A DNA stretch of 64,000 nucleotides from Lachnospiraceae bacterium. GTDB lineage: Bacteria; Bacillota; Clostridia; Lachnospirales; Lachnospiraceae. Made by a program: the position numbers and the translations under genes. The notes beneath the pieces are model-generated. The model was not told the origin of the DNA, searched no databases, and saw only the letters and a list, made by a program, of their open reading frames with translations. Below, one piece after another: positions 1-64,000 of this stretch. Numbering within the stretch: the stretch's first letter is position 1; each line of letters begins with the position of its first letter. The DNA lies in the NCBI GenBank assembly GCA_017470935.1, contig JAFUXG010000014.1, positions 38,887-102,886 of the forward strand, in the 5' to 3' direction.

Positions 1-1
1 C

Positions 2-640
2 GGACAGGATGATGGCAGTGCTGGCAAGACAGGTATCGGAGTGTATAGCACATCTAAGTCAGTAAATGATGTGCTAGAGGAACAGGCGGGAAGTGCCGGG
101 GACAATGGCAGTGCATCTGCGGACAGTACAGAAGCAGGCAGTGATGCGGTGGCTGAAGCTGCTGGCACAGCAGGAAACGCAGATGGTACAAGTACCAGCT
201 CAGGAGATGGGGCTGACAGCACAGATGATACAAAGGCAGCAATGGATGCGGTTAATTCCCAGCTTGCGGCGGCAGATGAACAGGCTAAGGCAGTTGCCGG
301 CGGAGACGTGGATGTGGACCTTACGAAGCTTACAAGCACGATGGTATATTCAGAGGTATATAATATGGTGACAGATCCCTCGCAATATATGGGAAAGACA
401 GTCCGCATGCAGGGAACAACGTCAGTATACCATGATGATGTGGATAACAATGACTATTATGCCTGTGTGATTCAGGACGCAACAGCCTGCTGCGCCCAGG
501 GTATTGAGTTTGTATTAAATGATGGCAAATATCCGGATGCAAATTCGGAAGTTACGGTTGTGGGAACATTTTCTTCTTATAAAATCGCTGACTATGAATA
601 TTATACATTAAAGGATGCAACTGTTGAGAGAGTTGAATAA
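2..640 (+). CDS. C-terminal part of a secreted or lipoprotein-type OB-fold-like protein (5' end outside window)
   Basis: The frame is open from the first bases of the window, so this is the tail of a longer gene. The internal GTG at 41 is not a convincing start because it has no ribosome binding site. The first ~110 residues are low-complexity Ser/Ala/Gly/Asp, typical of an extracellular linker. The last ~95 residues form a compact domain containing MGKTVRMQG and an ACCAQGIEFV segment. That pattern resembles small OB-fold-like domains of Firmicutes envelope proteins, with a Cys-Cys pair that could bind metal or be redox active. No enzymatic role can be assigned. A secreted-protein gene follows on the same strand after its own promoter. 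Confidence 0.6.
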   Translation, partial: GQDDGSAGKTGIGVYSTSKSVNDVLEEQAGSAGDNGSASADSTEAGSDAVAEAAGTAGNADGTSTSSGDGADSTDDTKAAMDAVNSQLAAADEQAKAVAGGDVDVDLTKLTSTMVYSEVYNMVTDPSQYMGKTVRMQGTTSVYHDDVDNNDYYACVIQDATACCAQGIEFVLNDGKYPDANSEVTVVGTFSSYKIADYEYYTLKDATVERVE

Positions 641-644
641 AGAA

Positions 645-673
645 TTGTTTTAATGTGAAAAATGTGTTAAAAT
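645..673 (+). promoter_or_regulatory. Promoter for the BspA-type gene
   Basis: TTGTTT at 645-650 and TAAAAT at 668-673 are separated by exactly 17 bp. A TG extended -10 dinucleotide sits just before the -10 box. It lies 33 bp upstream of the chosen start at 707 and just after the preceding stop codon. Confidence 0.45.
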
Positions 674-706
674 GAGGAATATTATTAAATGGGGGGTAAT
701 TCTATA

Positions 707-1948
707 ATGAGTATGAAGGTTAAAAGAGCTGTTTCAAAAATTACAGCATTAATTATTGCGCTGGCAATGGTGTTCGCAACAGGCAGAATTAAAATGACAG
801 CGTATGCTGATGGTCCTGATCCGACCACCACATTGCAGACTGCATTTACTGCATTTGATTCCAATGAGAAGGTGTTTGTTCAGTTTTCCCTGACAGGTGA
901 AGGAAATACATTGATCGCCAGTGAGAAGGTGGAGCTTGACAGGACTAAGAACGTTAAGAACGCCCTGGCTCAGGACGTGGATTCGGGGACATGGACTACA
1001 ATCTATACTGACTTGGCAGAGAAGGTCTCTTATTATCAGGATGATGGACAGTGGTATAAGTATCCGACTGAGGAGGAGGATCTTGTGGGCCTTGGAAAGA
1101 CATTAAAGGATAACGGAGTGGAGACCTCAATAGTTACAGGTGCTGTATATACTTACGCAGGTGAGGAGAAGAAATCCGTGGTTAATTCCCATACAGGAGT
1201 TGCCACAGAGTTTGACTGTAATGTATTCAAGGCAGACATACCGGTAGTTATCACTGATGATGAAGAGGATGAGGATGCTGATGACGAGGACGATGAAGAT
1301 GAGGATGATCCAGATGAAGAGAAGGAGACAGAGATAATTACTGTATACTACTATATTGCAAAGGATTCAGGCACATTTGTCCATGCAGAAACAAGAGAGG
1401 GATTGATTGTTAATGCGGACATAGCATATCCTGCAAAGGACGATCCCGCCGTAGAATTAGTGATTCCTGAGGAGGCTGTTGAAAACGCTATTTTGGAGGA
1501 GGGCTATGAGACTCCACAGAGCGCAACAGGCTCAATCAGTTATAAGGTTGTTTATAAAGGCAAGAAAGCATATCTTTCAGTTGTAAAGGGTGCATCAAAG
1601 AAAAAGCTTACAGTTCCAAAGTCAGTTAAGATTCTTGGCAAGGCTTATCCTGTCCAGGAGATTGGTGCAAGCGCATTTGCAAGCAATAAGAAGCTACAAA
1701 CCCTTGTGATAAAGGCTGATATTAATAAGATCGGCAAGAAGGCCTTCTATAATTCTAAGAAGCTGAAAACCATTACAATTAATTCTAAGAAGGTTAAGAG
1801 TGTTGGTAAGAATTCCTTTGATACCTATTCTAAGAAGCTTATTGTTAAGCTTTCAGGTAACAAGAAGTATAAGGCTAAGGTTAAGAAGCTTATAGATAAA
1901 TCAAGAGCTAAGAAGGCAGTAAAAAAGACAAAGCTTACAGTTAAATAG
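707..1948 (+). CDS. Secreted BspA-type leucine-rich-repeat protein
   Basis: The product has a signal peptide (basic MSMKVKR start, hydrophobic core, AYA-D cleavage site). A region of unknown fold follows, then a very acidic Asp/Glu tract around residues 180-210 that may bind calcium. The C-terminus is a BspA-like leucine-rich repeat block with IGASAF, IGKKAF and VGKNSF units, ending in a Lys-rich tail. I chose ATG 707 because the GGGGGG ribosome binding site at 690-695 is correctly placed for it and would lie inside the coding region if ATG 689 were used. BspA repeats usually mediate adhesion or protein binding. The gene converges on the next one with six bases between them. Confidence 0.7.
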   Translation: MSMKVKRAVSKITALIIALAMVFATGRIKMTAYADGPDPTTTLQTAFTAFDSNEKVFVQFSLTGEGNTLIASEKVELDRTKNVKNALAQDVDSGTWTTIYTDLAEKVSYYQDDGQWYKYPTEEEDLVGLGKTLKDNGVETSIVTGAVYTYAGEEKKSVVNSHTGVATEFDCNVFKADIPVVITDDEEDEDADDEDDEDEDDPDEEKETEIITVYYYIAKDSGTFVHAETREGLIVNADIAYPAKDDPAVELVIPEEAVENAILEEGYETPQSATGSISYKVVYKGKKAYLSVVKGASKKKLTVPKSVKILGKAYPVQEIGASAFASNKKLQTLVIKADINKIGKKAFYNSKKLKTITINSKKVKSVGKNSFDTYSKKLIVKLSGNKKYKAKVKKLIDKSRAKKAVKKTKLTVK

Positions 1949-1954
1949 GCGGTT

Positions 1955-3109
1955 TTAGTTGAAATAGTCATACACAGTTCGGGAAATATTCTGAATATTG
2001 GTGATAGCAGCACCACAATTGCTGCTCATGACTACAATAATATAATCTCCTCCGGGAGAGTACACAATGGCGGCATCATGTTGAGATTCATTGGTGTCGC
2101 CTGTTTTATTGGCGCATTTTGTCCCCTCAGGAAGTCCTGCAGGAATCTTGCCCCGATGCTCCTGGTTGAGAAGAAGCTGAAGGAATGCGTCCGAGGCATC
2201 AGCACTAACGCATTGCTTCTTATATATTCTTTCCAGAAGAAGCCCACAATCCTCCACTGTGGTATAGTTTCTTCCGGGTGAGGAAGGGGCCTTATATTTT
2301 GTGGGGACAAGAATTGAGGTAATAGTGGTGTCCTTGTAGCCCTCCCTGTCGATATAATCCTGGATTACGGCACGTCCTGCAATATGGCTGTAGGTCTCTC
2401 CGCAGTTCATTACCATCAGGTTAAATGCATCATTATCGCTGACAGATATCATCTGCCGCATTAAGCTGTCGATTTGTGGAGTTTCCTCCAGATCACCATT
2501 TTCCATCAGTTCATAGGCTGTGGCTGCACAGTATAGCTTAATAAGACTTGCAGAAAAATGTTGAACATTGTTAATAGAAAGGTACTCGTGACCGGCAATA
2601 TCCTTCACATATACGGACCAGGTTCCTGTGTAGCCTGAGACCATATCCTCTAAGGTTCTGTCTAAGTCCCAGAGTCCCTTGCGGCTCCCTGCTGTTCCGA
2701 CAGACTCGTCAATATCACCATTTATATCCACATACATGCCATCAGGGGTCAGAGTGCTTACATACATTACTCCTGTTGCTCCCACATAGTGTCCGTCCAC
2801 CCACTGGCTTTTGGCAATCTTGCCATCATTTCTCACGTACCGTATTGCACCATCAATCTCCTGCCAGCCGGTATCAATAGGCTTTTCAGTTGTGGCTTCG
2901 GTAGTGGTTTCGGTTTCAGAGGTGCTGCTGTCATTTGTATTGTCAGACGGAAAGAGTATGGACAAAATAAAAATAAGCAGGATAGCAGCCAGAGAGCCGA
3001 CAACTATAATTTTTGTATTGTTAGCCCTGCTAAGGTTAGGGTAGCCTGTAGAGGCAATTTTGTCATTGACATTTTCCTGGGTGTTGTTATGGGGTCTGCT
3101 GTTTTTCAT
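1955..3109 (-). CDS. Membrane-anchored class A beta-lactamase-like serine hydrolase
   Basis: The protein is 384 residues long when started at ATG 3109, which has a GGAG site seven bases upstream; the frame opens further upstream without one. It has a short cytoplasmic head, one transmembrane helix (about 33-54), a Ser/Thr-rich linker and a cell-wall-binding-repeat-like stretch (about 80-130). The catalytic domain keeps all three class A motifs: Ser188-Leu-Ile-Lys191, Ser-Asp-Asn 224-226 and Lys-Thr-Gly 335-337. Family knowledge supports either beta-lactamase activity or, as in many Clostridia, a penicillin-recognising peptidase-like role at the cell surface. The wall-binding stretch and membrane anchor favour a wall-associated function over secreted drug resistance. 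It is the only minus-strand gene in the first 17 kb. Confidence 0.75.
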   Translation of the reverse strand: MKNSRPHNNTQENVNDKIASTGYPNLSRANNTKIIVVGSLAAILLIFILSILFPSDNTNDSSTSETETTTEATTEKPIDTGWQEIDGAIRYVRNDGKIAKSQWVDGHYVGATGVMYVSTLTPDGMYVDINGDIDESVGTAGSRKGLWDLDRTLEDMVSGYTGTWSVYVKDIAGHEYLSINNVQHFSASLIKLYCAATAYELMENGDLEETPQIDSLMRQMISVSDNDAFNLMVMNCGETYSHIAGRAVIQDYIDREGYKDTTITSILVPTKYKAPSSPGRNYTTVEDCGLLLERIYKKQCVSADASDAFLQLLLNQEHRGKIPAGLPEGTKCANKTGDTNESQHDAAIVYSPGGDYIIVVMSSNCGAAITNIQNISRTVYDYFN

Positions 3110-3429
3110 AATGTTCTCCAGTCTTTTATCTATGCATCTAAGCCTTCCCCTTTGAAGAAGGTGCCAGCGCACTAAACGGATGAGGGGTTACAAACTCAAA
3201 AATATCTGTAAATATGCACAAAAACAATTATACAAAAATGAAGGCCTAAAAACAAGATAATTCTTGTATTATAGGGCTTTTTGTGTTATGTTTGAAATAG
3301 TTGATTCGTGGTAAAAAATGGAGTGCAAGGCACATCTGTTTATATCTAATAATTGTATAAAAAGATTGAATAAAACATGGAATAAAAAGATTGTAAGAAA
3401 GATATGTGAGAATGGAGTGTGATAGACGG
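3110..3429. other. Divergent intergenic region with one hairpin
   Basis: About 320 bp separate the beta-lactamase-like gene and the CAP gene, which point away from each other. It is AT-rich and should hold both promoters, but I see no clear -35/-10 pair. The one obvious structure is the hairpin at 3242-3284. No credible ORF is present. Confidence 0.4.
3242..3284 (+). terminator. Terminator- or attenuator-like hairpin in the divergent region
   Basis: An imperfect stem (AGGCCTAAAAACAAGA against TCTTGTATTATAGGGCT, one bulge) is followed by TTTTT. It precedes the CAP gene by about 145 bp, so it could attenuate that transcript or end a short RNA. The left flank also gives a short T-run on the other strand. 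Confidence 0.35.
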
Positions 3430-4392
3430 ATGATTAACAAGAAAAAAATTATATATTGTCTGGCTGTGCCTGTATTGGTGATTACGGCTTTTCTAATGAC
3501 CGGAGCGACCTCCTTGGCAGCATCTACAAAGGAGATCACAGGAGTCTGCAGGTATGATTATGCATACAAGGTGCTGGATAAGAGTAATGCAGCAAGGAAA
3601 GAAAATGGGAAGAATGAGCTTACTATGGACAAGGAGCTTATGGAGGCAGCAATGATAAGAGCTGCCGAATGTGCGGTAAGCTTTGAGCATAACAGTCCTA
3701 ATGGGAACAACTGCTTTGATCTCAGTGACAAGATATATGCGGAGAATCTTGCAGAAGGACAGGAATCACCCCAGGAGGTGGTGGAGGACTGGCTTGGCTC
3801 CTCAGGCCATAGAACAAATCTGTTGAACAACGCCTACAAGTCAATCGGTGTGGGAGTGTTTGAGTATAACAACAGACTGTACTGGGTACAGCTTTTTGGC
3901 AAGGCAAAGGCAGATGCAGTCGGAGAGCCTGATACAGGAGAGGCTACATATGCGATTGCTCTTACCAAGTCAGAGCAGACAAGGTGTATATCAGGAGCCG
4001 GGATCAGTGGCAATCCATTGGCAAGCAAGGTGGCGAATGTTAAGCTTGCTGCCGGAAAGAACAAGCTGACCCTTACATGGGCTAAGAAGAGCGGGGTAAC
4101 AGGATATATAGTTCAGATTTCCGATAAGAAATCATTTAAGAGCCCTAAGGAATATACCCTGGCTAAAAGCAAGAAGAAGCTTGTTATCAAAAAGTACAAG
4201 AATAAAAAGCTTAAGTCAAAAAAGAAATACTATGTACGGATCAGAGCTTATATAGAGACGGAGAATACTATTACAGATACCGGCGATAGTGTTGCCGCTG
4301 CAGCTTCAGACGGGGCGGCTGGTACATCAGAGGAAGCGGCGGTAAGTGTTAAGTACAGCAAATGGAAGACGCTTAATAAGAAGGCTAAGTAG
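3430..4392 (+). CDS. Secreted CAP-domain (SCP/PR1-like) protein with Fn3-like C-terminus
   Basis: An N-terminal signal peptide (MINKKK followed by a hydrophobic stretch to about residue 31) precedes a CAP domain at about 45-158. The domain keeps the family's conserved cavity residues: His87, the AENLAEG segment with Glu105, and the SSGHRTNLL segment with His127. A Fn3-like beta-sandwich (about 190-270) follows, then an Ala/Ser/Thr-rich tail. CAP proteins of Firmicutes are secreted, and their activity is mostly unknown. The start is uncertain: ATG 3430 has a GGAG 12 bases upstream, while GTG 3406 and ATG 3412 are in frame but have weaker sites. The gene sits 58 bp before the cellulase gene with no terminator between, so co-transcription is possible. 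Confidence 0.7.
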   Translation: MINKKKIIYCLAVPVLVITAFLMTGATSLAASTKEITGVCRYDYAYKVLDKSNAARKENGKNELTMDKELMEAAMIRAAECAVSFEHNSPNGNNCFDLSDKIYAENLAEGQESPQEVVEDWLGSSGHRTNLLNNAYKSIGVGVFEYNNRLYWVQLFGKAKADAVGEPDTGEATYAIALTKSEQTRCISGAGISGNPLASKVANVKLAAGKNKLTLTWAKKSGVTGYIVQISDKKSFKSPKEYTLAKSKKKLVIKKYKNKKLKSKKKYYVRIRAYIETENTITDTGDSVAAAASDGAAGTSEEAAVSVKYSKWKTLNKKAK

Positions 4393-4450
4393 CTGTAGCA
4401 AATAAAATGTTTGGGAAGTCTATTGTTAATGTTGAAAGGGAGGTTACAGG

Positions 4451-7400
4451 ATGCAGAGAGGAAGAAGCGTGAAGCGAAGGATAATGGCGTGGGTGCTGTC
4501 ACTTGTGATGGTGGCAAGTGTTATCATGGTGCCGGCGGGGAAGGTTAAGGCGGCAGCTGTTGAGGTTGTTCTTGGAGCAGACAGTTCAGAGAAGATGGCA
4601 ACAGCCGATGGCGAAGGGCATGTTGAGATAGGGTATTCTGCGCCGTCGGATTATAATACAACTGATAAGCTTGTTGCTGCGGGGATTAATAAGCTGCAGG
4701 TAACCTTTAAGACAGTTTCTTATACAGCATCAGGTGATGCAGGAGCACAGGCATTTATTAATTATGATGGGGGCTGGAAAAGCCAGTGGATTAATCTTTC
4801 ACAGGGTACAGAGCAAACTGTAACACTGGATCTTTCTGCGTATCTAACGTCTGGTAAGAATATCACAAGCTTTGGTATTCAATTTGCAAACATAACCGGC
4901 TCTCTCTCATATCAGATTATTTCAGCAAAGCTGATCGGACCAGGAACATGGGATGTGGAAGATTCTAATGTTTCTATGAGTTATACAGCCCAGGAGCAGT
5001 ATAATAGTTATATTGAGTATAAGTTTACTGTAGAAAATGGTAGCAATAGTGCAATCAATGGAGATTTGGTAATTCAGTTTGATCAAACCAGAGAAAAGAA
5101 TTGGTGGATGGATAATTATAATATTTCCTTAAGTGGAAGTACATTAACTATATCAAATCTTTCTATACCTGCTAATTCAAGTTCAGATGCTATTCAAGTT
5201 CAACTTAAGCCAATCGGAGCATCTATTACTTCAGTGAGCTTTTCTGGTAAAGGTATTTCTGCAACAGGGACAACACTCAATCCATCAGGAAGCTCCTCAG
5301 GCGGATCTTCTTCTGGAGGAGGAAGCTTATCTGATACAACAACGGATCTGAATCTTGATATTGAATATAATTATGCTAAGCTTTTACAGGAATCATTATA
5401 TTTCTATGATGCTAATATGTGTGGACCTGATGTGTCCGAAACAGCAGGCCTTGGTTGGAGAGGGGATTGCCATACATATGATCAGACAGCTGTGTATAAT
5501 GGCAAGACAATAGATGTGTCCGGAGGATTTCATGATGCCGGAGATCATGTGAAGTTTGGTCTTCCCCAGGGATATGCAGCTACAGTTCTGGGATTGGATT
5601 ACTATGTTTTCAAGGATGCATTTGATGAATTGGGGCAGACGGATCATTACCAGAAGATCATGGATTATTTCTGTGATTATTTTGTCAGGTGTACGGTATA
5701 TGACAGCAGCAACAATGTAGAAGCTTTCTGTTATCAGGTTGGAGAAGGTAATTCCGATCATGGTTATTGGGGAGCGCCGGAGCTGCAGAAAACAGCAAGA
5801 CCTGCATATTTTGCAACCTCCTCTAATCCGGCAACAGATGAGGTGAGTGTAGCAATAGCGGCCCTTGCTTTACATGCATATAATTTCCCAGACTCGCCTA
5901 AGTCTGCCACATATCTTAATACAGCAGAGAAACTATTCACTTTTGTGAAAAAGAACAGCAAGGGGTGTGCAACTGAAGGAGCAGGAAGCTTTTATGCATC
6001 TTCTGATTGGAAGGATGATTACTGTACGGCAGCAGCAGCGTTGGCTCTTGCTACAAATAATAACACATATGCTACAGACCTGAGTGCCAATTATTCAAGT
6101 CTTACTACAGACTGGGTGCTGACATGGGACAATACATGGCCGGCAGCAGCATTGTTAAAGGGCGACTGGAATAATGTCAGTGCATTTGCAAGCTACGGCA
6201 ATACCAATACTGCCCAGGGCTTCAAGTTCATTAACTACTGGGGTTCTGCCAGATATAACGCAAATTGTCAGTTCCTTGGATTAGCGTATGACAAAAATTT
6301 TGATAAATTAGACGTCACAAAAGGCAATTACAGTTCATGGGCTACAGGACAGATGAAATATCTGTTGGGCAACAATACAAACAAGAGATGCTTTGTTGTT
6401 GGATATAATGCCAATTCAAGCCAATATCCGCATCATAGGGCTGCATCAAGATCAGGTGATGCGAGAGAGGTAAGAGCAGATCATTATACATTGCTTGGAG
6501 CCTTGGTTGGAGGACCAAGTGATACTAACGATTCGTATGCTGACCTGCAGACAGACTATAACTGTAATGAGGTTGCCCTTGATTATAATGCCGGCTTTGT
6601 GGGAGCAGCTGCAGGATTGTATCTGCTTCATAAGAATGATGCTGACGCAGTGAATACTCTTGCCGAGGATACAGAGCTTTCAGCCATTGGCGTTACAAGC
6701 TTTTATCACCGTCCGGATGAGGTTACGGTAGAAATTACAGGCTTGAGCTTTGAAGAGGATACAATAACACTTGAAAAGGGTAAGACTAAGACTATTACAC
6801 CTACTATCGAACCTGCAAATGCCACCAATAAAAAACTTACATGGACATCATCTGATGCTGAAGTTGCAGAGGTCAGCAGCAAAGGAATGATCACAGCTAA
6901 GAAAGCAGGGACAGCTATCATAACGGCAAAGTCCGGAGAGGTGTCTGCGACATTGCCGGTAAAAGTCATTGTCAGACCTACAGGGATTACGATTAATAAG
7001 GAATCATTGTCGCTGACCACAGCTTCTGGAAATAATGCAGTGCAGCTGCTTGCTGAAGTAGCTCCAAGTGATGTAACGGAGGCTGATGTGGTATGGACTT
7101 CTTCAAATACTGAAGTGGTAACCGTTACCGCTGACAATGAAAATTCCAGATCTGCCAGCGTATCAGTTGTGGGAAAGGGCTCTGCGACTATTATTGCCAA
7201 GATAGAGGGAACAGATTTTGAAGCAGAATGTCCGGTCACCGTAACGGTTCCTCTTACAGGAATATCCCTTACAAAGGATGGGAAAGCTGTGACTGCAATA
7301 GAGCTTGAAAGAGGTGATAGTATTGCAATCACCACAAAGGGGACAGATGGGATTATTGCCAAACCGGTTCCTGCTGATGCTGTATTGGGTGATCTTTCCT

Positions 7401-10400
7401 TCAGTTCAAGCAATGGAGAGTGCGTTAGTGTAGACGAAGAAGGAGTAATCACAGCAATAAAAAAAGGCACGGCAAATATTAATGTTACCTCGGGAGCTAT
7501 ATCAGCGGCTCTGGCAGTTAAAGTTGTTGTCAAGCCAACAGGCATTACACTTACTAAGTCAGCGCTATCTATGACTACGACAGGAGATGCGTCAGCTGCA
7601 GCCTTAACAGCGGTGATAGAACCGGAGGATGCTGATGATGTGAATATACAATGGAGCATAACACCCGAAGGTGTTGCTACGGTTACAAAGCAAGAAGGTG
7701 CTGCACTTACAGCAGATGTCAAAGCGCAGACCGCAGGTACAGCAAAGATAACAGCGGCTGTTGAAGGTTATGATGATCTGAAGGCCGAATGTAATGTGGC
7801 GGTAGGAATAGAAGTTACATCTCTTTCTGTTACACCTGATAAGCTTGCCATAAAGGTTGGAGGCGAGCCGGTTTCCCTGACAGCAACAGCTGATGTGGGG
7901 GATGGAGCAGATATAAAGGATGTCAGATATGCATGGGGTTCGTCTGACAGCAGAGCAGTAATGATAAGTGAGAATAAGGAGAATGCTAACCCCACCACAA
8001 TTAAGGCAACTGCACCCGGAGAAGCGAATGTTACTGTTTCAGCAGGTGGCAAGGAGGCATTATGTAATGTGGTTTCCATACTTCCGATAGATAGTGTGGT
8101 AATTACTAATGGTAAAGATGACCTGGATGTAAGTAGTGGCAATCCGATGCTTTCCCTGACCAAGGGTGATGAGGTGACTCTTGGGACGAAGGTATTGCCG
8201 AAGGGTGCAACAGATTCCGAGGTGGTTTCATGGAAGCTGGCAGATGGTGCAGCTGCAGATATAATATCAATCAATAATAAAGGTGAAGTTAAAGCGTCAA
8301 AGACCGGTAATACAAAGATAGAGGTAACTGTCGGCAAGGATATCACTAATGGTAATACAATCAATAATACGAAGATAGTAACAATAGATGTAGATGTTAC
8401 TAATTATGCCAAGGCTGTTGATATTGCCAGGGATGAAGAGAAGAAGACAACAGGATCTGTTGAAATCGGCAAAGACCTTAATCTTGAGGCAGTATTATCT
8501 CCTGCTGATTGTGATACGCCGGCTGAAATAGCATGGACAGCAAGTAATACCAGCAATGATGTGTCAGAATATGTTACGCTATCCAATGCTGACAGCAAAA
8601 AGGTAACGATCACCGCCAAGAAGTCCACCGGTAATGATAAGCCGATCACCATTATGGTTGCAGTGACTCCGGCTGCCGGAAAGACTCCGATCACAGCAGA
8701 ATATGTGCTGACGATCACAAAGCAAGCTCAGACTGCACCAGTGATCAACGATATCAAGGTGGCTGAAAGAACAGACAGCAGCATAACAGTTTCTGTTGAC
8801 CCGCAAGCTTCAGAAGATGCCAAGTATGAGTATTCATTTGATGGAGGAACTAACTGGCAGGAATCTTCAACGATTACAGGCCTGCCAGTAGCCAAAGGAG
8901 CTAAGGTAATGGTAAGACTTGCGGGAGATGAAGAACATGAGGCAAGTCCTGCAGGTGTAACAGGCGCAGGGGCTGAATATTCAGTTATTACAGGAACATT
9001 GCTTGACAAGGACAGCAATCCTTATGTGATAGATGTGAGCAGGCTTCCGGGCGGTGCTAACTATAATGAAGCAGACGAGTTTAAGGATGCATATGTTAAT
9101 GCTCTTTACATAAGTGATAATGGGTCTGTCAAGGAGCCGTCAGCGACTTATGAGGATGGCAAGCTTATACTGCTCCCCGGACGTGACTATAAGCTGGTTG
9201 GCAGTAACAATAGCCTGATCATAAGCTATAAGCAGGATGAGACAGCTTCTGGAACCGGCAGTGAAGACAACACTACGGTCACATTGGACAATGCAGCCAT
9301 TAAGACAGTGGATGCACAGGCAACCATCAAGATAAGTGGCAAGACCACAGTGGATGGCGATATTAAGGCTGACAAGGTAGAAGTTACAGATGATGCTAAG
9401 GAGATCAAGGTCAGCGGTGATGTTGATGCTGATACAGTAAATGTGGCAGCAGGAAAAGGTGAGGTTTCCGTGACAGGCAAGGTAAGTGCTGACAAGGTTT
9501 CCGTTTCCTCTGGAACAGTTAAGGTGGATAATGGAATCAAGGCAGCTTCTGAAGCTGCAATCACAGGCGGAACGGTTGAAGCCACAGGAGATAAGGATAC
9601 TGCAGCTATTGAAGCGGCTGCTGTCAGCATTTCAGGCGGCAGTGTTACTGCTACAGGAACAGAAGGTGGAGCTGCAATCAAGGGTGATACAGTTACCGTA
9701 AGCGGCGGTGATGTGACCGCAACAGGAAAGGACGAGGGCTCTGCAGCTATTACCGGTGCAACAGTAGAATTGAATGGTGGAACAGTGGCGGCAACGGCAG
9801 GTGCAGGAGCAGCAGCTATTGAGGGTACAGATGCAGTTACCATCGGATCAAGTGTTAAGCTTTCTGTTAATTCTTCAAAGAAGAGTGACGGTACAGTTGT
9901 GGCAGCCATTAACAGTAAAGCGATAACCATTGATGAGAATGCAGATATCAAGGCAGATGACAATGCCAAGACCAATCTGTTCAGTGTAACTCCAAAGGAT
10001 ACTAACGGAGTGACAGTGGATATTACAAAGTATACCGGTAAGACTGGTGAAAAGGAGCCGGTTCCTCAGCCTAAGGAGGGAACAGGACAGAGTGATGGCA
10101 GGGATCAGACACCACAGCCGATAAAGGCAACAGCCATGACAATAACCGCAGGCGTCAAGGGAGCTGCAGGCGTGACACTCTCAGGAACCTACCAGCTGGC
10201 TCTTAAGAAGACCCTGACGGTGGCGGCAGCATTTAGTCCTGAGAACGCGGTGAGCGAGTCAGTGACAGTTACCTCATCAAATCCTAAGGTTGTGGCGGTC
10301 AGTGGATTAAAGCTTACAGCTAAGAAGGCAGGAACAGCTAAGATCACTGTAGCCTCGGAGAATGGACTTACAAAGACCTTTAGTGTGAAGGTTATGAAGA

Positions 10401-10657
10401 AGCCGGTCAGCAAGGTTAAGCTGAAAGCCTCTAAGAAGACAGTGAAGGCAGGCAAGAGCCTGAAGCTTAAGGCAACAACCACTCCTTCTAAGAAGAAGGC
10501 AAGCAACAAGCTATACTGGAGCTCATCGGATGAGAGCATTGCTACTGTAACCCAGAAGGGTGCTGTCAAGGGCATCAAGAAGGGTAAGGTCAAGATCACT
10601 GCAACCGCTCTTGACGGAAGCGGCAAGAAGGCAACGGTGAAGATTACGGTGAAGTGA
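4451..10657 (+). CDS. Giant secreted GH9 endoglucanase with N-terminal carbohydrate-binding modules and Big_2 repeats
   Basis: This 2,068-residue product has a signal peptide ending near AAA at about residue 36. A beta-sandwich carbohydrate-binding-like module (about 37-165) and a second CBM-like module (about 166-273) follow, then a Gly/Ser linker (about 279-292) and a GH9 catalytic domain (about 300-735). The GH9 motifs are intact: GGFHDAGDH with Asp362 and Asp365, YPHHRAAS with His661/His662, and the NEVALDYNAGF signature with the acid Glu707. About seven bacterial Ig-like Big_2 domains run from 755 to about 1420. A Fn3-like unit, an Ala/Gly/Val-rich repetitive segment likely to form a beta-solenoid (about 1610-1840) and two more Big_2 domains follow. 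No LPXTG or SLH anchor is visible. The AGGGAGG site eight bases upstream fixes the start. Expected role: hydrolysis of cellulose or beta-glucans outside the cell. Confidence 0.9.
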   Translation: MQRGRSVKRRIMAWVLSLVMVASVIMVPAGKVKAAAVEVVLGADSSEKMATADGEGHVEIGYSAPSDYNTTDKLVAAGINKLQVTFKTVSYTASGDAGAQAFINYDGGWKSQWINLSQGTEQTVTLDLSAYLTSGKNITSFGIQFANITGSLSYQIISAKLIGPGTWDVEDSNVSMSYTAQEQYNSYIEYKFTVENGSNSAINGDLVIQFDQTREKNWWMDNYNISLSGSTLTISNLSIPANSSSDAIQVQLKPIGASITSVSFSGKGISATGTTLNPSGSSSGGSSSGGGSLSDTTTDLNLDIEYNYAKLLQESLYFYDANMCGPDVSETAGLGWRGDCHTYDQTAVYNGKTIDVSGGFHDAGDHVKFGLPQGYAATVLGLDYYVFKDAFDELGQTDHYQKIMDYFCDYFVRCTVYDSSNNVEAFCYQVGEGNSDHGYWGAPELQKTARPAYFATSSNPATDEVSVAIAALALHAYNFPDSPKSATYLNTAEKLFTFVKKNSKGCATEGAGSFYASSDWKDDYCTAAAALALATNNNTYATDLSANYSSLTTDWVLTWDNTWPAAALLKGDWNNVSAFASYGNTNTAQGFKFINYWGSARYNANCQFLGLAYDKNFDKLDVTKGNYSSWATGQMKYLLGNNTNKRCFVVGYNANSSQYPHHRAASRSGDAREVRADHYTLLGALVGGPSDTNDSYADLQTDYNCNEVALDYNAGFVGAAAGLYLLHKNDADAVNTLAEDTELSAIGVTSFYHRPDEVTVEITGLSFEEDTITLEKGKTKTITPTIEPANATNKKLTWTSSDAEVAEVSSKGMITAKKAGTAIITAKSGEVSATLPVKVIVRPTGITINKESLSLTTASGNNAVQLLAEVAPSDVTEADVVWTSSNTEVVTVTADNENSRSASVSVVGKGSATIIAKIEGTDFEAECPVTVTVPLTGISLTKDGKAVTAIELERGDSIAITTKGTDGIIAKPVPADAVLGDLSFSSSNGECVSVDEEGVITAIKKGTANINVTSGAISAALAVKVVVKPTGITLTKSALSMTTTGDASAAALTAVIEPEDADDVNIQWSITPEGVATVTKQEGAALTADVKAQTAGTAKITAAVEGYDDLKAECNVAVGIEVTSLSVTPDKLAIKVGGEPVSLTATADVGDGADIKDVRYAWGSSDSRAVMISENKENANPTTIKATAPGEANVTVSAGGKEALCNVVSILPIDSVVITNGKDDLDVSSGNPMLSLTKGDEVTLGTKVLPKGATDSEVVSWKLADGAAADIISINNKGEVKASKTGNTKIEVTVGKDITNGNTINNTKIVTIDVDVTNYAKAVDIARDEEKKTTGSVEIGKDLNLEAVLSPADCDTPAEIAWTASNTSNDVSEYVTLSNADSKKVTITAKKSTGNDKPITIMVAVTPAAGKTPITAEYVLTITKQAQTAPVINDIKVAERTDSSITVSVDPQASEDAKYEYSFDGGTNWQESSTITGLPVAKGAKVMVRLAGDEEHEASPAGVTGAGAEYSVITGTLLDKDSNPYVIDVSRLPGGANYNEADEFKDAYVNALYISDNGSVKEPSATYEDGKLILLPGRDYKLVGSNNSLIISYKQDETASGTGSEDNTTVTLDNAAIKTVDAQATIKISGKTTVDGDIKADKVEVTDDAKEIKVSGDVDADTVNVAAGKGEVSVTGKVSADKVSVSSGTVKVDNGIKAASEAAITGGTVEATGDKDTAAIEAAAVSISGGSVTATGTEGGAAIKGDTVTVSGGDVTATGKDEGSAAITGATVELNGGTVAATAGAGAAAIEGTDAVTIGSSVKLSVNSSKKSDGTVVAAINSKAITIDENADIKADDNAKTNLFSVTPKDTNGVTVDITKYTGKTGEKEPVPQPKEGTGQSDGRDQTPQPIKATAMTITAGVKGAAGVTLSGTYQLALKKTLTVAAAFSPENAVSESVTVTSSNPKVVAVSGLKLTAKKAGTAKITVASENGLTKTFSVKVMKKPVSKVKLKASKKTVKAGKSLKLKATTTPSKKKASNKLYWSSSDESIATVTQKGAVKGIKKGKVKITATALDGSGKKATVKITVK

Positions 10658-10773
10658 TAAGGATGTCAAAGCATAGGCAGAATGCTTGTTGTAGAATCGC
10701 AAGAGCCGAGTAAAAAAAACAAAAGAGAACAGGAATGAGAAGCATATAGTTTTTATTAATAGGTAATCATAGG

Positions 10774-10820
10774 CAGTCCATATTGCACCATGAAAAATTG
10801 TGCAATATGGGCTGTTTTTC
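10774..10820 (+). terminator. Rho-independent terminator after the cellulase gene
   Basis: A 15-bp stem (CAGTCCATATTGCAC with GTGCAATATGGGCTG, one G-T pair) and an 11-base loop are followed by TTTTTC. The rest of the gap 10658-10953 holds only the promoter listed next. Confidence 0.85.
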
Positions 10821-10866
10821 TATTGTTTATTAGATAAAATTGCCAATTTTGTCAACGCCTTGAAGG

Positions 10867-10895
10867 TTGCTTTTTTTAGCATAATATGGTATAGT
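10867..10895 (+). promoter_or_regulatory. Promoter for the YD-repeat-like secreted protein
   Basis: TTGCTT at 10867-10872 and TATAGT at 10890-10895 are 17 bp apart, with a TGG extended -10 immediately upstream of the -10 box. The coding start is 59 bp downstream. Confidence 0.5.
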
Positions 10896-10953
10896 GCTGA
10901 GTGGGAAAAAGATTGGATTGCTTTTTCATTTTATTTTTTAAGGAGGATAAGAT

Positions 10954-12600
10954 ATGAAGAGAATTAATCTCAAGAGAAGCGCAGCATTGGCGTTGGCAGC
11001 AGTTACTATCCTTGGTGGTATTGTTGTTCCGCAGGCCACAGCGCAGGCAGCCGGTAAATCAACCGTTTATCTCGTAACAGAGAGCCAGAGTAATGGCGGC
11101 GGTAAGACAAAGTATTCTTATAACAGCAAGGGACTTTTGACAAAGGAGGTATACACAAGATCTTCAAAGAGCAAATCTTCGGAGGATTCGTATACGTCTA
11201 CATCAAAGTATAGCTATAACAAGAAGGACCGTGTTGCAAAGTCAGAGTACAGCAGTGTCAGCACATCAGTTAATTATGACTTGGAGTATACAGATTCAAA
11301 CAACGGAAGAGAGTTTTCTGACAGAAAGCCTGCTGAGGCCGGAAAGAATCCTACAACTACTACATACAAGTCAAATTCTTCTACATCATATACATATGAC
11401 AAGAAGGGTAACGTAACACAGAAGGTCACTACAAGCACATCTTTGTCATTGCCTGAGAACAGTACATCAACAAATGAGGGCACAACCCGTACATATATTT
11501 ATTCACGTTATGATGAAAATGATAACAAGATTGAGGGAACAGGCCAGTATGTTGATGCGGCATATAAGACAGTATATGAATATACATATTCAGAGAATCC
11601 AGACGGATCACGTACATATGTAAGCAAGAGAACCTCAACATCACTGGATGAGGAAAAGAGTACAGCAACTAATCTTCAATATGTCACAACAGTTTCAACA
11701 GATACAACAGTTTCAAAGACACAGACAGTTACTACAGCAACATATACATATGACAAGAAGAAGCGTGTTAAGAAGGCTGTATATGATACAGTAGAGACAA
11801 CTAATTCAACAGAGACAGATGTATATAATTACACAGATGGCACTTCAAATACAGATGAAACAGTAAGAACAACTGTTAAAACATCACGCAGCACAGATAC
11901 ATATACATATAACAAGAAGGGTAAGGCAACAAAGGTTGTAACTTTTTCTGAGCCTGATGTTTCAAATGTAACTGATGCTTCGTATACATACACATATCAG
12001 ACAACGGACAGCACAGGAGCAGTTAAGACTAATACAACCAAGTCTTCAAGCAATACTACAACTGCTAATGGTACAAGAACAAGAACCTCAACATCATATA
12101 ACAGTGACGGTTCTACAAGCAGTACAACAAAGGCAGTACCATATCCTGCAAATACAACAACTTATACTACTACAATTAAATATGACAAGAAGGGTAATGT
12201 TAAGTCTACATCAGGAAAGACTGTAGAGACTAACAACAGAGTGTATACATATACTGTTAATACTGATGGTGACAGGGAGATTCAGTACAATATGCTCACT
12301 AATTCTGATGGATCACAGAGCAAGGATTATGATTCTCCTGTATATACAACAAGAACTTATACATCAACAAGTTCAAACAGCAAAGAGGTTGAGCTTAAGA
12401 AAAATACTGCTCGTCTTACAAAGGCAGTTGGAATGTATAAGAGCCTTGGTGAGGGAGAAAGTGATTCTTCATATAGTGTAAGCCGTACTACATATAAGGT
12501 TAAGGCTAAGAAGGTTGCTAAGAGCGCTGCTTCATCTGCTAATAAGCAGCAGTGGATCATGCAGAACGGCAGCTATAATGGTGTTATGGGATTACAGTAA
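10954..12600 (+). CDS. Secreted Ser/Thr-rich protein with YD-like repeats
   Basis: The signal peptide starts MKRINLKRS and ends near AQA-A at about residue 33. The 548-residue body is extremely rich in Thr, Ser, Tyr and Lys. It carries at least six degenerate units of the form Y-x-Y-(N/D)-K-K-G-x-V (for example TYTYDKKGNVTQKV and TIKYDKKGNVKS), which resemble the YD repeats of Rhs/wall-associated proteins. No toxin, autoprotease or anchor domain is visible. The N-terminus strongly resembles that of the next protein, suggesting a common export signal or duplication. It has its own promoter, an AAGGAGG site and a terminator, so it is monocistronic. Function is unknown; a fibrous surface or matrix protein is a reasonable inference. 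Confidence 0.7.
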   Translation: MKRINLKRSAALALAAVTILGGIVVPQATAQAAGKSTVYLVTESQSNGGGKTKYSYNSKGLLTKEVYTRSSKSKSSEDSYTSTSKYSYNKKDRVAKSEYSSVSTSVNYDLEYTDSNNGREFSDRKPAEAGKNPTTTTYKSNSSTSYTYDKKGNVTQKVTTSTSLSLPENSTSTNEGTTRTYIYSRYDENDNKIEGTGQYVDAAYKTVYEYTYSENPDGSRTYVSKRTSTSLDEEKSTATNLQYVTTVSTDTTVSKTQTVTTATYTYDKKKRVKKAVYDTVETTNSTETDVYNYTDGTSNTDETVRTTVKTSRSTDTYTYNKKGKATKVVTFSEPDVSNVTDASYTYTYQTTDSTGAVKTNTTKSSSNTTTANGTRTRTSTSYNSDGSTSSTTKAVPYPANTTTYTTTIKYDKKGNVKSTSGKTVETNNRVYTYTVNTDGDREIQYNMLTNSDGSQSKDYDSPVYTTRTYTSTSSNSKEVELKKNTARLTKAVGMYKSLGEGESDSSYSVSRTTYKVKAKKVAKSAASSANKQQWIMQNGSYNGVMGLQ

Positions 12601-12635
12601 GATAACCTCAGAACAGATAATAAGACTATTAAAAC

Positions 12636-12669
12636 TGGGTGTGGAATCATATGTTCCACACCTGTTTTT
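12636..12669 (+). terminator. Rho-independent terminator after the YD-repeat gene
   Basis: GGTGTGGAA and TTCCACACC form a perfect 9-bp stem followed by TGTTTTT. The next gene starts 35 bp later, so some read-through into it is likely. Confidence 0.85.
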
Positions 12670-12703
12670 GCAGACATACCAATCGACACAAGGAGGATAA
12701 TAC

Positions 12704-15700
12704 ATGAGAAGAATTAATTTAAGAAAAAGCATTACTGCTTTTGCTCTTGCAGCAGTTATGGCGGCAGGCATTGTTCCGGCTGCTCCTGCAAGCGCTGATA
12801 CAGTGAAGGTTTCTGAGGTGACCGGTCTTGGTGTCCTTCCGGCAGCTCCGGCAGCCCCGACCATTGCATTGAAGGATTCGGTAGTAAGTGGACAAACTAC
12901 ACGAAGCTGGACATTTAATTACAGTAATGTTCCGGAAGATGTAAAGTATATGTATCCGGCATATAAATCTTATAATTATACAGATGAGAATGATGCATCG
13001 GGGAAAACTACCTGGAAGGTAACTGAGAAAGATAATCCTGAGTCTGCTGATCCCGCAGATATAAGTTCTTACTCTTATACAATGAGAGTTTTGATATTTA
13101 ATGCAGGTGACAGAACAAAGCCTGAAGGTGGTTCTATGAGTAAGGACAGTGCAGGGAAGTATGTTATTAAAGGGTCATACACTACAGCTTCGCATGTTGA
13201 CTTGGTTGCATATCCTTATTCAACTCTTGAATTTACAGTAGAAGCAAGTGATTTAACACCGGGTAATAAGGAGGTTGTAGCATATTACTTTAATAAGCCT
13301 GCCTATGATTTTGCCTATGATGAGGCTCAGCGTGCAGACTATAAGGCATATTGTGAGGCTTATGTGGCATGGAGAAATGCTTATGAAGCAGCAAAAGATG
13401 CGTGGAAGGCAGCAGGAAGCAATGGTACAGCTCCACAGCTTGACTGGAGTGAAGCTCCTAGTGAGAATGATTATAAAGCAAACAGAAGAGCTGTTTCTGA
13501 AGCAGATTACTATGTGGCTTCAGCACCAGTAGCTATTACAGTTGATTCTGAGGCCTCAATTGATACAATCGTTACTTCGACATCTGTAAAACTCAGTTTT
13601 GGTTCTACTGGCGGAGCAACAGGCTATGAGGTATACCGTAAGGTTGGGAAAAATTATGTGAAGATTGCAACAGTATCGTCTGCAACATACACAGACTCTG
13701 GTCTTTTATCAAAAACCACATATACATACAGGGTCAGACCGTACTATGTTAATTCTACAAATAATACAATAACTTACGGAAAGTATCGTTTTGTTGATGC
13801 TACGACTAAAGGCAGTGCATTTAATCTTAAAGCAACAGTAACAAGCAAGAATAAGATTAAGCTTACATGGAAAAAGGTTAGTGGTGCCACAGGATATGAG
13901 ATATATCGTTCTAATACGGCATCTGATCCCTCAAGTGTGTCTAAGGGTATTTACAACGGATTTGATACCTTTAAGAAGGTTAAGACACTTAAGAAGAGTA
14001 AGAAATCATGGACAGATTCTACCGTTAAGGCTAATGAAGGTTATTCCTATATTGTAAGAGCCATAATGCCTAAGAATAAGAATACTAAGAGTGATTCTAA
14101 TCTGATTATTGAGGGAAGTGTCGGAGCATCTCTTAGATTTGGCTCTATTAGCACGAATGAGGATTATACAGATGCTAAGGGTAATCGTACGATTACTTGG
14201 AACAAGGTATATGGTGCTAATGGATATAAGGTTGAAGAGTATACTTATGATACGACAAAGGGATTCTGGGATTGGACGCCTGTAGTAAATCTGGGCAAGA
14301 ATGCTACAAGCTACAAGTTTGTGGCAGGAATATATTCATATTATAAAGACGCAGAAGCTCAGGCTAAGGGTGAGATATCTTACTCAACTCAGAGAAGGTA
14401 CAGGATTACTCCATATAAATCAGAAACTGTATTGGGAACTGCCTCAATCTTTAATACATATTATTACGAAGGGATGGTACAAAAGGTAAATGCTAAGAAA
14501 GAGGCTTCAGGTATTCGTATTACATGGACACCTGTAAGCGGAGCTGCATATTACGAGGTATATCGTACTAAATCCAGATCAAGAATTAATGATAAAGATA
14601 TAGGTGGTTATAATTCAAATGGAACACCGATAACAGAGTATGTAGATGCATCTGCGCCTGTTACTGTAGATGTTGCAGCATGGAATGCAGCAGTAGATAC
14701 CAGCTATGCAGAGTATAAGACAATCTATGCTCAACAAAAAGCAGCATATGATGCTGAATATAACAAGCAGGTTAAAGCGTATGATGATGCATGTAGCGCA
14801 TATAATGGTTCAGGTGCATATCCAAAGCGGGATGATTATGTAAAGGTAAAAGAAAAGGATTTTATCACTGTTAAGGCTTCTGATTATCTTGATAAATATG
14901 ATAAGCTTGATGCTGTGGATGGCTCGGGTAATCCAAAGGTATATTATTATCAGAATTATTCATATGCGAGAAGCTTATTCACTGATCAGGATGCATCAAA
15001 GGGCGTACTTGATTACTATGGTGACGATATCTATAGTGGTACTATGCATGTTACAAAGAATGATGAGACTACAGCTCTCGGAGCAGATGGAAGGGTTAAT
15101 GTTGCATTTGATTATACAGCTGATCCTGTAGTTGAAGCGGATAATGCTATAAAGCTAGGAGAAAACGGACGTCCACAAGCCGGTGTAACCTATGATTACT
15201 ATGTGGTTGCACATATGGATACAGCGAAGGCTGTTACGGATTACAAAGAATACTATGGGTATACATGGGATGCTATCACTAACAGTTATGTGCCTTCAAA
15301 TACTTCGTATAGAGTGGCTGATGAGACAGCTTGGAGCGGCTATACTACCAAAACAGCACCTATAAGTGACGCATCTATTATTACATATCAGACAACACGT
15401 TCGGCTTATAATAAGGCGGTTACAGGACCTCAGGCTAAGTCTACTGCTTATGCTACAGCTATACCTTATATAAGTACAAAGCAGTATAAGGGTATCAGTA
15501 CAGCTTCTTCTTATGAAGGCAACAGAAATGTTACGGTAGGTGGAATTCATACATCTACTTTAGGTGTAAAGACCTATGGTACCGCAACATATACGTCTAA
15601 GGCAGCAGCTAAGAAACCTACACTTAAGAGTGTTAAGGCAACAAAAGGCAAAGTAACGATTACCATTAAGAAGAAGGTTGCTGGTGCAGATTACTACAAG

Positions 15701-15898
15701 GTATACCGTGCAACTAAGAAGAAGGGTAAGTATCATTCAGTTGGTGTAACAAGTAGTGCTAAGACAACTAAATTTGTTGATAAGAGTGCAGTTAAGGGTA
15801 AGACATATTACTACAAGGTTGTGTCTGTTGTAAAGAATGAGGCTAATGGTGAGCTTGAATCAGCAGCATCAGCGATCAAGAAGGTTAAGGCGAAATAA
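12704..15898 (+). CDS. Large secreted protein with several fibronectin type III-like domains
   Basis: The product is 1,064 residues with a signal peptide (MRRINLRKS start, cleavage after ASA at about 31). At least four Fn3-like sandwiches are marked by the pattern W/I-x-x-V-x-G-A-x-x-Y-(E/K)-V/I-Y-R. They are centred near residues 290-350, 365-440, 595-640 and the C-terminal 95 residues. Between them are long Tyr/Ala-rich segments with no recognisable fold. No catalytic or wall-anchoring motif is seen. The start has a perfect AAGGAGG site. It probably acts outside the cell as an adhesin or scaffold; placement next to the GH9 enzyme suggests a role in substrate contact, which is inference only. 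Confidence 0.7.
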   Translation: MRRINLRKSITAFALAAVMAAGIVPAAPASADTVKVSEVTGLGVLPAAPAAPTIALKDSVVSGQTTRSWTFNYSNVPEDVKYMYPAYKSYNYTDENDASGKTTWKVTEKDNPESADPADISSYSYTMRVLIFNAGDRTKPEGGSMSKDSAGKYVIKGSYTTASHVDLVAYPYSTLEFTVEASDLTPGNKEVVAYYFNKPAYDFAYDEAQRADYKAYCEAYVAWRNAYEAAKDAWKAAGSNGTAPQLDWSEAPSENDYKANRRAVSEADYYVASAPVAITVDSEASIDTIVTSTSVKLSFGSTGGATGYEVYRKVGKNYVKIATVSSATYTDSGLLSKTTYTYRVRPYYVNSTNNTITYGKYRFVDATTKGSAFNLKATVTSKNKIKLTWKKVSGATGYEIYRSNTASDPSSVSKGIYNGFDTFKKVKTLKKSKKSWTDSTVKANEGYSYIVRAIMPKNKNTKSDSNLIIEGSVGASLRFGSISTNEDYTDAKGNRTITWNKVYGANGYKVEEYTYDTTKGFWDWTPVVNLGKNATSYKFVAGIYSYYKDAEAQAKGEISYSTQRRYRITPYKSETVLGTASIFNTYYYEGMVQKVNAKKEASGIRITWTPVSGAAYYEVYRTKSRSRINDKDIGGYNSNGTPITEYVDASAPVTVDVAAWNAAVDTSYAEYKTIYAQQKAAYDAEYNKQVKAYDDACSAYNGSGAYPKRDDYVKVKEKDFITVKASDYLDKYDKLDAVDGSGNPKVYYYQNYSYARSLFTDQDASKGVLDYYGDDIYSGTMHVTKNDETTALGADGRVNVAFDYTADPVVEADNAIKLGENGRPQAGVTYDYYVVAHMDTAKAVTDYKEYYGYTWDAITNSYVPSNTSYRVADETAWSGYTTKTAPISDASIITYQTTRSAYNKAVTGPQAKSTAYATAIPYISTKQYKGISTASSYEGNRNVTVGGIHTSTLGVKTYGTATYTSKAAAKKPTLKSVKATKGKVTITIKKKVAGADYYKVYRATKKKGKYHSVGVTSSAKTTKFVDKSAVKGKTYYYKVVSVVKNEANGELESAASAIKKVKAK

Positions 15899-15955
15899 TT
15901 GATGTGTCGATGATAAAAGTAGCAAGATACATCTAAGCAATCCAATAATTAAAAA

Positions 15956-16001
15956 AGGCTCCGGCTCGTATGTTGAAACATATACGAGCCGGAGCTTTTT
16001 G
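15956..16001 (+). terminator. Strong rho-independent terminator after the Fn3 protein
   Basis: A long GC-rich stem (GCTCCGGCTCGTATG with CATATACGAGCCGGAGC) is followed by TTTTT. It closes the extracellular cluster. Confidence 0.9.
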
Positions 16002-16059
16002 TTTGCAGGGTGATTAATAATACATCCTAAATTATGTCGGTTTGTATGGCTTTTTTATC

Positions 16060-16184
16060 TTCATAAATGTTCATAGAAATTACATTTTTATGAATATTTT
16101 TACATAAATTACATCAAAAATACATAATAAAAATTAAAATTACACAATTTTTCATTGAATTTACATTGAAGTTCATAATTTCAT
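16060..16184. repeat. Helically phased TTCAT/TTACAT array upstream of the Rpn gene
   Basis: Words of the TTCAT or TTACAT type begin at 16060, 16070, 16080, 16100, 16109, 16161, 16151, 16172 and 16180, with near matches at 16120 (ATACAT) and 16140 (TTACAC). Almost all steps are multiples of 10-11 bp, one helical turn. The array leads into the promoter at 16166-16194. It could be a protein-binding array, an UP-element or curved DNA. Confidence 0.5.
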
Positions 16185-16194
16185 TTTCTATAAT
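16166..16194 (+). promoter_or_regulatory. Promoter for the Rpn-family gene
   Basis: TTGAAG at 16166-16171 and TATAAT at 16189-16194 have a 17-bp spacer. The remainder of the 347-bp gap contains only the preceding terminator and the phased repeats. Confidence 0.65.
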
Positions 16195-16245
16195 AGTAGT
16201 ATCAGATGCGCATCCGAAATATCAATTTGGAGGATACAATTTTAT

Positions 16246-17244
16246 ATGGGCAAACTACTTGAAGATATGGATATTATTGACAACTTTCTTATGAACGAGC
16301 TGGCTTCTAATGAGGAGGTTGGGGAACCGGCGTGTAAGGTGATGCTGAGCACACTGCTGGGGAAAAGACTTGGAAGGGTGCATGTGATCGCACAAAGGAA
16401 TCTGACCCCGGGCCGTCCCGGTTACAGGGGAATAATAATGGATGTTGAGGTTGATGAGGACATTGATAATGGTGATAATAATGCACCAGGCATGAATATA
16501 TATGACCTTGAACCACACAGAAAACCCAAGGAGAAGGAGGATCTGCCAAGAAGAATAAGATTCTATCAGGCTAAGATTGATTATAGTAAGCTTAAGAGCG
16601 GAGAGAGAAGCTTTGCAAAGCTGCCTAATCTTTATATTGTGTTTGTGTTAGATTATGATCCCTTTGGATTTGATCAGGTATGTTATACTATTGAGAATGC
16701 CTGTCTTGAAGTACCTGAATTAAAATATGAAGATGGTCTGACCATCAAATATTTCAATACAACAGGTACCATAGGAGGAAATGCTGAAATCAACAATATG
16801 CTGCATTTTATACAACATAGTACGCTTCAGAATGTCGTTGACGACTCAACCAGAAAGATGTATGATTATGTTACAGTAGTTAAGGGAGAGGAGGATACGA
16901 GGATGCGGTATATGTCTTGGGAAGAATATTTTGCGGATGATATAGAAGAGGCAAGGGAACAAGCCATGAAAGAGGGGCGCGAAGCAGGACATGTAGAGGG
17001 ACGTGCAGAGGGACGTGCAGAAGGACGCGCAGAAGGTGAACTTAAGAGGCTTGTGAAACAGATCTGCAAGAAGCTTGTTAAGGAAAAGAGTCTTGAAGAA
17101 ACAGCAGAGGATCTTGAGGAGAATGTGAATGATATAAGAGCAATATATCAAGTGGCATCCGGCTTTTCACCCGATTACGATGCTGATAAGGTGTATGAAA
17201 CGTATATAAAAATGGACAATATGAAAGATGTTGTCGTAAGCTGA
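16246..17244 (+). CDS. Rpn-family PD-(D/E)XK nuclease / putative transposase
   Basis: The protein is 332 residues. The N-terminal ~220 residues match the Rpn/PD-(D/E)XK family often annotated as putative transposase: an opening with fixed-length helices, a core strand with Asp66 in IIMDVEVDED, and a later YQAKID strand with Gln108-x-Lys110. The linker between core strands is longer than usual and rich in Asp/Asn/Pro/Lys. The C-terminus carries tandem AEGR units (residues about 250-262) and then a helical HTH-like tail, as is common in this family. Members are implicated in RecA-independent recombination or in phage defence; a target is not evident here. A GGAGG site 12 bases upstream supports the start. 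The gene has its own promoter and an unusual phased array upstream. Confidence 0.7.
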   Translation: MGKLLEDMDIIDNFLMNELASNEEVGEPACKVMLSTLLGKRLGRVHVIAQRNLTPGRPGYRGIIMDVEVDEDIDNGDNNAPGMNIYDLEPHRKPKEKEDLPRRIRFYQAKIDYSKLKSGERSFAKLPNLYIVFVLDYDPFGFDQVCYTIENACLEVPELKYEDGLTIKYFNTTGTIGGNAEINNMLHFIQHSTLQNVVDDSTRKMYDYVTVVKGEEDTRMRYMSWEEYFADDIEEAREQAMKEGREAGHVEGRAEGRAEGRAEGELKRLVKQICKKLVKEKSLEETAEDLEENVNDIRAIYQVASGFSPDYDADKVYETYIKMDNMKDVVVS

Positions 17245-17303
17245 ATGCATAAGGAGAAAACATTGCTGCCGCGAGGGCGGAAGCAGAAATAATAATGAAA
17301 GTT

Positions 17304-17338
17304 AGAATCGGCGGTCGAATGAACCGCCGATTTTGCTT
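17304..17338 (+). terminator. Terminator between convergent genes
   Basis: AATCGGCGGT and ACCGCCGATT form a perfect 10-bp stem followed by TTTGCTTT. It ends the Rpn transcript and may also serve the converging gene. Confidence 0.8.
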
Positions 17339-17343
17339 TATCT

Positions 17344-19065
17344 TTATCCAATTGATGCAAACAATGCTGCAATCTCATCAGGTGAAAGCTGCTTGTTGGG
17401 ATCGTCAGAAACCGGTGTCGGTGCAGGCTGTGGAGCAGGAGCAGGCTCCTCTTTCTTAGGAGAGGGTTCAGCGGCAGCGAACAGTGCAGCAATCTCATCA
17501 GCAGACAACTGCTTGTTAGGATCTTCAGAAACCGGTGCCGGCTGTGGAGCAGGAGCGGGCTCTTCTTTCTTAGGAGCCGGCTCAGCGGCAGCAAACAGTG
17601 CAGCAATCTCATCGGCAGATAACTGCTTGTTAGGGTCTTCAGAAACCGATGCCGGTGCTGGCTCCGAAGCAGGAGCGGGTTCTTCTTTGCCTACTACTGT
17701 AAAGGTAGGTGTAAATGCTTCCTCGGCAGGCTCTTCTTGCGCAGGCTGGCTGGCCGATGTACTATCCGCAGCAGCAAATAGTGCAGCAATCTCATCAGCA
17801 GAAAGCTGCTTGTTAGGATCTTCGTCAAGTGGTGCCGGTGTTGGAGCAGGGGCTTCGGCAATCACAGGCTCAGGCTCAGCTGCAGGGGCTTCGGCAACCA
17901 CAGGCTCAGGCTCAGCTGCAGGGGCTTCGGCAACCACAGGCTCAGGCTCAGCTGCAGGGGCTTCGGCAATCACAGGCTCAGGCTCAGCCGCAGGAGCTTC
18001 GGCAACCACAGGCTCGGGCTCAGCCACAGGGGCTTCAGCAATCACAGGCTCAGACTCAGCCACAGGAGCTTCGGCAACCACAGGTTCGGGCTCAGCCACA
18101 GGAGCTTCGGCAACCACAGGCTCAGGCTGCTCAGCCACAGGGGCTTCGGCAACCGCAGGATCGGGCTCAGCCACAGGGGCTTCGGCAACTACGGGCTCAG
18201 GTTCTGATACAGGAACCTCTTCAGCCATCATTGCTTCTTCTGGTAATGTCTCATCTGTCGAAGCAGAACCAGCATATGCATTCATATCAGGTGCCGGGGC
18301 TTCAACAGGGGGAACAGGCTGCGCCATATCCTGATAGACAGGCTGTGCCATAGGCGGTACCTGCATACCCATAGGCGGTGCCTGCATTGGAACTGACTGT
18401 ACCCGGGCAATATTGCTTGATATATTCTGTAATTCATGTGCCACATTGTTTATCTGCATACCAAGAGACTGATCCATGCCTGTGGGCTGGGATTTCAGAT
18501 AGTCAACTATGGATTCAAGCATTGCAACCACATCAGCATTGTTGGGCTGCTGTATCTGGTCAAAGCCCTGCGTCATGGTATCATTTAAATTATTGCGTAT
18601 ATCCTTAAGGGTTGAAATAAGTTTAGTCGTGTTGCTCTGGTCGTACTTTATCAAAAGCTTTGTTGACTTGTTCTGGGCATTGGCAAGAACTGAAAGATTC
18701 TTATGAAGGGCCTCCTGGCTGTCGGCGTAGTTGCCGCGAAGGGTTGCAACATTCTCAGCAGCCTGTCTTGTATATAAATATGTAGCCTTTCCAAGCTGTG
18801 CCTGAGCGCTGCTCATTCCCTCAATCTGTGTGGACAGGTCATCCATGCCGCTCTTGATCTGGACATTGAGAGACTTATTCTTTATATTGATAAAGTTCAC
18901 AATGTTCTGGGTTAAAATGTAGGCACATATAAGAAAAATTGCACTTACACCTGCCACCGCAAATATCAGCTGCGGATAAGCGATAAGAATGTAAATGACC
19001 GCAATTCCGGCAGTCAGTGTGGCAACAACGGAAAGTGCCAGTTTGTTGTCTTGTTGTTTGTTCAT
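17344..19065 (-). CDS. Membrane-anchored coiled-coil protein with Pro/Glu/Val repeats and four DEIAALF motifs
   Basis: Two transmembrane helices (about 8-28 and 32-52) precede a helical, coiled-coil-like domain to about 230. A Pro-rich spacer leads into roughly ten tandem EPEPVVAEAPVA-type units (about 295-410). The C-terminal third carries four copies of a 19-residue motif, DPNKQLSADEIAALFAAAE, joined by Pro/Lys/Glu-rich linkers; the last copy ends the protein. The motif resembles the LSQDEIDALL peptide at the N-terminus of the flagellar switch protein FliM, so it may be a docking peptide. An AAAGGGGG site supports the start at 19065. Function is unknown; a tethered scaffold presenting several binding peptides into the cytoplasm is inferred. 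Promoter candidate at 19171-19199. Confidence 0.7.
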   Translation of the reverse strand: MNKQQDNKLALSVVATLTAGIAVIYILIAYPQLIFAVAGVSAIFLICAYILTQNIVNFINIKNKSLNVQIKSGMDDLSTQIEGMSSAQAQLGKATYLYTRQAAENVATLRGNYADSQEALHKNLSVLANAQNKSTKLLIKYDQSNTTKLISTLKDIRNNLNDTMTQGFDQIQQPNNADVVAMLESIVDYLKSQPTGMDQSLGMQINNVAHELQNISSNIARVQSVPMQAPPMGMQVPPMAQPVYQDMAQPVPPVEAPAPDMNAYAGSASTDETLPEEAMMAEEVPVSEPEPVVAEAPVAEPDPAVAEAPVAEQPEPVVAEAPVAEPEPVVAEAPVAESEPVIAEAPVAEPEPVVAEAPAAEPEPVIAEAPAAEPEPVVAEAPAAEPEPVVAEAPAAEPEPVIAEAPAPTPAPLDEDPNKQLSADEIAALFAAADSTSASQPAQEEPAEEAFTPTFTVVGKEEPAPASEPAPASVSEDPNKQLSADEIAALFAAAEPAPKKEEPAPAPQPAPVSEDPNKQLSADEIAALFAAAEPSPKKEEPAPAPQPAPTPVSDDPNKQLSPDEIAALFASIG

Positions 19066-19170
19066 GTCAAAGGCCCCCTTTGTATGTTATGTCACAGGCA
19101 CCTGAAAAATATAGAATACCTGCTCTTTGTTATTATAATAATGTATTTTTGCGTACAAAATAACATTTTT

Positions 19171-19199
19171 ATTATACACGAAAACCTCGAGATAGTAAA
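19171..19199 (-). promoter_or_regulatory. Candidate promoter for the DEIAALF-repeat protein
   Basis: On the minus strand TTTACT (19199-19194) and TATAAT (19176-19171) have a 17-bp spacer. The surrounding gap 19066-19379 is AT-rich; a 77-codon ORF across it lacks a ribosome binding site and is not credible. Confidence 0.45.
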
Positions 19200-19379
19200 G
19201 AAAAACCACACTAAAAAAGATATTCAAAAAATGTATATAAGTACAAAAGGACTTATAAATATTCTTAATATAGAGGCTGTGTAAATAAAAGCAGCATTAA
19301 TTAGAAAAATATATAAAATTATGAATATATATTGAAAAAAAGGGAATAACTAGAAGAAAAGGAAGGAAGGTACTAATTT

Positions 19380-19811
19380 ATGACAGAACAGACTTTAGAT
19401 CTGTTAGATCAGGTCAATACCGGCTGCAAGATGGCTATCAACAGCATGAAGCAGGTTAAGGAATATATCGTTGATGATAAATTAAAGAATCTGATCAACA
19501 GCTACACAGACGAGCATGAACGGTTAGAGAAGGAGACAGGAGACCAGCTGGCAAGATACGGCAAGGCTGAGGAAAAGCCCGGACTTATGGCATCTGCTAT
19601 GTCATGGATTACCACAGAGGCAAAGCTCATGATCAAGGATGATGCAAGACAGATAGCAAAGATAATAATGGACGGCTGTAACATGGGAATCCAGTCCGTA
19701 TCCGAATATCTCAACAAGTATGAAAATGCTTCCCCGGAGAGTATTCATCTGGCAAAAAAGCTGATTAAAACAGAGGAAGACCTGATGGGAGAGATGAAGC
19801 AGTTCATGTAA
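19380..19811 (+). CDS. Small all-helical protein of unknown function
   Basis: This 143-residue soluble protein is predicted to be almost entirely alpha-helical, with heptad-like spacing of hydrophobic residues; a four-helix ferritin-like bundle is possible. There is no signal peptide. Two Cys residues (in TGCKMAI and DGCNMGI) lie in different helices and could face each other. No metal-binding Glu/His set typical of ferritins is evident. A GGAAGGAAGG site lies 8-15 bases upstream of the ATG, and a strong terminator follows, so it is monocistronic. I do not recognise the family with certainty. Confidence 0.65.
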   Translation: MTEQTLDLLDQVNTGCKMAINSMKQVKEYIVDDKLKNLINSYTDEHERLEKETGDQLARYGKAEEKPGLMASAMSWITTEAKLMIKDDARQIAKIIMDGCNMGIQSVSEYLNKYENASPESIHLAKKLIKTEEDLMGEMKQFM

Positions 19812-19849
19812 AAGAAATGAGCTGTCATTTATGGTAAATAATTATTTTC

Positions 19850-19888
19850 AACAGTGGGGGTGATGATGATCACAGCCCACTGTTTTTG
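19850..19888 (+). terminator. Rho-independent terminator after the small helical protein
   Basis: ACAGTGGG and CCCACTGT form an 8-bp stem with a 17-base loop, followed by TTTTTG. Confidence 0.8.
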
Positions 19889-19939
19889 TGACAGAGCAGA
19901 TATAGAATATACTAAAATAAAGGCTATCATATGTTTATC

Positions 19940-19974
19940 TTGTGCTTGCACAAAACGTAAAAGAACCTTATAAT
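19940..19974 (+). promoter_or_regulatory. pta promoter with palindrome over the -35 box
   Basis: TTGCAC at 19946-19951 and TATAAT at 19969-19974 are 17 bp apart. The palindrome TTGTGCTTGCACAA (19940-19953) covers the -35 box and could be an operator. Confidence 0.6.
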
Positions 19975-20008
19975 TATATGTATGATCATAATAGGAGGGT
20001 TGTACATA

Positions 20009-20992
20009 ATGTTTGGGTTTGGTGCGATGATAGACAAATTAAAGAAGGATCCCAAGACCATTGTTTTTACAGAGGGAGAGGATTCCCGCATTTTAGAGGC
20101 GGCATCAAGGCTTTTGGCAAGCAGCTTTCTAAAGCCGATCTTATTGGGTAATGAGGATAAGATAATAAATGCAGCAGAGGATGCAGGCTATAATATACGC
20201 GGTGCCAAGATCATCGATCCGGAAAGGTACGAAAGATTTGATGAGATGGCAGAGATGTTTTATGAGCTCAGGAAGAATAAAGGTATTACGTTAGAGCAGG
20301 CTAAGGAAACAGTTATTGCAAGGAACTATTTTGGCACAATGCTCATTAAGATGGGAGAGGCAGATTGTCTCCTTGGAGGTGCCACCTATTCAACAGCTGA
20401 TACTGTACGGCCGGCATTACAGATAATTAAGACAAAGCCGGACAACAGTGTGGTGTCCTCATGCTTTATTCTTGTGCGCCCTTCCGCAACAGGTGGAAAT
20501 GAAGTACTGGCAATGGCAGACTGCGCCATCAATATTAAGCCGACAGAGGATGAGTTAGTGGAGATATGTGGGGAGACAGTACAGTGTGCAAGGATATTCG
20601 GTGTGGATCCAAAGGTTGCATTTTTGAGCTATTCCACAATGGGTTCAGGAAAGGGTGAGGACGTGGATAAGATGCGCAACGCAGCCATAAAGGCAAGAAA
20701 GAAGTACCCTGATATTCCCATTGATGGGGAGCTTCAGTTTGATGCTGCCGTTTCACCAAGAGTTGCAAGGCAGAAGACACCGGACTCAGAGGTTGCGGGG
20801 TATGCTAATACATTTATATTCCCGGATATTAATGCAGGGAATATCGGATATAAGATTGCTCAGAGAATGGGTAATTTTGAAGCGTATGGTCCAATTCTTC
20901 TTGGACTTAACGCACAGGTCAATGATCTATCCAGAGGATGTAATGCCTTAGAGGTATATTCTATGGCGATAATCACAGCGGCTTTGTCGTAG
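20009..20992 (+). CDS. pta: Phosphate acetyltransferase
   Basis: The 327-residue product matches the catalytic phosphotransacetylase fold without the extra N-terminal domains of enterobacterial Pta, the usual Firmicutes length. It interconverts acetyl-CoA plus phosphate with acetyl phosphate plus CoA in the cytoplasm, the step before acetate kinase in acetate fermentation. Family hallmarks visible are the TIVFTEGEDSRILEAA opening, the DCLLGGATYSTADTVRPAL segment and GELQFDAAVSPRVA followed by NTFIFPDINAGNIGYK. ATG 20009 is chosen because the AGGAGGG site at 19993-19999 is correctly spaced; the in-frame codon at 19982 lies before it. No acetate kinase gene is adjacent; a phenylacetate-CoA-ligase-type gene follows 53 bp later, possibly in the same transcript. 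Confidence 0.93.
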   Translation: MFGFGAMIDKLKKDPKTIVFTEGEDSRILEAASRLLASSFLKPILLGNEDKIINAAEDAGYNIRGAKIIDPERYERFDEMAEMFYELRKNKGITLEQAKETVIARNYFGTMLIKMGEADCLLGGATYSTADTVRPALQIIKTKPDNSVVSSCFILVRPSATGGNEVLAMADCAINIKPTEDELVEICGETVQCARIFGVDPKVAFLSYSTMGSGKGEDVDKMRNAAIKARKKYPDIPIDGELQFDAAVSPRVARQKTPDSEVAGYANTFIFPDINAGNIGYKIAQRMGNFEAYGPILLGLNAQVNDLSRGCNALEVYSMAIITAALS

Positions 20993-21045
20993 AGAGATAT
21001 TACTGTTAGAACATAGCTTAATGACAGTAGAAAGGAATAACAGGT

Positions 21046-22281
21046 ATGAGATTAAGTAAAGCACAGCTAAGCCAAGTCAATGACAGGATCAAAGCATTGG
21101 TATCTGCAGGAAGCTTTTATGGAAAGAAGCTTGCTGACGCCGGCATTAACAGCATCAGCTCCCAGGAGGATTTTGAGAAGCTTCCGTTTTCAGAGAAGAA
21201 TGATCTTAGGGAGGCATATCCCCTGGGACTTATGACAGCACCGGAGGAGGATATAGTAAGGATTCACTCTTCTTCGGGAACTACAGGACTGCCTGTTATT
21301 ATCCCATATACAGCAAAGGATGTGGATGACTGGGCAACACAGTTTGCCCGTTGCTATGAGATGGCAGGAATTACCAAGATGGACCGCATACATATTACGC
21401 CGGGGTATGGTCTGTGGACTGCGGGGATAGGTTTCCAGTTAGGTGCTGAGAAGCTTGGGGCAATGGTAATTCCCATGGGTCCCGGTAATACTGACAAGCA
21501 GATCCAGATGATGATGGATATGAAATCCACAGTTCTCTGTGCCACCTCTTCATATGCCCTTCTTCTTGCAGAGGAGATCGAGAAGCGCGGGATCAAGGAC
21601 AAGATACACCTTAAGAAGGGAGTTATCGGCTCGGAGAGATGGGGCTCTAACATGAGAGACCGCATAGCAGGTATTCTTGGTATTGAGCTTTACGACATAT
21701 ACGGACTTACAGAGATCTATGGTCCCGGAATTGGAATCAACTGTCCTAATGAAAGCTATATGCATTACTGGGATGATTTCATTTACTTAGAGATAATCGA
21801 TCCTGTGACAGGCAAGGTTCTGCCGGACGGTGAGTGGGGAGAGATTGTCATCACAACTCTTGTTAAGGAGGGTGCGCCTCTTATCCGTTACCGTACCCAT
21901 GACCTTTCAAGGATTATTCCGGATAAATGCTCATGTGGCAGCGAATATCCACGTATTGATGAGATCCGAGGACGTACTGATGACATGATCAAGATCAAGG
22001 GTGTAAATGTATTCCCTGCCCAGATAGAAGAGATCCTTGCACAGTTCCCGGAGGTATCATCTGAGTACCAGATACATATATCACATCTTGAGGGTAAGGA
22101 TACAATGCGTCTTTATGTGGAGACGGACGGAACTGTGGATTTTGCTAAGCTTGCAGAAAGGGTTGCTGCAAGGGTTAAGAGCAAGATAGGCTTTACTCCT
22201 CTTGTTAAGGTCGTGGAGATAGGTGTGCTGCCGCGAAGCGAGAAGAAGTCTAAGAGAGTCATTGACGAGAGATATGATTGA
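21046..22281 (+). CDS. paaK: Phenylacetate-CoA ligase family AMP-forming ligase
   Basis: The product is 411 residues, close to the family norm of about 430. It carries the adenylation P-loop SSSGTTGLP (near residues 76-84), the DIYGLTEIYGPG segment, the YRTHDLS hinge and the C-terminal RTDDMIKIKGVNVFP segment. PaaK-type enzymes convert aryl acids such as phenylacetate to CoA thioesters with ATP. In anaerobes they act in reductive or oxidative aryl-acid metabolism, often with indolepyruvate ferredoxin oxidoreductase, which is not in this window. The start has an AAAGGA site. It lies 53 bp after pta with no terminator between, so an operon is likely. Confidence 0.88.
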   Translation: MRLSKAQLSQVNDRIKALVSAGSFYGKKLADAGINSISSQEDFEKLPFSEKNDLREAYPLGLMTAPEEDIVRIHSSSGTTGLPVIIPYTAKDVDDWATQFARCYEMAGITKMDRIHITPGYGLWTAGIGFQLGAEKLGAMVIPMGPGNTDKQIQMMMDMKSTVLCATSSYALLLAEEIEKRGIKDKIHLKKGVIGSERWGSNMRDRIAGILGIELYDIYGLTEIYGPGIGINCPNESYMHYWDDFIYLEIIDPVTGKVLPDGEWGEIVITTLVKEGAPLIRYRTHDLSRIIPDKCSCGSEYPRIDEIRGRTDDMIKIKGVNVFPAQIEEILAQFPEVSSEYQIHISHLEGKDTMRLYVETDGTVDFAKLAERVAARVKSKIGFTPLVKVVEIGVLPRSEKKSKRVIDERYD

Positions 22282-22440
22282 TATATGTCATTCACTTGAA
22301 TATTTATGATATTGGAAACAATACATACCCAGACTGTCCAAAGGGTGGTTTGGGACATCTTGTAAGTGTTGATTGTTTGTAAATGACGAAGGATCTAAGT
22401 GTATTATTCTATTATTTTTCAGTTGCTTAAAGAACTATTT

Positions 22441-22490
22441 GCCCTGTGATACCTTGTGCTTGTGTAAAAGGTATCACAGGGCTCTTTTTA
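22441..22490 (+). terminator. Strong terminator after paaK
   Basis: GCCCTGTGATACCTT and AAGGTATCACAGGGC form a perfect 15-bp stem followed by TCTTTTT. Upstream of it, 22282-22440 holds only a weak imperfect hairpin near 22334-22357. The accessory island begins after this point. Confidence 0.92.
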
Positions 22491-22625
22491 TACTATAAGT
22501 TGAATGCAATGTTTTAGCTTTTGTAGTATAATCATATATGAATAATTCTCTCTTGATAATTGGAAAAAGATACCGTTTTTATGGGATCGTTTTTATGGTA
22601 AAAAGTCATGGGTAATCTAAATGTT

Positions 22626-22673
22626 GTTTACATTCGTGGTATAATAAAGTATAATAATATCACGAATGTAAAC
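22626..22673 (+). promoter_or_regulatory. abiE promoter with flanking 13-bp inverted-repeat operator
   Basis: GTTTACATTCGTG (22626-22638) and CACGAATGTAAAC (22661-22673) are perfect inverted repeats. The left arm contains the -35 box TTTACA (22627-22632). The -10 box TATAAT (22650-22655) lies 17 bp further on, between the arms. AbiEi antitoxins are known to autorepress by binding promoter inverted repeats, so this is the likely operator. Confidence 0.75.
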
Positions 22674-22687
22674 AAAGGGTGATGATT

Positions 22688-23281
22688 ATGACAAAATATG
22701 AAATAATGACTCATTTGATAAATAAAAAAAACGGGTATCTATTTACTTCAGATGTTGAGAATGAGGGTATTTCGAGAACCTATATGGCGAGATATGTTAG
22801 GGAAAATAATCTTGAAAAGGTTGCTGAAGGAATATATGTGACTGTTGAAACATGGCCGGATCAACTGTATATTATTCAAACTAAGAATCCTAAGGTGATA
22901 TATTCCGGTGAGACTGCATTGTATCTGAATATGCTTTTGGAAAGAGAATATTCCGAGATACAGGTCAGTGTTCCCAATGATTATAATGGCTGGAGACTTA
23001 GGGAAAAGAAAATAAAAGTCCATAAAGAAAAAGATGAAATATATGGACTTGGCATGTGTGAAATAGAGACCAATTTTGGGAATAAAGTAAGGGCATATAA
23101 TAGAGAAAGAAGTATCTGTGACCTTATAAAAAGACGTTCCCAATTTGAAGTTCAGGATTATCAAACAGCCATAAGAACATATATGAGAGGCAGGGATAAG
23201 GATTTATCATTACTCGTAATATATGCTGAAAAACTCAAAATAAGGGATGAGGTTATGAAATACGTGGAGGTAATGGTATGA
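22688..23281 (+). CDS. abiEi: AbiEi-family antitoxin (type IV toxin-antitoxin)
   Basis: The product of about 198 residues has an N-terminal winged-helix DNA-binding domain (MTKYEIMTHLINKKNGYLFT, then an ISRTYMARYVRENNLEKVAEGIY helix-turn-helix) and a C-terminal AbiEi antitoxin domain. The pairing with AbiEii directly downstream confirms the call. AbiEi antitoxins repress the operon and counteract the toxin without stable protein-protein binding. ATG 22688 is preferred because AAAGGG at 22674-22679 is eight bases upstream; the earlier GTG 22679 and ATG 22682 overlap or crowd that site. The operator at 22626-22673 is fully consistent with autoregulation. Confidence 0.85.
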   Translation: MTKYEIMTHLINKKNGYLFTSDVENEGISRTYMARYVRENNLEKVAEGIYVTVETWPDQLYIIQTKNPKVIYSGETALYLNMLLEREYSEIQVSVPNDYNGWRLREKKIKVHKEKDEIYGLGMCEIETNFGNKVRAYNRERSICDLIKRRSQFEVQDYQTAIRTYMRGRDKDLSLLVIYAEKLKIRDEVMKYVEVMV

Positions 23282-23298
23282 TATAATGAGCAAAGTGG

Positions 23299-23320
23299 CA
23301 GAACATGCTTGCATGTTCTG
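23299..23320 (+). repeat. Perfect hairpin between abiEi and abiEii
   Basis: CAGAACATGC and GCATGTTCTG are perfect inverted repeats separated by TT, within the 76-bp gap of the operon. A 12-codon frame starting at 23286 runs into it and stops at 23321. No T-run follows, so it is more likely an RNA-stability or translational-coupling element than a terminator. Confidence 0.55.
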
Positions 23321-23357
23321 ACATTTTGCGAAAAAACACATGGAGGCGACAGACGAC

Positions 23358-24305
23358 ATGATATTAACAGCAGCCGCATTAAAGGGGAAAGTGAAGAGGG
23401 TAGCCAACAATGATGCACGCAGAGCAGAAGTATTGATGAGGATTTTCTTCATGGAGAGATTGCTTGAACGTGTTTCATTATCAAAATATAAAGATAACTT
23501 TATTCTAAAGGGCGGAATGCTTGCATCCTCGTTAATCGGGGTTGACATGCGTACAACAATGGACATGGATACCACGGTTAAGGCATTGCCATTAAATGAA
23601 AAAGATATAACAGATGTAATTAATGACATATGTTCCGTTGAAATAGAGGATAATATTACATTCGAAATTCAATATGTAGAAAAAATAATGAATGATTTTG
23701 AATATCCTGGAGTAAGACTTCATATACAAGGACATTTTGAAGGCATCAGGCAGCCGATAAAAATTGATGTTTCAACTGATGATGTAATAACGCCTTCTGC
23801 TATTGAATATGATTATAAGCTTATGTTTGAAGATCGTACTATCCGTATAATGACTTATAATGTAGAAACACTATTGGCAGAAAAATTGCAGACAATATTG
23901 AGCAGGGGAATTGCAAACACAAGACTTAGAGATTATTATGATGTGCATATGATTACCATTAATACTGATTTTTCTTGGGAAACTCTTTCGGAAGCTTTTA
24001 ATGCAACCTGCAAAAAGAGAGAAACGATTTTTTCTAAGGAGATAATACAAGAAGAATTACAGCACATAGACATGGACGATAAGATGAAAACAAATTGGGA
24101 TCTTTTTAGGACAAAAAATTCTTATGCTGCGGAAATGGAATGGATGGATGTGTTGCGATCCATTAAGGATACTTTAGGTAAAATTGAAGAGCTTGCATTA
24201 TATCGTTTAAAGCTTGAAATGGAAAAAGGAGAGAGAGAGCGATTCTTGAGGAAGGCACGATATCCTCAGATGATTAAAAAGAGAATTAAAGTTATAGATT
24301 TATAG
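23358..24305 (+). CDS. abiEii: AbiEii-family nucleotidyltransferase toxin
   Basis: The product of about 315 residues starts MILTAAALKGKVK, the usual opening of this family; the in-frame ATG at 23340 overlaps the GGAGG ribosome site and is less likely. It has the DUF1814/AbiEii nucleotidyltransferase core: the FILKGGMLASSLIG loop, the MDMDTT acidic pair, the KIDVSTDD strand and the ETLLAEKLQTIL helix with its conserved Lys. Related toxins modify tRNA acceptor ends or otherwise block growth, and the pair aborts phage infection. All key motifs look intact, so the toxin is probably active. Confidence 0.85.
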   Translation: MILTAAALKGKVKRVANNDARRAEVLMRIFFMERLLERVSLSKYKDNFILKGGMLASSLIGVDMRTTMDMDTTVKALPLNEKDITDVINDICSVEIEDNITFEIQYVEKIMNDFEYPGVRLHIQGHFEGIRQPIKIDVSTDDVITPSAIEYDYKLMFEDRTIRIMTYNVETLLAEKLQTILSRGIANTRLRDYYDVHMITINTDFSWETLSEAFNATCKKRETIFSKEIIQEELQHIDMDDKMKTNWDLFRTKNSYAAEMEWMDVLRSIKDTLGKIEELALYRLKLEMEKGERERFLRKARYPQMIKKRIKVIDL

Positions 24306-24308
24306 AAC

Positions 24309-24345
24309 AAGAGCGGTATCATTTGATATCGCTCTTCTTATTTTC
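24309..24345 (+). terminator. Terminator after the abiE operon
   Basis: AAGAGCG-TATCA pairs with TGATA-CGCTCTT around a short loop, followed by CTTATTTT. Confidence 0.75.
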
Positions 24346-24445
24346 ACTCTCAAATTATCAACTAATAATATAGTCTGATATAGTATAATTATCGAGCAAT
24401 TATTCTTAATTGAGTTATTTTTACGATGAAAGGAAGGATGAAGAT

Positions 24446-24841
24446 ATGTGTAAAGTATATGCTATCGCCTCACAAAAAGGAGGTGTTGGAAAAACATTCA
24501 CCGCTGAGAGTCTTGGTATTGGTCTAGCAAATAAAGGGTACAAGGTACTACTAATAGATACTGACTCTCAAGGTTCACTAACAGCCAGTCTTGGTTATAC
24601 AGAGCCTGACGATATGGAGACTACATTATATACAATTATGGCAAATGAGATTAATGATAAAGAGTACGATCATAATACTTTGGGGATATTACATCAAAAG
24701 GAAGGTATTGACCTTCTACCATGTAATATTGAGATGTCAGGGTTAGAATTAACTCTCGTTAGTGTTATGAGCCGGGAGATGGTCCTGAAGCGCTATATTG
24801 ATACTATGACCGGGGGAAGATCAGAGAGGCACTTTTCATGA
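24446..24841 (+). pseudogene. ParA-family ATPase, truncated
   Basis: The N-terminal ~120 residues are a good ParA/Soj ATPase: deviant Walker A QKGGVGKT at about residues 10-17, the switch segment LLIDTDSQGSL, and LLPCNIEMSGLELTL. The sequence then leaves the family at IDTMTGG and stops, so the second half, including the Walker B-like DCMPSLG segment expected in ParA, is missing. A GGAAGG site precedes ATG 24446. The following gene remains (24834-25169) are fused to the break point, which suggests a deletion joined two loci. Probably non-functional. Confidence 0.7.
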
Positions 24842-25169
24842 TGTACTATTTGATATTATTGATGAGAAGGGACTCTCAAATAAAGAAGTATATACTTGCT
24901 GCAACATAGAACGTAAGCAGTTTTCAAAAATGCAGTGTAGTCCAAATATGAAGCCGAGTAAGAAATATGTCCTTGCCTTATGCGTTAGGTTGGGGCTTTC
25001 ATTAGAAGAATCTATCAATTTGTTAGGTCGCACTGATAATGCTTTTAACCCTAATGATGCCAGAGATCAGTATGTAAAAGGTTTCATTTAGCAGGGGTGC
25101 GATGACATTTGGCAGGTTAATGAGTTCTTAGCTGACAAAGGATTGGAACTGCTGGGAATGGAGGGATAG
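24834..25169 (+). pseudogene. Remnant of an HTH-domain protein, interrupted by an in-frame stop
   Basis: In a frame different from the ParA fragment, this stretch encodes FDIIDEKGLSNKEVYTCCN, a short gap, then KPSKKYVLALCVRLGLSLEE and NLLGRTDNAF. This fits a helix-turn-helix module widespread in Lachnospiraceae. A TAG at 25089-25091 interrupts it, and the same frame continues with DDIWQVNEFLADKGLELLG to TAG 25167, which fits the usual end of that module. The N-terminus is missing at the junction with the ParA fragment. It is decayed rather than functional. Confidence 0.6.
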
Positions 25170-25294
25170 GAGTTTCATTAATAGGTTAAGTAAGAAGAAA
25201 AAATAATAAAATCTTTCAATTAACACCTTACAATTGAAAAAATATGCAGTAAAATTACTAATGCTATGTTTTGCGATTGAGGAGGTGGAGTAAT

Positions 25295-25620
25295 ATGATA
25301 TGGAATGAGAAAGAAATCCGAGAAGAAATGCAGCGACTTGATAAGATTACAGGAAAAAGCGGAAGCGAATTACCGATTTATTTTGACAACAGTCAGAGAA
25401 CATTAGGCCGTTTTTGGTTTAAAGAAATGAAATTTACCTTTTCCAATTATTATTTCAAGGATGATGAATGGTCAATAAGATTATTCACCCCCCCCAATTC
25501 GGTACCGGTGTCATTTTAGGAGTTTTCGGTTCGGGTATTAATAGAAGAGTTAACATATTATTTGACGATTCGGTAAACAAAGAATTTTCTTTAAAATGGA
25601 TAGATGAGAGATGTAAATGA
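25295..25620 (+). pseudogene. SprT-like domain protein remnant with frameshift at a C8 tract
   Basis: The first part, from ATG 25295 with a GGAGG site, reads IWNEKEIREEMQRLDKITG and FSNYYFKDDEW, matching the start of Lachnospiraceae SprT-like proteins. The part carrying the HExxH metalloprotease motif is absent. After a run of eight C bases (25488-25495) the frame shifts, and the family's C-terminus continues as FGTGVILGVFGSG and FSLKWIDERCK to TGA 25618-25620. Even without the frameshift the catalytic core is missing, so this is a deletion derivative. Confidence 0.6.
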
Positions 25621-25659
25621 TGTTAATCTAAAGAGAGATAAGTCTATGTCATAGTCTTG

Positions 25660-25719
25660 ACACGAGTGGGTGCAGGAAAGACATTTACTGTTATTACGGC
25701 ATCTTATCGCCTGCTGTAA
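25660..25719 (+). pseudogene. Short scrap resembling the HsdR Walker A region
   Basis: About 18 codons read VGAGKTFTVITASYRLL and then stop. This matches the Walker A region of type I restriction HsdR subunits. No other hsd sequence is visible nearby. The match is short, so it may be chance; it fits the decayed character of 24.4-25.8 kb. The rest of 25621-25886 holds only the inverted repeat at 25785-25825. Confidence 0.3.
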
Positions 25720-25784
25720 ACAATGAGAACATCATGTCGATAGATAATATTTTTTTGTCTAATGTAAAAAACATTTTCCAAAAA

Positions 25785-25869
25785 CATCCTCATATAAAGA
25801 AATATTTGTTAATTATATGAGGATGTGTTAAAATTATTCTTGATTTTTATTTTTTTGTCGTAATAATAT
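25785..25869 (+). promoter_or_regulatory. Inverted repeat and promoter upstream of the DUF2779 gene
   Basis: CATCCTCATATAA (25785-25797) and TTATATGAGGATG (25813-25825) are perfect 13-bp inverted repeats. TTGATT (25840-25845) and TAATAT (25864-25869), 18 bp apart, follow directly, and the coding start is 17 bp beyond. The repeat may be an operator or an old terminator. Confidence 0.4.
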
Positions 25870-25886
25870 ATGCTTCGGAGGTTTTA

Positions 25887-27365
25887 ATGAGTGATTATCA
25901 TTTGACAAAAACAAAATATTGTAGTGGAGTGCAATGTCCCAAGATGCTCTGGATGATGAAAAATAAGCCTGAAGAAGCGGTTGATTCCATGAATGGAGCG
26001 GTAATTGAAAACGGAAACATAGTTGGGCGTGCTGCAAGAAACTATTTCGGAGAATACACACTGATACAGTATTCCGAAGATAAAGCGCAGATGGTATCTG
26101 ATACTATCAATGCTATGGAATCCGGAGCAGAGAATATTGCTGAAGCCGGCTTTATATATGACGGGCTTTACTGTGCAGTGGATATTCTTCATCGTAATAG
26201 TGACGGCTGGGATATTGTTGAGGTAAAAAGTTCGACCGGTGTAAAGCCAATCCATGTTGATGACATGTCTTTCCAGTATTTTGTTCTTAAAAGTGCAGGT
26301 ATCAATGTAAAAAATGTATATATATTATATATCAATAATCAATACGTCCGACATGGCGAGCTGGATCTGAAGCAACTCTTCAACCTTGAAAACTATACAG
26401 AGAAAGCTATTGAAAAACAGGATGAGATTAAAACAAGGATCGCAGAGCTCAGAGAATATATTAAGCAATCCGAAGAGCCGGATATGGAGATCGGTACTTT
26501 CTGCGAAAAGCCTTATCTATGTTCTTTTTTAGATTATTGCAGAGGAGATCTTCCAAGTTCTTCGGTATTTGATATAGCTCGAATCGGTAAAAAAGCCTAT
26601 GAACTGTATAATCAGGGAATCATTTCGTTTCAGGATATCATCAATCACAATATCAAGCTTACGGATAATCAGATGACACAGGTAAATAGCTTTGTAGACA
26701 GGAAACCGGAAGTGATCAATAAAGAAGAAGTTAATAAGCTCCTTGAGAGTTTATATTATCCGCTGTATCATCTGGATTTTGAAACCTTCCAACAGGCTGT
26801 TCCGGAATATGAAGGCGGAAAACCATATGCTCAGATACCATTTCAGTATTCGCTTCATATAGAATATGAGGACGGACGTCTGGAGCACAAAGAGTTTCTC
26901 GGAAAAGAGGGTGAGGATCCAAGAAGAGCGATTGCCGAAAGCTTATGTCAGGATATTCCGAAGGGTGTTTGCTCCTTAGCCTTTAACATGGGATTTGAAA
27001 AGGGCAGAATTAAAGAATTGGCAGCACTTTTCCCTGATCTGTCAGAGCATCTGATGGATATTCATGATCACATGCAGGATCTGATGATCCCATTCCAACA
27101 AAAAGCATTTTACAACAATGATATGGAAGGATCATATTCCATCAAGCATGTGCTTCCGGCATTGTATCCGGATGATCCGGAACTTAACTATCACAGTCTT
27201 GATCAGGTACATAACGGCAGCGAGGCTTCTGAAGCATTTCTGACCATGGCAGACAAATCATCGGAAGAGATCGCAAAGCTTAGAGAAAATCTTCTTAAGT
27301 ATTGTGGGCTTGATACCTATGCGATGGTGAAGGTGTTAAGGAAATTGAGGGAAGCGGTAGGGTAA
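25887..27365 (+). CDS. Cas4-like Fe-S PD-(D/E)XK nuclease fused to a DUF2779 exonuclease-like domain
   Basis: The 492-residue protein has two nuclease-like halves. Residues 1-220 look like a RecB/Cas4-type nuclease: Asp99, then Glu112-x-Lys114 in VEVKSS. Cys12 and Cys17 at the N-terminus and Cys206, Cys212 and Cys218 (CEKPYLCSFLDYC) after the core could hold a 4Fe-4S cluster. Residues from about 285 form a DUF2779 domain with a DEDD-type RNase H-like pattern: Asp297-x-Glu299 (LDFET), FNMGFEK near 366-372, and YCGLDT with Asp476. The start has a GGAGG site. Location between AbiE and McrBC suggests a defence or DNA-repair role; substrate unknown. Confidence 0.75.
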   Translation: MSDYHLTKTKYCSGVQCPKMLWMMKNKPEEAVDSMNGAVIENGNIVGRAARNYFGEYTLIQYSEDKAQMVSDTINAMESGAENIAEAGFIYDGLYCAVDILHRNSDGWDIVEVKSSTGVKPIHVDDMSFQYFVLKSAGINVKNVYILYINNQYVRHGELDLKQLFNLENYTEKAIEKQDEIKTRIAELREYIKQSEEPDMEIGTFCEKPYLCSFLDYCRGDLPSSSVFDIARIGKKAYELYNQGIISFQDIINHNIKLTDNQMTQVNSFVDRKPEVINKEEVNKLLESLYYPLYHLDFETFQQAVPEYEGGKPYAQIPFQYSLHIEYEDGRLEHKEFLGKEGEDPRRAIAESLCQDIPKGVCSLAFNMGFEKGRIKELAALFPDLSEHLMDIHDHMQDLMIPFQQKAFYNNDMEGSYSIKHVLPALYPDDPELNYHSLDQVHNGSEASEAFLTMADKSSEEIAKLRENLLKYCGLDTYAMVKVLRKLREAVG

Positions 27366-27531
27366 GTATATTTTCTGTATTAAAAAAACAAAACTATTAA
27401 AACATTATTATAATAATTCTAAGAGAGGAAAAAGTTTGAAAACGAAACGTAGTGGGTAAAGATATATTTTATGGCAACACAAACAAGCCATCTTGAGGTG
27501 GCTTAAAAATAAATATAGACACGAGACCTAA

Positions 27532-28791
27532 TCAGAATACTGTAACGGATTCATCTTTTATAGTATATCCCCGTTGCTTGAGCAGACTAAGTGCCTGTGA
27601 AACAGTAAGCTCTTTTGATTTGTTCACAGGACGTGATTCAAGAAAACCATCCGGTGTATATGGCGTCAGGTCTGATAGTATGTGCCAGATAGCGGTCAGG
27701 AACATACGACAGATGGCGATGATGGCTTTCTTATGACCACGACGTGCTTTTATACGTCTGTAACGCTCTGTAAATTCAGGATGTTTCTTGGAATGGATAA
27801 TAGCATTTGCAATTTGTACCAGAACTGGTTTAAAATAAGAACCGGCACGGGAAATCCTAGTGGATTTGATTTTTTTGTTGCTTTGGTCATTGCGGGGACA
27901 GCATCCTGCCCAGGAAACAAGGTGTTTGGCTGTGGGGAAGACAGACATATCGCCGCCGATTTCTGAAAGCACTTGAATAGCGGTCAAGGGATTTTTATCA
28001 AATCCGGGGACTGTTCTAATTAAATTTAAAGCAGCTTCGTATTTATCACTGAGACGAAAGATTTCCCGTTCTATTTCTGCTTTGTGCTTTTCGAGTTCAT
28101 CAATGTGGTCGAGGCACTGTCTAAGCTTTACAGCCTGTTCATGAGAAATGGCACCGTCAACAGCAGCCTGGATTTCATCAATGGGAGTCTTGCATTTGCT
28201 GTTTACAAATGGAGCCACATCAAAAGACTCTCCGGGATGATTTAAAATATATTCTGTAATAGAGCGGGATGATTTTCCAAAGATGTCGCTGAATACGTCG
28301 TCAAGTTTAAGATTTGAAACAGTAAGACAGTTATGAGCACGATTCTTTTCGCCTGTGATCATACAGGTTAGTTTGAAACGGTATCTTACAAGATCTCGCA
28401 ATTGACGGATATCAGCAGGTGGAATAAATGATGGTTTTGTCATACCACACATATACAGGTCACATATCCATTTAGCATCCTTGCGGTCAGTCTTGTTACC
28501 TTTTATAGGTTTTGTATATTTGGGATGAGATAAAGTGACCCAGATGTCATTTTTCTCAAGAATGTTAAAAACAGGAATCCAATACTTGCCGGTAGATTCC
28601 ATGCAGACATCATTGCAGTCGTATTTTGCAAGCCAGTCACACAGTTCCTGTAATCCTTTTGTGAAGGAAGAGAAACGAGCCTGCTTATACTCAACACGAT
28701 CGTTTGCATCAGCAATACCGATACAGGCAAAAATCCATGTTTTGTGGACATCAAGTCCACAGCATTTTTTACGGATGATTTTAAAAGACAA
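27532..28791 (-). CDS. IS110-family transposase (DEDD recombinase)
   Basis: The 419-residue protein has the RuvC-like N-terminal domain with its acidic tetrad: Asp14 in GLDVHK, Glu in CMESTG near residue 65, and Asp-Arg-Lys-Asp in KTDRKDA near 102-106. The C-terminal Tnp domain carries the RTVPGFDKNPLTA and SWAGCCPRNDQS segments, including the catalytic serine region. Both halves are present and full length, so it may be active. Enzymes of this family are directed by a bridge RNA encoded in the element's non-coding end, which fits the upstream structure. It is transcribed opposite to its neighbours. Confidence 0.9.
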   Translation of the reverse strand: MSFKIIRKKCCGLDVHKTWIFACIGIADANDRVEYKQARFSSFTKGLQELCDWLAKYDCNDVCMESTGKYWIPVFNILEKNDIWVTLSHPKYTKPIKGNKTDRKDAKWICDLYMCGMTKPSFIPPADIRQLRDLVRYRFKLTCMITGEKNRAHNCLTVSNLKLDDVFSDIFGKSSRSITEYILNHPGESFDVAPFVNSKCKTPIDEIQAAVDGAISHEQAVKLRQCLDHIDELEKHKAEIEREIFRLSDKYEAALNLIRTVPGFDKNPLTAIQVLSEIGGDMSVFPTAKHLVSWAGCCPRNDQSNKKIKSTRISRAGSYFKPVLVQIANAIIHSKKHPEFTERYRRIKARRGHKKAIIAICRMFLTAIWHILSDLTPYTPDGFLESRPVNKSKELTVSQALSLLKQRGYTIKDESVTVF

Positions 28792-28800
28792 CTAATTTAA

Positions 28801-29000
28801 CCTCCTGATAATTATAGTTATAAAGCTGACAGTGACTGGTCATCCGGCAAAATCGAGTCGACTTTGGAAGAGATAAGTTTACGGGCTACGGTATGCGCCA
28901 TTCATTGATGCCTTAACGGATGACCGACAACATATAACAATGCGAGGTCGCCGCTATACAGCCCCGCCACTCACCTCCACGTGTTCTGTAGTGTGTCAGT
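28801..29000 (-). ncRNA. Candidate IS110 bridge-RNA region
   Basis: In IS110-group elements the bridge RNA lies directly upstream of the transposase on the same strand. This region contains a 9-bp stem (GGTCATCCG at 28838-28846 with CGGATGACC at 28917-28925) enclosing 70 nt. A second short stem (GAGGT at 28944, ACCTC at 28973) encloses a GC-rich loop. No ORF is present. Boundaries and guide loops are not defined here. Confidence 0.45.
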
Positions 29001-29087
29001 CTTATAAGAGAATTATAACAGGAAAAAAGGATAGATAATAGAAAAAGCAAAGCGAGAGGAAACAAAAGTTTTCATAACCCCATTGGT

Positions 29088-29109
29088 GCCTTTCGCAGCG
29101 CGGAAAGGC
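29088..29109 (+). promoter_or_regulatory. Hairpin covering the mcrB ribosome binding site
   Basis: GCCTTTC (29088-29094) and GAAAGGC (29103-29109) form a 7-bp stem. The right arm overlaps the only purine-rich ribosome site (GGAAAGG) 12 bases before ATG 29121, so translation could be damped when the stem forms. Confidence 0.4.
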
Positions 29110-29120
29110 GGTTTATAACA

Positions 29121-31364
29121 ATGAGAAGATCACAAAATAAAGAAACAATACCAGGAGTAAATGAATTAAATAAGTTGTTTGGAAAAATTAATGAAAAATA
29201 CAAAAAGTGGTTTAATAGTGCTGATGCTAATGGAAACTATTCAATCTACGGTGTATATAAAGATGATATAAAAAACATCGTGGAAAAAGTCCAAGATCTT
29301 CTTGTTAAATTAGCAACAGATTGTTTTTTGACAACTGACGATGTTAATAAAACAAAATTTAAGTTGGACGTTCAAAATTCATCAGAGAATAAGAATGAAA
29401 TCAGAAGAATCAAAAAATATATGTGGTCACCGCTTATTCATGATGGATCACTTGTGGTTTCTAACTCAGTGTCATATGATGCAAGTAACGCTAATCATTA
29501 TAAATTCATTATTGTTGTTGATGTCCAAGATTCAAGCGGTGAAAGAAATAGCAATATTGGGGATTTGCAAAATGCTTTTATCGATCTTCAGAAAAAGGTT
29601 AATGATGTGAAGAAAATAGAAACAGGCAACAATACATTCTACGCACTGGATTTTGATGGAAATAAGCGTCCATATATGAGAATTGATGTAAATGAAAAAA
29701 ATGATTATCAAGAGCTGCTACAAGAATATGTTAAAGATGTTTTTTTGGCGAAAGCATTATTTAAATACATACTTGTTGCAAAGGCATATAATGATAATAG
29801 AAAAGATAAGACTTTTAAAAAAGTCGAATATTTATTCAAAGCTACGAATATATTTGAAAAAGCGGGCATGATTTTTTCACCGACATTATTAAAACTTGAA
29901 GATTTAATATTTGATGATAACAAACAGATTGTTCTAACAGGTGCTCCTGGTACTGGCAAGACATATTCTGCCCAAGAGTATGTTATGTGGCAGGCATTGA
30001 CTGAATATGTTGAGGAGAAGAATATCGCTAATGATAGTGCTTTGAAAAACAAAGTGAATCAGTTCGTATGTTATTGGAAAGATGATAAAAATGTCACATC
30101 TGATAATGGAGGCGGAACGGACGATGCACGCGAATTCGTTGATGCTTACAAGGAAAAAAGGTTTCATATGGTTCAGTTCCATCCTTCCTACGATTACACA
30201 GATTTTGTTGAAGGGTTAAGACCGATCGATGATGGAAACGGTGGTATGAAATTTGTAAAGATGGATGGCGAGTTTAAGGCATTTTGTAGGGAAGCTGCTA
30301 AACCAGAGAATAAAGAAAAAAAATACTATTTTGTTATTGACGAAATTAACCGTGCAGATTTATCAAAAGTATTTGGCGAATTAATGTATTGTTTAGAGGA
30401 AGATTACAGAGGGGCAAGCCATAAAATTAAAACGCAGTATTCAAACCTGAATACTTATGGATACCCAAAGGAAGAAGGCAAAATAATAATTGAAGATATA
30501 TATAAAGATGGAGGTTTTTATATACCGGAAAATGTGATCATTATCGGAACAATGAACGATATCGACAGAAGTGTTGATACCTTTGATTTTGCTTTGAGAA
30601 GAAGATTCAGGTGGATTAAAGTCGGGGTGGATAAAGCTTTGTTGAATACAACTTTCCGTGCGATGAATAAGAATAATGGTGATCGTATAGAACAAAGCAA
30701 GATAGATGAATATGTAGCAAATATAGATAGTATGAATAAAGTTTTCGGTAGTGAGGATAAGTATAAAATAATTTTCAGAACGCCAGAAGACTATCATGTT
30801 GGTCCTGCATATTTTAAAGGTCTCTTTAAAGGGGATTCAATGGATAGTATTTGGCAGAATAAAGTTGAGCCGCTTCTTAGGGAATATGTAAGAGGAAGAG
30901 ATGTTGGTGACTTTTTAAAAGATTGTGAAGGTGCTTTGAAGGGCAATGCTTCTTCTGAAATGTTGTCTGAAGATATAGAGGTAATGCTAAGAAATAATAA
31001 GAAGAATAATAATGTATCTGATGAAATAATAAAAAGAAGTGCGAACATAATAAAAGAACTGGCTAGAGTAATAAATGAAACAGAAGATTTTCCCAAGCTG
31101 AAGGGAACAGGACGCAAAACCACGATAAGTAATAAATTATGTTCAATAATAGATCTTGAAAATATAGTTGAAAACTCTAAAGAACAAGATTATTATAATG
31201 CCTTTAACTTTAAAGGTAAGTTTAAAGATGAATTGAGCGAGGAACAGAAAGGATTGTTGCATAAAAAAATAGAAGATTGCTTGAATGATAAAACCTCTAC
31301 AGAAGCTGGTGACTCTTTGCCAGAAGGGGTTTCAACAGAAAATACTACTAAAGATGAGGACTAG
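29121..31364 (+). CDS. mcrB: McrB-type AAA+ GTPase subunit of a modification-dependent restriction system
   Basis: The 747-residue protein has a ~255-residue N-terminal region of unrecognised fold, expected to be the DNA-recognition part, then a McrB-type AAA+ motor. Walker A is GAPGTGKT at residues 274-281, Walker B is VIDEINRAD with Asp407-Glu408, and the family's TMNDIDRSVDTFD sensor segment and RRRF arginine finger follow. McrB binds modified DNA, hydrolyses GTP and drives the McrC nuclease. The helical C-terminus is Asn/Lys-rich. The stop is two bases before the mcrC start, so the two are coupled. Low G+C relative to core genes suggests acquisition. Confidence 0.88.
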   Translation: MRRSQNKETIPGVNELNKLFGKINEKYKKWFNSADANGNYSIYGVYKDDIKNIVEKVQDLLVKLATDCFLTTDDVNKTKFKLDVQNSSENKNEIRRIKKYMWSPLIHDGSLVVSNSVSYDASNANHYKFIIVVDVQDSSGERNSNIGDLQNAFIDLQKKVNDVKKIETGNNTFYALDFDGNKRPYMRIDVNEKNDYQELLQEYVKDVFLAKALFKYILVAKAYNDNRKDKTFKKVEYLFKATNIFEKAGMIFSPTLLKLEDLIFDDNKQIVLTGAPGTGKTYSAQEYVMWQALTEYVEEKNIANDSALKNKVNQFVCYWKDDKNVTSDNGGGTDDAREFVDAYKEKRFHMVQFHPSYDYTDFVEGLRPIDDGNGGMKFVKMDGEFKAFCREAAKPENKEKKYYFVIDEINRADLSKVFGELMYCLEEDYRGASHKIKTQYSNLNTYGYPKEEGKIIIEDIYKDGGFYIPENVIIIGTMNDIDRSVDTFDFALRRRFRWIKVGVDKALLNTTFRAMNKNNGDRIEQSKIDEYVANIDSMNKVFGSEDKYKIIFRTPEDYHVGPAYFKGLFKGDSMDSIWQNKVEPLLREYVRGRDVGDFLKDCEGALKGNASSEMLSEDIEVMLRNNKKNNNVSDEIIKRSANIIKELARVINETEDFPKLKGTGRKTTISNKLCSIIDLENIVENSKEQDYYNAFNFKGKFKDELSEEQKGLLHKKIEDCLNDKTSTEAGDSLPEGVSTENTTKDED

Positions 31365-31366
31365 GT

Positions 31367-33052
31367 ATGAAAGAAGTAGTATTCTACGGACAGGATTATT
31401 CTCCTATAGATAAATCCTATTATTTAGATGGAACTAAGCTAAAAAAAATAGATTCGGATGATAATAAAAAAGAACTATTAAGCAGAGCTTTAGATGAAAT
31501 TAATAGAAAATTAGATTCTTCAGATGAATCATCTCGAATAGTGGTTGGACAAACTGTATTGGATGATAATAATGATGTTGATAACAGGAAAAAGAGAAAA
31601 TTTGAAATATCCAATATGGTGTTTGAAAATGGCAAAAATATAATAAAGTTTGGACCGCTTGTCGGAACGGTAACAGTACCGATTGACAAACGCTTGGTCA
31701 AGATTATTATTTTTTCCAGATTTGACAAGATAAATGAGGACGAACCGGAAAAGACCAGTCCGTATTTTCTTGCATCCATGCTGCTTAAGGGTAAACTGAA
31801 GTTTCATGATCGGCAGGTTAATTTTTCATATGATAACCTGTTTGACTTTTATATGCTCTGGCTGTTAAAGAAACACTTTATGGAAGCGATGCAAAAGGGC
31901 TTTTTCAAAAAGTATCAGCGTTTTGAGAGAAACGATGACAGGGTGCGTGGGGCGATTGATATTTCCAGACATATTCGACTTAACATGGGGTTGAATAATG
32001 GAAGGATTGCATACTCATACCGTGAGAATTCTGTAGATAATCCCATCAATCATTTAATCCTAACGTCTTATGATTACCTCAAGGAAAAATATCCAGATAT
32101 GGTTGAGAATAATACGGATTATGAATTGGAACAAATGCTGAAAGAACTTAAATATGCAATATCTTATCCGAAATACAGTAGACGTTCGATAATATCACTC
32201 AACCAGATGCCGATCGCCCATCCTTTTTTTACGGAATATGAGGAGCTTCGAAAGGTCTGTCTGAAGATTATGCGGGATGAAGGAGTTTCCCCCTTCCAAA
32301 GTGAGTCGGAAAGCTTGGATGGACTTCTTTACTATGTTCCGGATCTTTGGGAAGAGTATCTTCAGGATGTTTTCGAACGTAAGTGCAGAGAATTTAACAG
32401 AAATTTGGATTATTATGAATATGATGACAATAATGATAATGAATCCTCTCTTAGATTATCTGTAAAAGCCCAGGAAAAAATCTACATTATGACAGATATG
32501 GATAATGATAAAAATGAACAAAATACTTCATATCCAGATTTTGTTTTTTCTTATGAAGAGCAGGGAAATAGTTTTTATGAGTCAGAACAAGAGAAGGTTA
32601 GATTTTGTATCTTGGATGCTAAATACAAGCCTGATTGGAAGTATGCATTGAAAGGTAAGTTGCTTCCTAAATTAAGAGAGGATTATGATAAGTGCATCAG
32701 AGATATGGAATCTGTTAATGGAACAGCAACAGGAGTTGTGTTTCCTATGAAATCCGAAGACTTGAAGGATTCACCAGTCTACATGCATCAATTTAGCAAA
32801 TTTAATAAGATAAGACGTTTTTATACTATACCAATTGAAATTCCTAAAATTGAGGAGGATTTATATTATAAATGGGATAAAAAAATGTGCGATAGCATAG
32901 ATAAAACTATGTCCAATATCATTAATTCATTAAAATATGAAGCCTGCCTGCATCAGAAAATGAAAAAGGCAACTGAAGATATAATGAAAGATTATTATAA
33001 AGTATTTATCTCATGTGAAGATATGTGGGTTAATTCTACAGAAGCACAATAA
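31367..33052 (+). CDS. mcrC: McrC-type PD-(D/E)XK nuclease subunit
   Basis: The 561-residue product is the partner of McrB. The C-terminal nuclease domain shows Asp391 in SYPDFVF and Asp417-x-Lys419 in LDAKYK, the PD-(D/E)XK triad of the McrC/DUF2357-like family. The N-terminal half supplies the McrB-contacting domain. McrBC complexes cleave DNA carrying modified cytosines, protecting against modified phage genomes or foreign methylated DNA. It starts two bases after mcrB, using a GAGG inside the mcrB end. It is slightly longer than E. coli McrC (about 350 residues), typical of Firmicutes versions. A terminator follows. Confidence 0.85.
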   Translation: MKEVVFYGQDYSPIDKSYYLDGTKLKKIDSDDNKKELLSRALDEINRKLDSSDESSRIVVGQTVLDDNNDVDNRKKRKFEISNMVFENGKNIIKFGPLVGTVTVPIDKRLVKIIIFSRFDKINEDEPEKTSPYFLASMLLKGKLKFHDRQVNFSYDNLFDFYMLWLLKKHFMEAMQKGFFKKYQRFERNDDRVRGAIDISRHIRLNMGLNNGRIAYSYRENSVDNPINHLILTSYDYLKEKYPDMVENNTDYELEQMLKELKYAISYPKYSRRSIISLNQMPIAHPFFTEYEELRKVCLKIMRDEGVSPFQSESESLDGLLYYVPDLWEEYLQDVFERKCREFNRNLDYYEYDDNNDNESSLRLSVKAQEKIYIMTDMDNDKNEQNTSYPDFVFSYEEQGNSFYESEQEKVRFCILDAKYKPDWKYALKGKLLPKLREDYDKCIRDMESVNGTATGVVFPMKSEDLKDSPVYMHQFSKFNKIRRFYTIPIEIPKIEEDLYYKWDKKMCDSIDKTMSNIINSLKYEACLHQKMKKATEDIMKDYYKVFISCEDMWVNSTEAQ

Positions 33053-33106
33053 AATTTTAATAAGACAAAATTCTCAATTGACAAATAAAAGCAATCATGC
33101 TAGGTT

Positions 33107-33165
33107 AAAAGCTGAAAGGATGCATGGCAGAACAATCTGTCGCATTCTTCAGCTTTTTCTTTTTA
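33107..33165 (+). terminator. Terminator after mcrBC
   Basis: AAAGCTGAA and TTCAGCTTT form the outer stem, GATGC/GCATT extends it inward, and TTTCTTTTT follows. A TTGACA with a weak extended -10 (33078-33106) lies just upstream, so the hairpin might instead attenuate the next gene. Confidence 0.65.
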
Positions 33166-33196
33166 ATGTGTTAGTAAAAAACAAGAGGTTGGGAAA

Positions 33197-34063
33197 ATGG
33201 ACGAGAGGAACGATTTTGACCGCAAATACGTGGCGACACGGCTGCCAGATAAATTGAAATTAGCAGAATATATTAAGGAAGCGAAAGGACCGGGGAGAAC
33301 CATGGCTGAATTTGCCAAGCAGTGCGGTACGCTGAGTGCGCCTTCGTTCTCAAGGATTATTAAAGGGAATCTGGTGAAGCCATTATCTGTGGAAATCATT
33401 CAGTCAATCGTAAAGAATGCTGCCCCCGGAGCCCGCGTGGATTATGAGAGCATGATGCGTGCTAATGGCATGGTACCCGAGGATCTGGAGAAAGAAGAAT
33501 CTGACGTGACCGTCTATAGGGAGAGGGCTGAGCAAGAGAAGAATATGGAACTTCAGGTGAGGAACATTATTGCTGACGAGCATTTTGCAAGGGGACATAT
33601 GATTCAGTATTTTCCCGGTCTTCCTGAAGACGTTTCGCCAAGGCATGAATACCTGTCTCCAATTTATATACCAAAAAGCAGGTTTGGTCTGAGTGTTCCC
33701 AGCTCCTTTACAATCCGAATTCAGGGACATGAGCCGTTGTTTTGGAATTATGACGTGAACTTGCATGGCGTGAACCTGCATGTGCCGGAAAGAGATAAGC
33801 TGGCCGAATTGCCCTACGCTTCATTTTTTTTGAGGGATACGTGGGAGCCCGAAACACTGAAGGACGTGAAACAATCCTTTGTGTTTGTGGATAAAGGGAC
33901 GTATCAAGCATTTCTTTCCTTGCTGTCCGGTGTGAAGGTGCATAATAATGTATCTGTGTTGCTGGTGGATTTGAAGGCAGGCAGGATCGTGGAAGAGCAT
34001 TTTTTGGACCGGTATGATGGAAAACAGATGGATAGTGTTTTTTTGGAAAAACGGATGGAGTAA
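33197..34063 (+). CDS. XRE-like regulator with a large unknown C-terminal domain
   Basis: The 288-residue protein opens with a helix-turn-helix-like domain: LAEYIKEAKGPGRTMAEFAK, then LSAPSFSRIIKG and KPLSVEIIQSIV (about residues 20-75). The fit to the XRE fold is good at the level of helix spacing. A coiled linker (about 95-120) leads to a ~165-residue mixed alpha/beta domain that I do not recognise. The gene sits alone between two terminators downstream of mcrBC. It could regulate one of the neighbouring defence modules, which is inference from position. An AGAGG site supports the start. Confidence 0.6.
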   Translation: MDERNDFDRKYVATRLPDKLKLAEYIKEAKGPGRTMAEFAKQCGTLSAPSFSRIIKGNLVKPLSVEIIQSIVKNAAPGARVDYESMMRANGMVPEDLEKEESDVTVYRERAEQEKNMELQVRNIIADEHFARGHMIQYFPGLPEDVSPRHEYLSPIYIPKSRFGLSVPSSFTIRIQGHEPLFWNYDVNLHGVNLHVPERDKLAELPYASFFLRDTWEPETLKDVKQSFVFVDKGTYQAFLSLLSGVKVHNNVSVLLVDLKAGRIVEEHFLDRYDGKQMDSVFLEKRME

Positions 34064-34119
34064 AATCAATAGGAACAAGATTAATAAAAATGTAATAGAT
34101 TCATTTGTTTGATGGATGG

Positions 34120-34160
34120 AGCCCCCCGCAAGACTGTTGCGAGGGGTTCTTTGTTATTTT
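34120..34160 (+). terminator. Terminator after the XRE-like gene
   Basis: CCCCCGCAA and TTGCGAGGGG pair with one mismatch, followed by TTCTTTGTTATTTT. Confidence 0.75.
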
Positions 34161-34289
34161 GCATGTGAAATAAACTAAAGCTGTCTGCGATTTTGTGCAT
34201 ATTTCACGAATATGTTGCAAATACAAAATTTTATCAAAAAATTTATTACATTGAAAATGGTTTTGTGATATTGTATACGCACAATGAAA

Positions 34290-34429
34290 TTTTGACACGA
34301 CGAAATTTTTCTGAAGCGACACATAGAATAGAAAACTGATCACAATATATACAACTATGCAATACTATAGATGCATAGTGGTTTTGTATACATTTTGGCT
34401 AGACAAAATATATTTTGCCAAGGCGAAAT
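34290..34429 (+). promoter_or_regulatory. Three related palindromic 17-mers upstream of the AAA+/ClpP operon
   Basis: TTTTGACACGACGAAAT (34290-34306), TTTTGGCTAGACAAAAT (34393-34409) and TTTTGCCAAGGCGAAAT (34413-34429) fit TTTTGNCNNGRCRAAAT, an imperfect palindrome. The last two start exactly 20 bp apart. A further inverted repeat, CTATGCA/TGCATAG (34355-34378), lies between. They look like operators and differ from the CtsR, HrcA and LexA consensus sites. Confidence 0.5.
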
Positions 34430-34455
34430 ATTTTAAAAACAAGGAGGACAAAAAT

Positions 34456-34485
34456 ATGAAAAATGAAAAGAACATTCCTTATTAA
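34456..34485 (+). CDS. Nine-codon leader ORF before the AAA+ gene
   Basis: MKNEKNIPY followed by TAA, with a perfect AAGGAGG eight bases upstream. The ribosome site is stronger than that of the AAA+ gene 41 bp downstream. It could be a regulatory leader peptide, a translational-coupling device, or the remains of a lost start. No terminator-type structure overlaps it. Confidence 0.35.
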   Translation: MKNEKNIPY

Positions 34486-34526
34486 TTAGAGACATTTAAT
34501 TTAAGAAGAAAGAGAGGGAAATGATT

Positions 34527-37412
34527 ATGAGATATTATGCATTAACACTTAAAACAAATAACGATCAGATTAAAGAAACCCAAAAAGTAAGAATTAAGGA
34601 CTATGGCTATTACAGTGTTATAGCCGGAATGAACAATTATGTGTTTGACTGTATTCGTAATGGAGTAAACTTTTTTGCATATCGAGAGGAAGAAAATAGG
34701 CTTTTAGCTGCTTTTTCCTATAACGAACAATCAATTTCATATGATGCAGCACTATCTGAACTTTCAGAGCAATTGAATAGCTGCTTTGAGTACAAAGGAA
34801 TGTCATCAGAACCGTATGAGATAACTACGTATGACTACATTGATGCTATGAAGGAATGCAGAAGACATCAATATACTGAGCGTTGGTCTACGGCAATAGA
34901 TAATGCAAAGCTGTGGCTATACGAACATATCAGAAATGACATGAAATCAATTCCTTATGAGTATAAAGAGATAATTATATCTGATGAAAAGGGAGATATA
35001 CAGGATATTTACGATGAATCTTTAAAAAATGAGCTTATTAACATCAGGGAACATAGTGTGAAGGAAGCTGATAACGGCGTGATGGCTCACTATTTTGTAT
35101 CTGCCGGCAGCTATAATGCAGCAGAGGATATGATAAATGCTCTTGCTTTGGAATTATACAATGCAGGACGTATCACGACAAAGCGAATAAGCATTGTTTC
35201 TGATATGGTTCCCAACCTTTATTCCAGAGATAATAATTTTGAAAATATGATAGAGAACAGTTATGGAGGAATAGTTGTTTACTATCTGAAAGAAAGTCTG
35301 GGTCATGGTTCAAGTTCATACGGGATGAACTGTCAGTATATAAGCAAGCTCTTTAGGCGTTATAGAAATAAATGTGTATTTGTCTTTGCTTATGAAAAGA
35401 ACCGCACGGGCTTTGCGTATAAAATGCTGCCGGAAATAAGAAAAAATGCTATATGCGTAGAGCTTAAGGAAGGTAAAGGTGATAAGAATGCAGCAGAAAA
35501 ATATCTGAGAACGTTAGTAAAAAAATCTGAATTATCAACCTATGTATCTTCTGTAAAAGAGTTCATGAAGCAATATAAAAAAGAGCAGTATTCTCAAACT
35601 GATGTGCTTGACGCATTTGAAAGATTCGAGCCATGGTGTCTTAACCGTAAAATGAAGGGAATGTATAGCTTTGATCCCGAAGGAAAATTATTACTGGATC
35701 GTGATACAGATGAAATATCTTCTTATGACAAACTTCAAAACCTTATTGGTCTTAATAAGGTTAAGGAACAAATTGACTGTGTGTTAGCTTCGTATATGGT
35801 TGATAATCAGCGAAGAAAATATGAAGGAAAGGACTTTGAAAGCGGAGCTTTACATATGATCTTTGCAGGTAATCCCGGTACTGCAAAAACCACGGTGGCA
35901 CGACTGTTTGCCGGTATAGCAAAGGAAAGAGGAATAATTGAAAGCGGTGTTTTTGTAGAAATCGGTGGTATGGATCTGAATCACATGCATCCAATAATTA
36001 TGCGAAACGTATTTGATGAAGCTAAGGGCGGCGTGTTATTTGTAGATGAAGCGTATGCCTTGTGCAACCCAACACCTGTAGCAACATTTATTCAGGAGAT
36101 GGAAAATCACAGGGATGAAGTGATAGTGATCATGGCCGGCTACAACGAAAGAATGGAGACTTTTCTAAAAGCAAATGAAGGCTTAAAGAGCAGAATCCCA
36201 CACTGGATAGATTTTCCTGATTATAATGCCGACGAACTTACGGAAATATTTCTTCTTATGACAAAGGAACGCAATTTTACCGTCAAAGATGATGCTATAC
36301 AGGAAGCTAAATATATCTTTAAAAAAGCCGGTTGTATAGAGAATTTCGGAAACGGAAGATACGTAAGAAATCTTATGGATAAGGCTGTTCTTAATCAGGC
36401 GTCCAGACTTGTTGGAAAATATAATGATGCCTCTGATATAAAGAAATCCGCTCTCTTTACTTTAATAAAAGAAGATATCACAGCACTCGAAGAGACCCCG
36501 GATAATAGTGATAAATCAAAGGCTGAAAAAAGAATAAAAGAAGAAAGAAAAGCCGGAGATGCCGCTAAAGAGCTTGATAATATGATTGGCTTAAAATCGG
36601 TAAAGGACATTATCCACAAGGCTGTTGCCAATGCAAGACTTAATAAGATATGTATGGATAAGGGCATCAGAAGAGAAAAGACCTCTATGCATATGATATT
36701 TACAGGTAATCCCGGAACAGCCAAAACTACAGTAGCCAGACTCTTTGCCGAGATAATGAAGGATGAGAAGATACTTGATCTTGGTAAATTCGTTGAAGTT
36801 GGAAGAGCAGACCTTATCGGCTCTCATGTAGGTGAGACGGCACCTATGGTAAAGGAGAAATTTAAGGAGGCTCAGGGCGGTGTTCTTTTTATTGACGAAG
36901 CTTATTCCCTTGTTGAATGTCAGAAGAATAGTTTTGGTGATGAAGCTATAAGCACTATAGTTCAGGAGATGGAAAATCAGCGGGATAAAGTAGTAGTGAT
37001 CTTTGCAGGATATCCGGAGCCTATGAAGGAGTTTCTTGACAGAAATCCGGGTATGAAGTCCAGAATAGCATTTCAGGTTAACTTTGATGATTATTCTAAG
37101 GAAGAACTCTGTGATATTACAAAGCTGATGCTTTCCAAGAAAAATTATACTTTGGAAAAAAAGGCTATGAAAAAGATTGAGAATATTTTAGATAAGGTAA
37201 TCGGCAGGGAAGACTTTGGAAACGGTCGATTCGTTCGCAAAATGATTGAAAAGGCTGAACTTAATCTTGCTGAAAGACTGATGTCTTTGCCGGAAGAAGA
37301 GATATCTGAGAAACTGGTCACTACCTTAGAGGTATGTGATATTCCTGGATATGATGATCTTAATCTGTCAGAAAACGACAGAAAATCTGTTCCCTTCGGA
37401 TTTGCATGCTAG
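34527..37412 (+). CDS. Tandem CbbX/SpoVK-type AAA+ ATPase, partner of an adjacent ClpP
   Basis: The 961-residue protein has two intact CbbX/SpoVK-like AAA+ modules: Walker A GNPGTAKT at 448-455 with Walker B VLFVDEAYAL, and a second GNPGTAKT at 727-734 with VLFIDEAYSL. Each has a lid with NFGNGR/DFGNGR and an arginine-finger helix. Residues about 185-345 look like a third, degenerate module without a P-loop (HYFVSAGSYNAAEDM, then GGIVVYYL). Residues 1-180 are unrecognised and may bind substrate. The C-terminus ends SVPFGFAC, whose FGF resembles the IGF/VGF tripeptides by which Clp unfoldases dock on ClpP. ATG 34527 is chosen for the GAGAGGG eight bases upstream. ClpP starts 31 bp after the stop. 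An unfoldase role is inferred. Confidence 0.8.
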   Translation: MRYYALTLKTNNDQIKETQKVRIKDYGYYSVIAGMNNYVFDCIRNGVNFFAYREEENRLLAAFSYNEQSISYDAALSELSEQLNSCFEYKGMSSEPYEITTYDYIDAMKECRRHQYTERWSTAIDNAKLWLYEHIRNDMKSIPYEYKEIIISDEKGDIQDIYDESLKNELINIREHSVKEADNGVMAHYFVSAGSYNAAEDMINALALELYNAGRITTKRISIVSDMVPNLYSRDNNFENMIENSYGGIVVYYLKESLGHGSSSYGMNCQYISKLFRRYRNKCVFVFAYEKNRTGFAYKMLPEIRKNAICVELKEGKGDKNAAEKYLRTLVKKSELSTYVSSVKEFMKQYKKEQYSQTDVLDAFERFEPWCLNRKMKGMYSFDPEGKLLLDRDTDEISSYDKLQNLIGLNKVKEQIDCVLASYMVDNQRRKYEGKDFESGALHMIFAGNPGTAKTTVARLFAGIAKERGIIESGVFVEIGGMDLNHMHPIIMRNVFDEAKGGVLFVDEAYALCNPTPVATFIQEMENHRDEVIVIMAGYNERMETFLKANEGLKSRIPHWIDFPDYNADELTEIFLLMTKERNFTVKDDAIQEAKYIFKKAGCIENFGNGRYVRNLMDKAVLNQASRLVGKYNDASDIKKSALFTLIKEDITALEETPDNSDKSKAEKRIKEERKAGDAAKELDNMIGLKSVKDIIHKAVANARLNKICMDKGIRREKTSMHMIFTGNPGTAKTTVARLFAEIMKDEKILDLGKFVEVGRADLIGSHVGETAPMVKEKFKEAQGGVLFIDEAYSLVECQKNSFGDEAISTIVQEMENQRDKVVVIFAGYPEPMKEFLDRNPGMKSRIAFQVNFDDYSKEELCDITKLMLSKKNYTLEKKAMKKIENILDKVIGREDFGNGRFVRKMIEKAELNLAERLMSLPEEEISEKLVTTLEVCDIPGYDDLNLSENDRKSVPFGFAC

Positions 37413-37443
37413 AAAGCAAATTTAGGTGAAAGGAGTGGTTGTT

Positions 37444-38037
37444 ATGAATCTGGTACCTACAGTAATTGAGTCGAGCGGACGCGGTGAGCGTGCCTACGAC
37501 ATTTATTCAAGACTGTTGAAGGAGAGAATCATTTTTCTGGGTGATGAGATAAATGATACCACTGCAAGCCTTGTGGTGGCTCAGCTTCTTTACCTTGAGT
37601 CGGAGGATGCAGGTAAGGATATAAGCTTGTACATCAACAGCCCCGGCGGCTCAGTGTCAGCCGGAATGGCAATATATGACACCATGAATTATATCAAATG
37701 TGATGTTTCAACAATATGCGTTGGAATGGCAGCAAGTATGGGTGCATTTCTTCTTTCGGGAGGTACGAAGGGAAAAAGACTTGCTCTTCCTAATGCAGAG
37801 ATCATGATTCATCAACCTCTCGGCGGTTTGCAGGGTGCGGCTTCCGACATGCAGATCGAAGCTTTGCACATTATCAAAACTAAAGAAAAGCTGTATCGCA
37901 TAATGGCTGCAAATTGCGGAAAGTCATATAAGGAGATAGAGACGGCTTGTGACAGAAACAACTGGAAGAGTGCAGTTGAAGCTATGGAGTATGGACTTAT
38001 TGACAAGGTAGTTGAGAAAAGGAGCGATGAATTATGA
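37444..38037 (+). CDS. clpP: ClpP-family protease paralogue with an altered catalytic triad
   Basis: The 197-residue protein aligns without gaps to Clp[21 protein letters not shown] opening, [11 protein letters not shown], the nucleophile Ser98 in GMAASMGAF, and His123 in IMIHQPLGG. The catalytic Asp is expected in the D-T-D-R-D-N-F segment before SAEEAxEYGLID. Here that segment is T-A-C-D-R-N-N-W, placing Ala168 at the Asp position; Asp170 is two residues later. Activity may depend on another residue, on mixing with a canonical ClpP, or be reduced. An AAAGGAG site supports ATG 37444. It is in an operon with the tandem AAA+ ATPase rather than with clpX, so it is likely an accessory ClpP. Confidence 0.88.
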
Positions 38038-38086
38038 CATAATGCCTGATGTGTCAGAGTATTTCAAACAGAATACATACCTTAAA

Positions 38087-38124
38087 TAAAAGCGGTGTTT
38101 ACATTATGTGGCATCGCTTTTGTA
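38087..38124 (+). terminator. Terminator after the AAA+/ClpP operon
   Basis: AAAGCG-TG pairs with CA-CGCTTT across an 13-base loop, followed by TTGTAC. It marks the right edge of the accessory island. Confidence 0.6.
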
Positions 38125-38148
38125 CTATACAAAAGAGTGCATATGGGG

Positions 38149-38173
38149 TATAATATGTCTGTTTGAAACGGAC
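38149..38173 (+). promoter_or_regulatory. uvrB -10 box and adjoining palindrome
   Basis: TATAAT (38149-38154) has only a weak -35 (TATACA, 16 bp upstream). The near-perfect palindrome GTCTGTTTGAAACGGAC (38157-38173) sits at the expected transcription start and could be a repressor site. It does not match the Firmicutes LexA consensus. Confidence 0.45.
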
Positions 38174-38190
38174 ATTACGGAGGTGTTTTT

Positions 38191-40200
38191 GTGCAGCCTG
38201 AACAAAATATATTCAAACTTCACGCCCCCTTCGAACCCACCGGAGACCAGCCCCAGGCTATAGATGCACTGGTGAAGGGTTTCAAGGAAGGCAATCAATT
38301 CGAGACTTTGCTTGGTGTTACGGGATCGGGTAAGACATTTACGATGGCTAATGTTATCGCGCAGCTTAACAAGCCCACTATCGTCATTGCGCACAATAAG
38401 ACATTGGCGGCCCAGTTATATAGTGAGTTCAAGGAATTCTTCCCTGAGAATGCAGTGGAGTATTTTGTATCATACTATGATTATTACCAGCCGGAGGCGT
38501 ATGTGCCATCGACAGATACTTATATAGAGAAGGATTCTTCAATAAATGATGAGATAGATAAGCTGCGGCATTCTGCCACCGCAGCCCTCATAGAACGAAG
38601 GGATGTTATCGTCATTTCATCTGTATCCTGCATATATGGCATTGGCTCGCCGGATGATTACGAGGAAATGATGCTGACACTCCGAACCGGCATGACCTAC
38701 GAGTGGGATGAGCTTATATCAGACCTTATTGATATTCAGTATGAGAGAAATGAAATGGACTTTAAGCGAGGGACCTTCCGTGTGCATGGAGATGTGCTGG
38801 AGATTTTACCGGTGTCCACCTTTGAGGATGCTATCAGGATAGAGTTTTTTGGAGACGAGATTGACAGGATGGTGGAGTTCGATCCTCTTACAGGAGAGAT
38901 CAAGAGGGGCATTAACTGTGCATTTATCTTTCCTGCTTCACACTATGTTGTGGCTCAGGAGAAGATTGAACGGGCAGTGGAAGAGATAGAGAAGGAGTTA
39001 GAGGAACGGGTTCAGTATTTCAAAGAAAATGATAAGCTTCTAGAGGCACAGCGTATAAGTGAGAGAACTCATTTTGACATGGAGATGCTCAAGGAGACAG
39101 GCTTCTGCTCCGGTATAGAGAACTATTCACGCCCTCTTGCAGGGTTAGAGCCCGGAGCAACGCCAAATACGCTGCTTGAGTTTTTCAAGGATGACTTTCT
39201 GATGATAATTGATGAGTCACATATGACGGTGCCCCAGATCCGCGGCATGTATGCAGGCGACAGGTCCAGAAAGCAGACGCTTGTGGACTTCGGTTTCCGT
39301 CTGCCATCAGCTATGGATAACAGGCCTCTTAGGTTTGATGAGTTTGAGGACAAGCTGGACCAGGTGCTTTTTGTGTCCGCAACTCCGTCAGATTATGAGG
39401 CGGAGCATGAGATGTTAAGAACGGAGCAGCTGATAAGACCAACGGGACTTCTTGATCCCAAGATCGAGGTTAAGCCGGTGGAGGGACAGGTGGATGACCT
39501 GCTCTCGGAGATCAACAAGGAAGTGGCAGGTGGACACAAGGTGCTTGTTACGACGCTTACCAAGCGTATGGCAGAGGATCTCACTGATTATCTTAGAGAG
39601 CAGGATGTTAAGGTGAAGTACCTGCACTCGGATATTGATACTTTGGAACGAATAGAGATTGTAAGAGACCTTCGTATGGGCGTGTTCGATGTGCTGGTGG
39701 GAATCAATCTTCTACGAGAGGGACTTGATATCCCGGAGATCACACTGGTGGCGATTCTTGATGCTGACAAGGAGGGCTTCCTTCGTTCTGAGACATCCCT
39801 TGTTCAGACCGTTGGGCGTGCAGCGCGTAACAGTGAAGGCCGTGTTATAATGTATGCGGATACAATAACCGGATCCATGAGGGTTGCCATAGATGAGACC
39901 AACCGCCGCCGTGAGATTCAGGATGCCTACAACAAGGAGCATGGAATAACGCCCACCACTATTGAGAAATCTGTGCGTGATCTTATTACCACCGGAACTG
40001 ATGAGGACATAGAAGAATTAAATGCTAAGTATAAAGAGAAGGATATCGAATCCATGTCCAAGAAGGAGCTTCAGGCGGAGATCAAGAAGTATACCAAGAA
40101 GATGGAGACTGCCGCGGCTGAGCTTAATTTTGAGATGGCGGCGGAGTATCGTGACAGGTTGAAGGAGCTTAAGGTGGCGCTGAGGGATTATGATGAATGA
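38191..40200 (+). CDS. uvrB: Excinuclease ABC subunit B
   Basis: The 669-residue product is a full-length UvrB. Visible are Walker A GVTGSGKT near residue 43-50, the damage-wedging beta-hairpin region [12 protein letters not shown], the DESHMT helicase motif, [11 protein letters not shown] with the [10 protein letters not shown] arginine motif, and a C-terminal UVR domain that contacts UvrC/UvrA. It loads at lesions delivered by UvrA in nucleotide excision repair. The start is GTG with an ACGGAGG eight bases upstream; no ATG is available nearby. uvrA lies 1.3 kb downstream with a toxin-antitoxin-like pair in between. Confidence 0.97.
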
Positions 40201-40263
40201 CACTGCTTGTGTTATGGGCTGGAGGAAAACACACAACGATTCTATGCAATGTAGAAATGCTGA

Positions 40264-40292
40264 TTGACAATGACATTTCCCTGCAATATAAT
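40264..40292 (+). promoter_or_regulatory. Consensus sigma-A promoter upstream of the small-ORF/GNAT pair
   Basis: TTGACA (40264-40269) and TATAAT (40287-40292) with exactly 17 bp between: a perfect consensus. The inverted repeat CTTATA/TATAAG (40309-40328) follows and overlaps the likely transcript start region, a plausible autoregulatory site. Confidence 0.7.
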
Positions 40293-40416
40293 ATTAATGT
40301 GCATAAAACTTATAATATGGTGTATAAGACTGTTATTGCGTATTTACAAGAATGATATTTGCTGAATTAGATTAGTCAATGATTATTGCTACGAAGCATA
40401 GAAAGGAAGATGCTGT

Positions 40417-40593
40417 ATGGAAGAATTTGTAAGATATGGAAAGCCTTCTATGACAGACTTGCCCTATGAACTGGGGGTAAGAATAATGGAACAGATTATG
40501 AATGCACCTAAGCCTGATTTTACTAACGCTGATAAAGAAATAGCGGAAATAACGAAAAGGATTAAAGCTGCAAGGGAGAAAGCTGATGAGTAA
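40417..40593 (+). CDS. Small antitoxin-like protein (58 aa)
   Basis: This short frame encodes a 58-residue protein starting MEEFVRYGKP and ending AREKADE. It is charged, with a basic/acidic C-terminal helix, and has no membrane segment. A GAAAGGAAG site lies 7-15 bases upstream. Its last bases overlap the start of the GNAT gene (ATGAGTAA), so the two are translationally coupled. Size, coupling, the perfect upstream promoter and the enzyme-like partner resemble type II antitoxins of GNAT toxin pairs. The sequence does not match a ribbon-helix-helix family that I can name, so the function is inferred. Confidence 0.6.
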   Translation: MEEFVRYGKPSMTDLPYELGVRIMEQIMNAPKPDFTNADKEIAEITKRIKAAREKADE

Positions 40594-41188
40594 AGGTGTG
40601 TTATGTGATGGTATTTACTATTGTGAACACATCAATATATCAGCAAAAGATGAGGATATAAGTAACTTTTGTGTAAAATATAGAAATCATACTATAGGAT
40701 TAGAGAATTATATCAAATACAGTTCATTTTCTGATGAGGAAATAGGATTGATGCGCACATATATTGTTAGAGATGTCAAGACAGAAGAGATGGTGGGATA
40801 TTTTTCTTTGAAAGCCGGATTGGTATCTTTAAATGAGCGAGAGGTTCAAAACAATCATGGAGAGAATGAAGTTATATTTGATACTGCCCCGGGCGTTGAA
40901 GTGGCAAATTATGCTATGAATGAAAGATACTGTGAAGCACATCCAGAAACAAAAGGTATCGGAATACTAATATTTCGTCATTTCATACAAAGCTTAGTAC
41001 GGCAGGTGGCAGAAATAGTAGGAGCAAGAGTTATGTATATTTTTGCTTTGCCAATAGATAGCTTGATAGAACGTTATAGAAACGTATATGGATTTAGAAG
41101 ATTTGATGCAGAATCAGAATTTGCAATACATAAAAGGATTAAACCAATTTATGATAAGGCTTGTATCTTCATGTATCAGTTAATATAG
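40586..41188 (+). CDS. GNAT-fold acetyltransferase, possible toxin
   Basis: The 200-residue protein has GNAT-like features: a central strand MVGYFSLKAG, then VEVANYAMNERY leading to ETKGIGILIFRHFIQ, where the usual acetyl-CoA loop Q/R-x-x-G-x-G/A is represented by KGIGI. A C-terminal YRNVYGFRRF strand-turn typical of GNATs follows. It overlaps a small upstream gene by eight bases. GNAT toxins such as TacT or AtaT acetylate aminoacyl-tRNAs, and this pair has the same layout. A plain housekeeping acetyltransferase is the alternative. A terminator follows. Confidence 0.65.
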   Translation: MSKGVLCDGIYYCEHINISAKDEDISNFCVKYRNHTIGLENYIKYSSFSDEEIGLMRTYIVRDVKTEEMVGYFSLKAGLVSLNEREVQNNHGENEVIFDTAPGVEVANYAMNERYCEAHPETKGIGILIFRHFIQSLVRQVAEIVGARVMYIFALPIDSLIERYRNVYGFRRFDAESEFAIHKRIKPIYDKACIFMYQLI

Positions 41189-41220
41189 GTATTCATAATT
41201 GTATAGAAGAGTGTATTATA

Positions 41221-41262
41221 GTGCTGCAGCCACATCGATATGTGTGATTGCAGCATTTTATA
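41221..41262 (+). terminator. Terminator after the GNAT gene
   Basis: TGCTGCA and TGCAGCA with an inner CACAT/ATGTG stem are followed by TTTTATATT. Confidence 0.75.
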
Positions 41263-41281
41263 TTAACATTATACGAAGAAT

Positions 41282-41295
41282 CGAATATTTGTTCT
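41282..41295 (+). promoter_or_regulatory. Possible LexA (SOS) box upstream of uvrA
   Basis: CGAATATTTGTTCT matches the Firmicutes LexA/DinR consensus CGAAC-N4-GTTCG at 8 of 10 defined bases. It is about 195 bp before uvrA. The rest of the gap (41263-41488) is AT-rich with a TATAAT at 41354 but no good -35. Confidence 0.35.
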
Positions 41296-41488
41296 GTACT
41301 TTTTCTTTGTATTCTGATATACTATGAAATACATCATTGTTATATAGACGTTGTATAATTTGAAATGGTTAATATGGTTCAGCATCCATTGTTCTGTTGT
41401 TGAATAATGAACGACTTTATTGAAAAGACTTTTAATAGATTAGAACAAGACAAATATGGGATTTAGATAGAAAGGAATGGCAAACAAC

Positions 41489-44314
41489 ATGAAGCAGTAC
41501 ATCACCATCAAGGGTGCAAGAGAACACAATCTTAAAGATATTGACATCAGAATTCCAAGAGATGAGATGGTTGTTATAACCGGTCTTTCCGGTTCCGGTA
41601 AGTCGTCTCTTGCCTTTGATACTATATATGCAGAGGGACAGCGGCGTTACATGGAGTCGCTGTCATCCTATGCGAGACAGTTCTTAGGGCAGGCTGAGAA
41701 GCCGGAGGTGGATAAGATCGAAGGACTGTCGCCTGCGATTTCCATAGACCAGAAGTCAACCAACAGGAATCCCCGTTCCACTGTTGGAACGGTGACGGAA
41801 ATTTATGATTACTTCCGTCTTCTTTATGCAAGGATCGGTATTCCACACTGTCCTAACTGCGGACGGGAGATCATGAGACAGACTGTTGACCAGATGGTGG
41901 ATACGGTCATGGCACTTCCTGAGGGTACAAAGTTCCAGCTGCTTGCTCCTGTTGTAAGAGGCCGCAAGGGCCGCCATGAGAAGGTGCTTGCCCAGGCTAA
42001 GCGAAGCGGCTATGTGCGCGTGCTGGTGGACGGCTCCCTGTATGACCTTTCTGAGGAGATTACTCTTGACAAGAATAAGAAGCATGACATCTCCATTGTA
42101 GTGGACAGGCTTGTGGTAAAGGAAGGGATACGCCGCAGATTAAATGATTCCATTGAGGCGGTAATGAAGCTGGCTGACGGTCTTATGGTGGTGGATGTGA
42201 TAGGCGGTAAGGCTATCAATATGAGCAACAGTTTCGCCTGTCCTGACTGTGGCATAAGCATTGATGAGATAGAGCCTCGGAGCTTTTCATTTAATAATCC
42301 ATTTGGTGCATGTCCTACCTGCTTCGGTCTGGGATATAAGATGGAGTTCGATGTGGATCTCATGATCCCCGACAAGAGCATATCTATTGCAGACGGTGCT
42401 ATTGTGGTGCTGGGCTGGCAGTCCTGTACAGACAAGAAGTCCTATACGAGAGCTATTCTTGATGCCCTTGCAAAGGAGTATAAGTTTGACCTTGACACTC
42501 CCTTTGAGGATATGAGTGAGGAGGCACAGAATATCATTCTTCATGGAACTAATGGACATGAGGTGAAGGTTCACTACAAGGGACAGCGTGGTGAGGGCGT
42601 GTATGATGTTGCCTTTGAGGGACTTATCCGCAACGTACAGAGGCGTTACCGGGAGGTGGGCTCTGAGTCCATGAAGGAGGAATACGAGAGCTTTATGACT
42701 ATAACCCCCTGTGATGATTGTGATGGGCGTCGTCTCAAGAGGGAGTCGCTGGCGGTAACAGTGGGTGGCAAGAATATATATGAGATAACCCAGTATTCAA
42801 TAGATAAATTGGTTGAGTTCCTTGACAATATGGAGCTTACGGACAGACAGAGATTCATTGGCGGGGGAATACTTAAGGAGATCAATGCAAGGCTGCATTT
42901 CCTGCTGGATGTGGGACTTAACTATCTGGCACTTTACAGACCGACGGGAACGCTTTCCGGCGGGGAGGCGCAGAGGATCAGGCTTGCAACACAGATTGGT
43001 TCGGGACTTGTGGGCGTGGCTTATATTCTTGACGAGCCAAGTATCGGACTGCACCAGAGAGATAACGATAAGCTCATAGCAACACTTAAGCGCTTGAGAG
43101 ATCTTGGCAATACACTGATCGTGGTGGAGCATGACGAGGATACTATGCTTGCAGCTGACCACATAGTTGATATAGGTCCAGGTGCAGGAGAGAACGGCGG
43201 CAAGGTTATTGCCGAGGGTACTGCAGAGGAGATCATGGCTAACGAGGAGTCCATAACCGGTGCATATCTGTCGGGACGAATCAAAATCCCTGTGCCTAAG
43301 AGGCGCAAGGAGCCGACAGGCTGGATTACGGTGAAGGGTGCGAGAGTCAATAATCTTAAGAACATAGATGTACCATTTCCTCTTGGAGTGATGACCTGTG
43401 TGACAGGTGTGTCCGGTTCAGGCAAGAGCTCACTTGTAAATGAGATTCTATACAAGCATCTTGCCCGTGACCTTAACCGAGCAAGGATCAAGCCGGGAGA
43501 CCATGACGGAATCGAGGGCCTTGACCAGCTTGATAAGGTTATTAACATAGACCAATCACCTATCGGAAGAACACCCCGTTCCAATCCTGCAACCTACTGC
43601 GGCGTGTTTGACATGATACGTGATCTCTTTGCGGGGACCAAGGATGCCAAGAGCAGAGGATACAAGAAGGGAAGATTCTCATTTAATGTGTCAGGAGGCA
43701 GATGCGAGGCTTGTAAGGGTGACGGAATCCTTAAGATCGAGATGCACTTCCTGCCGGATGTGTATGTGCCCTGTGAGGTGTGCGGGGGCAAGCGTTACAA
43801 CCGTGAGACATTGGAGGTTATGTATAAGGGCAAGAATATATATGATGTGCTGGATATGACCGTGGATGAGGCGTGTAAGTTCTTTGAGAATGTGCCGACG
43901 ATATTAAGAAAGATCGAGACACTTAAGGAGGTCGGACTCGGATATATTCGTCTCGGACAGCCGTCCACAACCCTTTCCGGAGGTGAGGCACAGCGTGTCA
44001 AGCTGGCGACGGAGCTTTCAAGAAGGAGCACGGGCAAGACGGTGTATATTCTTGACGAGCCCACCACGGGACTGCATTTTGCGGATGTGCACAAGCTTGT
44101 TGATATTCTCCACAGATTGTCGGAGGGCGGCAATACTGTGATCGTAATAGAGCACAACCTTGAGGTCATCAAGACAGCGGATTATATAATCGACATCGGG
44201 CCTGAGGGCGGCGATATGGGAGGAACCATCGTGGCAGCGGGAACGCCTGAAGAGATTGCTAAGAAAAAGAAAAGCTTTACAGGGCAGTATCTGAAGAAGA
44301 TGCTGAAGAGATAA
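41489..44314 (+). CDS. uvrA: Excinuclease ABC subunit A
   Basis: The product is a full-length UvrA of about 941 residues. It has two ABC ATPase modules (Walker [10 protein letters not shown] near the start and GVSGSGKSS near residue 645), two LSGGEAQR signatures, and zinc fingers with CPNCG...CPDCG and CEACKGDG...CEVCGGKRY. It scans DNA for damage and loads UvrB. The start is uncertain: ATG 41489 has AAAGGA 12 bases upstream, whereas ATG 41477 directly abuts that site and gives four more residues. A strong hairpin without a T-run follows the stop. Confidence 0.97.
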
Positions 44315-44335
44315 GTTGATATATGGGATCTTTAT

Positions 44336-44356
44336 TGCGGGGCAGTTTGCCCCGCA
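44336..44356 (+). terminator. GC-rich hairpin after uvrA
   Basis: TGCGGGGCA and TGCCCCGCA form a perfect 9-bp stem with a GTT loop, 22 bp after the uvrA stop. No T-run follows, so termination may be weak or factor-dependent. Confidence 0.5.
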
Positions 44357-44389
44357 GACCTGATAACCGTTGATAATTCGAGATTTTAT

Positions 44390-44418
44390 TTGCAATTTTT
44401 AATTAGTTAATATATAAT
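44390..44418 (+). promoter_or_regulatory. CRISPR leader promoter
   Basis: TTGCAA (44390-44395) and TATAAT (44413-44418) are 17 bp apart in an AT-rich leader, 84 bp before the first repeat and on the same strand as the array's orientation. Confidence 0.6.
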
Positions 44419-44501
44419 AATGACATTATAATTCCTGTTATCCTTTTTACCCCGCAAATCATCTTTTGAGGCAATAATAATAAAGGGATTGCAAGGACAG
44501 G

Positions 44502-44742
44502 GTAACAAAAGAAGGAGCCCGCTTAGGGCATTGAAACACTACCATGCCAGAATCACCATTTGACCTTGTAACAAAAGAAGGAGCCCGCTTAGGGCATTGA
44601 AACACTACCATGCCAGAATCACCATTTGACCTTGTAACAAAAGAAGGAGCCCGCTTAGGGCATTGAAACACTATTAAAGCCCAATCATGATTATTACTCA
44701 TAACAAGTAACGAAAGAAGGAGCCCGCTTAGGGCATTGAAAA
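44502..44742 (+). CRISPR. Orphan CRISPR mini-array, four 36-bp repeats and three spacers
   Basis: Repeats lie at 44502-44537, 44568-44603, 44634-44669 and 44707-44742. Each begins GTAACAAAAGAAGG and ends GGGCATTGAAAC, with an internal GCCC-GCTTA-GGGC stem. The fourth is degenerate: G for A at position 6 and A for C at the last base, marking the trailer end, so the leader is on the left. Spacers are 30, 30 and 37 bp. The first two are identical, so one 66-bp unit was duplicated. The ATTGAAAC end is typical of type I and III repeats; no cas gene is in the window. Confidence 0.9.
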
Positions 44743-44750
44743 TGAAAAAC

Positions 44751-44790
44751 AAAACAGCCGGTATGGTTTTGCATATCGGCTGTTTTGCTG
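44751..44790 (+). terminator. Terminator closing the CRISPR array
   Basis: AAAACAGCCG-TATG pairs with CATA-CGGCTGTTTT around GTTTTG, beginning nine bases after the last repeat. The rest of the gap to 44962 shows nothing further except AT-rich promoter-like sequence. Confidence 0.75.
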
Positions 44791-44962
44791 TATAAAATCG
44801 AACATCAAACATATTATTAATGGAATTATAGCAAGTTTCTAAATTAAAGTACTTGAATTTCACAGGAAATCCACTATACTTATATATGTTGAATTGTGTC
44901 GGATTGTGTCGCGGCATTTATTGTTATGTGCTATAAGATGAGCAAAGTATAGGAGAACACAG

Positions 44963-46447
44963 ATGAGAACAGACGTATATTCGCAAGGGATAAGCAGGAG
45001 TAAAATGATCGGGGCGGATACAGGCAATAGCAGTATAAGCAAAGCCGGTAAAGTTATTGAAAAAAATATATTGATATGTATATGCATGGTGATGATGTGC
45101 ACAGTGATTCTGTTTCCGGGATTGTCTGTAAGGGCAGACGGCTTTGATTACACTACATGGCTTGCAGGTGAGCAGACAAAGTATCCTAATGGCGGGTACT
45201 GGAACCATGCAGGCCTGACAACGGATAATTCTGAAAGCTATACCACAAGTCCCTGTACTCTTCATGCCACAAGCGGCGTGGATCATGTGGCAGGAACAGG
45301 CGGATGTACCTGTAATCATTTTGGCGATCCGGGAGCTGACAATACAGCTGTGTATCCGGCTGTGTGGCATTTGTCCGCATCACAGTGCATGGGCTTTGCC
45401 AACAAGCTGGGATATGATATGTTCGGTTCCACAAAATGGAGCCGTATAACCTCTGCAAGTGATTCAGCCTATGCAGCTAATATCCGTGTGGGAGATATTG
45501 TGCGGATAAGCGGGCACTCATCATTTGTTGTTTCAAAGTCAGCTGATAACAAGATCACAGTTGCAGAGTGTAATTATGTGCAGCGTTCAAGCGGCCAGGG
45601 CTGCCTGATCGCCTGGGGCAGAGCCATTGATCTTGCAGCAGTAACAGGCTTTGAGTACTATGAGCGTGCACAGAATTACGATGGTATTGTTGCGGGAACT
45701 ATTGCTCCTGTTCAGATAGAAGAACAGAAAACAACAGAAGCCCAGACTGAGGCACAGGAGGAAGCGTATACGGGATGGAAGCAGGCTGATGATGGCGAGC
45801 ACTACATGTATATCAAGAAGGGTAAGGTGCTTGCTGATGAATGGGTTACGGTGAGCAAGAAAAAGTACTATCTTGATGACAACGGATTCCGTGTAACAGG
45901 TCTTTATGAGATAGATGGAAGGAAGTATTACTTCAATAGCAGCGGAGCTCTTCAGAAGAATAAATGGGTTACTGTAGATGGCAGTACATATTATATTGGA
46001 AACAGCGGATATGCTTTGAAATCCCAGTGGATATATAAGGGCAAGGTGCTTGTATATGTTAAGAGTAATTGTGCCATGGCAAAGAGCGAGCTGGTGAAGA
46101 TATCCGGAAGCACATATTACTTTAACGCTAAGGGCAAGCGTTCTAAGGGCTTCAAGAAATATAAGAATAATTATTATTACTGTAATTCTTATGGAATCAT
46201 TTTGAAGAAGCAGTGGATAACAAAGGGCAAGAAGAAATATTATGTGGATAAGAAGGGAGTCCGGGTTTCCAATAAGCTTGTTAAGATATCCGGCAGCAGA
46301 TACTATTTCAACGCCAAGGGTGTCATGCAGAAGAACAAAGAGATAGAATTTGATGGCAAGATATATAAGGCCAATAAGTATGGACAGTGTACCTTCGTGG
46401 AGTATGCGGAGGAGGAAGAGGATACGGAAGAGACGGTGCTACAGTAG
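44963..46447 (+). CDS. Secreted CHAP-like cell-wall protein with cell-wall-binding repeats
   Basis: The 494-residue product has a long signal peptide or membrane segment (about 34-57) after a basic head. A CHAP/NlpC-P60-like domain is marked by Cys142 in SQCMGFANKL, His185 in SGHSSFVVSK and Glu202/Asn204 in VAECNYV, the expected Cys-His-polar set of a cysteine peptidase or amidase. An extra Cys-rich segment (GGCTCNHF) precedes it. From about 257 to the end, seven or more choline-binding-type repeats follow (GWKQ, YYLDDNG, YYFNSSG, YYIGNSG and similar) and then an acidic tail. Expected role: peptidoglycan cleavage or wall attachment outside the cell. An AGGAG site supports the start. Confidence 0.75.
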   Translation: MRTDVYSQGISRSKMIGADTGNSSISKAGKVIEKNILICICMVMMCTVILFPGLSVRADGFDYTTWLAGEQTKYPNGGYWNHAGLTTDNSESYTTSPCTLHATSGVDHVAGTGGCTCNHFGDPGADNTAVYPAVWHLSASQCMGFANKLGYDMFGSTKWSRITSASDSAYAANIRVGDIVRISGHSSFVVSKSADNKITVAECNYVQRSSGQGCLIAWGRAIDLAAVTGFEYYERAQNYDGIVAGTIAPVQIEEQKTTEAQTEAQEEAYTGWKQADDGEHYMYIKKGKVLADEWVTVSKKKYYLDDNGFRVTGLYEIDGRKYYFNSSGALQKNKWVTVDGSTYYIGNSGYALKSQWIYKGKVLVYVKSNCAMAKSELVKISGSTYYFNAKGKRSKGFKKYKNNYYYCNSYGIILKKQWITKGKKKYYVDKKGVRVSNKLVKISGSRYYFNAKGVMQKNKEIEFDGKIYKANKYGQCTFVEYAEEEEDTEETVLQ

Positions 46448-46532
46448 TAATATAGGATACTAGATGTTAGATGTAGGTTATTGTGTAACAGGTGATAAGA
46501 TTTTATAATATCAAAAGATGTAGACATGTAAG

Positions 46533-46568
46533 GACAGGAAGCGATTGATGTCGCTCCCTGTTTTTTTA
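46533..46568 (+). terminator. Terminator after the CHAP-like gene
   Basis: ACAGG-AGCGA pairs with TCGCTCCCTGT, followed by seven T residues. Confidence 0.85.
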
Positions 46569-46704
46569 TTGGGAAATATTGCGCACGTTAGTATCTATAC
46601 TCGGTAAAGCGCCACATTTATAATCGGATTATATAGGGCTGCAGGTTGGACAGGCTAAGTAAACCTCCGATTGTATTATACCAGCGAGGGAAAACAGATG
46701 GTGA

Positions 46705-46745
46705 ATATAAGGTATTGCCCGAATATTACCTTATATCAGTATATT
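46705..46745 (+). promoter_or_regulatory. MerR-style promoter with 19-bp spacer and inverted repeat
   Basis: TTGCCC (46715-46720) and TATATT (46740-46745) are 19 bp apart, the unusual spacing of MerR-controlled promoters. The perfect inverted repeat ATATAAGGTA/TACCTTATAT (46705-46714, 46727-46736) overlaps it. The MerR-type gene starts 51 bp downstream. The rest of the 348-bp gap shows nothing else. Confidence 0.45.
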
Positions 46746-46795
46746 TGAGGGTTTACGAAGCTAATTAATAATTAAATCATCAGGGAGGATATGGA

Positions 46796-47737
46796 ATGAA
46801 GGAACCATATTATACAATTAAAGAGGCTTCTGCAAGGGTTGGAGTGGAATCCCATGTGCTCAGGTACTGGGAGGAGGAGCTTAAAATGGATATACATAGG
46901 AATCAGATGGGCCACAGATATTACACTGACCACGACATAGATCTGCTGTGCATGGTACATAAGCTGAAGGATAAGGGACTGCAGCTTAAGGCGATACGCA
47001 GCTACATTGACAAGCGCCAGGAGCAGATAATGGGAGGAGAGACCGGGGAAAAGAAGAGGGGATATATCAATGATGAGATGCTTACGGGAGGTAATGAAGG
47101 GTTAAGTGATGCCGGGAAGCATCTGGATAATAAGCATATCGGGTATATGCAGGATATTAGGGAAGAAGAGCGGAGCGATACAGGACAAGGCGGGCAGGGC
47201 GGGTATGAAAATACCGAGAAAAATGAGCTTGTGCCTGTGAAGACCGGCAGGGGAATAATGTCTAATGCTGAGAAGCTGGAGCAGTTCCAGCGCATTATGA
47301 ACCGCATATTGTCAAATGCCATACAGGAGAATAATGAGCTTATAGGCCGTTCGGCAGGTGAGCATGCGGCAAGTGCTGTTGTGACACAGATACAGGGAAT
47401 GACTAAGGAGCAGGAGGAGAGAGCGGAGGAAAGGTACAGAAAGCTTGACCAGACCTTAAGAGAGATACAGCTTGCAAGGAAGGAAGCGGCGGCTGCCAGC
47501 ATGAGACCGGTGGACAGAAGAAGGCAGCAGCGGTTAAAGAGAAAGAACAAGAATAAGAAGGAGGAAGTATCGGATAATATCACCAATTCAATGGACGAGG
47601 CAAAGACATCATATGATATGGAGGCTGCAAGTGACATAGAGGATACAAGTGTGGATACGGCTGCATCTGCAAATGATATGGAAGACAAAGAAATTAAAGA
47701 TAAGGCTGTAGCCGGAAAGGATCAATCGAATAAATAA
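46796..47737 (+). CDS. MerR-family regulator with coiled-coil C-terminus
   Basis: The N-terminal domain is a MerR winged helix: YTIKEASARVGVESHVLRYWEEEL, GHRYYTDHDIDLLCMVHKLKDKGLQLKAI (residues about 5-68). The rest of the 313 residues is charged and mostly coiled-coil (about 155-240) with a Lys/Arg patch (RRRQQRLKRKNKNKKEE) and an acidic tail. This architecture is closer to RacA-type or phage-like MerR DNA organisers than to metal-sensing MerRs, and no metal-binding cysteines are present. A GGAGG site precedes the ATG. The MerR-style promoter upstream suggests autoregulation. Confidence 0.75.
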   Translation: MKEPYYTIKEASARVGVESHVLRYWEEELKMDIHRNQMGHRYYTDHDIDLLCMVHKLKDKGLQLKAIRSYIDKRQEQIMGGETGEKKRGYINDEMLTGGNEGLSDAGKHLDNKHIGYMQDIREEERSDTGQGGQGGYENTEKNELVPVKTGRGIMSNAEKLEQFQRIMNRILSNAIQENNELIGRSAGEHAASAVVTQIQGMTKEQEERAEERYRKLDQTLREIQLARKEAAAASMRPVDRRRQQRLKRKNKNKKEEVSDNITNSMDEAKTSYDMEAASDIEDTSVDTAASANDMEDKEIKDKAVAGKDQSNK

Positions 47738-47912
47738 AAAATATATAAATGTATAATATACCATAACAGACTGTAATTTTGGGTTGCATTTTCCGGCTGT
47801 TTTATATAAAATGAAACACGAGATATTAATAAAGCCGGAATGCCATAATAGGTATGTGGTGCTTATTATATCCCGATTATAGCATGACATTTGAAATGAG
47901 GTATATTTAGAC

Positions 47913-48845
47913 ATGAAGCATATGATTAATTTTGAGAATTTCAGCAAGGAAGAGCTTTCAGCAATTATAGATCTTGCCTATGATATGAAGCAGTCTCCGG
48001 AGAAGTATTCGGAAAGCCTGAAGGGCAAGAAGCTTTATACATTATTTGAGAAGACCTCCACAAGAACCTTCCTGTCATTTACAACAGGAATTCATGAGCT
48101 TGGGGGAACCTATTATAACCAGCTCTGGGAGGATTCTAATTTTGTTCTTGGTGAGCCGGTATCAGAGCTTAAGTATGTATGCAGGAATGTTGATATAATA
48201 ATGGCGCGTCTTATAAGTAATGATACGGTGAACAAATTCTGTGAGTATTCAACAGTACCATTTATCAATGGCTGTGATTCCACCTATCATCCCTGTCAGA
48301 TATTAGCGGATGCGCTGACTCTTAAGGAGCATTTTGGCGGGCTGAAGGTTAAGCTGTTATACATAGGTGCTAAGAACAATGTATTTAATTCCCTTGTGGA
48401 ATTTTTTGCAAAGATGGGCGAGGGCACCATTTACGGTCTTACTCCTTTGGTAAATGATACAGGAGTTGACGCTGATTTTTATGAGAGAGCCAAGGCAAGC
48501 GGCTATTATGTTGAGCTAGATCCGGCAATGTCCATGGAGGAGGCTAAGAAATATGTGGCTGATATGGATGTGCTTTACACTGATACATGGGTTGATATGG
48601 AGTTCTTCAACAATCCGGCATACCAGAAGCAGAAGGAAGAGACTCTTGCAAAGATGATGCCATATCAGATCAACAAGGAGCTGCTTTCCGGCAGCAAGGC
48701 AAAGGTAATGCATGATATGCCAATGCATGTGGGATATGAGATCAGCCAGGAAGTGGTTGATGATAATCTTGAATTTATTTTGGACCAGGCGGAGAACAGA
48801 CGCCACGCTGAGAAGGCGGTAATGGTCACACTTCTCAATAGTTGA
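47913..48845 (+). CDS. Ornithine-carbamoyltransferase-like enzyme with altered substrate loops
   Basis: The 310-residue product has the two-domain carbamoyltransferase fold. The carbamoyl-phosphate motifs are intact: EKTSTRTF with Ser49-Thr-Arg-Thr52, and His126-Pro-Cys-Gln. The second-substrate motifs are not those of ornithine transcarbamylase. The usual HCLP is His267-Asp-Met-Pro270 and the usual SMG loop (D-x-x-x-S-M-G) is DTWVDME at 224-230. It may therefore carbamoylate an amine other than ornithine, or be degenerate. It lies just upstream of the pyrBI cluster but behind its own terminator. A GAGG site 12 bases upstream fits ATG 47913. Confidence 0.75.
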   Translation: MKHMINFENFSKEELSAIIDLAYDMKQSPEKYSESLKGKKLYTLFEKTSTRTFLSFTTGIHELGGTYYNQLWEDSNFVLGEPVSELKYVCRNVDIIMARLISNDTVNKFCEYSTVPFINGCDSTYHPCQILADALTLKEHFGGLKVKLLYIGAKNNVFNSLVEFFAKMGEGTIYGLTPLVNDTGVDADFYERAKASGYYVELDPAMSMEEAKKYVADMDVLYTDTWVDMEFFNNPAYQKQKEETLAKMMPYQINKELLSGSKAKVMHDMPMHVGYEISQEVVDDNLEFILDQAENRRHAEKAVMVTLLNS

Positions 48846-48850
48846 AATAG

Positions 48851-48896
48851 TAATCCTGTCGGGGGCAGTACTAACAGCATCCTGACAGGATTTTTC
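48851..48896 (+). terminator. Terminator after the carbamoyltransferase-like gene
   Basis: AATCCTGTC and GACAGGATT form a 9-bp stem followed by TTTC; the loop is long (23 bases). Confidence 0.7.
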
Positions 48897-48982
48897 ACGT
48901 AGGAGGCTTCGTGGAGAATCTGACACTGTGAAGGGTGACTGGCGGGAGAACAGAGTGACTTCCTGGTTGGAGAAAAGAGACT

Positions 48983-49468
48983 ATGAAAATTGATTTTATT
49001 TTAAATGTTCTAGCCATAATCTTATTCCTTGGCTTTGGAACAGGCTGTATTGTGGCCTTTTCCACTCTGGATAAGCAGAAGGATATTACAATTCCAAGCC
49101 GTTACGGAAGACAGATAGGGCCCTTGGAGATCATATATGTTAATGTGGCACTTCTGATGGTGGCATATATGCTGTATTCAAAAAGCTACAGATTTCTGCC
49201 TGCGCTTATTGTATTCGTACTTCTCATTTTTTTTAACAGCAGGATGGCTAGCGGCATAAGCCCCTTAGGGGTTTTTGTGGGAACAACCTTTTTAGACTGG
49301 AATAAGCTTATGGGTTACAGAATTATTAACGACCAGATAAGCACAGTGCAGATAAGAGTATATGCAAATAATAAACAATACGTTCTTCGGTGTGATAAGG
49401 AAATGCGGCGTGATGCAGAGCATCTTTTTATTGAACACGGAGTAGAACTGGTATATGAGGAGGAATGA
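48983..49468 (+). CDS. Small integral membrane protein of unknown function
   Basis: The 161-residue protein has three hydrophobic helices (about 5-28, 48-65 and 69-88) and a soluble C-terminal domain of about 60 residues ending LVYEEE. The membrane-plus-small-domain layout resembles Firmicutes DUF5673-type proteins, but I cannot confirm the family. Its stop codon is one base before the pyrB start and the pyrB ribosome site lies inside its end, so it is co-translated with pyrBI. A link with pyrimidine metabolism is possible but only by position. Confidence 0.65.
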
Positions 49469-49469
49469 T

Positions 49470-50399
49470 ATGCGACATTTGATTGATCCTATGGACTTAA
49501 GCGTGGAGGAGATTGATGAGCTGCTTGATCTGGCAGACGACATCATCGCTGCCCCGGATAAGTATGCTAATGCCTGTGCGAGGAAAAAGCTTGCGACCCT
49601 GTTCTTTGAGCCAAGCACCCGTACCAGATTAAGCTTCGAGGCGGCTATGATGGAGCTTGGTGGAAATGTGCTGGGATTTTCCTCGGCAGATTCTTCGTCA
49701 GCCGCCAAGGGCGAGAGCGTGGCAGATACGGTTAAGGTGGTTTCCTGCTATGCGGATATAATCGCCATGAGACATCCTAAGGAGGGTGCCCCCTGTCTGG
49801 CAGCCATGAAGTCAGATGCCCCAATAATAAATGCAGGAGATGGCGGACACAACCATCCCACCCAGACACTTACGGACATCCTTACCATACGAAGGGAAAA
49901 GGGAAGATTAACAGACCTTACTATCGGCTGCTGTGGAGATCTGAAATTTGGACGAACCGTTCACTCCCTTATCAAGGCAATGTCCAGATATGCGAATATT
50001 CATTTTATAATGATATCACCGGAGGAATTAGAGATACCTGATTATCTGCGCCAGGAGGTGTTCGAGCAGGGCGGACTTCCTTATGAGCAGGTCCGTACAT
50101 TGGATGAGGCCATAGACAGATTGGATGTATTATACATGACAAGGGTGCAGCGGGAGCGTTTCTTCAACGAGGCAGACTATATACGTTTGAAGGACACCTA
50201 TATCCTCAATATGAAAAAGCTGAAGCATGCAAAGAAGGACTTAAGTATCCTTCATCCCCTCCCCCGTGTAAATGAGATATCAGTGGAGGTGGATGATGAT
50301 CCAAGAGCCTGCTATTTCCGGCAGGCGCTTAACGGAAAATATATCAGAATGGCACTGATCCTTAAGATGTTAGAGGAAGCGGGGAAGGTAACAATATAG
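49470..50399 (+). CDS. pyrB: Aspartate carbamoyltransferase catalytic subunit
   Basis: The 309-residue product carries the ATCase motifs [13 protein letters not shown] (Ser49-Thr-Arg-Thr-Arg53), the SSxxKGES loop (SSAAKGES near residue 75), HPTQ near residue 130 and HPLPR near residue 264. It joins carbamoyl phosphate and aspartate in de novo pyrimidine synthesis. ATG 49470 has GAGGAGGA just upstream; the longer frame from 49455 would overlap the preceding gene. pyrI follows 21 bp later, so the enzyme is the regulated holoenzyme type. No PyrR attenuator is evident in front of this operon. Confidence 0.96.
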
Positions 50400-50420
50400 T
50401 ATGGAAGGAGTTAGAGGCAG

Positions 50421-50858
50421 ATGAATATAGACAGTATACAGAACGGAATCGTTCTTGATCATATAACAGCAGGCAAGGCAATGCTTGTGTATAAATATCT
50501 TAAGCTGGATGAGCTTGACTGCTCGGTGGCTATAATCAAGAATGCCACCAGCCACAAAATGGGAAGAAAGGATATCCTTAAAATCGACCATCCCGATTAT
50601 GACATCAATCTGGATATTTTGGGATATGTGGATCCGGGCATTTCCGTGAGCATTATCAAGGACGGAAAGACCATGGAGAAGAAGAAGGTGGATCTGCCGG
50701 AGCAGATCGTTAATGTGGTAAAATGCAAGAATCCAAGATGTATCACAACCACTGAGCAGGGAATAAAGCAGATATTTAAGCTCACAGATAAGGAGAAGAG
50801 AGTGTATCGCTGTGTTTACTGTGAGGCGGAGAACCAGGGTGAGGTAATTCACTGGTAA
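50421..50858 (+). CDS. pyrI: Aspartate carbamoyltransferase regulatory subunit
   Basis: The 145-residue product has the nucleotide-binding N-terminal domain and a C-terminal zinc domain with four cysteines at 102, 107, 131 and 134 (CKNPRC and CVYC), which docks on PyrB. It confers allosteric control by nucleotides. PyrI is found in many Clostridia but is absent from bacilli, consistent with the proposed lineage. It is in one operon with pyrB. Confidence 0.95.
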   Translation: MNIDSIQNGIVLDHITAGKAMLVYKYLKLDELDCSVAIIKNATSHKMGRKDILKIDHPDYDINLDILGYVDPGISVSIIKDGKTMEKKKVDLPEQIVNVVKCKNPRCITTTEQGIKQIFKLTDKEKRVYRCVYCEAENQGEVIHW

Positions 50859-50899
50859 AAAATAAACATCAAAGTATGACAGAAAGAAGGAAAGAAGAA

Positions 50900-51982
50900 A
50901 TGAAAAAAAAGGTTTTAGTAGTTGATGACTCAGCGCTTATAAGGCAGGTGCTAAGTGACATAGTTAACAGTGATGAGAGATTTGAAGTGGTTGACAGGGC
51001 ACCAAATGGTGAAGCAGCGCTTGAGTTATTGAAGAAAAATACATATGACGCAGTTGTCCTGGATGTGAATATGCCTAAGATGAACGGTATACAGCTGCTT
51101 AATGAGCTGAGGAAGAATTCCATTTCTGCAAGGGTGATGATGGCAAGTACGGATACAATAGAAGGCGCAAGGGTCACTCTGGATGCCCTGGAAATGGGAG
51201 CGCTGGATTTTGTACATAAGCCTCAGAATGTATCTGAGTGCAAGAGTGATGAATTTAAGAAGGATTTTTTACGGGTTCTTTCCGTTGTGGCAGAAAGCAA
51301 GCCTCCTGTTTTTGAATCCTTTGAAAAGATCAAGGAAAATAAGAAGACTGTAAGCAAGATGGTGGATATCATAGGGAAGCATCCGGTACACAATTCGGGT
51401 AATTCCATTGTTGCAATTGCCATTTCCACCGGCGGACCTAAGTCATTACAGTCAGTGATACCTCAGCTGCCGTCAAAGCTTAATGCTCCTGTGGTGATTG
51501 TGCAGCATATGCCGAAGGGCTTTACCGCCACATTGGCAGAGCGTATGAATCAGATCAGTGAGATATCGGTGAAGGAGGCAGAGGAAGGAGAAGAGCTTCA
51601 AAAAGGACAGGTATATATTGCCCGAAGCGGAAATCACTTAAAGCTTAAGAAGAGAGCCGGAGGTAAATGTGTGGTCACTTACTCCGATGAGCCTCACAGA
51701 GAAGGTGTGAAGCCATGCGCAAACTACATGTTTGAGTCGCTTAGCGAATGCAGCTACAATAATATAGTATGCGTGGTCATGACAGGAATGGGAGCAGACG
51801 GAACGGAAGGGATCAAAAATCTCAAGGATAAGAAAAAGGTGCATGTAATCTCACAGGATCAAAATAGCTCCATTGTCTATGGTATGCCTAAGAATATCGC
51901 AAATGCAGGCTTGTCTGACCAGGTGGTTCCTCTTGACCAGATTGCCCAGGAAATAATTCTGCATGTAGGGGTAACAAATTAA
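50900..51982 (+). CDS. cheB: Chemotaxis methylesterase CheB
   Basis: The product of about 360 residues has a receiver domain with acid pocket Asp9/Asp10, phosphoacceptor Asp55 in VVLDVNMP and Lys107. The C-terminal methylesterase has catalytic Ser176 (AISTGGP), His203 (VQHMP) and Asp300 (GMGADG). It removes methyl groups from chemoreceptors in response to CheA. The start at 50900 follows an AAGGAAAG site; the upstream in-frame ATG at 50876 precedes it. It is isolated from other che or flagellar genes in this window and follows pyrI by 41 bp. The organism is therefore likely chemotactic or motile. Confidence 0.93.
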   Translation: MKKKVLVVDDSALIRQVLSDIVNSDERFEVVDRAPNGEAALELLKKNTYDAVVLDVNMPKMNGIQLLNELRKNSISARVMMASTDTIEGARVTLDALEMGALDFVHKPQNVSECKSDEFKKDFLRVLSVVAESKPPVFESFEKIKENKKTVSKMVDIIGKHPVHNSGNSIVAIAISTGGPKSLQSVIPQLPSKLNAPVVIVQHMPKGFTATLAERMNQISEISVKEAEEGEELQKGQVYIARSGNHLKLKKRAGGKCVVTYSDEPHREGVKPCANYMFESLSECSYNNIVCVVMTGMGADGTEGIKNLKDKKKVHVISQDQNSSIVYGMPKNIANAGLSDQVVPLDQIAQEIILHVGVTN

Positions 51983-52061
51983 GCGGTAACAAGGGTATTT
52001 ACATTTTATGTAAATTATCTTAAGATTTTCTAAAGAATTTTAAGGAAAAAGACAAAAAAGA

Positions 52062-52089
52062 TTTACAAATCCGTGAATCATGCTATAAT
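52062..52089 (+). promoter_or_regulatory. murA promoter
   Basis: TTTACA (52062-52067) and TATAAT (52084-52089) with a 16-bp spacer and a TGC extended -10. Confidence 0.65.
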
Positions 52090-52144
52090 AGGCACAGTTA
52101 TGCTCACTAGCAGTGGGTTTTTGACTATATCAAGAGGTGCAATG

Positions 52145-53446
52145 ATGGAACAGTATGTTATTAAGGGTGGCACACCGCTGGTAGGAGAGGTGTCCATCGC
52201 CGGAGCGAAAAATGCAGCGCTTGGAATACTTGCTGCAGCCATAATGACAGATGAAGAGGTTGTTGTAGAGAACGTTCCGAATGTTAGAGATACAAGAGTG
52301 CTTTTGCAGGCAATAGAGGGTATTGGTGCAAGAGTTAATTTCATAGATGAGCATACGGTAAGGATTTGCGGAGGAACTATTAATCCTATGGCGGATAACT
52401 GTGTGGATGATGAGTTCATTCGTAAGATTCGTGCATCCTATTATCTCCTTGGTGCAATGCTTGGGAAGTATAAGAAATCCTCTGTGGCACTGCCTGGAGG
52501 CTGTAATATAGGAAGCAGGCCTATTGACTTGCATATTAAGGGCTTTAAGGCATTGGGCGCCAATGTGGATATACATAGCAGCATGATTCATGTTGAGGCA
52601 GAGCAGCTTGTGGGAAATCACATTTATATGGATGTGGTCTCTGTTGGTGCGACTATTAATATTATGATGGCGGCAGCTCTTGCCCAGGGGAAGACTGTTA
52701 TTGAAAATGCAGCAAAGGAGCCCCATATCGTTGACGTGGCTAACTTCCTTAACAGTATGGGAGCCAATATTAAGGGTGCCGGTACTGACGTTATACGTAT
52801 ACGGGGTGTTGAGAAGCTCAAGGGAACGGAATATTCCATAATTCCGGATCAGATAGAGGCGGGAACATTTATGGTAGCAGCAGCAGCTACTAAGGGAGAT
52901 ATCACTATCAAGAATGTTATCCCCAAGCATTTAGAGGCTATTTCCTCAAAGCTTAAGGAGATAGGTGCGGTGGTGATGGAGTATGATGATGCGGTGAGAG
53001 TTGTGAGCAACCACAGGCTGGGCTCAACCAACATTAAGACACTGCCATATCCCGGATTCCCCACAGATATGCAGCCCCAGATGGCAGTTGTTTTGGCGCT
53101 TTCTGAGGGAACATCGATTATTACGGAAAGTATTTTCGAGAATCGTTTCAAATATGTGGATGAGCTTTTCCGCATGGGCGGACAGATTAAGGTGGAGAGC
53201 AACACGGCAATCATAGATGGTGTTGATAGGTTTACAGGTGCCAATGTGGTGGCACCGGATCTTCGTGCAGGAGCAGCCCTTGTTATTGCAGGTCTTGTGG
53301 CAGAGGGCTTCACTGTTGTTGAGGATATTAAATATATACAGCGTGGGTATGAAGCCTTTGACGAGAAGATCAGAGGTCTTGGCGGACAGATAGAGATCGT
53401 TGAGACAGATAAGGATATTCAGAAATTCAAGCTTAAGGTTGGTTAA
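52145..53446 (+). CDS. murA: UDP-N-acetylglucosamine 1-carboxyvinyltransferase
   Basis: The 433-residue product is full length with Lys22/Asn23 (AGAKNAAL) and the fosfomycin-sensitive Cys120 in PGGCNIGSRP. The FPTDMQPQM segment and the C-terminal DLRAGAALVIAGL are also present. It transfers enolpyruvate to UDP-GlcNAc, the first committed step of peptidoglycan synthesis. The start is taken at the second of two adjacent ATGs, seven bases from AAGAGG. The longer frame from 52073 would run over the promoter. Confidence 0.95.
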   Translation: MEQYVIKGGTPLVGEVSIAGAKNAALGILAAAIMTDEEVVVENVPNVRDTRVLLQAIEGIGARVNFIDEHTVRICGGTINPMADNCVDDEFIRKIRASYYLLGAMLGKYKKSSVALPGGCNIGSRPIDLHIKGFKALGANVDIHSSMIHVEAEQLVGNHIYMDVVSVGATINIMMAAALAQGKTVIENAAKEPHIVDVANFLNSMGANIKGAGTDVIRIRGVEKLKGTEYSIIPDQIEAGTFMVAAAATKGDITIKNVIPKHLEAISSKLKEIGAVVMEYDDAVRVVSNHRLGSTNIKTLPYPGFPTDMQPQMAVVLALSEGTSIITESIFENRFKYVDELFRMGGQIKVESNTAIIDGVDRFTGANVVAPDLRAGAALVIAGLVAEGFTVVEDIKYIQRGYEAFDEKIRGLGGQIEIVETDKDIQKFKLKVG

Positions 53447-53522
53447 TATATATTCCATTTTTGGAGTTTTCAAAGCTCCTGCGTCATTACAATTATTTCT
53501 TTAATGCCATGGGCAAACGGGA

Positions 53523-53553
53523 AAACTGCAGATTTTTTTGCAGTCTTCTTTTG
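53523..53553 (+). terminator. Terminator after murA
   Basis: ACTGCA and TGCAGT form a short stem followed by CTTCTTTTG. Confidence 0.55.
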
Positions 53554-53563
53554 TTTACGCATA

Positions 53564-53579
53564 AGTAGGCATGCCTGCT
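53564..53579 (+). promoter_or_regulatory. Palindrome upstream of the response regulator
   Basis: AGTAGGCATGCCTGCT is a 16-bp palindrome with one mismatched pair, 65 bp before the start; it may be the regulator's own site. Confidence 0.35.
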
Positions 53580-53644
53580 CCTTTAACAGACTTAGGGAAG
53601 TTTACCGATTCGTTTTCGCAGAAGGATAAGGGGAGGTAAGTATA

Positions 53645-54322
53645 TTGGATGACGTACTTTTGTTAAAGGATGAGCTTTGGGAGGATTGTCATATAAAGGA
53701 TTATCTTAATATTAGTAAATACAATGTTTTTGAGATCAGCATTCAGGATGAGAAGGATTTTGAAAAAAGTATGCTGCATAAGGAAATAGTCATATTAGCG
53801 TGTGATAATGCCAGAATGTTTTTTGATAAGGTTGAACGTATAAGGAACTATACAGAGATTCCGATTATGGTCATCTCAAGAATTGATGATGAATGGTCAA
53901 AGATTAAAATATTTCAATTGGGTGCTGACGATTATATTGCAGGCAAATTCAATGAAATGGAGCTGATAGCCAGAATACAGGCCAGGATCGAGCAGTTTCG
54001 AAGGCTCACAAAGCTGTTTGGATATATCAAGGTCAAGGATCTTGTTATTGAAGCCCTTAACCGCAGAGCTTATATAAAAAATGAAGAGGTATTACTTACT
54101 GCAAAGGAGTTTGATATTTTGGTATATCTGGCCCAGCATGGTAATTCTGCAGTGACAAAGGAAGAATTATATACTGCTGTGTGGAAGGAGAAGGTGGTGG
54201 ATGGGTTCAGCAATACAGTTGTCACATATGTGAAAAAGGTAAGACAGAAGATAGAGCCGGATCCGGATAACCCACAGTATATTGAAACAGTTTGGGGAAT
54301 TGGTTATAGATTTATTATGTGA
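53645..54322 (+). CDS. OmpR-type response regulator with a non-phosphorylatable receiver
   Basis: The 225-residue protein has a receiver-like domain (about 1-120) and a C-terminal OmpR/PhoB winged helix (VLLTAKEFDILVYLAQH, then VVTYVKKVRQKI and VWGIGYRF). Aligned to the family, the phosphoacceptor Asp is Ala52 (VILAC) and the conserved Lys of the TKPF loop is Gly100 (YIAGKF). The GADDY segment is kept. It probably acts without phosphorylation, as known atypical OmpR regulators do. No histidine kinase is adjacent. The start is TTG with GGGGAGG upstream, as no ATG fits. Confidence 0.82.
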   Translation: MDDVLLLKDELWEDCHIKDYLNISKYNVFEISIQDEKDFEKSMLHKEIVILACDNARMFFDKVERIRNYTEIPIMVISRIDDEWSKIKIFQLGADDYIAGKFNEMELIARIQARIEQFRRLTKLFGYIKVKDLVIEALNRRAYIKNEEVLLTAKEFDILVYLAQHGNSAVTKEELYTAVWKEKVVDGFSNTVVTYVKKVRQKIEPDPDNPQYIETVWGIGYRFIM

Positions 54323-54351
54323 TTAAGTCGATAGTAGAAAGGGTTTGTTTT

Positions 54352-55053
54352 ATGAGAGTTGATATTATGCATGAGGATGAGGATATTCTTGTGTGTGTAA
54401 AGCCATATGGTGTTCCCGTACAGGGTGATAAGACAAGAGATACGGATCTTTTGGCATATCTTAAAAATCACATTTTTGAAAGGGATCATTTAGATGAAGA
54501 GCCTTATCTTGCCATAATACACAGACTGGACAGACCGGTGGGCGGAGTCATGGTGTTCGCCAAGAACCAGACAGCGGCGGCTAAGCTGTCGGATCAGGTC
54601 CAGGATGGAAATATGATCAAGTTCTATCAGGCGGTGCTTACAGGTGAGCTGCCGGATGATTTTGGAACATTAGAGGATTATGTGCTAAAGGATGGCAGGA
54701 CCAACACCACAAGGATTGTGGACAAGGGAACAAAGGGAGCCAGGAAGGCAGTCCTTGATTACGAGGTCTTAGACGTGATGGAGACGGATGATGGTATACT
54801 TACCTATGTACTTATTCAGCTAATAACAGGCCGTCATCATCAGATAAGGGTACAGATGGCAGGAAGAAATGCGGGCATTTACGGAGATACAAAGTATAAT
54901 CCTAAGTTTGCGAAGACCAGGAAGAAGTACCAGCAGATGGCACTGTATTCCACAAGGCTGGAGTTTGAGCACCCAAGGACAGGCGAGCATATGGTGTTTA
55001 AGAGTGAGCCGGAGGGAGATGCGTTTGAGGTTATTGAATTGGAGGAGTTGTGA
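54352..55053 (+). CDS. RluA-family pseudouridine synthase
   Basis: The product of about 233 residues carries the RluA catalytic motif HRLDRPVGG with the nucleophilic Asp, the GRHHQIRVQMA segment and the GDTKY turn. There is no N-terminal S4 domain, so it is the short form related to RluA/RluC-like proteins of Firmicutes. It would isomerise uridines in rRNA or tRNA; the target cannot be told from sequence. ATG 54352 is chosen for its AAAGGG site; the earlier GTG at 54319 overlaps the regulator's stop. Confidence 0.85.
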   Translation: MRVDIMHEDEDILVCVKPYGVPVQGDKTRDTDLLAYLKNHIFERDHLDEEPYLAIIHRLDRPVGGVMVFAKNQTAAAKLSDQVQDGNMIKFYQAVLTGELPDDFGTLEDYVLKDGRTNTTRIVDKGTKGARKAVLDYEVLDVMETDDGILTYVLIQLITGRHHQIRVQMAGRNAGIYGDTKYNPKFAKTRKKYQQMALYSTRLEFEHPRTGEHMVFKSEPEGDAFEVIELEEL

Positions 55054-55125
55054 TATTCGGGCATGTTTTAGTTGAAAGTTTCCTATGAAAATGCTAGAAT
55101 TCATGTATTGATTTTATTAAAAGAT

Positions 55126-55173
55126 CAAAGACAGAAGGTCTGATTTTGATAACAATTAGATTTTCTGTCTTTG
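55126..55173 (+). repeat. Perfect 11-bp stem-loop in front of proS
   Basis: CAAAGACAGAA and TTCTGTCTTTG are perfect inverted repeats around a 26-base loop, ending 8 bp before AAAAAGGAG. There is no T-run. It may end the preceding transcript or regulate proS; it lacks the features of a T-box. Confidence 0.5.
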
Positions 55174-55198
55174 TAATATGTTAAAAAGGAGAACAACG

Positions 55199-56632
55199 AT
55201 GGCTAAGGAAAAGAAGATGGTTGAGCAGATAACCTCTATGGAGGAGGATTTTGCACAGTGGTATACTGATGTGGTGCTGAAGGCAGATCTGATTGATTAT
55301 ACAAGTGTCAAGGGATGTATGGTAATCAAGCCGGCGGGCTATGCTCTGTGGGAGAGGATTCAGCAGGAGGTTGACAGGAGATTCAAAGAGACAGGTGTGG
55401 AGAATGTGTATCTGCCGGTATTCATTCCTGAAGGTCTTTTGCAAAAGGAGAAGGATCATGTGGAGGGCTTTGCTCCAGAGGTTGCATGGGTGACCCATGG
55501 CGGACTTAATCCTTTGCAGGAGAGACTCTGTGTACGACCCACCTCTGAGACCTTGTTCTGTGATTTTTATAAAAATGAGGTGGAGTCATATCGTGATCTT
55601 CCAAAGGTATATAACCAGTGGTGTTCAGTTGTGAGATGGGAGAAGGAGACGAGACCATTTCTCCGTTCAAGAGAGTTCTTATGGCAGGAGGGGCATACTG
55701 CTCATGCAACAGCAGAGGAAGCAGAGGAGAGAACTGTTCAGATGTTGAACGTATATGCCAATTTCTGTGAGGAGGTGTTGGCAATTCCTGTCATCAAGGG
55801 ACAGAAAAGTGAGAAGGAGAAATTCGCGGGAGCAGAGGCGACCTACACCATCGAAGCGCTTATGCATGACGGCAAGGCTTTGCAGTCTGGTACAAGCCAT
55901 AATTTTGGTGACGGATTTGCCAAGGCATTCGGCATTCAGTATACAAGTAAGGATAACAAGTTAGAGTATGTTCACCAGACCTCATGGGGGTTATCTACAA
56001 GAATTATCGGTGCCATTATTATGGTGCATGGTGATGATTCCGGTCTTGTATTACCTCCTAAGATTGCCCCTTGCCAGGTAATGATAGTACCTGTTATGCA
56101 GAAGAAGGAGGGTGTTCTTGAAAAGGCTGCAGAGCTTAAGGATAAGCTTTCGGCATATAGAGTTAAGGTTGATGATTCCGACAAGAATCCGGGCTGGAAG
56201 TTTGCGGAGCAGGAAATGAGAGGAATTCCTCTCCGTGTGGAGATCGGCCCCAGGGATATTGAGGCTAATAAGGCTCTTGTTGTTCGCCGCGATACAGGAG
56301 AAAAAATCGAGGTTTCGTTAGATGAGATAGACACAAGGATCGGTGAGCTTCTTGATACCATCCAGAAGGATATGTATGAGAAGGCACTTAAGCACCGTGA
56401 GGAGAATACCCATGTGGCTAAGAACTGGGATGAATTCCTTGATATCATCAACAACAAGCAGGGCTTCATCAAGGCTATGTGGTGCGGTGAGACTGAGTGC
56501 GAGGAGGCTATCAAGGAAGAGACCTCAGCCACAACAAGATGTATGCCGTTCGTTCAGGAAAACCTTGGTGATGTATGCGTTCACTGTGGCAAGCCTGCAC
56601 ATAAGATGATGTACTTCGGTAGGGCATATTGA
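55199..56632 (+). CDS. proS: Prolyl-tRNA synthetase, short (type 3) form
   Basis: The 477-residue product is a class II synthetase of the archaeal/eukaryotic-like ProRS type, which lacks the internal editing domain of the E. coli form. Visible are [20 protein letters not shown], motif 2 as [21 protein letters not shown], and the C-terminal zinc-like part with C-x-E-x-x and CVHCGKPA, ending KMMYFGRAY. It charges tRNA-Pro. ATG 55199 has an AAGGAG site; the frame upstream begins before that site. Confidence 0.95.
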
Positions 56633-56652
56633 TAGGGATTACATATAATTAT

Positions 56653-56732
56653 CATTTCAGCAGATTATAAGCGAAACAAAGCTTATAATCTGCTGAAACT
56701 ATGTAAAAAGACCTCATTTCAGCAGAATATAA
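56653..56732 (+). promoter_or_regulatory. Switch-like hairpin with a repeated arm before cca
   Basis: TTTCAGCAGATTATAAGC (56655-56672) and GCTTATAATCTGCTGAAA (56681-56698) form a perfect 18-bp stem. The left arm recurs as CATTTCAGCAGAATATAA (56715-56732), next to the cca ribosome site. The middle arm could pair with either copy, giving alternative structures. Confidence 0.5.
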
Positions 56733-56748
56733 AGGGACGGAGATTACA

Positions 56749-58083
56749 ATGAAGATTAATATGCCGGAAAACGCCAACAGAATAATACACACTCTTCAAA
56801 ATGCCGGATATGAAGCATATATTGTGGGTGGCTGCGTCAGGGATGCAGTGCTTAACAAGGAGCCGGATGATTGGGATATCACCACCTCTGCAAAGCCCAT
56901 GGAGGTTAAGGCGTTATTTGACAGAACCATTGATACGGGCCTTGCCCACGGAACGGTTACGGTTATGTTCGGCAAGGAAGGCTATGAGGTCACCACCTAT
57001 AGAGTTGATGGGAAGTACGAGGATCACAGACGTCCTAATTCAGTGACCTTTACAAGCAGTCTTATAGAGGATATGAAGAGGCGTGACTTCACCATCAACG
57101 CCATGGCTTATAATGATGAAGAAGGGATAGTTGATCACTTTCATGGCGCAGAGGATCTTGATAAGCATATTATAAGATGCGTGGGTGAGCCGAAGGAGAG
57201 GTTTGACGAGGATGCCCTCAGAATATTACGGGCACTTAGATTTTCTGCACAGCTTGATTTTGATATTGATGAGAGAACCAGGGAAGCTATTAAGAATCAG
57301 GCAGAATTTCTTAAGGATATAAGCACGGAAAGGATTCAGGTGGAGCTTACAAAGCTTCTTATGTCAGACCATCCCGAAAGACTTATAACCGCTTATGAGC
57401 TTGGTGTGACTAAGGTCATTCTTCCGGAGTTTGATGCTATGATGGAGACGCCTCAGGTGAACAAGCACCATTCATATAATGTGGGAGAGCACACTGTAAA
57501 GGTTATCAAAGAGGTGCCTAAGGATAAGGCACTTAGATGGGCTGCGCTTTTACATGATGTGGCAAAGCCGGCTACTCATACCAATGATGGCGAGTGGGAC
57601 CATTTCTACGGACATAATGAGAAGGGCGTGGAGATGGCGGAGGATGTTCTCCATAGATTGAAATTTGATAATGCCACCATAGATAAAGTTAAGCGTCTTG
57701 TGTTTTGGCATGATTATGGCATGGGGGAGCTGCCAAAGATAAGTTCCTTCAGAAAAGCCCTTAACAAAATGGGCTCTGACCTGTTCTGTGATTTCACCCA
57801 TATTAAGCGGGCAGATATATTAGCCCAGAGTGATTATCACCGCCAGGACAAGCTTAACAAGCTTGAAGCGCTTAAGGGCTACTATCAGGAGATTTTGGAT
57901 AAGAAGCAATGCCTTACCATCAAGGATCTGGCGGTTACGGGAAAGGACCTGATCGACATGGGCATGAAGCCGGGACCGCAGATGGGGGAGCTTCTTAATA
58001 TGCTGCTGGATAAGGTGCTTAATGAACCGGAATTAAATGAGCGGGAGAAGCTTCTTGATATGGTAAGGGAGCATATCTCCTAG
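56749..58083 (+). CDS. cca: CCA tRNA nucleotidyltransferase
   Basis: The 444-residue product has the class II nucleotidyltransferase head (GGCVRDAVL near residue 24 and the EPDDWDIT metal-binding Asp pair), the RRDFTINAMAY motif, RFDEDALRILRALRF, and a C-terminal HD domain (HDVAKP and HDYGMG). It adds or repairs the CCA end of tRNAs; the HD part may act as a phosphohydrolase. A GGAG site precedes the ATG. The hairpin system upstream may control it. Confidence 0.93.
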   Translation: MKINMPENANRIIHTLQNAGYEAYIVGGCVRDAVLNKEPDDWDITTSAKPMEVKALFDRTIDTGLAHGTVTVMFGKEGYEVTTYRVDGKYEDHRRPNSVTFTSSLIEDMKRRDFTINAMAYNDEEGIVDHFHGAEDLDKHIIRCVGEPKERFDEDALRILRALRFSAQLDFDIDERTREAIKNQAEFLKDISTERIQVELTKLLMSDHPERLITAYELGVTKVILPEFDAMMETPQVNKHHSYNVGEHTVKVIKEVPKDKALRWAALLHDVAKPATHTNDGEWDHFYGHNEKGVEMAEDVLHRLKFDNATIDKVKRLVFWHDYGMGELPKISSFRKALNKMGSDLFCDFTHIKRADILAQSDYHRQDKLNKLEALKGYYQEILDKKQCLTIKDLAVTGKDLIDMGMKPGPQMGELLNMLLDKVLNEPELNEREKLLDMVREHIS

Positions 58084-58345
58084 GGCGCAGTCACAACGCC
58101 TTGCTGATGTTATGCTGCCTTCCGACTTTGGGGTCGCAGGTCGGGCGGCTGAGGGGAATTGGATGTATACTGTGGCAAGATGTTAAGCAGCAATAAGAAA
58201 AGTTTTAATATTAAAATAGTGATAAAATCTTCCTCTTCTTCATAAGATGGTGTAAGGGTTGAAGGTGGCAATGATATTTTCTGTAAGAAACTACATTTGA
58301 ACCTTCCGAGATCATACGTCATCATGTTAAGGAGGGGATTTTTTC
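58084..58345 (+). other. Intergenic region with one GC-rich hairpin
   Basis: GCTGCC-CCGAC and GTCGG-CGGC (about 58110-58151) can form a long imperfect stem after cca. It is a possible terminator without T-run. The rest is AT-rich, with a TAAAAT-like -10 near 58214 and no ORF. Confidence 0.35.
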
Positions 58346-59656
58346 ATGGCAGAAAAGCTTGCCGAGGTGTTTGAACAATATGATATGGAGATAATAAGTA
58401 CCAGAAAGGGCAGAGGGTCTACCATCATAACGACTGGGGATGGAATGAGGATTCTTGAACCGTTTCGCGGCAGTATGGTACGTCTGGAGCAGGAGTATGT
58501 GTTAAAGCAGCTGTTTGCAGAGAAGGGGCTTAACAGCCTTGACAGTATTATCCCTAATAAAGACGGGCAGCTTTTTAGCTGTGACAGATACAGGCAGCCC
58601 TATGTGCTTAAGACACATTTTGAAGGAGAGGAGTGCGATATGAGAAATCCTTCAAATGTTACAGAGGCAGTTAAGGCTTTATCTGAATTTCATGTGAAGG
58701 GCAAATGGGTTGCAGGGCAGTTCGAGGCAAGGTGGAGCGAAACAAGAAGAGAGAAGGAAGAGCAGCGGGTCGAAGAGATCAAACGGGTATTGGAGGATGG
58801 CGAAGAGCTTGAAAGGATTGCGTATCTGTACGAGATAAGCCAGAGTGCCCTTCAAAAGGCCATTAATGAGGAGATAAAGCAGAAGAAGGAGATAAATGAT
58901 AATGTAAATGGCGGCACACACATGGATGAATCCTATGTGGAGGATGTTAAAGCGAAGTTTGTACGCCACAATGCCCAGATCAGAAAGATTGGAAGGTTTG
59001 TAAGCAAGGTAAAGAGAAGAAATGAATTTGAGAATCTTTTCTTAGAGGTGTTTGGTGATTTTTATAAGCAGGGTGCAGCCTGTGTGGATATGCTGGAAAA
59101 GGGTTTGGAGGAAGCTGCTTCTGAAAGCAGTAAGCAGGCTGGAGAGACTGTGGAAGCAGGTTCTGAGGGCAGCAAGCAGGCTGATGTGGCCGTGGAAGCC
59201 AAGGATGCGGCATCTGCAAAGAGGTTCGAGGAGAGAGTCCTTGCAAGACACTATGGTATCTGCCACGGAAGCTTTAACCAGCATAATGTTATCATAGGAG
59301 AAAATGATATTGCAATCGTTCATTTTGAAAGGTTCTCAAGGGGTAATCAGCTAAATGATCTTTACCAGTTTTCAAGAAAGGTAATGGAGAAGAATAATTA
59401 TGATTTTGAGCTCCTTCAGAATATATTTGAGGCTTATGAAGCTAATATAGAGCTGTCAAAGGATGATTATACATATCTTTATATATTGTTTTCCTATCCG
59501 GAGAAGTTTTGGAAAATTGCCAACAGCTATTATAACAGCAGCAAGGCATTTTTGTCGCCTAAATATATAGAAAAGCTTCAGACACTCATATTACAGGAAA
59601 AGGAGAAAAAGGAAATGCTTGGCAGACTGAAAGGAATTGTAATTGAGGGGATTTGA
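58346..59656 (+). CDS. CotS-like protein with a degenerate kinase fold
   Basis: The 436-residue product resembles the CotS/YcfT group of spore-coat-associated proteins, which share the aminoglycoside-phosphotransferase fold. The kinase HGD motif is His307-Gly-Ser309 (CHGSFNQHN) and the metal-binding ID-x-E/D is His326-Phe-Glu328 (IVHFERF), so phosphotransfer is unlikely. Two insertions are unusual: a helical HTH-like stretch (DGEELERIAYLYEISQS, about residues 148-165) and a low-complexity segment (about 250-292) with a duplicated SSKQAGETVEAGSE-type unit. The start follows AAGGAGGGG. A sporulation role is inferred from the family only. Confidence 0.7.
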   Translation: MAEKLAEVFEQYDMEIISTRKGRGSTIITTGDGMRILEPFRGSMVRLEQEYVLKQLFAEKGLNSLDSIIPNKDGQLFSCDRYRQPYVLKTHFEGEECDMRNPSNVTEAVKALSEFHVKGKWVAGQFEARWSETRREKEEQRVEEIKRVLEDGEELERIAYLYEISQSALQKAINEEIKQKKEINDNVNGGTHMDESYVEDVKAKFVRHNAQIRKIGRFVSKVKRRNEFENLFLEVFGDFYKQGAACVDMLEKGLEEAASESSKQAGETVEAGSEGSKQADVAVEAKDAASAKRFEERVLARHYGICHGSFNQHNVIIGENDIAIVHFERFSRGNQLNDLYQFSRKVMEKNNYDFELLQNIFEAYEANIELSKDDYTYLYILFSYPEKFWKIANSYYNSSKAFLSPKYIEKLQTLILQEKEKKEMLGRLKGIVIEGI

Positions 59657-59738
59657 TGGTACAATATTCACAACTTAATGTTTTTAAATGAGTTTCGCAA
59701 TTATATACTGTCAGGAAGATGGAAAAGGAAATTTAACC

Positions 59739-61118
59739 ATGGATAAAATTTGTAAAAAAATATATATGATACCGGTGCTGTGTATCCTTTCTGTTATGCT
59801 TACCTCCTGCGGGAATAAGCCGATACAGGCACCGGTCTATAATGATGAGGTTGAGCCTGCAGATGAGGTGCAGTATTTTGCCATTGTAAGCAATATAGAC
59901 GAGGTCAATGGCAAGATTCTATTACGGTCTGTGGGTTATTCCTCTGAGCTGGAGCTTGCTTATACAGGCGGCGCTGATGTGAAGGACAAGTATGGGGATA
60001 TTATGCCCATGTCAAATGTGGAGCTTGGAAGTGTGGTGGATGCGGTATATGACGCTTCGCGTAACAAGCTTATCTCTCTTCAGTTAAGCGGTAACGAGCT
60101 GTTAGAGAAGAAGGAGGGAGTTTCGGGTGCAGAGATAGACTATCTTGAAAAGACAGTCAGGATAGATGGCAAGACCTACAAGATGAGCAATAATACCAGT
60201 GCTTATTCTGACAATACGGAGATCGGACTTGACGAGATCTGCTCAGAGGATCAGCTTTCGGTATGGATATACAATAACGTGGTGTGCTCATTTAATGTGG
60301 AGCTGGGACACGGCTATGTGAAGCTGGTGGATTACGCTTCGTATATAGGCGGCATGGTCGAGATTGGGTATGATGTTATCGTGCCTGTTACAGAGGACAT
60401 GCTTCTTACAGTCCGTGAGGGTACATATACCCTGCGTATTGCCAAGGGAGGCGATTCAGGTACCAAGCAGGTTAAGGTGGAGAAGAACAAGGAGCAGACG
60501 GTCTCCCTTGCGGACATTGCCATCGAGCCGAAGGAAATGGGATCAATTCTATTCCATGTAACACCTTCTGACGCAGCGGTGTATGTGGACAGGATCCGTG
60601 TGAATACGGAAGGGGCTGTGTCCCTGGTATATGGAAAGCACAGGCTTGATATTGTGAAGGATGGATATGAAACACTCAGTGGAACGATCACGGTCAAGGC
60701 CCCATATAAGGTTAAAAATTATACACTTACAGAGACTGGAGCAACAACTGAAAGCAGTACATCCGCTAGTTCTGATACCACTGCCAGCAGCAGCCACACC
60801 AGCACAACCACTGAGAAGACAACTGAGGCTGACGGGACCACTGAGACGGCAGACGGAAGTGATGACACTACAAGCAACGGAAGCAAGACAAGCAATAAGG
60901 TGACAGTTTCCGCACCTCTTGGTGCAAGTGTATATCTGGATGGTGAATTTCTTGGGGTTGCGCCCATTTCATTTACAAAGGTTACGGGAAGCCATATGAT
61001 AACCCTGAGTCAGACAGGGTATCTGTCTAAGACGTATACGGTAACATTTACGGATGATGGGAAGGACGATACATTAAGCTATGATGAGCTGGTGTCCATA
61101 TCCAGCCTGCTGGAGTGA
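59739..61118 (+). CDS. PEGA-domain lipoprotein
   Basis: The product of about 459 residues starts MDKICKKIYM with a lipobox LTSC at residues 21-24, so it is a membrane-anchored lipoprotein. A ~270-residue N-terminal part of unrecognised beta-rich fold is followed by two PEGA domains. The first is SILFHVTPSDAAVYVD...VKDGYE. After a Ser/Thr-rich linker (about 330-385), the second is APLGASVYLDGEFLGVAPIS...QTGYLS. PEGA domains are thought to contact cell-surface polysaccharide or proteins. The long frame from 59688 precedes the AAAAGGA site and is not used. Confidence 0.8.
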   Translation: MDKICKKIYMIPVLCILSVMLTSCGNKPIQAPVYNDEVEPADEVQYFAIVSNIDEVNGKILLRSVGYSSELELAYTGGADVKDKYGDIMPMSNVELGSVVDAVYDASRNKLISLQLSGNELLEKKEGVSGAEIDYLEKTVRIDGKTYKMSNNTSAYSDNTEIGLDEICSEDQLSVWIYNNVVCSFNVELGHGYVKLVDYASYIGGMVEIGYDVIVPVTEDMLLTVREGTYTLRIAKGGDSGTKQVKVEKNKEQTVSLADIAIEPKEMGSILFHVTPSDAAVYVDRIRVNTEGAVSLVYGKHRLDIVKDGYETLSGTITVKAPYKVKNYTLTETGATTESSTSASSDTTASSSHTSTTTEKTTEADGTTETADGSDDTTSNGSKTSNKVTVSAPLGASVYLDGEFLGVAPISFTKVTGSHMITLSQTGYLSKTYTVTFTDDGKDDTLSYDELVSISSLLE

Positions 61119-61250
61119 ATTATAATTTATATATAGATATAATTGTGCAAGTATGGTAAAATAGACGGGATTGTAATATGCAAGCATGAAGTAAGATTGT
61201 AGCGATAAGTAAGTCGTAATAAATAGTCAGAAGAAGGAAAGGAGTTAAGC

Positions 61251-62990
61251 ATGGATTACAAGGAGATTTATGAGGAGTGGATCAGGAATCCTTATTTTGA
61301 TGAGGAGACCACTAAGGAGCTTACTGCCATTAAGGATGATGACCAGGAGATCAAGGAGCGTTTTTCGGTGGATCTTGAGTTTGGTACAGCAGGACTTCGT
61401 GGTATTATCGGAGCAGGTGTTAACCGTATGAATATATACGTTGTCCGCCGGGCTACACAGGGGCTTGCCAATTACATTAAGAAAATGGGTGGCGAGAGCA
61501 AGGGTGTTGCAATTGCCTATGATTCGAGAAGGATGTCCCCTGAATTTTCGGAGGAGGCTGCTCTTTGTCTTGCAGCTAACGGAATCAAGGCATATCGCTT
61601 TGAGTCATTAAGACCTACACCGGAGCTTTCCTATGCAGTACGTCATCTTGGCTGTATTGCAGGTATCAATGTGACAGCAAGCCACAATCCACCTGAGTAT
61701 AATGGATATAAAGTGTATTGGGAGGACGGCGCACAGATCACACCGCCTCATGATACAGGAATTATGGCAGAGGTTAAGGCCATCACAGACCTTTCCGTAT
61801 GTAAGACAATGGATAGAGCCGAGGCAGAGAAGGCAGGTCTCTTTGTAACCATCGGTAAAGAGGTTGATGATGACTACATAGCAGAGCTTAAGAAGCTTGT
61901 TCTCCATCCTGAATGTATTGAGAAATACGGTAAGGATATTAAGGTTGTATATACACCGCTTCATGGTACAGGCAACATTCCTGCAAGAAGAATCCTTAAG
62001 GAGATCGGATTCGAGAATGTGTATGTTGTTCCTGAGCAGGAGCTTCCGGACGGAGAGTTCCCTACAGTCAGCTACCCTAACCCTGAGGCTGCGGAAGCAT
62101 TTGAGCTTGCCTTAAAGCTTGCAAAGGAGAAGGACGCAGACCTTGTTCTTGCAACTGATCCTGATGCAGACAGACTTGGTGTATATGTTAAGGATACAAA
62201 GAGCGGTGAGTACATAACACTTACAGGTAACATGTCAGGCTGTCTGCTTGCAGAGTACGAGATAAGCCAGAAGAAGGAGTTAGAGGGAGGTCTTCCTGCA
62301 GACGGAGCACTTATCAAGACGATCGTTACTTCTAACCTTGCGGATGAGATTGCAAAGGGATACAACATAAGACTTATTGAGGTGCTTACAGGCTTCAAAT
62401 ATATTGGTCAGCAGATATTAGGCTTTGAGACAACAGGCAAGGGTACATACCTCTTCGGATTCGAGGAGAGCTATGGATGTCTTATCGGAACCCATGCAAG
62501 AGATAAGGATGCCATTGTTGCTACTATGGCGCTCTGCGAGGCTGCTGCATATTATAAGGGCCAGGGCAAGACACTATGGGATGCAATGATTGATATGTAC
62601 GAGAAGTACGGATATTATATTGATGCGATACAGTCAGTAGGCTTCAAGGGCTTAGAGGGAATTGCAAAGATTCAGTCAATCATGGATACACTTCGAAGTG
62701 AAGTTCCTGCTAAGATCGGCAAGTACGAGGTTCTTTCTGCAAGAGATTATAAGGCAGATACCATCAAGGATATGAAGACAGGTAATGTTACACCTACAGG
62801 ACTTCCAAGCTCCAATGTTCTCTACTATGACATGACAGACGGCGCATGGCTTTGTGTCCGTCCTTCAGGTACTGAGCCAAAGGTTAAGTTCTACTATGGC
62901 GTTAAGGGCTCTTCGTTAGAGGATGCAAAGGCACTTTCTGATGAGCTTGGCAAGGAGGTTCTTGCAATGATTGATAAGATGGTGAAGTAA
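61251..62990 (+). CDS. pgcA: Alpha-phosphoglucomutase (phosphohexomutase family)
   Basis: The 579-residue length and the sequence fit the Firmicutes PgcA-type phosphoglucomutase. It carries the phosphoserine loop TASHNPPEYNGYK near residues 141-153, the metal loop ATDPDADRLG near 301, the sugar-binding GFEESYG and the C-terminal phosphate site RPSGTEPK. It interconverts glucose-1- and glucose-6-phosphate for glycogen, wall polymer and galactose metabolism. A GGAAAGGAG site precedes ATG 61251. A terminator shared with the converging AraC gene follows. Confidence 0.92.
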   Translation: MDYKEIYEEWIRNPYFDEETTKELTAIKDDDQEIKERFSVDLEFGTAGLRGIIGAGVNRMNIYVVRRATQGLANYIKKMGGESKGVAIAYDSRRMSPEFSEEAALCLAANGIKAYRFESLRPTPELSYAVRHLGCIAGINVTASHNPPEYNGYKVYWEDGAQITPPHDTGIMAEVKAITDLSVCKTMDRAEAEKAGLFVTIGKEVDDDYIAELKKLVLHPECIEKYGKDIKVVYTPLHGTGNIPARRILKEIGFENVYVVPEQELPDGEFPTVSYPNPEAAEAFELALKLAKEKDADLVLATDPDADRLGVYVKDTKSGEYITLTGNMSGCLLAEYEISQKKELEGGLPADGALIKTIVTSNLADEIAKGYNIRLIEVLTGFKYIGQQILGFETTGKGTYLFGFEESYGCLIGTHARDKDAIVATMALCEAAAYYKGQGKTLWDAMIDMYEKYGYYIDAIQSVGFKGLEGIAKIQSIMDTLRSEVPAKIGKYEVLSARDYKADTIKDMKTGNVTPTGLPSSNVLYYDMTDGAWLCVRPSGTEPKVKFYYGVKGSSLEDAKALSDELGKEVLAMIDKMVK

Positions 62991-63015
62991 TTAGATTATA
63001 ATAGTCAATAGATAA

Positions 63016-63067
63016 TTGCGAAGCTCAAATGTACACTCTGTTGTGAACATATGAGTTTCGCATTTTT
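63016..63067 (+). terminator. Terminator between convergent pgcA and araC-type gene
   Basis: TGCGAA-CTCA pairs with TGAG-TTCGCA, with an inner ATGT/ACAT stem, followed by TTTTTATG. Confidence 0.75.
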
Positions 63068-63839
63068 ATGTAAAATTTGAAGATGTTTCTTTATTTTCTT
63101 CTGACAGTGTGATCTGAAAATATTGTTTCCTATATTCTTTGGGCGTAAGCCCTGTATATTTACGGAATATCTCGGTGAAATAGCTCTGGCTTGGAAAGGC
63201 AAGTGTTGCAGCTATTTCTGCCGGGCGGTATTCCGAATAGACCAGCATGTTCTTTGCGGTCTCTAATTTATGTCTTCTGATATACTCACTGATCGAGGTT
63301 CCCACTTCCTTCTTGAACAGTCTGGAAAGATAGCTTGGATTAAGGTCCACATACTCTGCCAGCTCCTCCACCGTTATCCTGGTGTGTAAATGATCGTATA
63401 TATAATCTATACACTTTGAAACCTGCAGGGAGCAGACTGCATTTTTCCTAAGACTTCTCATGCGCTTGGCGTAATCCACGCACATTACCGGGTGAAGCGC
63501 GGATATCTCACTTGTCTTCTTACATTGGTCTGCCTTTTGAATATAGAAGTCACTTAGGCTGTATGCGGCAGACAGATCCATTCCACCCTGGATACAGTAG
63601 CGTGCCACAAGGGCAGTTGTTACAACAAAATGAAACTTCATATTCTGGAGAGGATCCTCTGAAAGCCTGCCCAGTCCCGGCTTATCCACAAGTGCATCCC
63701 TACAAAGCTCCTTTACCTTCTCCACATCCCCAGCCTTAATAGTGGAATAGAATTCTATCTCCGGGTTATAGGGGGCTCTCAGAAACTCGTTCTCCCTCTG
63801 TACAAATTCACTATAAAACAATTCTTTTTGAAAGCTCAT
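63066..63839 (-). CDS. AraC-family transcriptional regulator
   Basis: The 257-residue protein has a C-terminal AraC double helix-turn-helix: ITVEELAEYVDLNPSYLSRLFKKEVG, then PAEIAATLAFPSQSYFTEIFRKYTGLTPKEYRK. The N-terminal ~150 residues are helical and do not show the cupin ligand domain of classical AraC. They resemble the PocR/YesN-like helical N-termini of Firmicutes regulators of carbohydrate genes. An AAAGGA site lies upstream of ATG 63839 on the minus strand. The target is probably a carbohydrate operon, which is inference. Nothing identifiable follows in 63840-64000, which would contain its promoter. Confidence 0.82.
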   Translation of the reverse strand: MSFQKELFYSEFVQRENEFLRAPYNPEIEFYSTIKAGDVEKVKELCRDALVDKPGLGRLSEDPLQNMKFHFVVTTALVARYCIQGGMDLSAAYSLSDFYIQKADQCKKTSEISALHPVMCVDYAKRMRSLRKNAVCSLQVSKCIDYIYDHLHTRITVEELAEYVDLNPSYLSRLFKKEVGTSISEYIRRHKLETAKNMLVYSEYRPAEIAATLAFPSQSYFTEIFRKYTGLTPKEYRKQYFQITLSEENKETSSNFT

Positions 63840-64000
63840 GCCATTGTTCCTTTCTGAGGTATATTACTGTTTAGTTAACTTTTGTTTTTGTATGGCGGAC
63901 GCAGGTAAGCTGGCAGCATGGTGCGTTTTGTATGACTTTCTGTACGGTGATAAGAGTTTCTAAGTATCCCGTTAAAGCTATGATGACGTACGCGGCAAGG

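Follow-up and report, generated by a model that had tools for sequence, protein, structure and literature searches.

To our knowledge, the ATPases that serve bacterial ClpP are of the ClpX, ClpA and ClpC/E type, and the locus described here raises the question of whether a tandem CbbX-type AAA+ ATPase should be added to them. The locus lies in a 64,000-nucleotide stretch of a Lachnospiraceae contig (the window), for which a preliminary description had proposed an operon formed by such an ATPase and a dedicated, altered ClpP. The operon itself was confirmed, the 961-aa ATPase being followed after a gap of 31 bp by a 197-aa ClpP (Table 1), and no terminator-like site was found on the + strand within this gap. 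A promoter scan, with 18 sites vs 13.8 in shuffles, was uninformative. From the comparison of sequences, it appears fairly likely that the ATPase is an AAA+ unfoldase belonging to a family whose flexible tail, with [I/L/M/F]-G-[F/L] near the C-terminus, serves to dock on ClpP.

Table 1. Features of the ATPase-ClpP locus, in window positions.
Feature	Position	Strand	Remark
288-aa protein	33197..34063	+	3 other loci with a tailed ATPase have a homologue nearby or upstream; no Pfam match
Tandem CbbX-type AAA+ ATPase, 961 aa	34527..37412	+	open frame from 34521
N-terminal domain, residues 3-145	34527..34955	+	no Pfam match
Degenerate AAA+ module (predicted), residues 147-381	34959..35663	+	no Walker A
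AAA+ module 1, residues 400-655	35718..36485	+	Walker A and Walker B both intact
AAA+ module 2, residues 676-947	36546..37361	+	CbbX is the closest solved fold
C-terminal tail, disordered, residues 950-963	37368..37409	+	pLDDT <50
F-G-F, residues 959-961, proposed ClpP-docking tripeptide	37395..37403	+	outside the published tripeptide set
ClpP paralogue, 197 aa	37444..38037	+	69% identity to the genome's own housekeeping-type ClpP
AAC codon, Asn replacing catalytic Asp171 (E. coli mature numbering)	37957..37959	+	triad Ser-His-Asn

The modular organisation put forward for the ATPase also held, namely two intact CbbX-type modules, a third module predicted to be degenerate and an unclassified N-terminal domain. 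The protein combines the AAA core with AAA_lid_6, as expected of the CbbX/SpoVK type, and the SpoVK equivalog TIGR02881 gave 459.1 bits (cut-off 422.95) as a whole-protein score over two stretches. With 961 aa and two intact modules, it breaks the one-module format of SpoVK (~290-410 aa), which was observed in 23 of the 25 untailed ORFs of a phylum sample (30 loci, one of them, L173, without an ORF passing the filter). The pore-loop motif is lost in module 1. The matches listed by a structure search with the N-terminal model fall mostly on residues 107-392 and barely probe the 106 residues before them, and when profiles of the N-terminal region and of the C67/G082 type were compared no convincing relationship emerged (E = 0.011, probability 4%). 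Among the PADLOC anti-phage systems there was no strong whole-length match for either protein; the five matches of the ATPase were all confined to the AAA core (best IetA, 5.7e-11, 40.5 bits) and the local ClpP had zero matches.

The window ATPase terminates in PFGFAC, within the disordered tail, and [I/L/M/F]-G-F followed by 1-3 residues forms the C-terminus of all 12 relatives (12/12) found by homology alone. A motif of this kind ends 58 of the 212 distinct CbbX-like ATPases, for a chance expectation of 1-2%, and none of the 114 shorter ones (<=560 aa). These counts, made on non-random samples gathered by homology searches, exclude near-duplicates, C-terminally cut ORFs and any domain match of <180 residues, which in one count reduced 136 entries to 130. 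Across the family tails, 0 to 5 residues trail the motif and 41 of the 45 variants fit the ClpP tripeptide set, [L/I/V/M]-G-[F/L], which published work places in an internal loop of Clp ATPases, where it docks ClpP; E. coli ClpX has IGF at residue 268. Binding of ClpP by a linear IGF peptide is reported to be weak. The F-G-F of the window lies outside the published set and is also present in SIG310 and L318, and the relative from Lachnospira eligens ATCC 27750 (WP_012740531.1) carries an IGF tail. Outside the tail, the only tripeptide matches of the window ATPase are IGL at 409 and 689, each of which precedes a Walker A (450 and 729, respectively), and none lies behind a Walker A as in the loop of ClpX. 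In the tree, four tailed ORFs do not group with the main tailed clade and another two sit among untailed ORFs; L130_N_200, an untailed row in the tailed clade, is a 200-aa fragment. The tail is absent from a Calothrix relative, phage G gp596 and MT836273, and a broader search of 294 genomes and 30 loci, started from the C67/G082 type, brought three new tails and no new ClpP neighbour. In the portions of the open-licence PubMed Central literature covered (including PMC8745299, PMC9753991, PMC9765437, PMC12900304, PMC5361862, PMC8889267 and PMC11448347), no CbbX/SpoVK-type ATPase is reported with ClpP, and a C-terminal IGF tail is likewise without report. The tailed CbbX-like ATPases are probably unfoldases docking ClpP via their C-terminal tail.

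With each gene represented by its longest-flanked copy and all loci pooled, ClpP was found within 3 kb of 4 of the 38 tailed and 0 of the 113 untailed ATPases flanked on either side by 1 kb or more, suggesting that the link between ATPase and ClpP is real and yet not a fixed pairing. ClpP adjoins the ATPase in C67, G082, G055 and L226, and none was seen near six close relatives (L040-L043, C40 and G016) in the DNA examined, the flanks of L042 being of a few hundred bases each side. Homologues therefore occur mostly without ClpP (34 of the 38 tailed ATPases have none within 3 kb), the outcome that the preliminary description had named as refuting, and a dedicated pair is not supported; what stands of this earlier proposal is a CbbX-type ATPase feeding ClpP, for which the conserved [ILMF]-G-F tail provides strong though indirect support. 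The G055 ATPases L106 and L107 are ClpP-adjacent, yet they end in ISLIG, without the motif, and were left out of the above count because a contig end lies <1 kb away. When they are entered as untailed, the association becomes 4/38 vs 2/115 (p = 0.034), and 3/37 vs 2/115 (p = 0.093) with the window removed.

The local ClpP is altered, as had been proposed: its triad is Ser-His-Asn, Ser and His being kept and Asp changed to Asn, and it scores 310.1 bits against TIGR00493 (cut-off 308.6). Among 39 distinct ClpPs, Asn171 was observed in one other, again adjoining a tailed ATPase, and in none of the 37 others; the count omits stretches >97% alike or without one of the three triad columns, and the triad is unreadable in the truncated ClpPs of L106 and L107. 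The association of Asn with a tailed ATPase has p = 0.008, or p = 0.079 once the window, which was pre-selected, is removed. A phage origin of the local ClpP was considered and dropped, the best ten matches in a phage collection being unannotated human faecal records (67-72.5%) and hence uninformative.

WYL-type regulators are located within 2 kb of 9 of the 38 tailed and 0 of the 113 untailed ATPase genes, the queries having been drawn from tailed loci, three in number; removal of L300 and L055, which supplied queries, leaves 6/35 vs 0/113 (p = 0.0001), three of the remaining six cases belonging to one genome, G374. Enrichment of DUF2779 was not significant (2/26 vs 0/19). The WYL-type regulators near tailed genes provide a genomic context with which the protective role against phages or mobile elements raised in the preliminary description would be compatible.

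These observations can be read in other ways. The ATPase could remodel its clients without degrading them, as CbbX does on Rubisco, with the tail binding a neighbouring subunit or another partner and ClpP being a chance neighbour. The lack of ClpP near the six close relatives, the CbbX fold as nearest solved structure and the sister genome SIG310, in which two other genes occupy the place of ClpP between the ATPase and uvrB, are consistent with this explanation; it is nevertheless rather unlikely given the fit of most tail variants to the ClpP tripeptide set, the variable number of residues after the motif, unsuited to recognition of a free C-terminus, and the recurrence of ClpP next to tailed ATPases.

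A role of the local ClpP as regulatory subunit of the housekeeping ClpXP, exerted through mixed rings and unrelated to the ATPase, is improbable. Extra ClpPs without a CbbX-type neighbour do occur in the family, 20 regions around other extra ClpPs having contained zero CbbX-like ORFs, and the affinity for ClpX is reported to rise in mixed particles that contain Listeria ClpP1, which has Asn172. However, the one further ClpP with Asn171 also adjoins a tailed ATPase, and the gap between the two genes is short, with no terminator-like site on the + strand. A strictly obligate pair was rejected in view of the close relatives without ClpP in the DNA examined and of the other genes found at its place in SIG310. 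The related view of a co-evolved, obligate pair travelling as one transferable module agrees with the tight operon and the ClpP neighbours in C67, G082, G055 and L226, but it seems very improbable with most tailed ATPases having no ClpP nearby and with the ClpPs of the window, C67 and G082/L226 forming no single clade.

Under the preferred reading of a tail-docking unfoldase, a hexameric ATPase ring would insert its tails, by a tripeptide of the ClpX kind, into hydrophobic pockets on ClpP. Substrates would be chosen by the N-terminal domain together with the degenerate AAA+ module, then unfolded by the two ATPase modules and threaded into ClpP. Against this reading speak the F-G-F of the window, the lack of the motif in L106 and L107, the weak binding of the linear IGF peptide, the weaker ClpP and Asn associations once the window is removed, the lost pore-loop motif of module 1 and the tailed ORFs that do not group with the main clade. 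The tail would account for family members working without a local ClpP, via the housekeeping ClpP, which would be their usual partner. The local Ser-His-Asn ClpP may show activity chiefly when it joins the housekeeping ClpP in mixed particles, like Listeria ClpP1, which is reported to be active in such particles alone, and the mixed particle would have one ring reserved for the tailed ATPase. The genomic setting suggests as substrates phage or mobile-element proteins, or a regulator needing removal on infection. The chances appear evenly balanced for the broader proposal that this widespread, partly mobile CbbX-type family, with the alpha-CTD domain of RNA polymerase in some members, makes up one more class of ClpP unfoldases beside ClpX, ClpA and ClpC/E, plugs in by its tails, acts against phages and mobile elements in conflict and has, in part of its lineages, recruited its own Ser-His-Asn ClpP for mixed, ATPase-specific particles. 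If true, it would widen the view of the proteins that ClpP reaches by adding an ATPase class with a proteasome-like tail-in-pocket geometry, offer a simple sequence rule for finding more ClpP partners, help to explain why some extra ClpP genes exist and suggest that proteolysis is targeted within defence islands.

Proteasomal ATPases such as PAN, Rpt and Mpa dock via flexible C-terminal HbYX or GQYL tails, which plug into the 20S core. The tailed family would share this docking geometry, but with the tripeptide and the protease of the ClpP system. With the ATPases of ClpXP, ClpAP and ClpCP it would have in common the feeding of ClpP and the (L/I/V/M)-G-(F/L) tripeptide, which most family tails fit and the F-G-F of the window does not, whereas its tripeptide is at the C-terminal tail instead of an internal loop and its modules are of CbbX type. 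CbbX, SpoVK and EccA possess the same AAA+ modules (TIGR02881, CbbX structures); the window ATPase differs from them in its two intact and one degenerate modules, its unclassified N-terminal domain and its ClpP-type tail. Finally, Listeria monocytogenes ClpP1 likewise presents a Ser-His-Asn triad in a second ClpP; the local ClpP, for which mixed-ring behaviour is a prediction, unlike it adjoins an ATPase gene.

The main result is that one family of CbbX-type ATPases carries a ClpP-type tripeptide on its C-terminal tail throughout. A first alignment with seven relatives had left the terminal residues variable apart from a G-F pair. GTDB genomes were searched for homologues of the whole ATPase through peptides outside the tail, and in all 12 ATPases (12 loci) from this tail-independent search the C-terminus was [I/L/M/F]-G-F with 1-3 further residues; G960 and F961 were the sole invariant columns after D940 in the 13-row alignment. 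CbbX-like ATPases were then sampled at the levels of genus (26 genomes), family (90), order (245) and phylum (299), ORFs complete at the C-terminus being called tailed when [ILVMFY]-G-[FL] began within the last nine residues. The tail was present in 45/130 distinct C-terminally complete CbbX-like ORFs, against a composition-based chance of 1.05%, and in 58 of 212 distinct ORFs in the final count including every locus gathered. All 58 exceeded 560 residues; the 154 untailed ORFs comprised 62 below 400 aa, 52 at 400-560 aa and 40 longer. The pattern occurred in 24 of 1349 ORFs unrecognised as AAA+ by the motif filter, at least two of which are members or fragments of the tailed family. In the phylum sample, the four tailed ORFs among 29 were that of the window and three long relatives, and 23 of the 25 without tail measured 288-412 aa. 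Tailed examples include Selenomonas ruminantium TAM6421 pSRC1 WP_014431257.1 (...AIGFIEE) and Lachnospira eligens ATCC 27750 WP_012740531.1 (...RVIGF). In a tree made from the AAA domain alone, with the tail left out, the tail label changed 7 times compared with 37.6 for shuffled labels, with 39/42 rows tailed in one clade, 4/5 in a second group and two tailed rows among untailed ones.

On viral contigs, 6 of 62 distinct ORFs had the tail. Two viral ATPases, at L203 (a 332-kb viral contig) and L225, end in VIGFAK and KSIGF, and a phage might exploit host ClpP through such proteins. Elsewhere, 3' of a tailed ATPase (L044:7054-9300), there are a 418-aa FtsH-like protein that matches AAA and Peptidase_M41, and a protein of 329 aa with no match in Pfam, whose own C-terminus is RRIGF.

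According to two reports, the conserved (L/I/V)-G-(F/L) tripeptide of Clp ATPases enters hydrophobic pockets of ClpP, MGF and LGF also being found (PMC8745299, PMC9753991). The 45 tails consisted of IGF (28), LGF (7), MGF (5), FGF (2), IGL (1), YGF (1) and YGL (1), so that 41/45 matched the published set; FGF, outside it, occurs in the window and the sister genome SIG310, and at L318 too. Since these tails continue for 0 to 5 residues beyond the motif, it is not recognised as a free carboxyl terminus. Proteasomal ATPases dock from a tail beyond the AAA lid, and the CbbX-type family likewise has a tail in this place. Taken together, the tripeptide points to docking of these ATPases on ClpP through the tail. 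A linear IGF peptide is described as having very little activity on ClpP, and binding would therefore need six tails together. No report of a ClpP-type tail tripeptide on CbbX-type ATPases was found in the open-licence PubMed Central literature.

In the window, the proposed operon of ATPase then ClpP was confirmed, both genes being on the same strand with 31 bp between them, and no terminator-like site was found on the + strand scanned from 34000 to 38300. The ATPase start is the same as in the aligned homologues.

Coding features of the ATPase-ClpP pair
Feature	Start	Strand	Length
CbbX-type ATPase	ATG 34527	+	961 residues
ClpP	ATG 37444	+	197 residues

The preliminary description had also called this ClpP dedicated to the ATPase. 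Its mechanism is supported in part, through the conserved tail tripeptide, a reason it had not given; the dedicated ClpP was not borne out, most tailed ATPases having no ClpP neighbour. ClpP was not found at the loci of ATPases 84, 72, 63, 53, 52 and 52% identical, one of which (L042) spans only a few hundred bases each side. The SIG310 island has a similar order (two long genes, a 288-aa homologue, ATPase, ..., uvrB), the two long genes standing where the window has its AAA_5/McrBC pair; in ClpP's place between ATPase and uvrB (L052:13691-16553) are a 724-aa DNA polymerase III alpha domain protein and a 237-aa protein. Over all loci, ClpP lies within 3 kb of six distinct CbbX-like ATPases: those of the window, contig C67 of the same genome, G082 and L226, and two in G055. 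L226, from a collection of viral contigs, has three genes in succession, for an ATPase ending SRIGF, a 155-aa protein and ClpP, with gaps of ~20 bp. In G055, two CbbX-type ATPase-ClpP pairs (L106, L107) are cut by contig ends, and their ATPases end in ISLIG, without the motif, yet fall within the tailed clade. Among ATPases flanked on either side by 1 kb or more, a ClpP neighbour was present for 4/38 tailed and 0/113 untailed ones (p = 0.0035), the G055 pair being omitted for a contig end within 1 kb. Entering this pair as untailed gave 4/38 against 2/115 (p = 0.034), and additionally removing the pre-selected window gave 3/37 against 2/115 (p = 0.093). By these counts ClpP is over-represented beside tailed ATPases, though absent from most.

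Other ClpP settings were noted. The C67 cluster (L055, G000:C67:1-20000) holds a MoxR-like ATPase, a VWA protein (DUF2201), ClpP, a WYL protein, three apparently interrelated proteins of ~590 aa and two CbbX-type ATPases ending NVIGFSAVN and RRYGL. Many extra Lachnospiraceae ClpPs (L280-L289, L295-L297) adjoin an ATPase-like protein of 410-510 aa, 4/4 tested matching T4SS-DNA_transf (TraG/VirD4-like); at some of these loci other conjugation genes are not in view.

The suggestion of protection against phage or mobile elements was considered from the surroundings. The window has AbiEi- and AbiEii-like genes, an IS110 transposase, an AAA_5 protein, a McrBC-family protein and a DUF2779 gene, which matches Cas4 too, 5' of the ATPase, and uvrB downstream of the pair. 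Of the tailed genes 9/38 have a WYL-type regulator at a distance of up to 2 kb, against 0/113 untailed ones; without query-source loci the counts are 6/35 and 0/113 (p = 0.0001; three of the six from one genome). Within 8 kb of 35 tailed loci, counted without an equal-flank control, there were WYL clusters (10), DUF2779 (7) and metallophosphoesterases (6); defence islands typically contain WYL regulators and nucleases of this sort. PADLOC matches were confined to the AAA core. Our best guess is a role of the family in conflict with phages or mobile elements. The C-terminal domain of RNA polymerase alpha (PF03118, E 1e-18 to 1e-20) is present in three tailed CbbX-type ATPases (L098, L099, L100), which hints at a link with transcription.

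Five ClpP-family matches were found in the window genome, which comprises 75 contigs and is about 78% complete. The copy on contig C57, located between genes that look by eye like those for trigger factor and ClpX, is taken as housekeeping. The window ClpP shares 69% identity with the housekeeping-type copy and stands on a long branch outside the clade of the 22 closest genus ClpPs, C57 included. Its pocket residues are mostly hydrophobic, with smaller ones at several places. Aligned with E. coli ClpP it keeps Ser97 and His122, and Asp171 is replaced by Asn. Among 39 distinct ClpPs with triad columns, 37 have Asp and only those of the window and G082 have Asn; both adjoin a tailed ATPase, while the C67 and L226 ClpPs retain Asp. 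The association of Asn with a tailed ATPase gave a Fisher value of 0.008, or 0.079 once the pre-selected window was removed, there being only one further independent case. The same exchange is described, in PMC9765437 and PMC5361862, for Listeria monocytogenes ClpP1, which forms predominantly inactive heptamers, is active in mixed particles with ClpP2 and, in these, shows tighter ClpX binding. Since Listeria ClpP1 behaves in this way, we propose by analogy that the window ClpP, with the same triad Asn, would also work in mixed particles.
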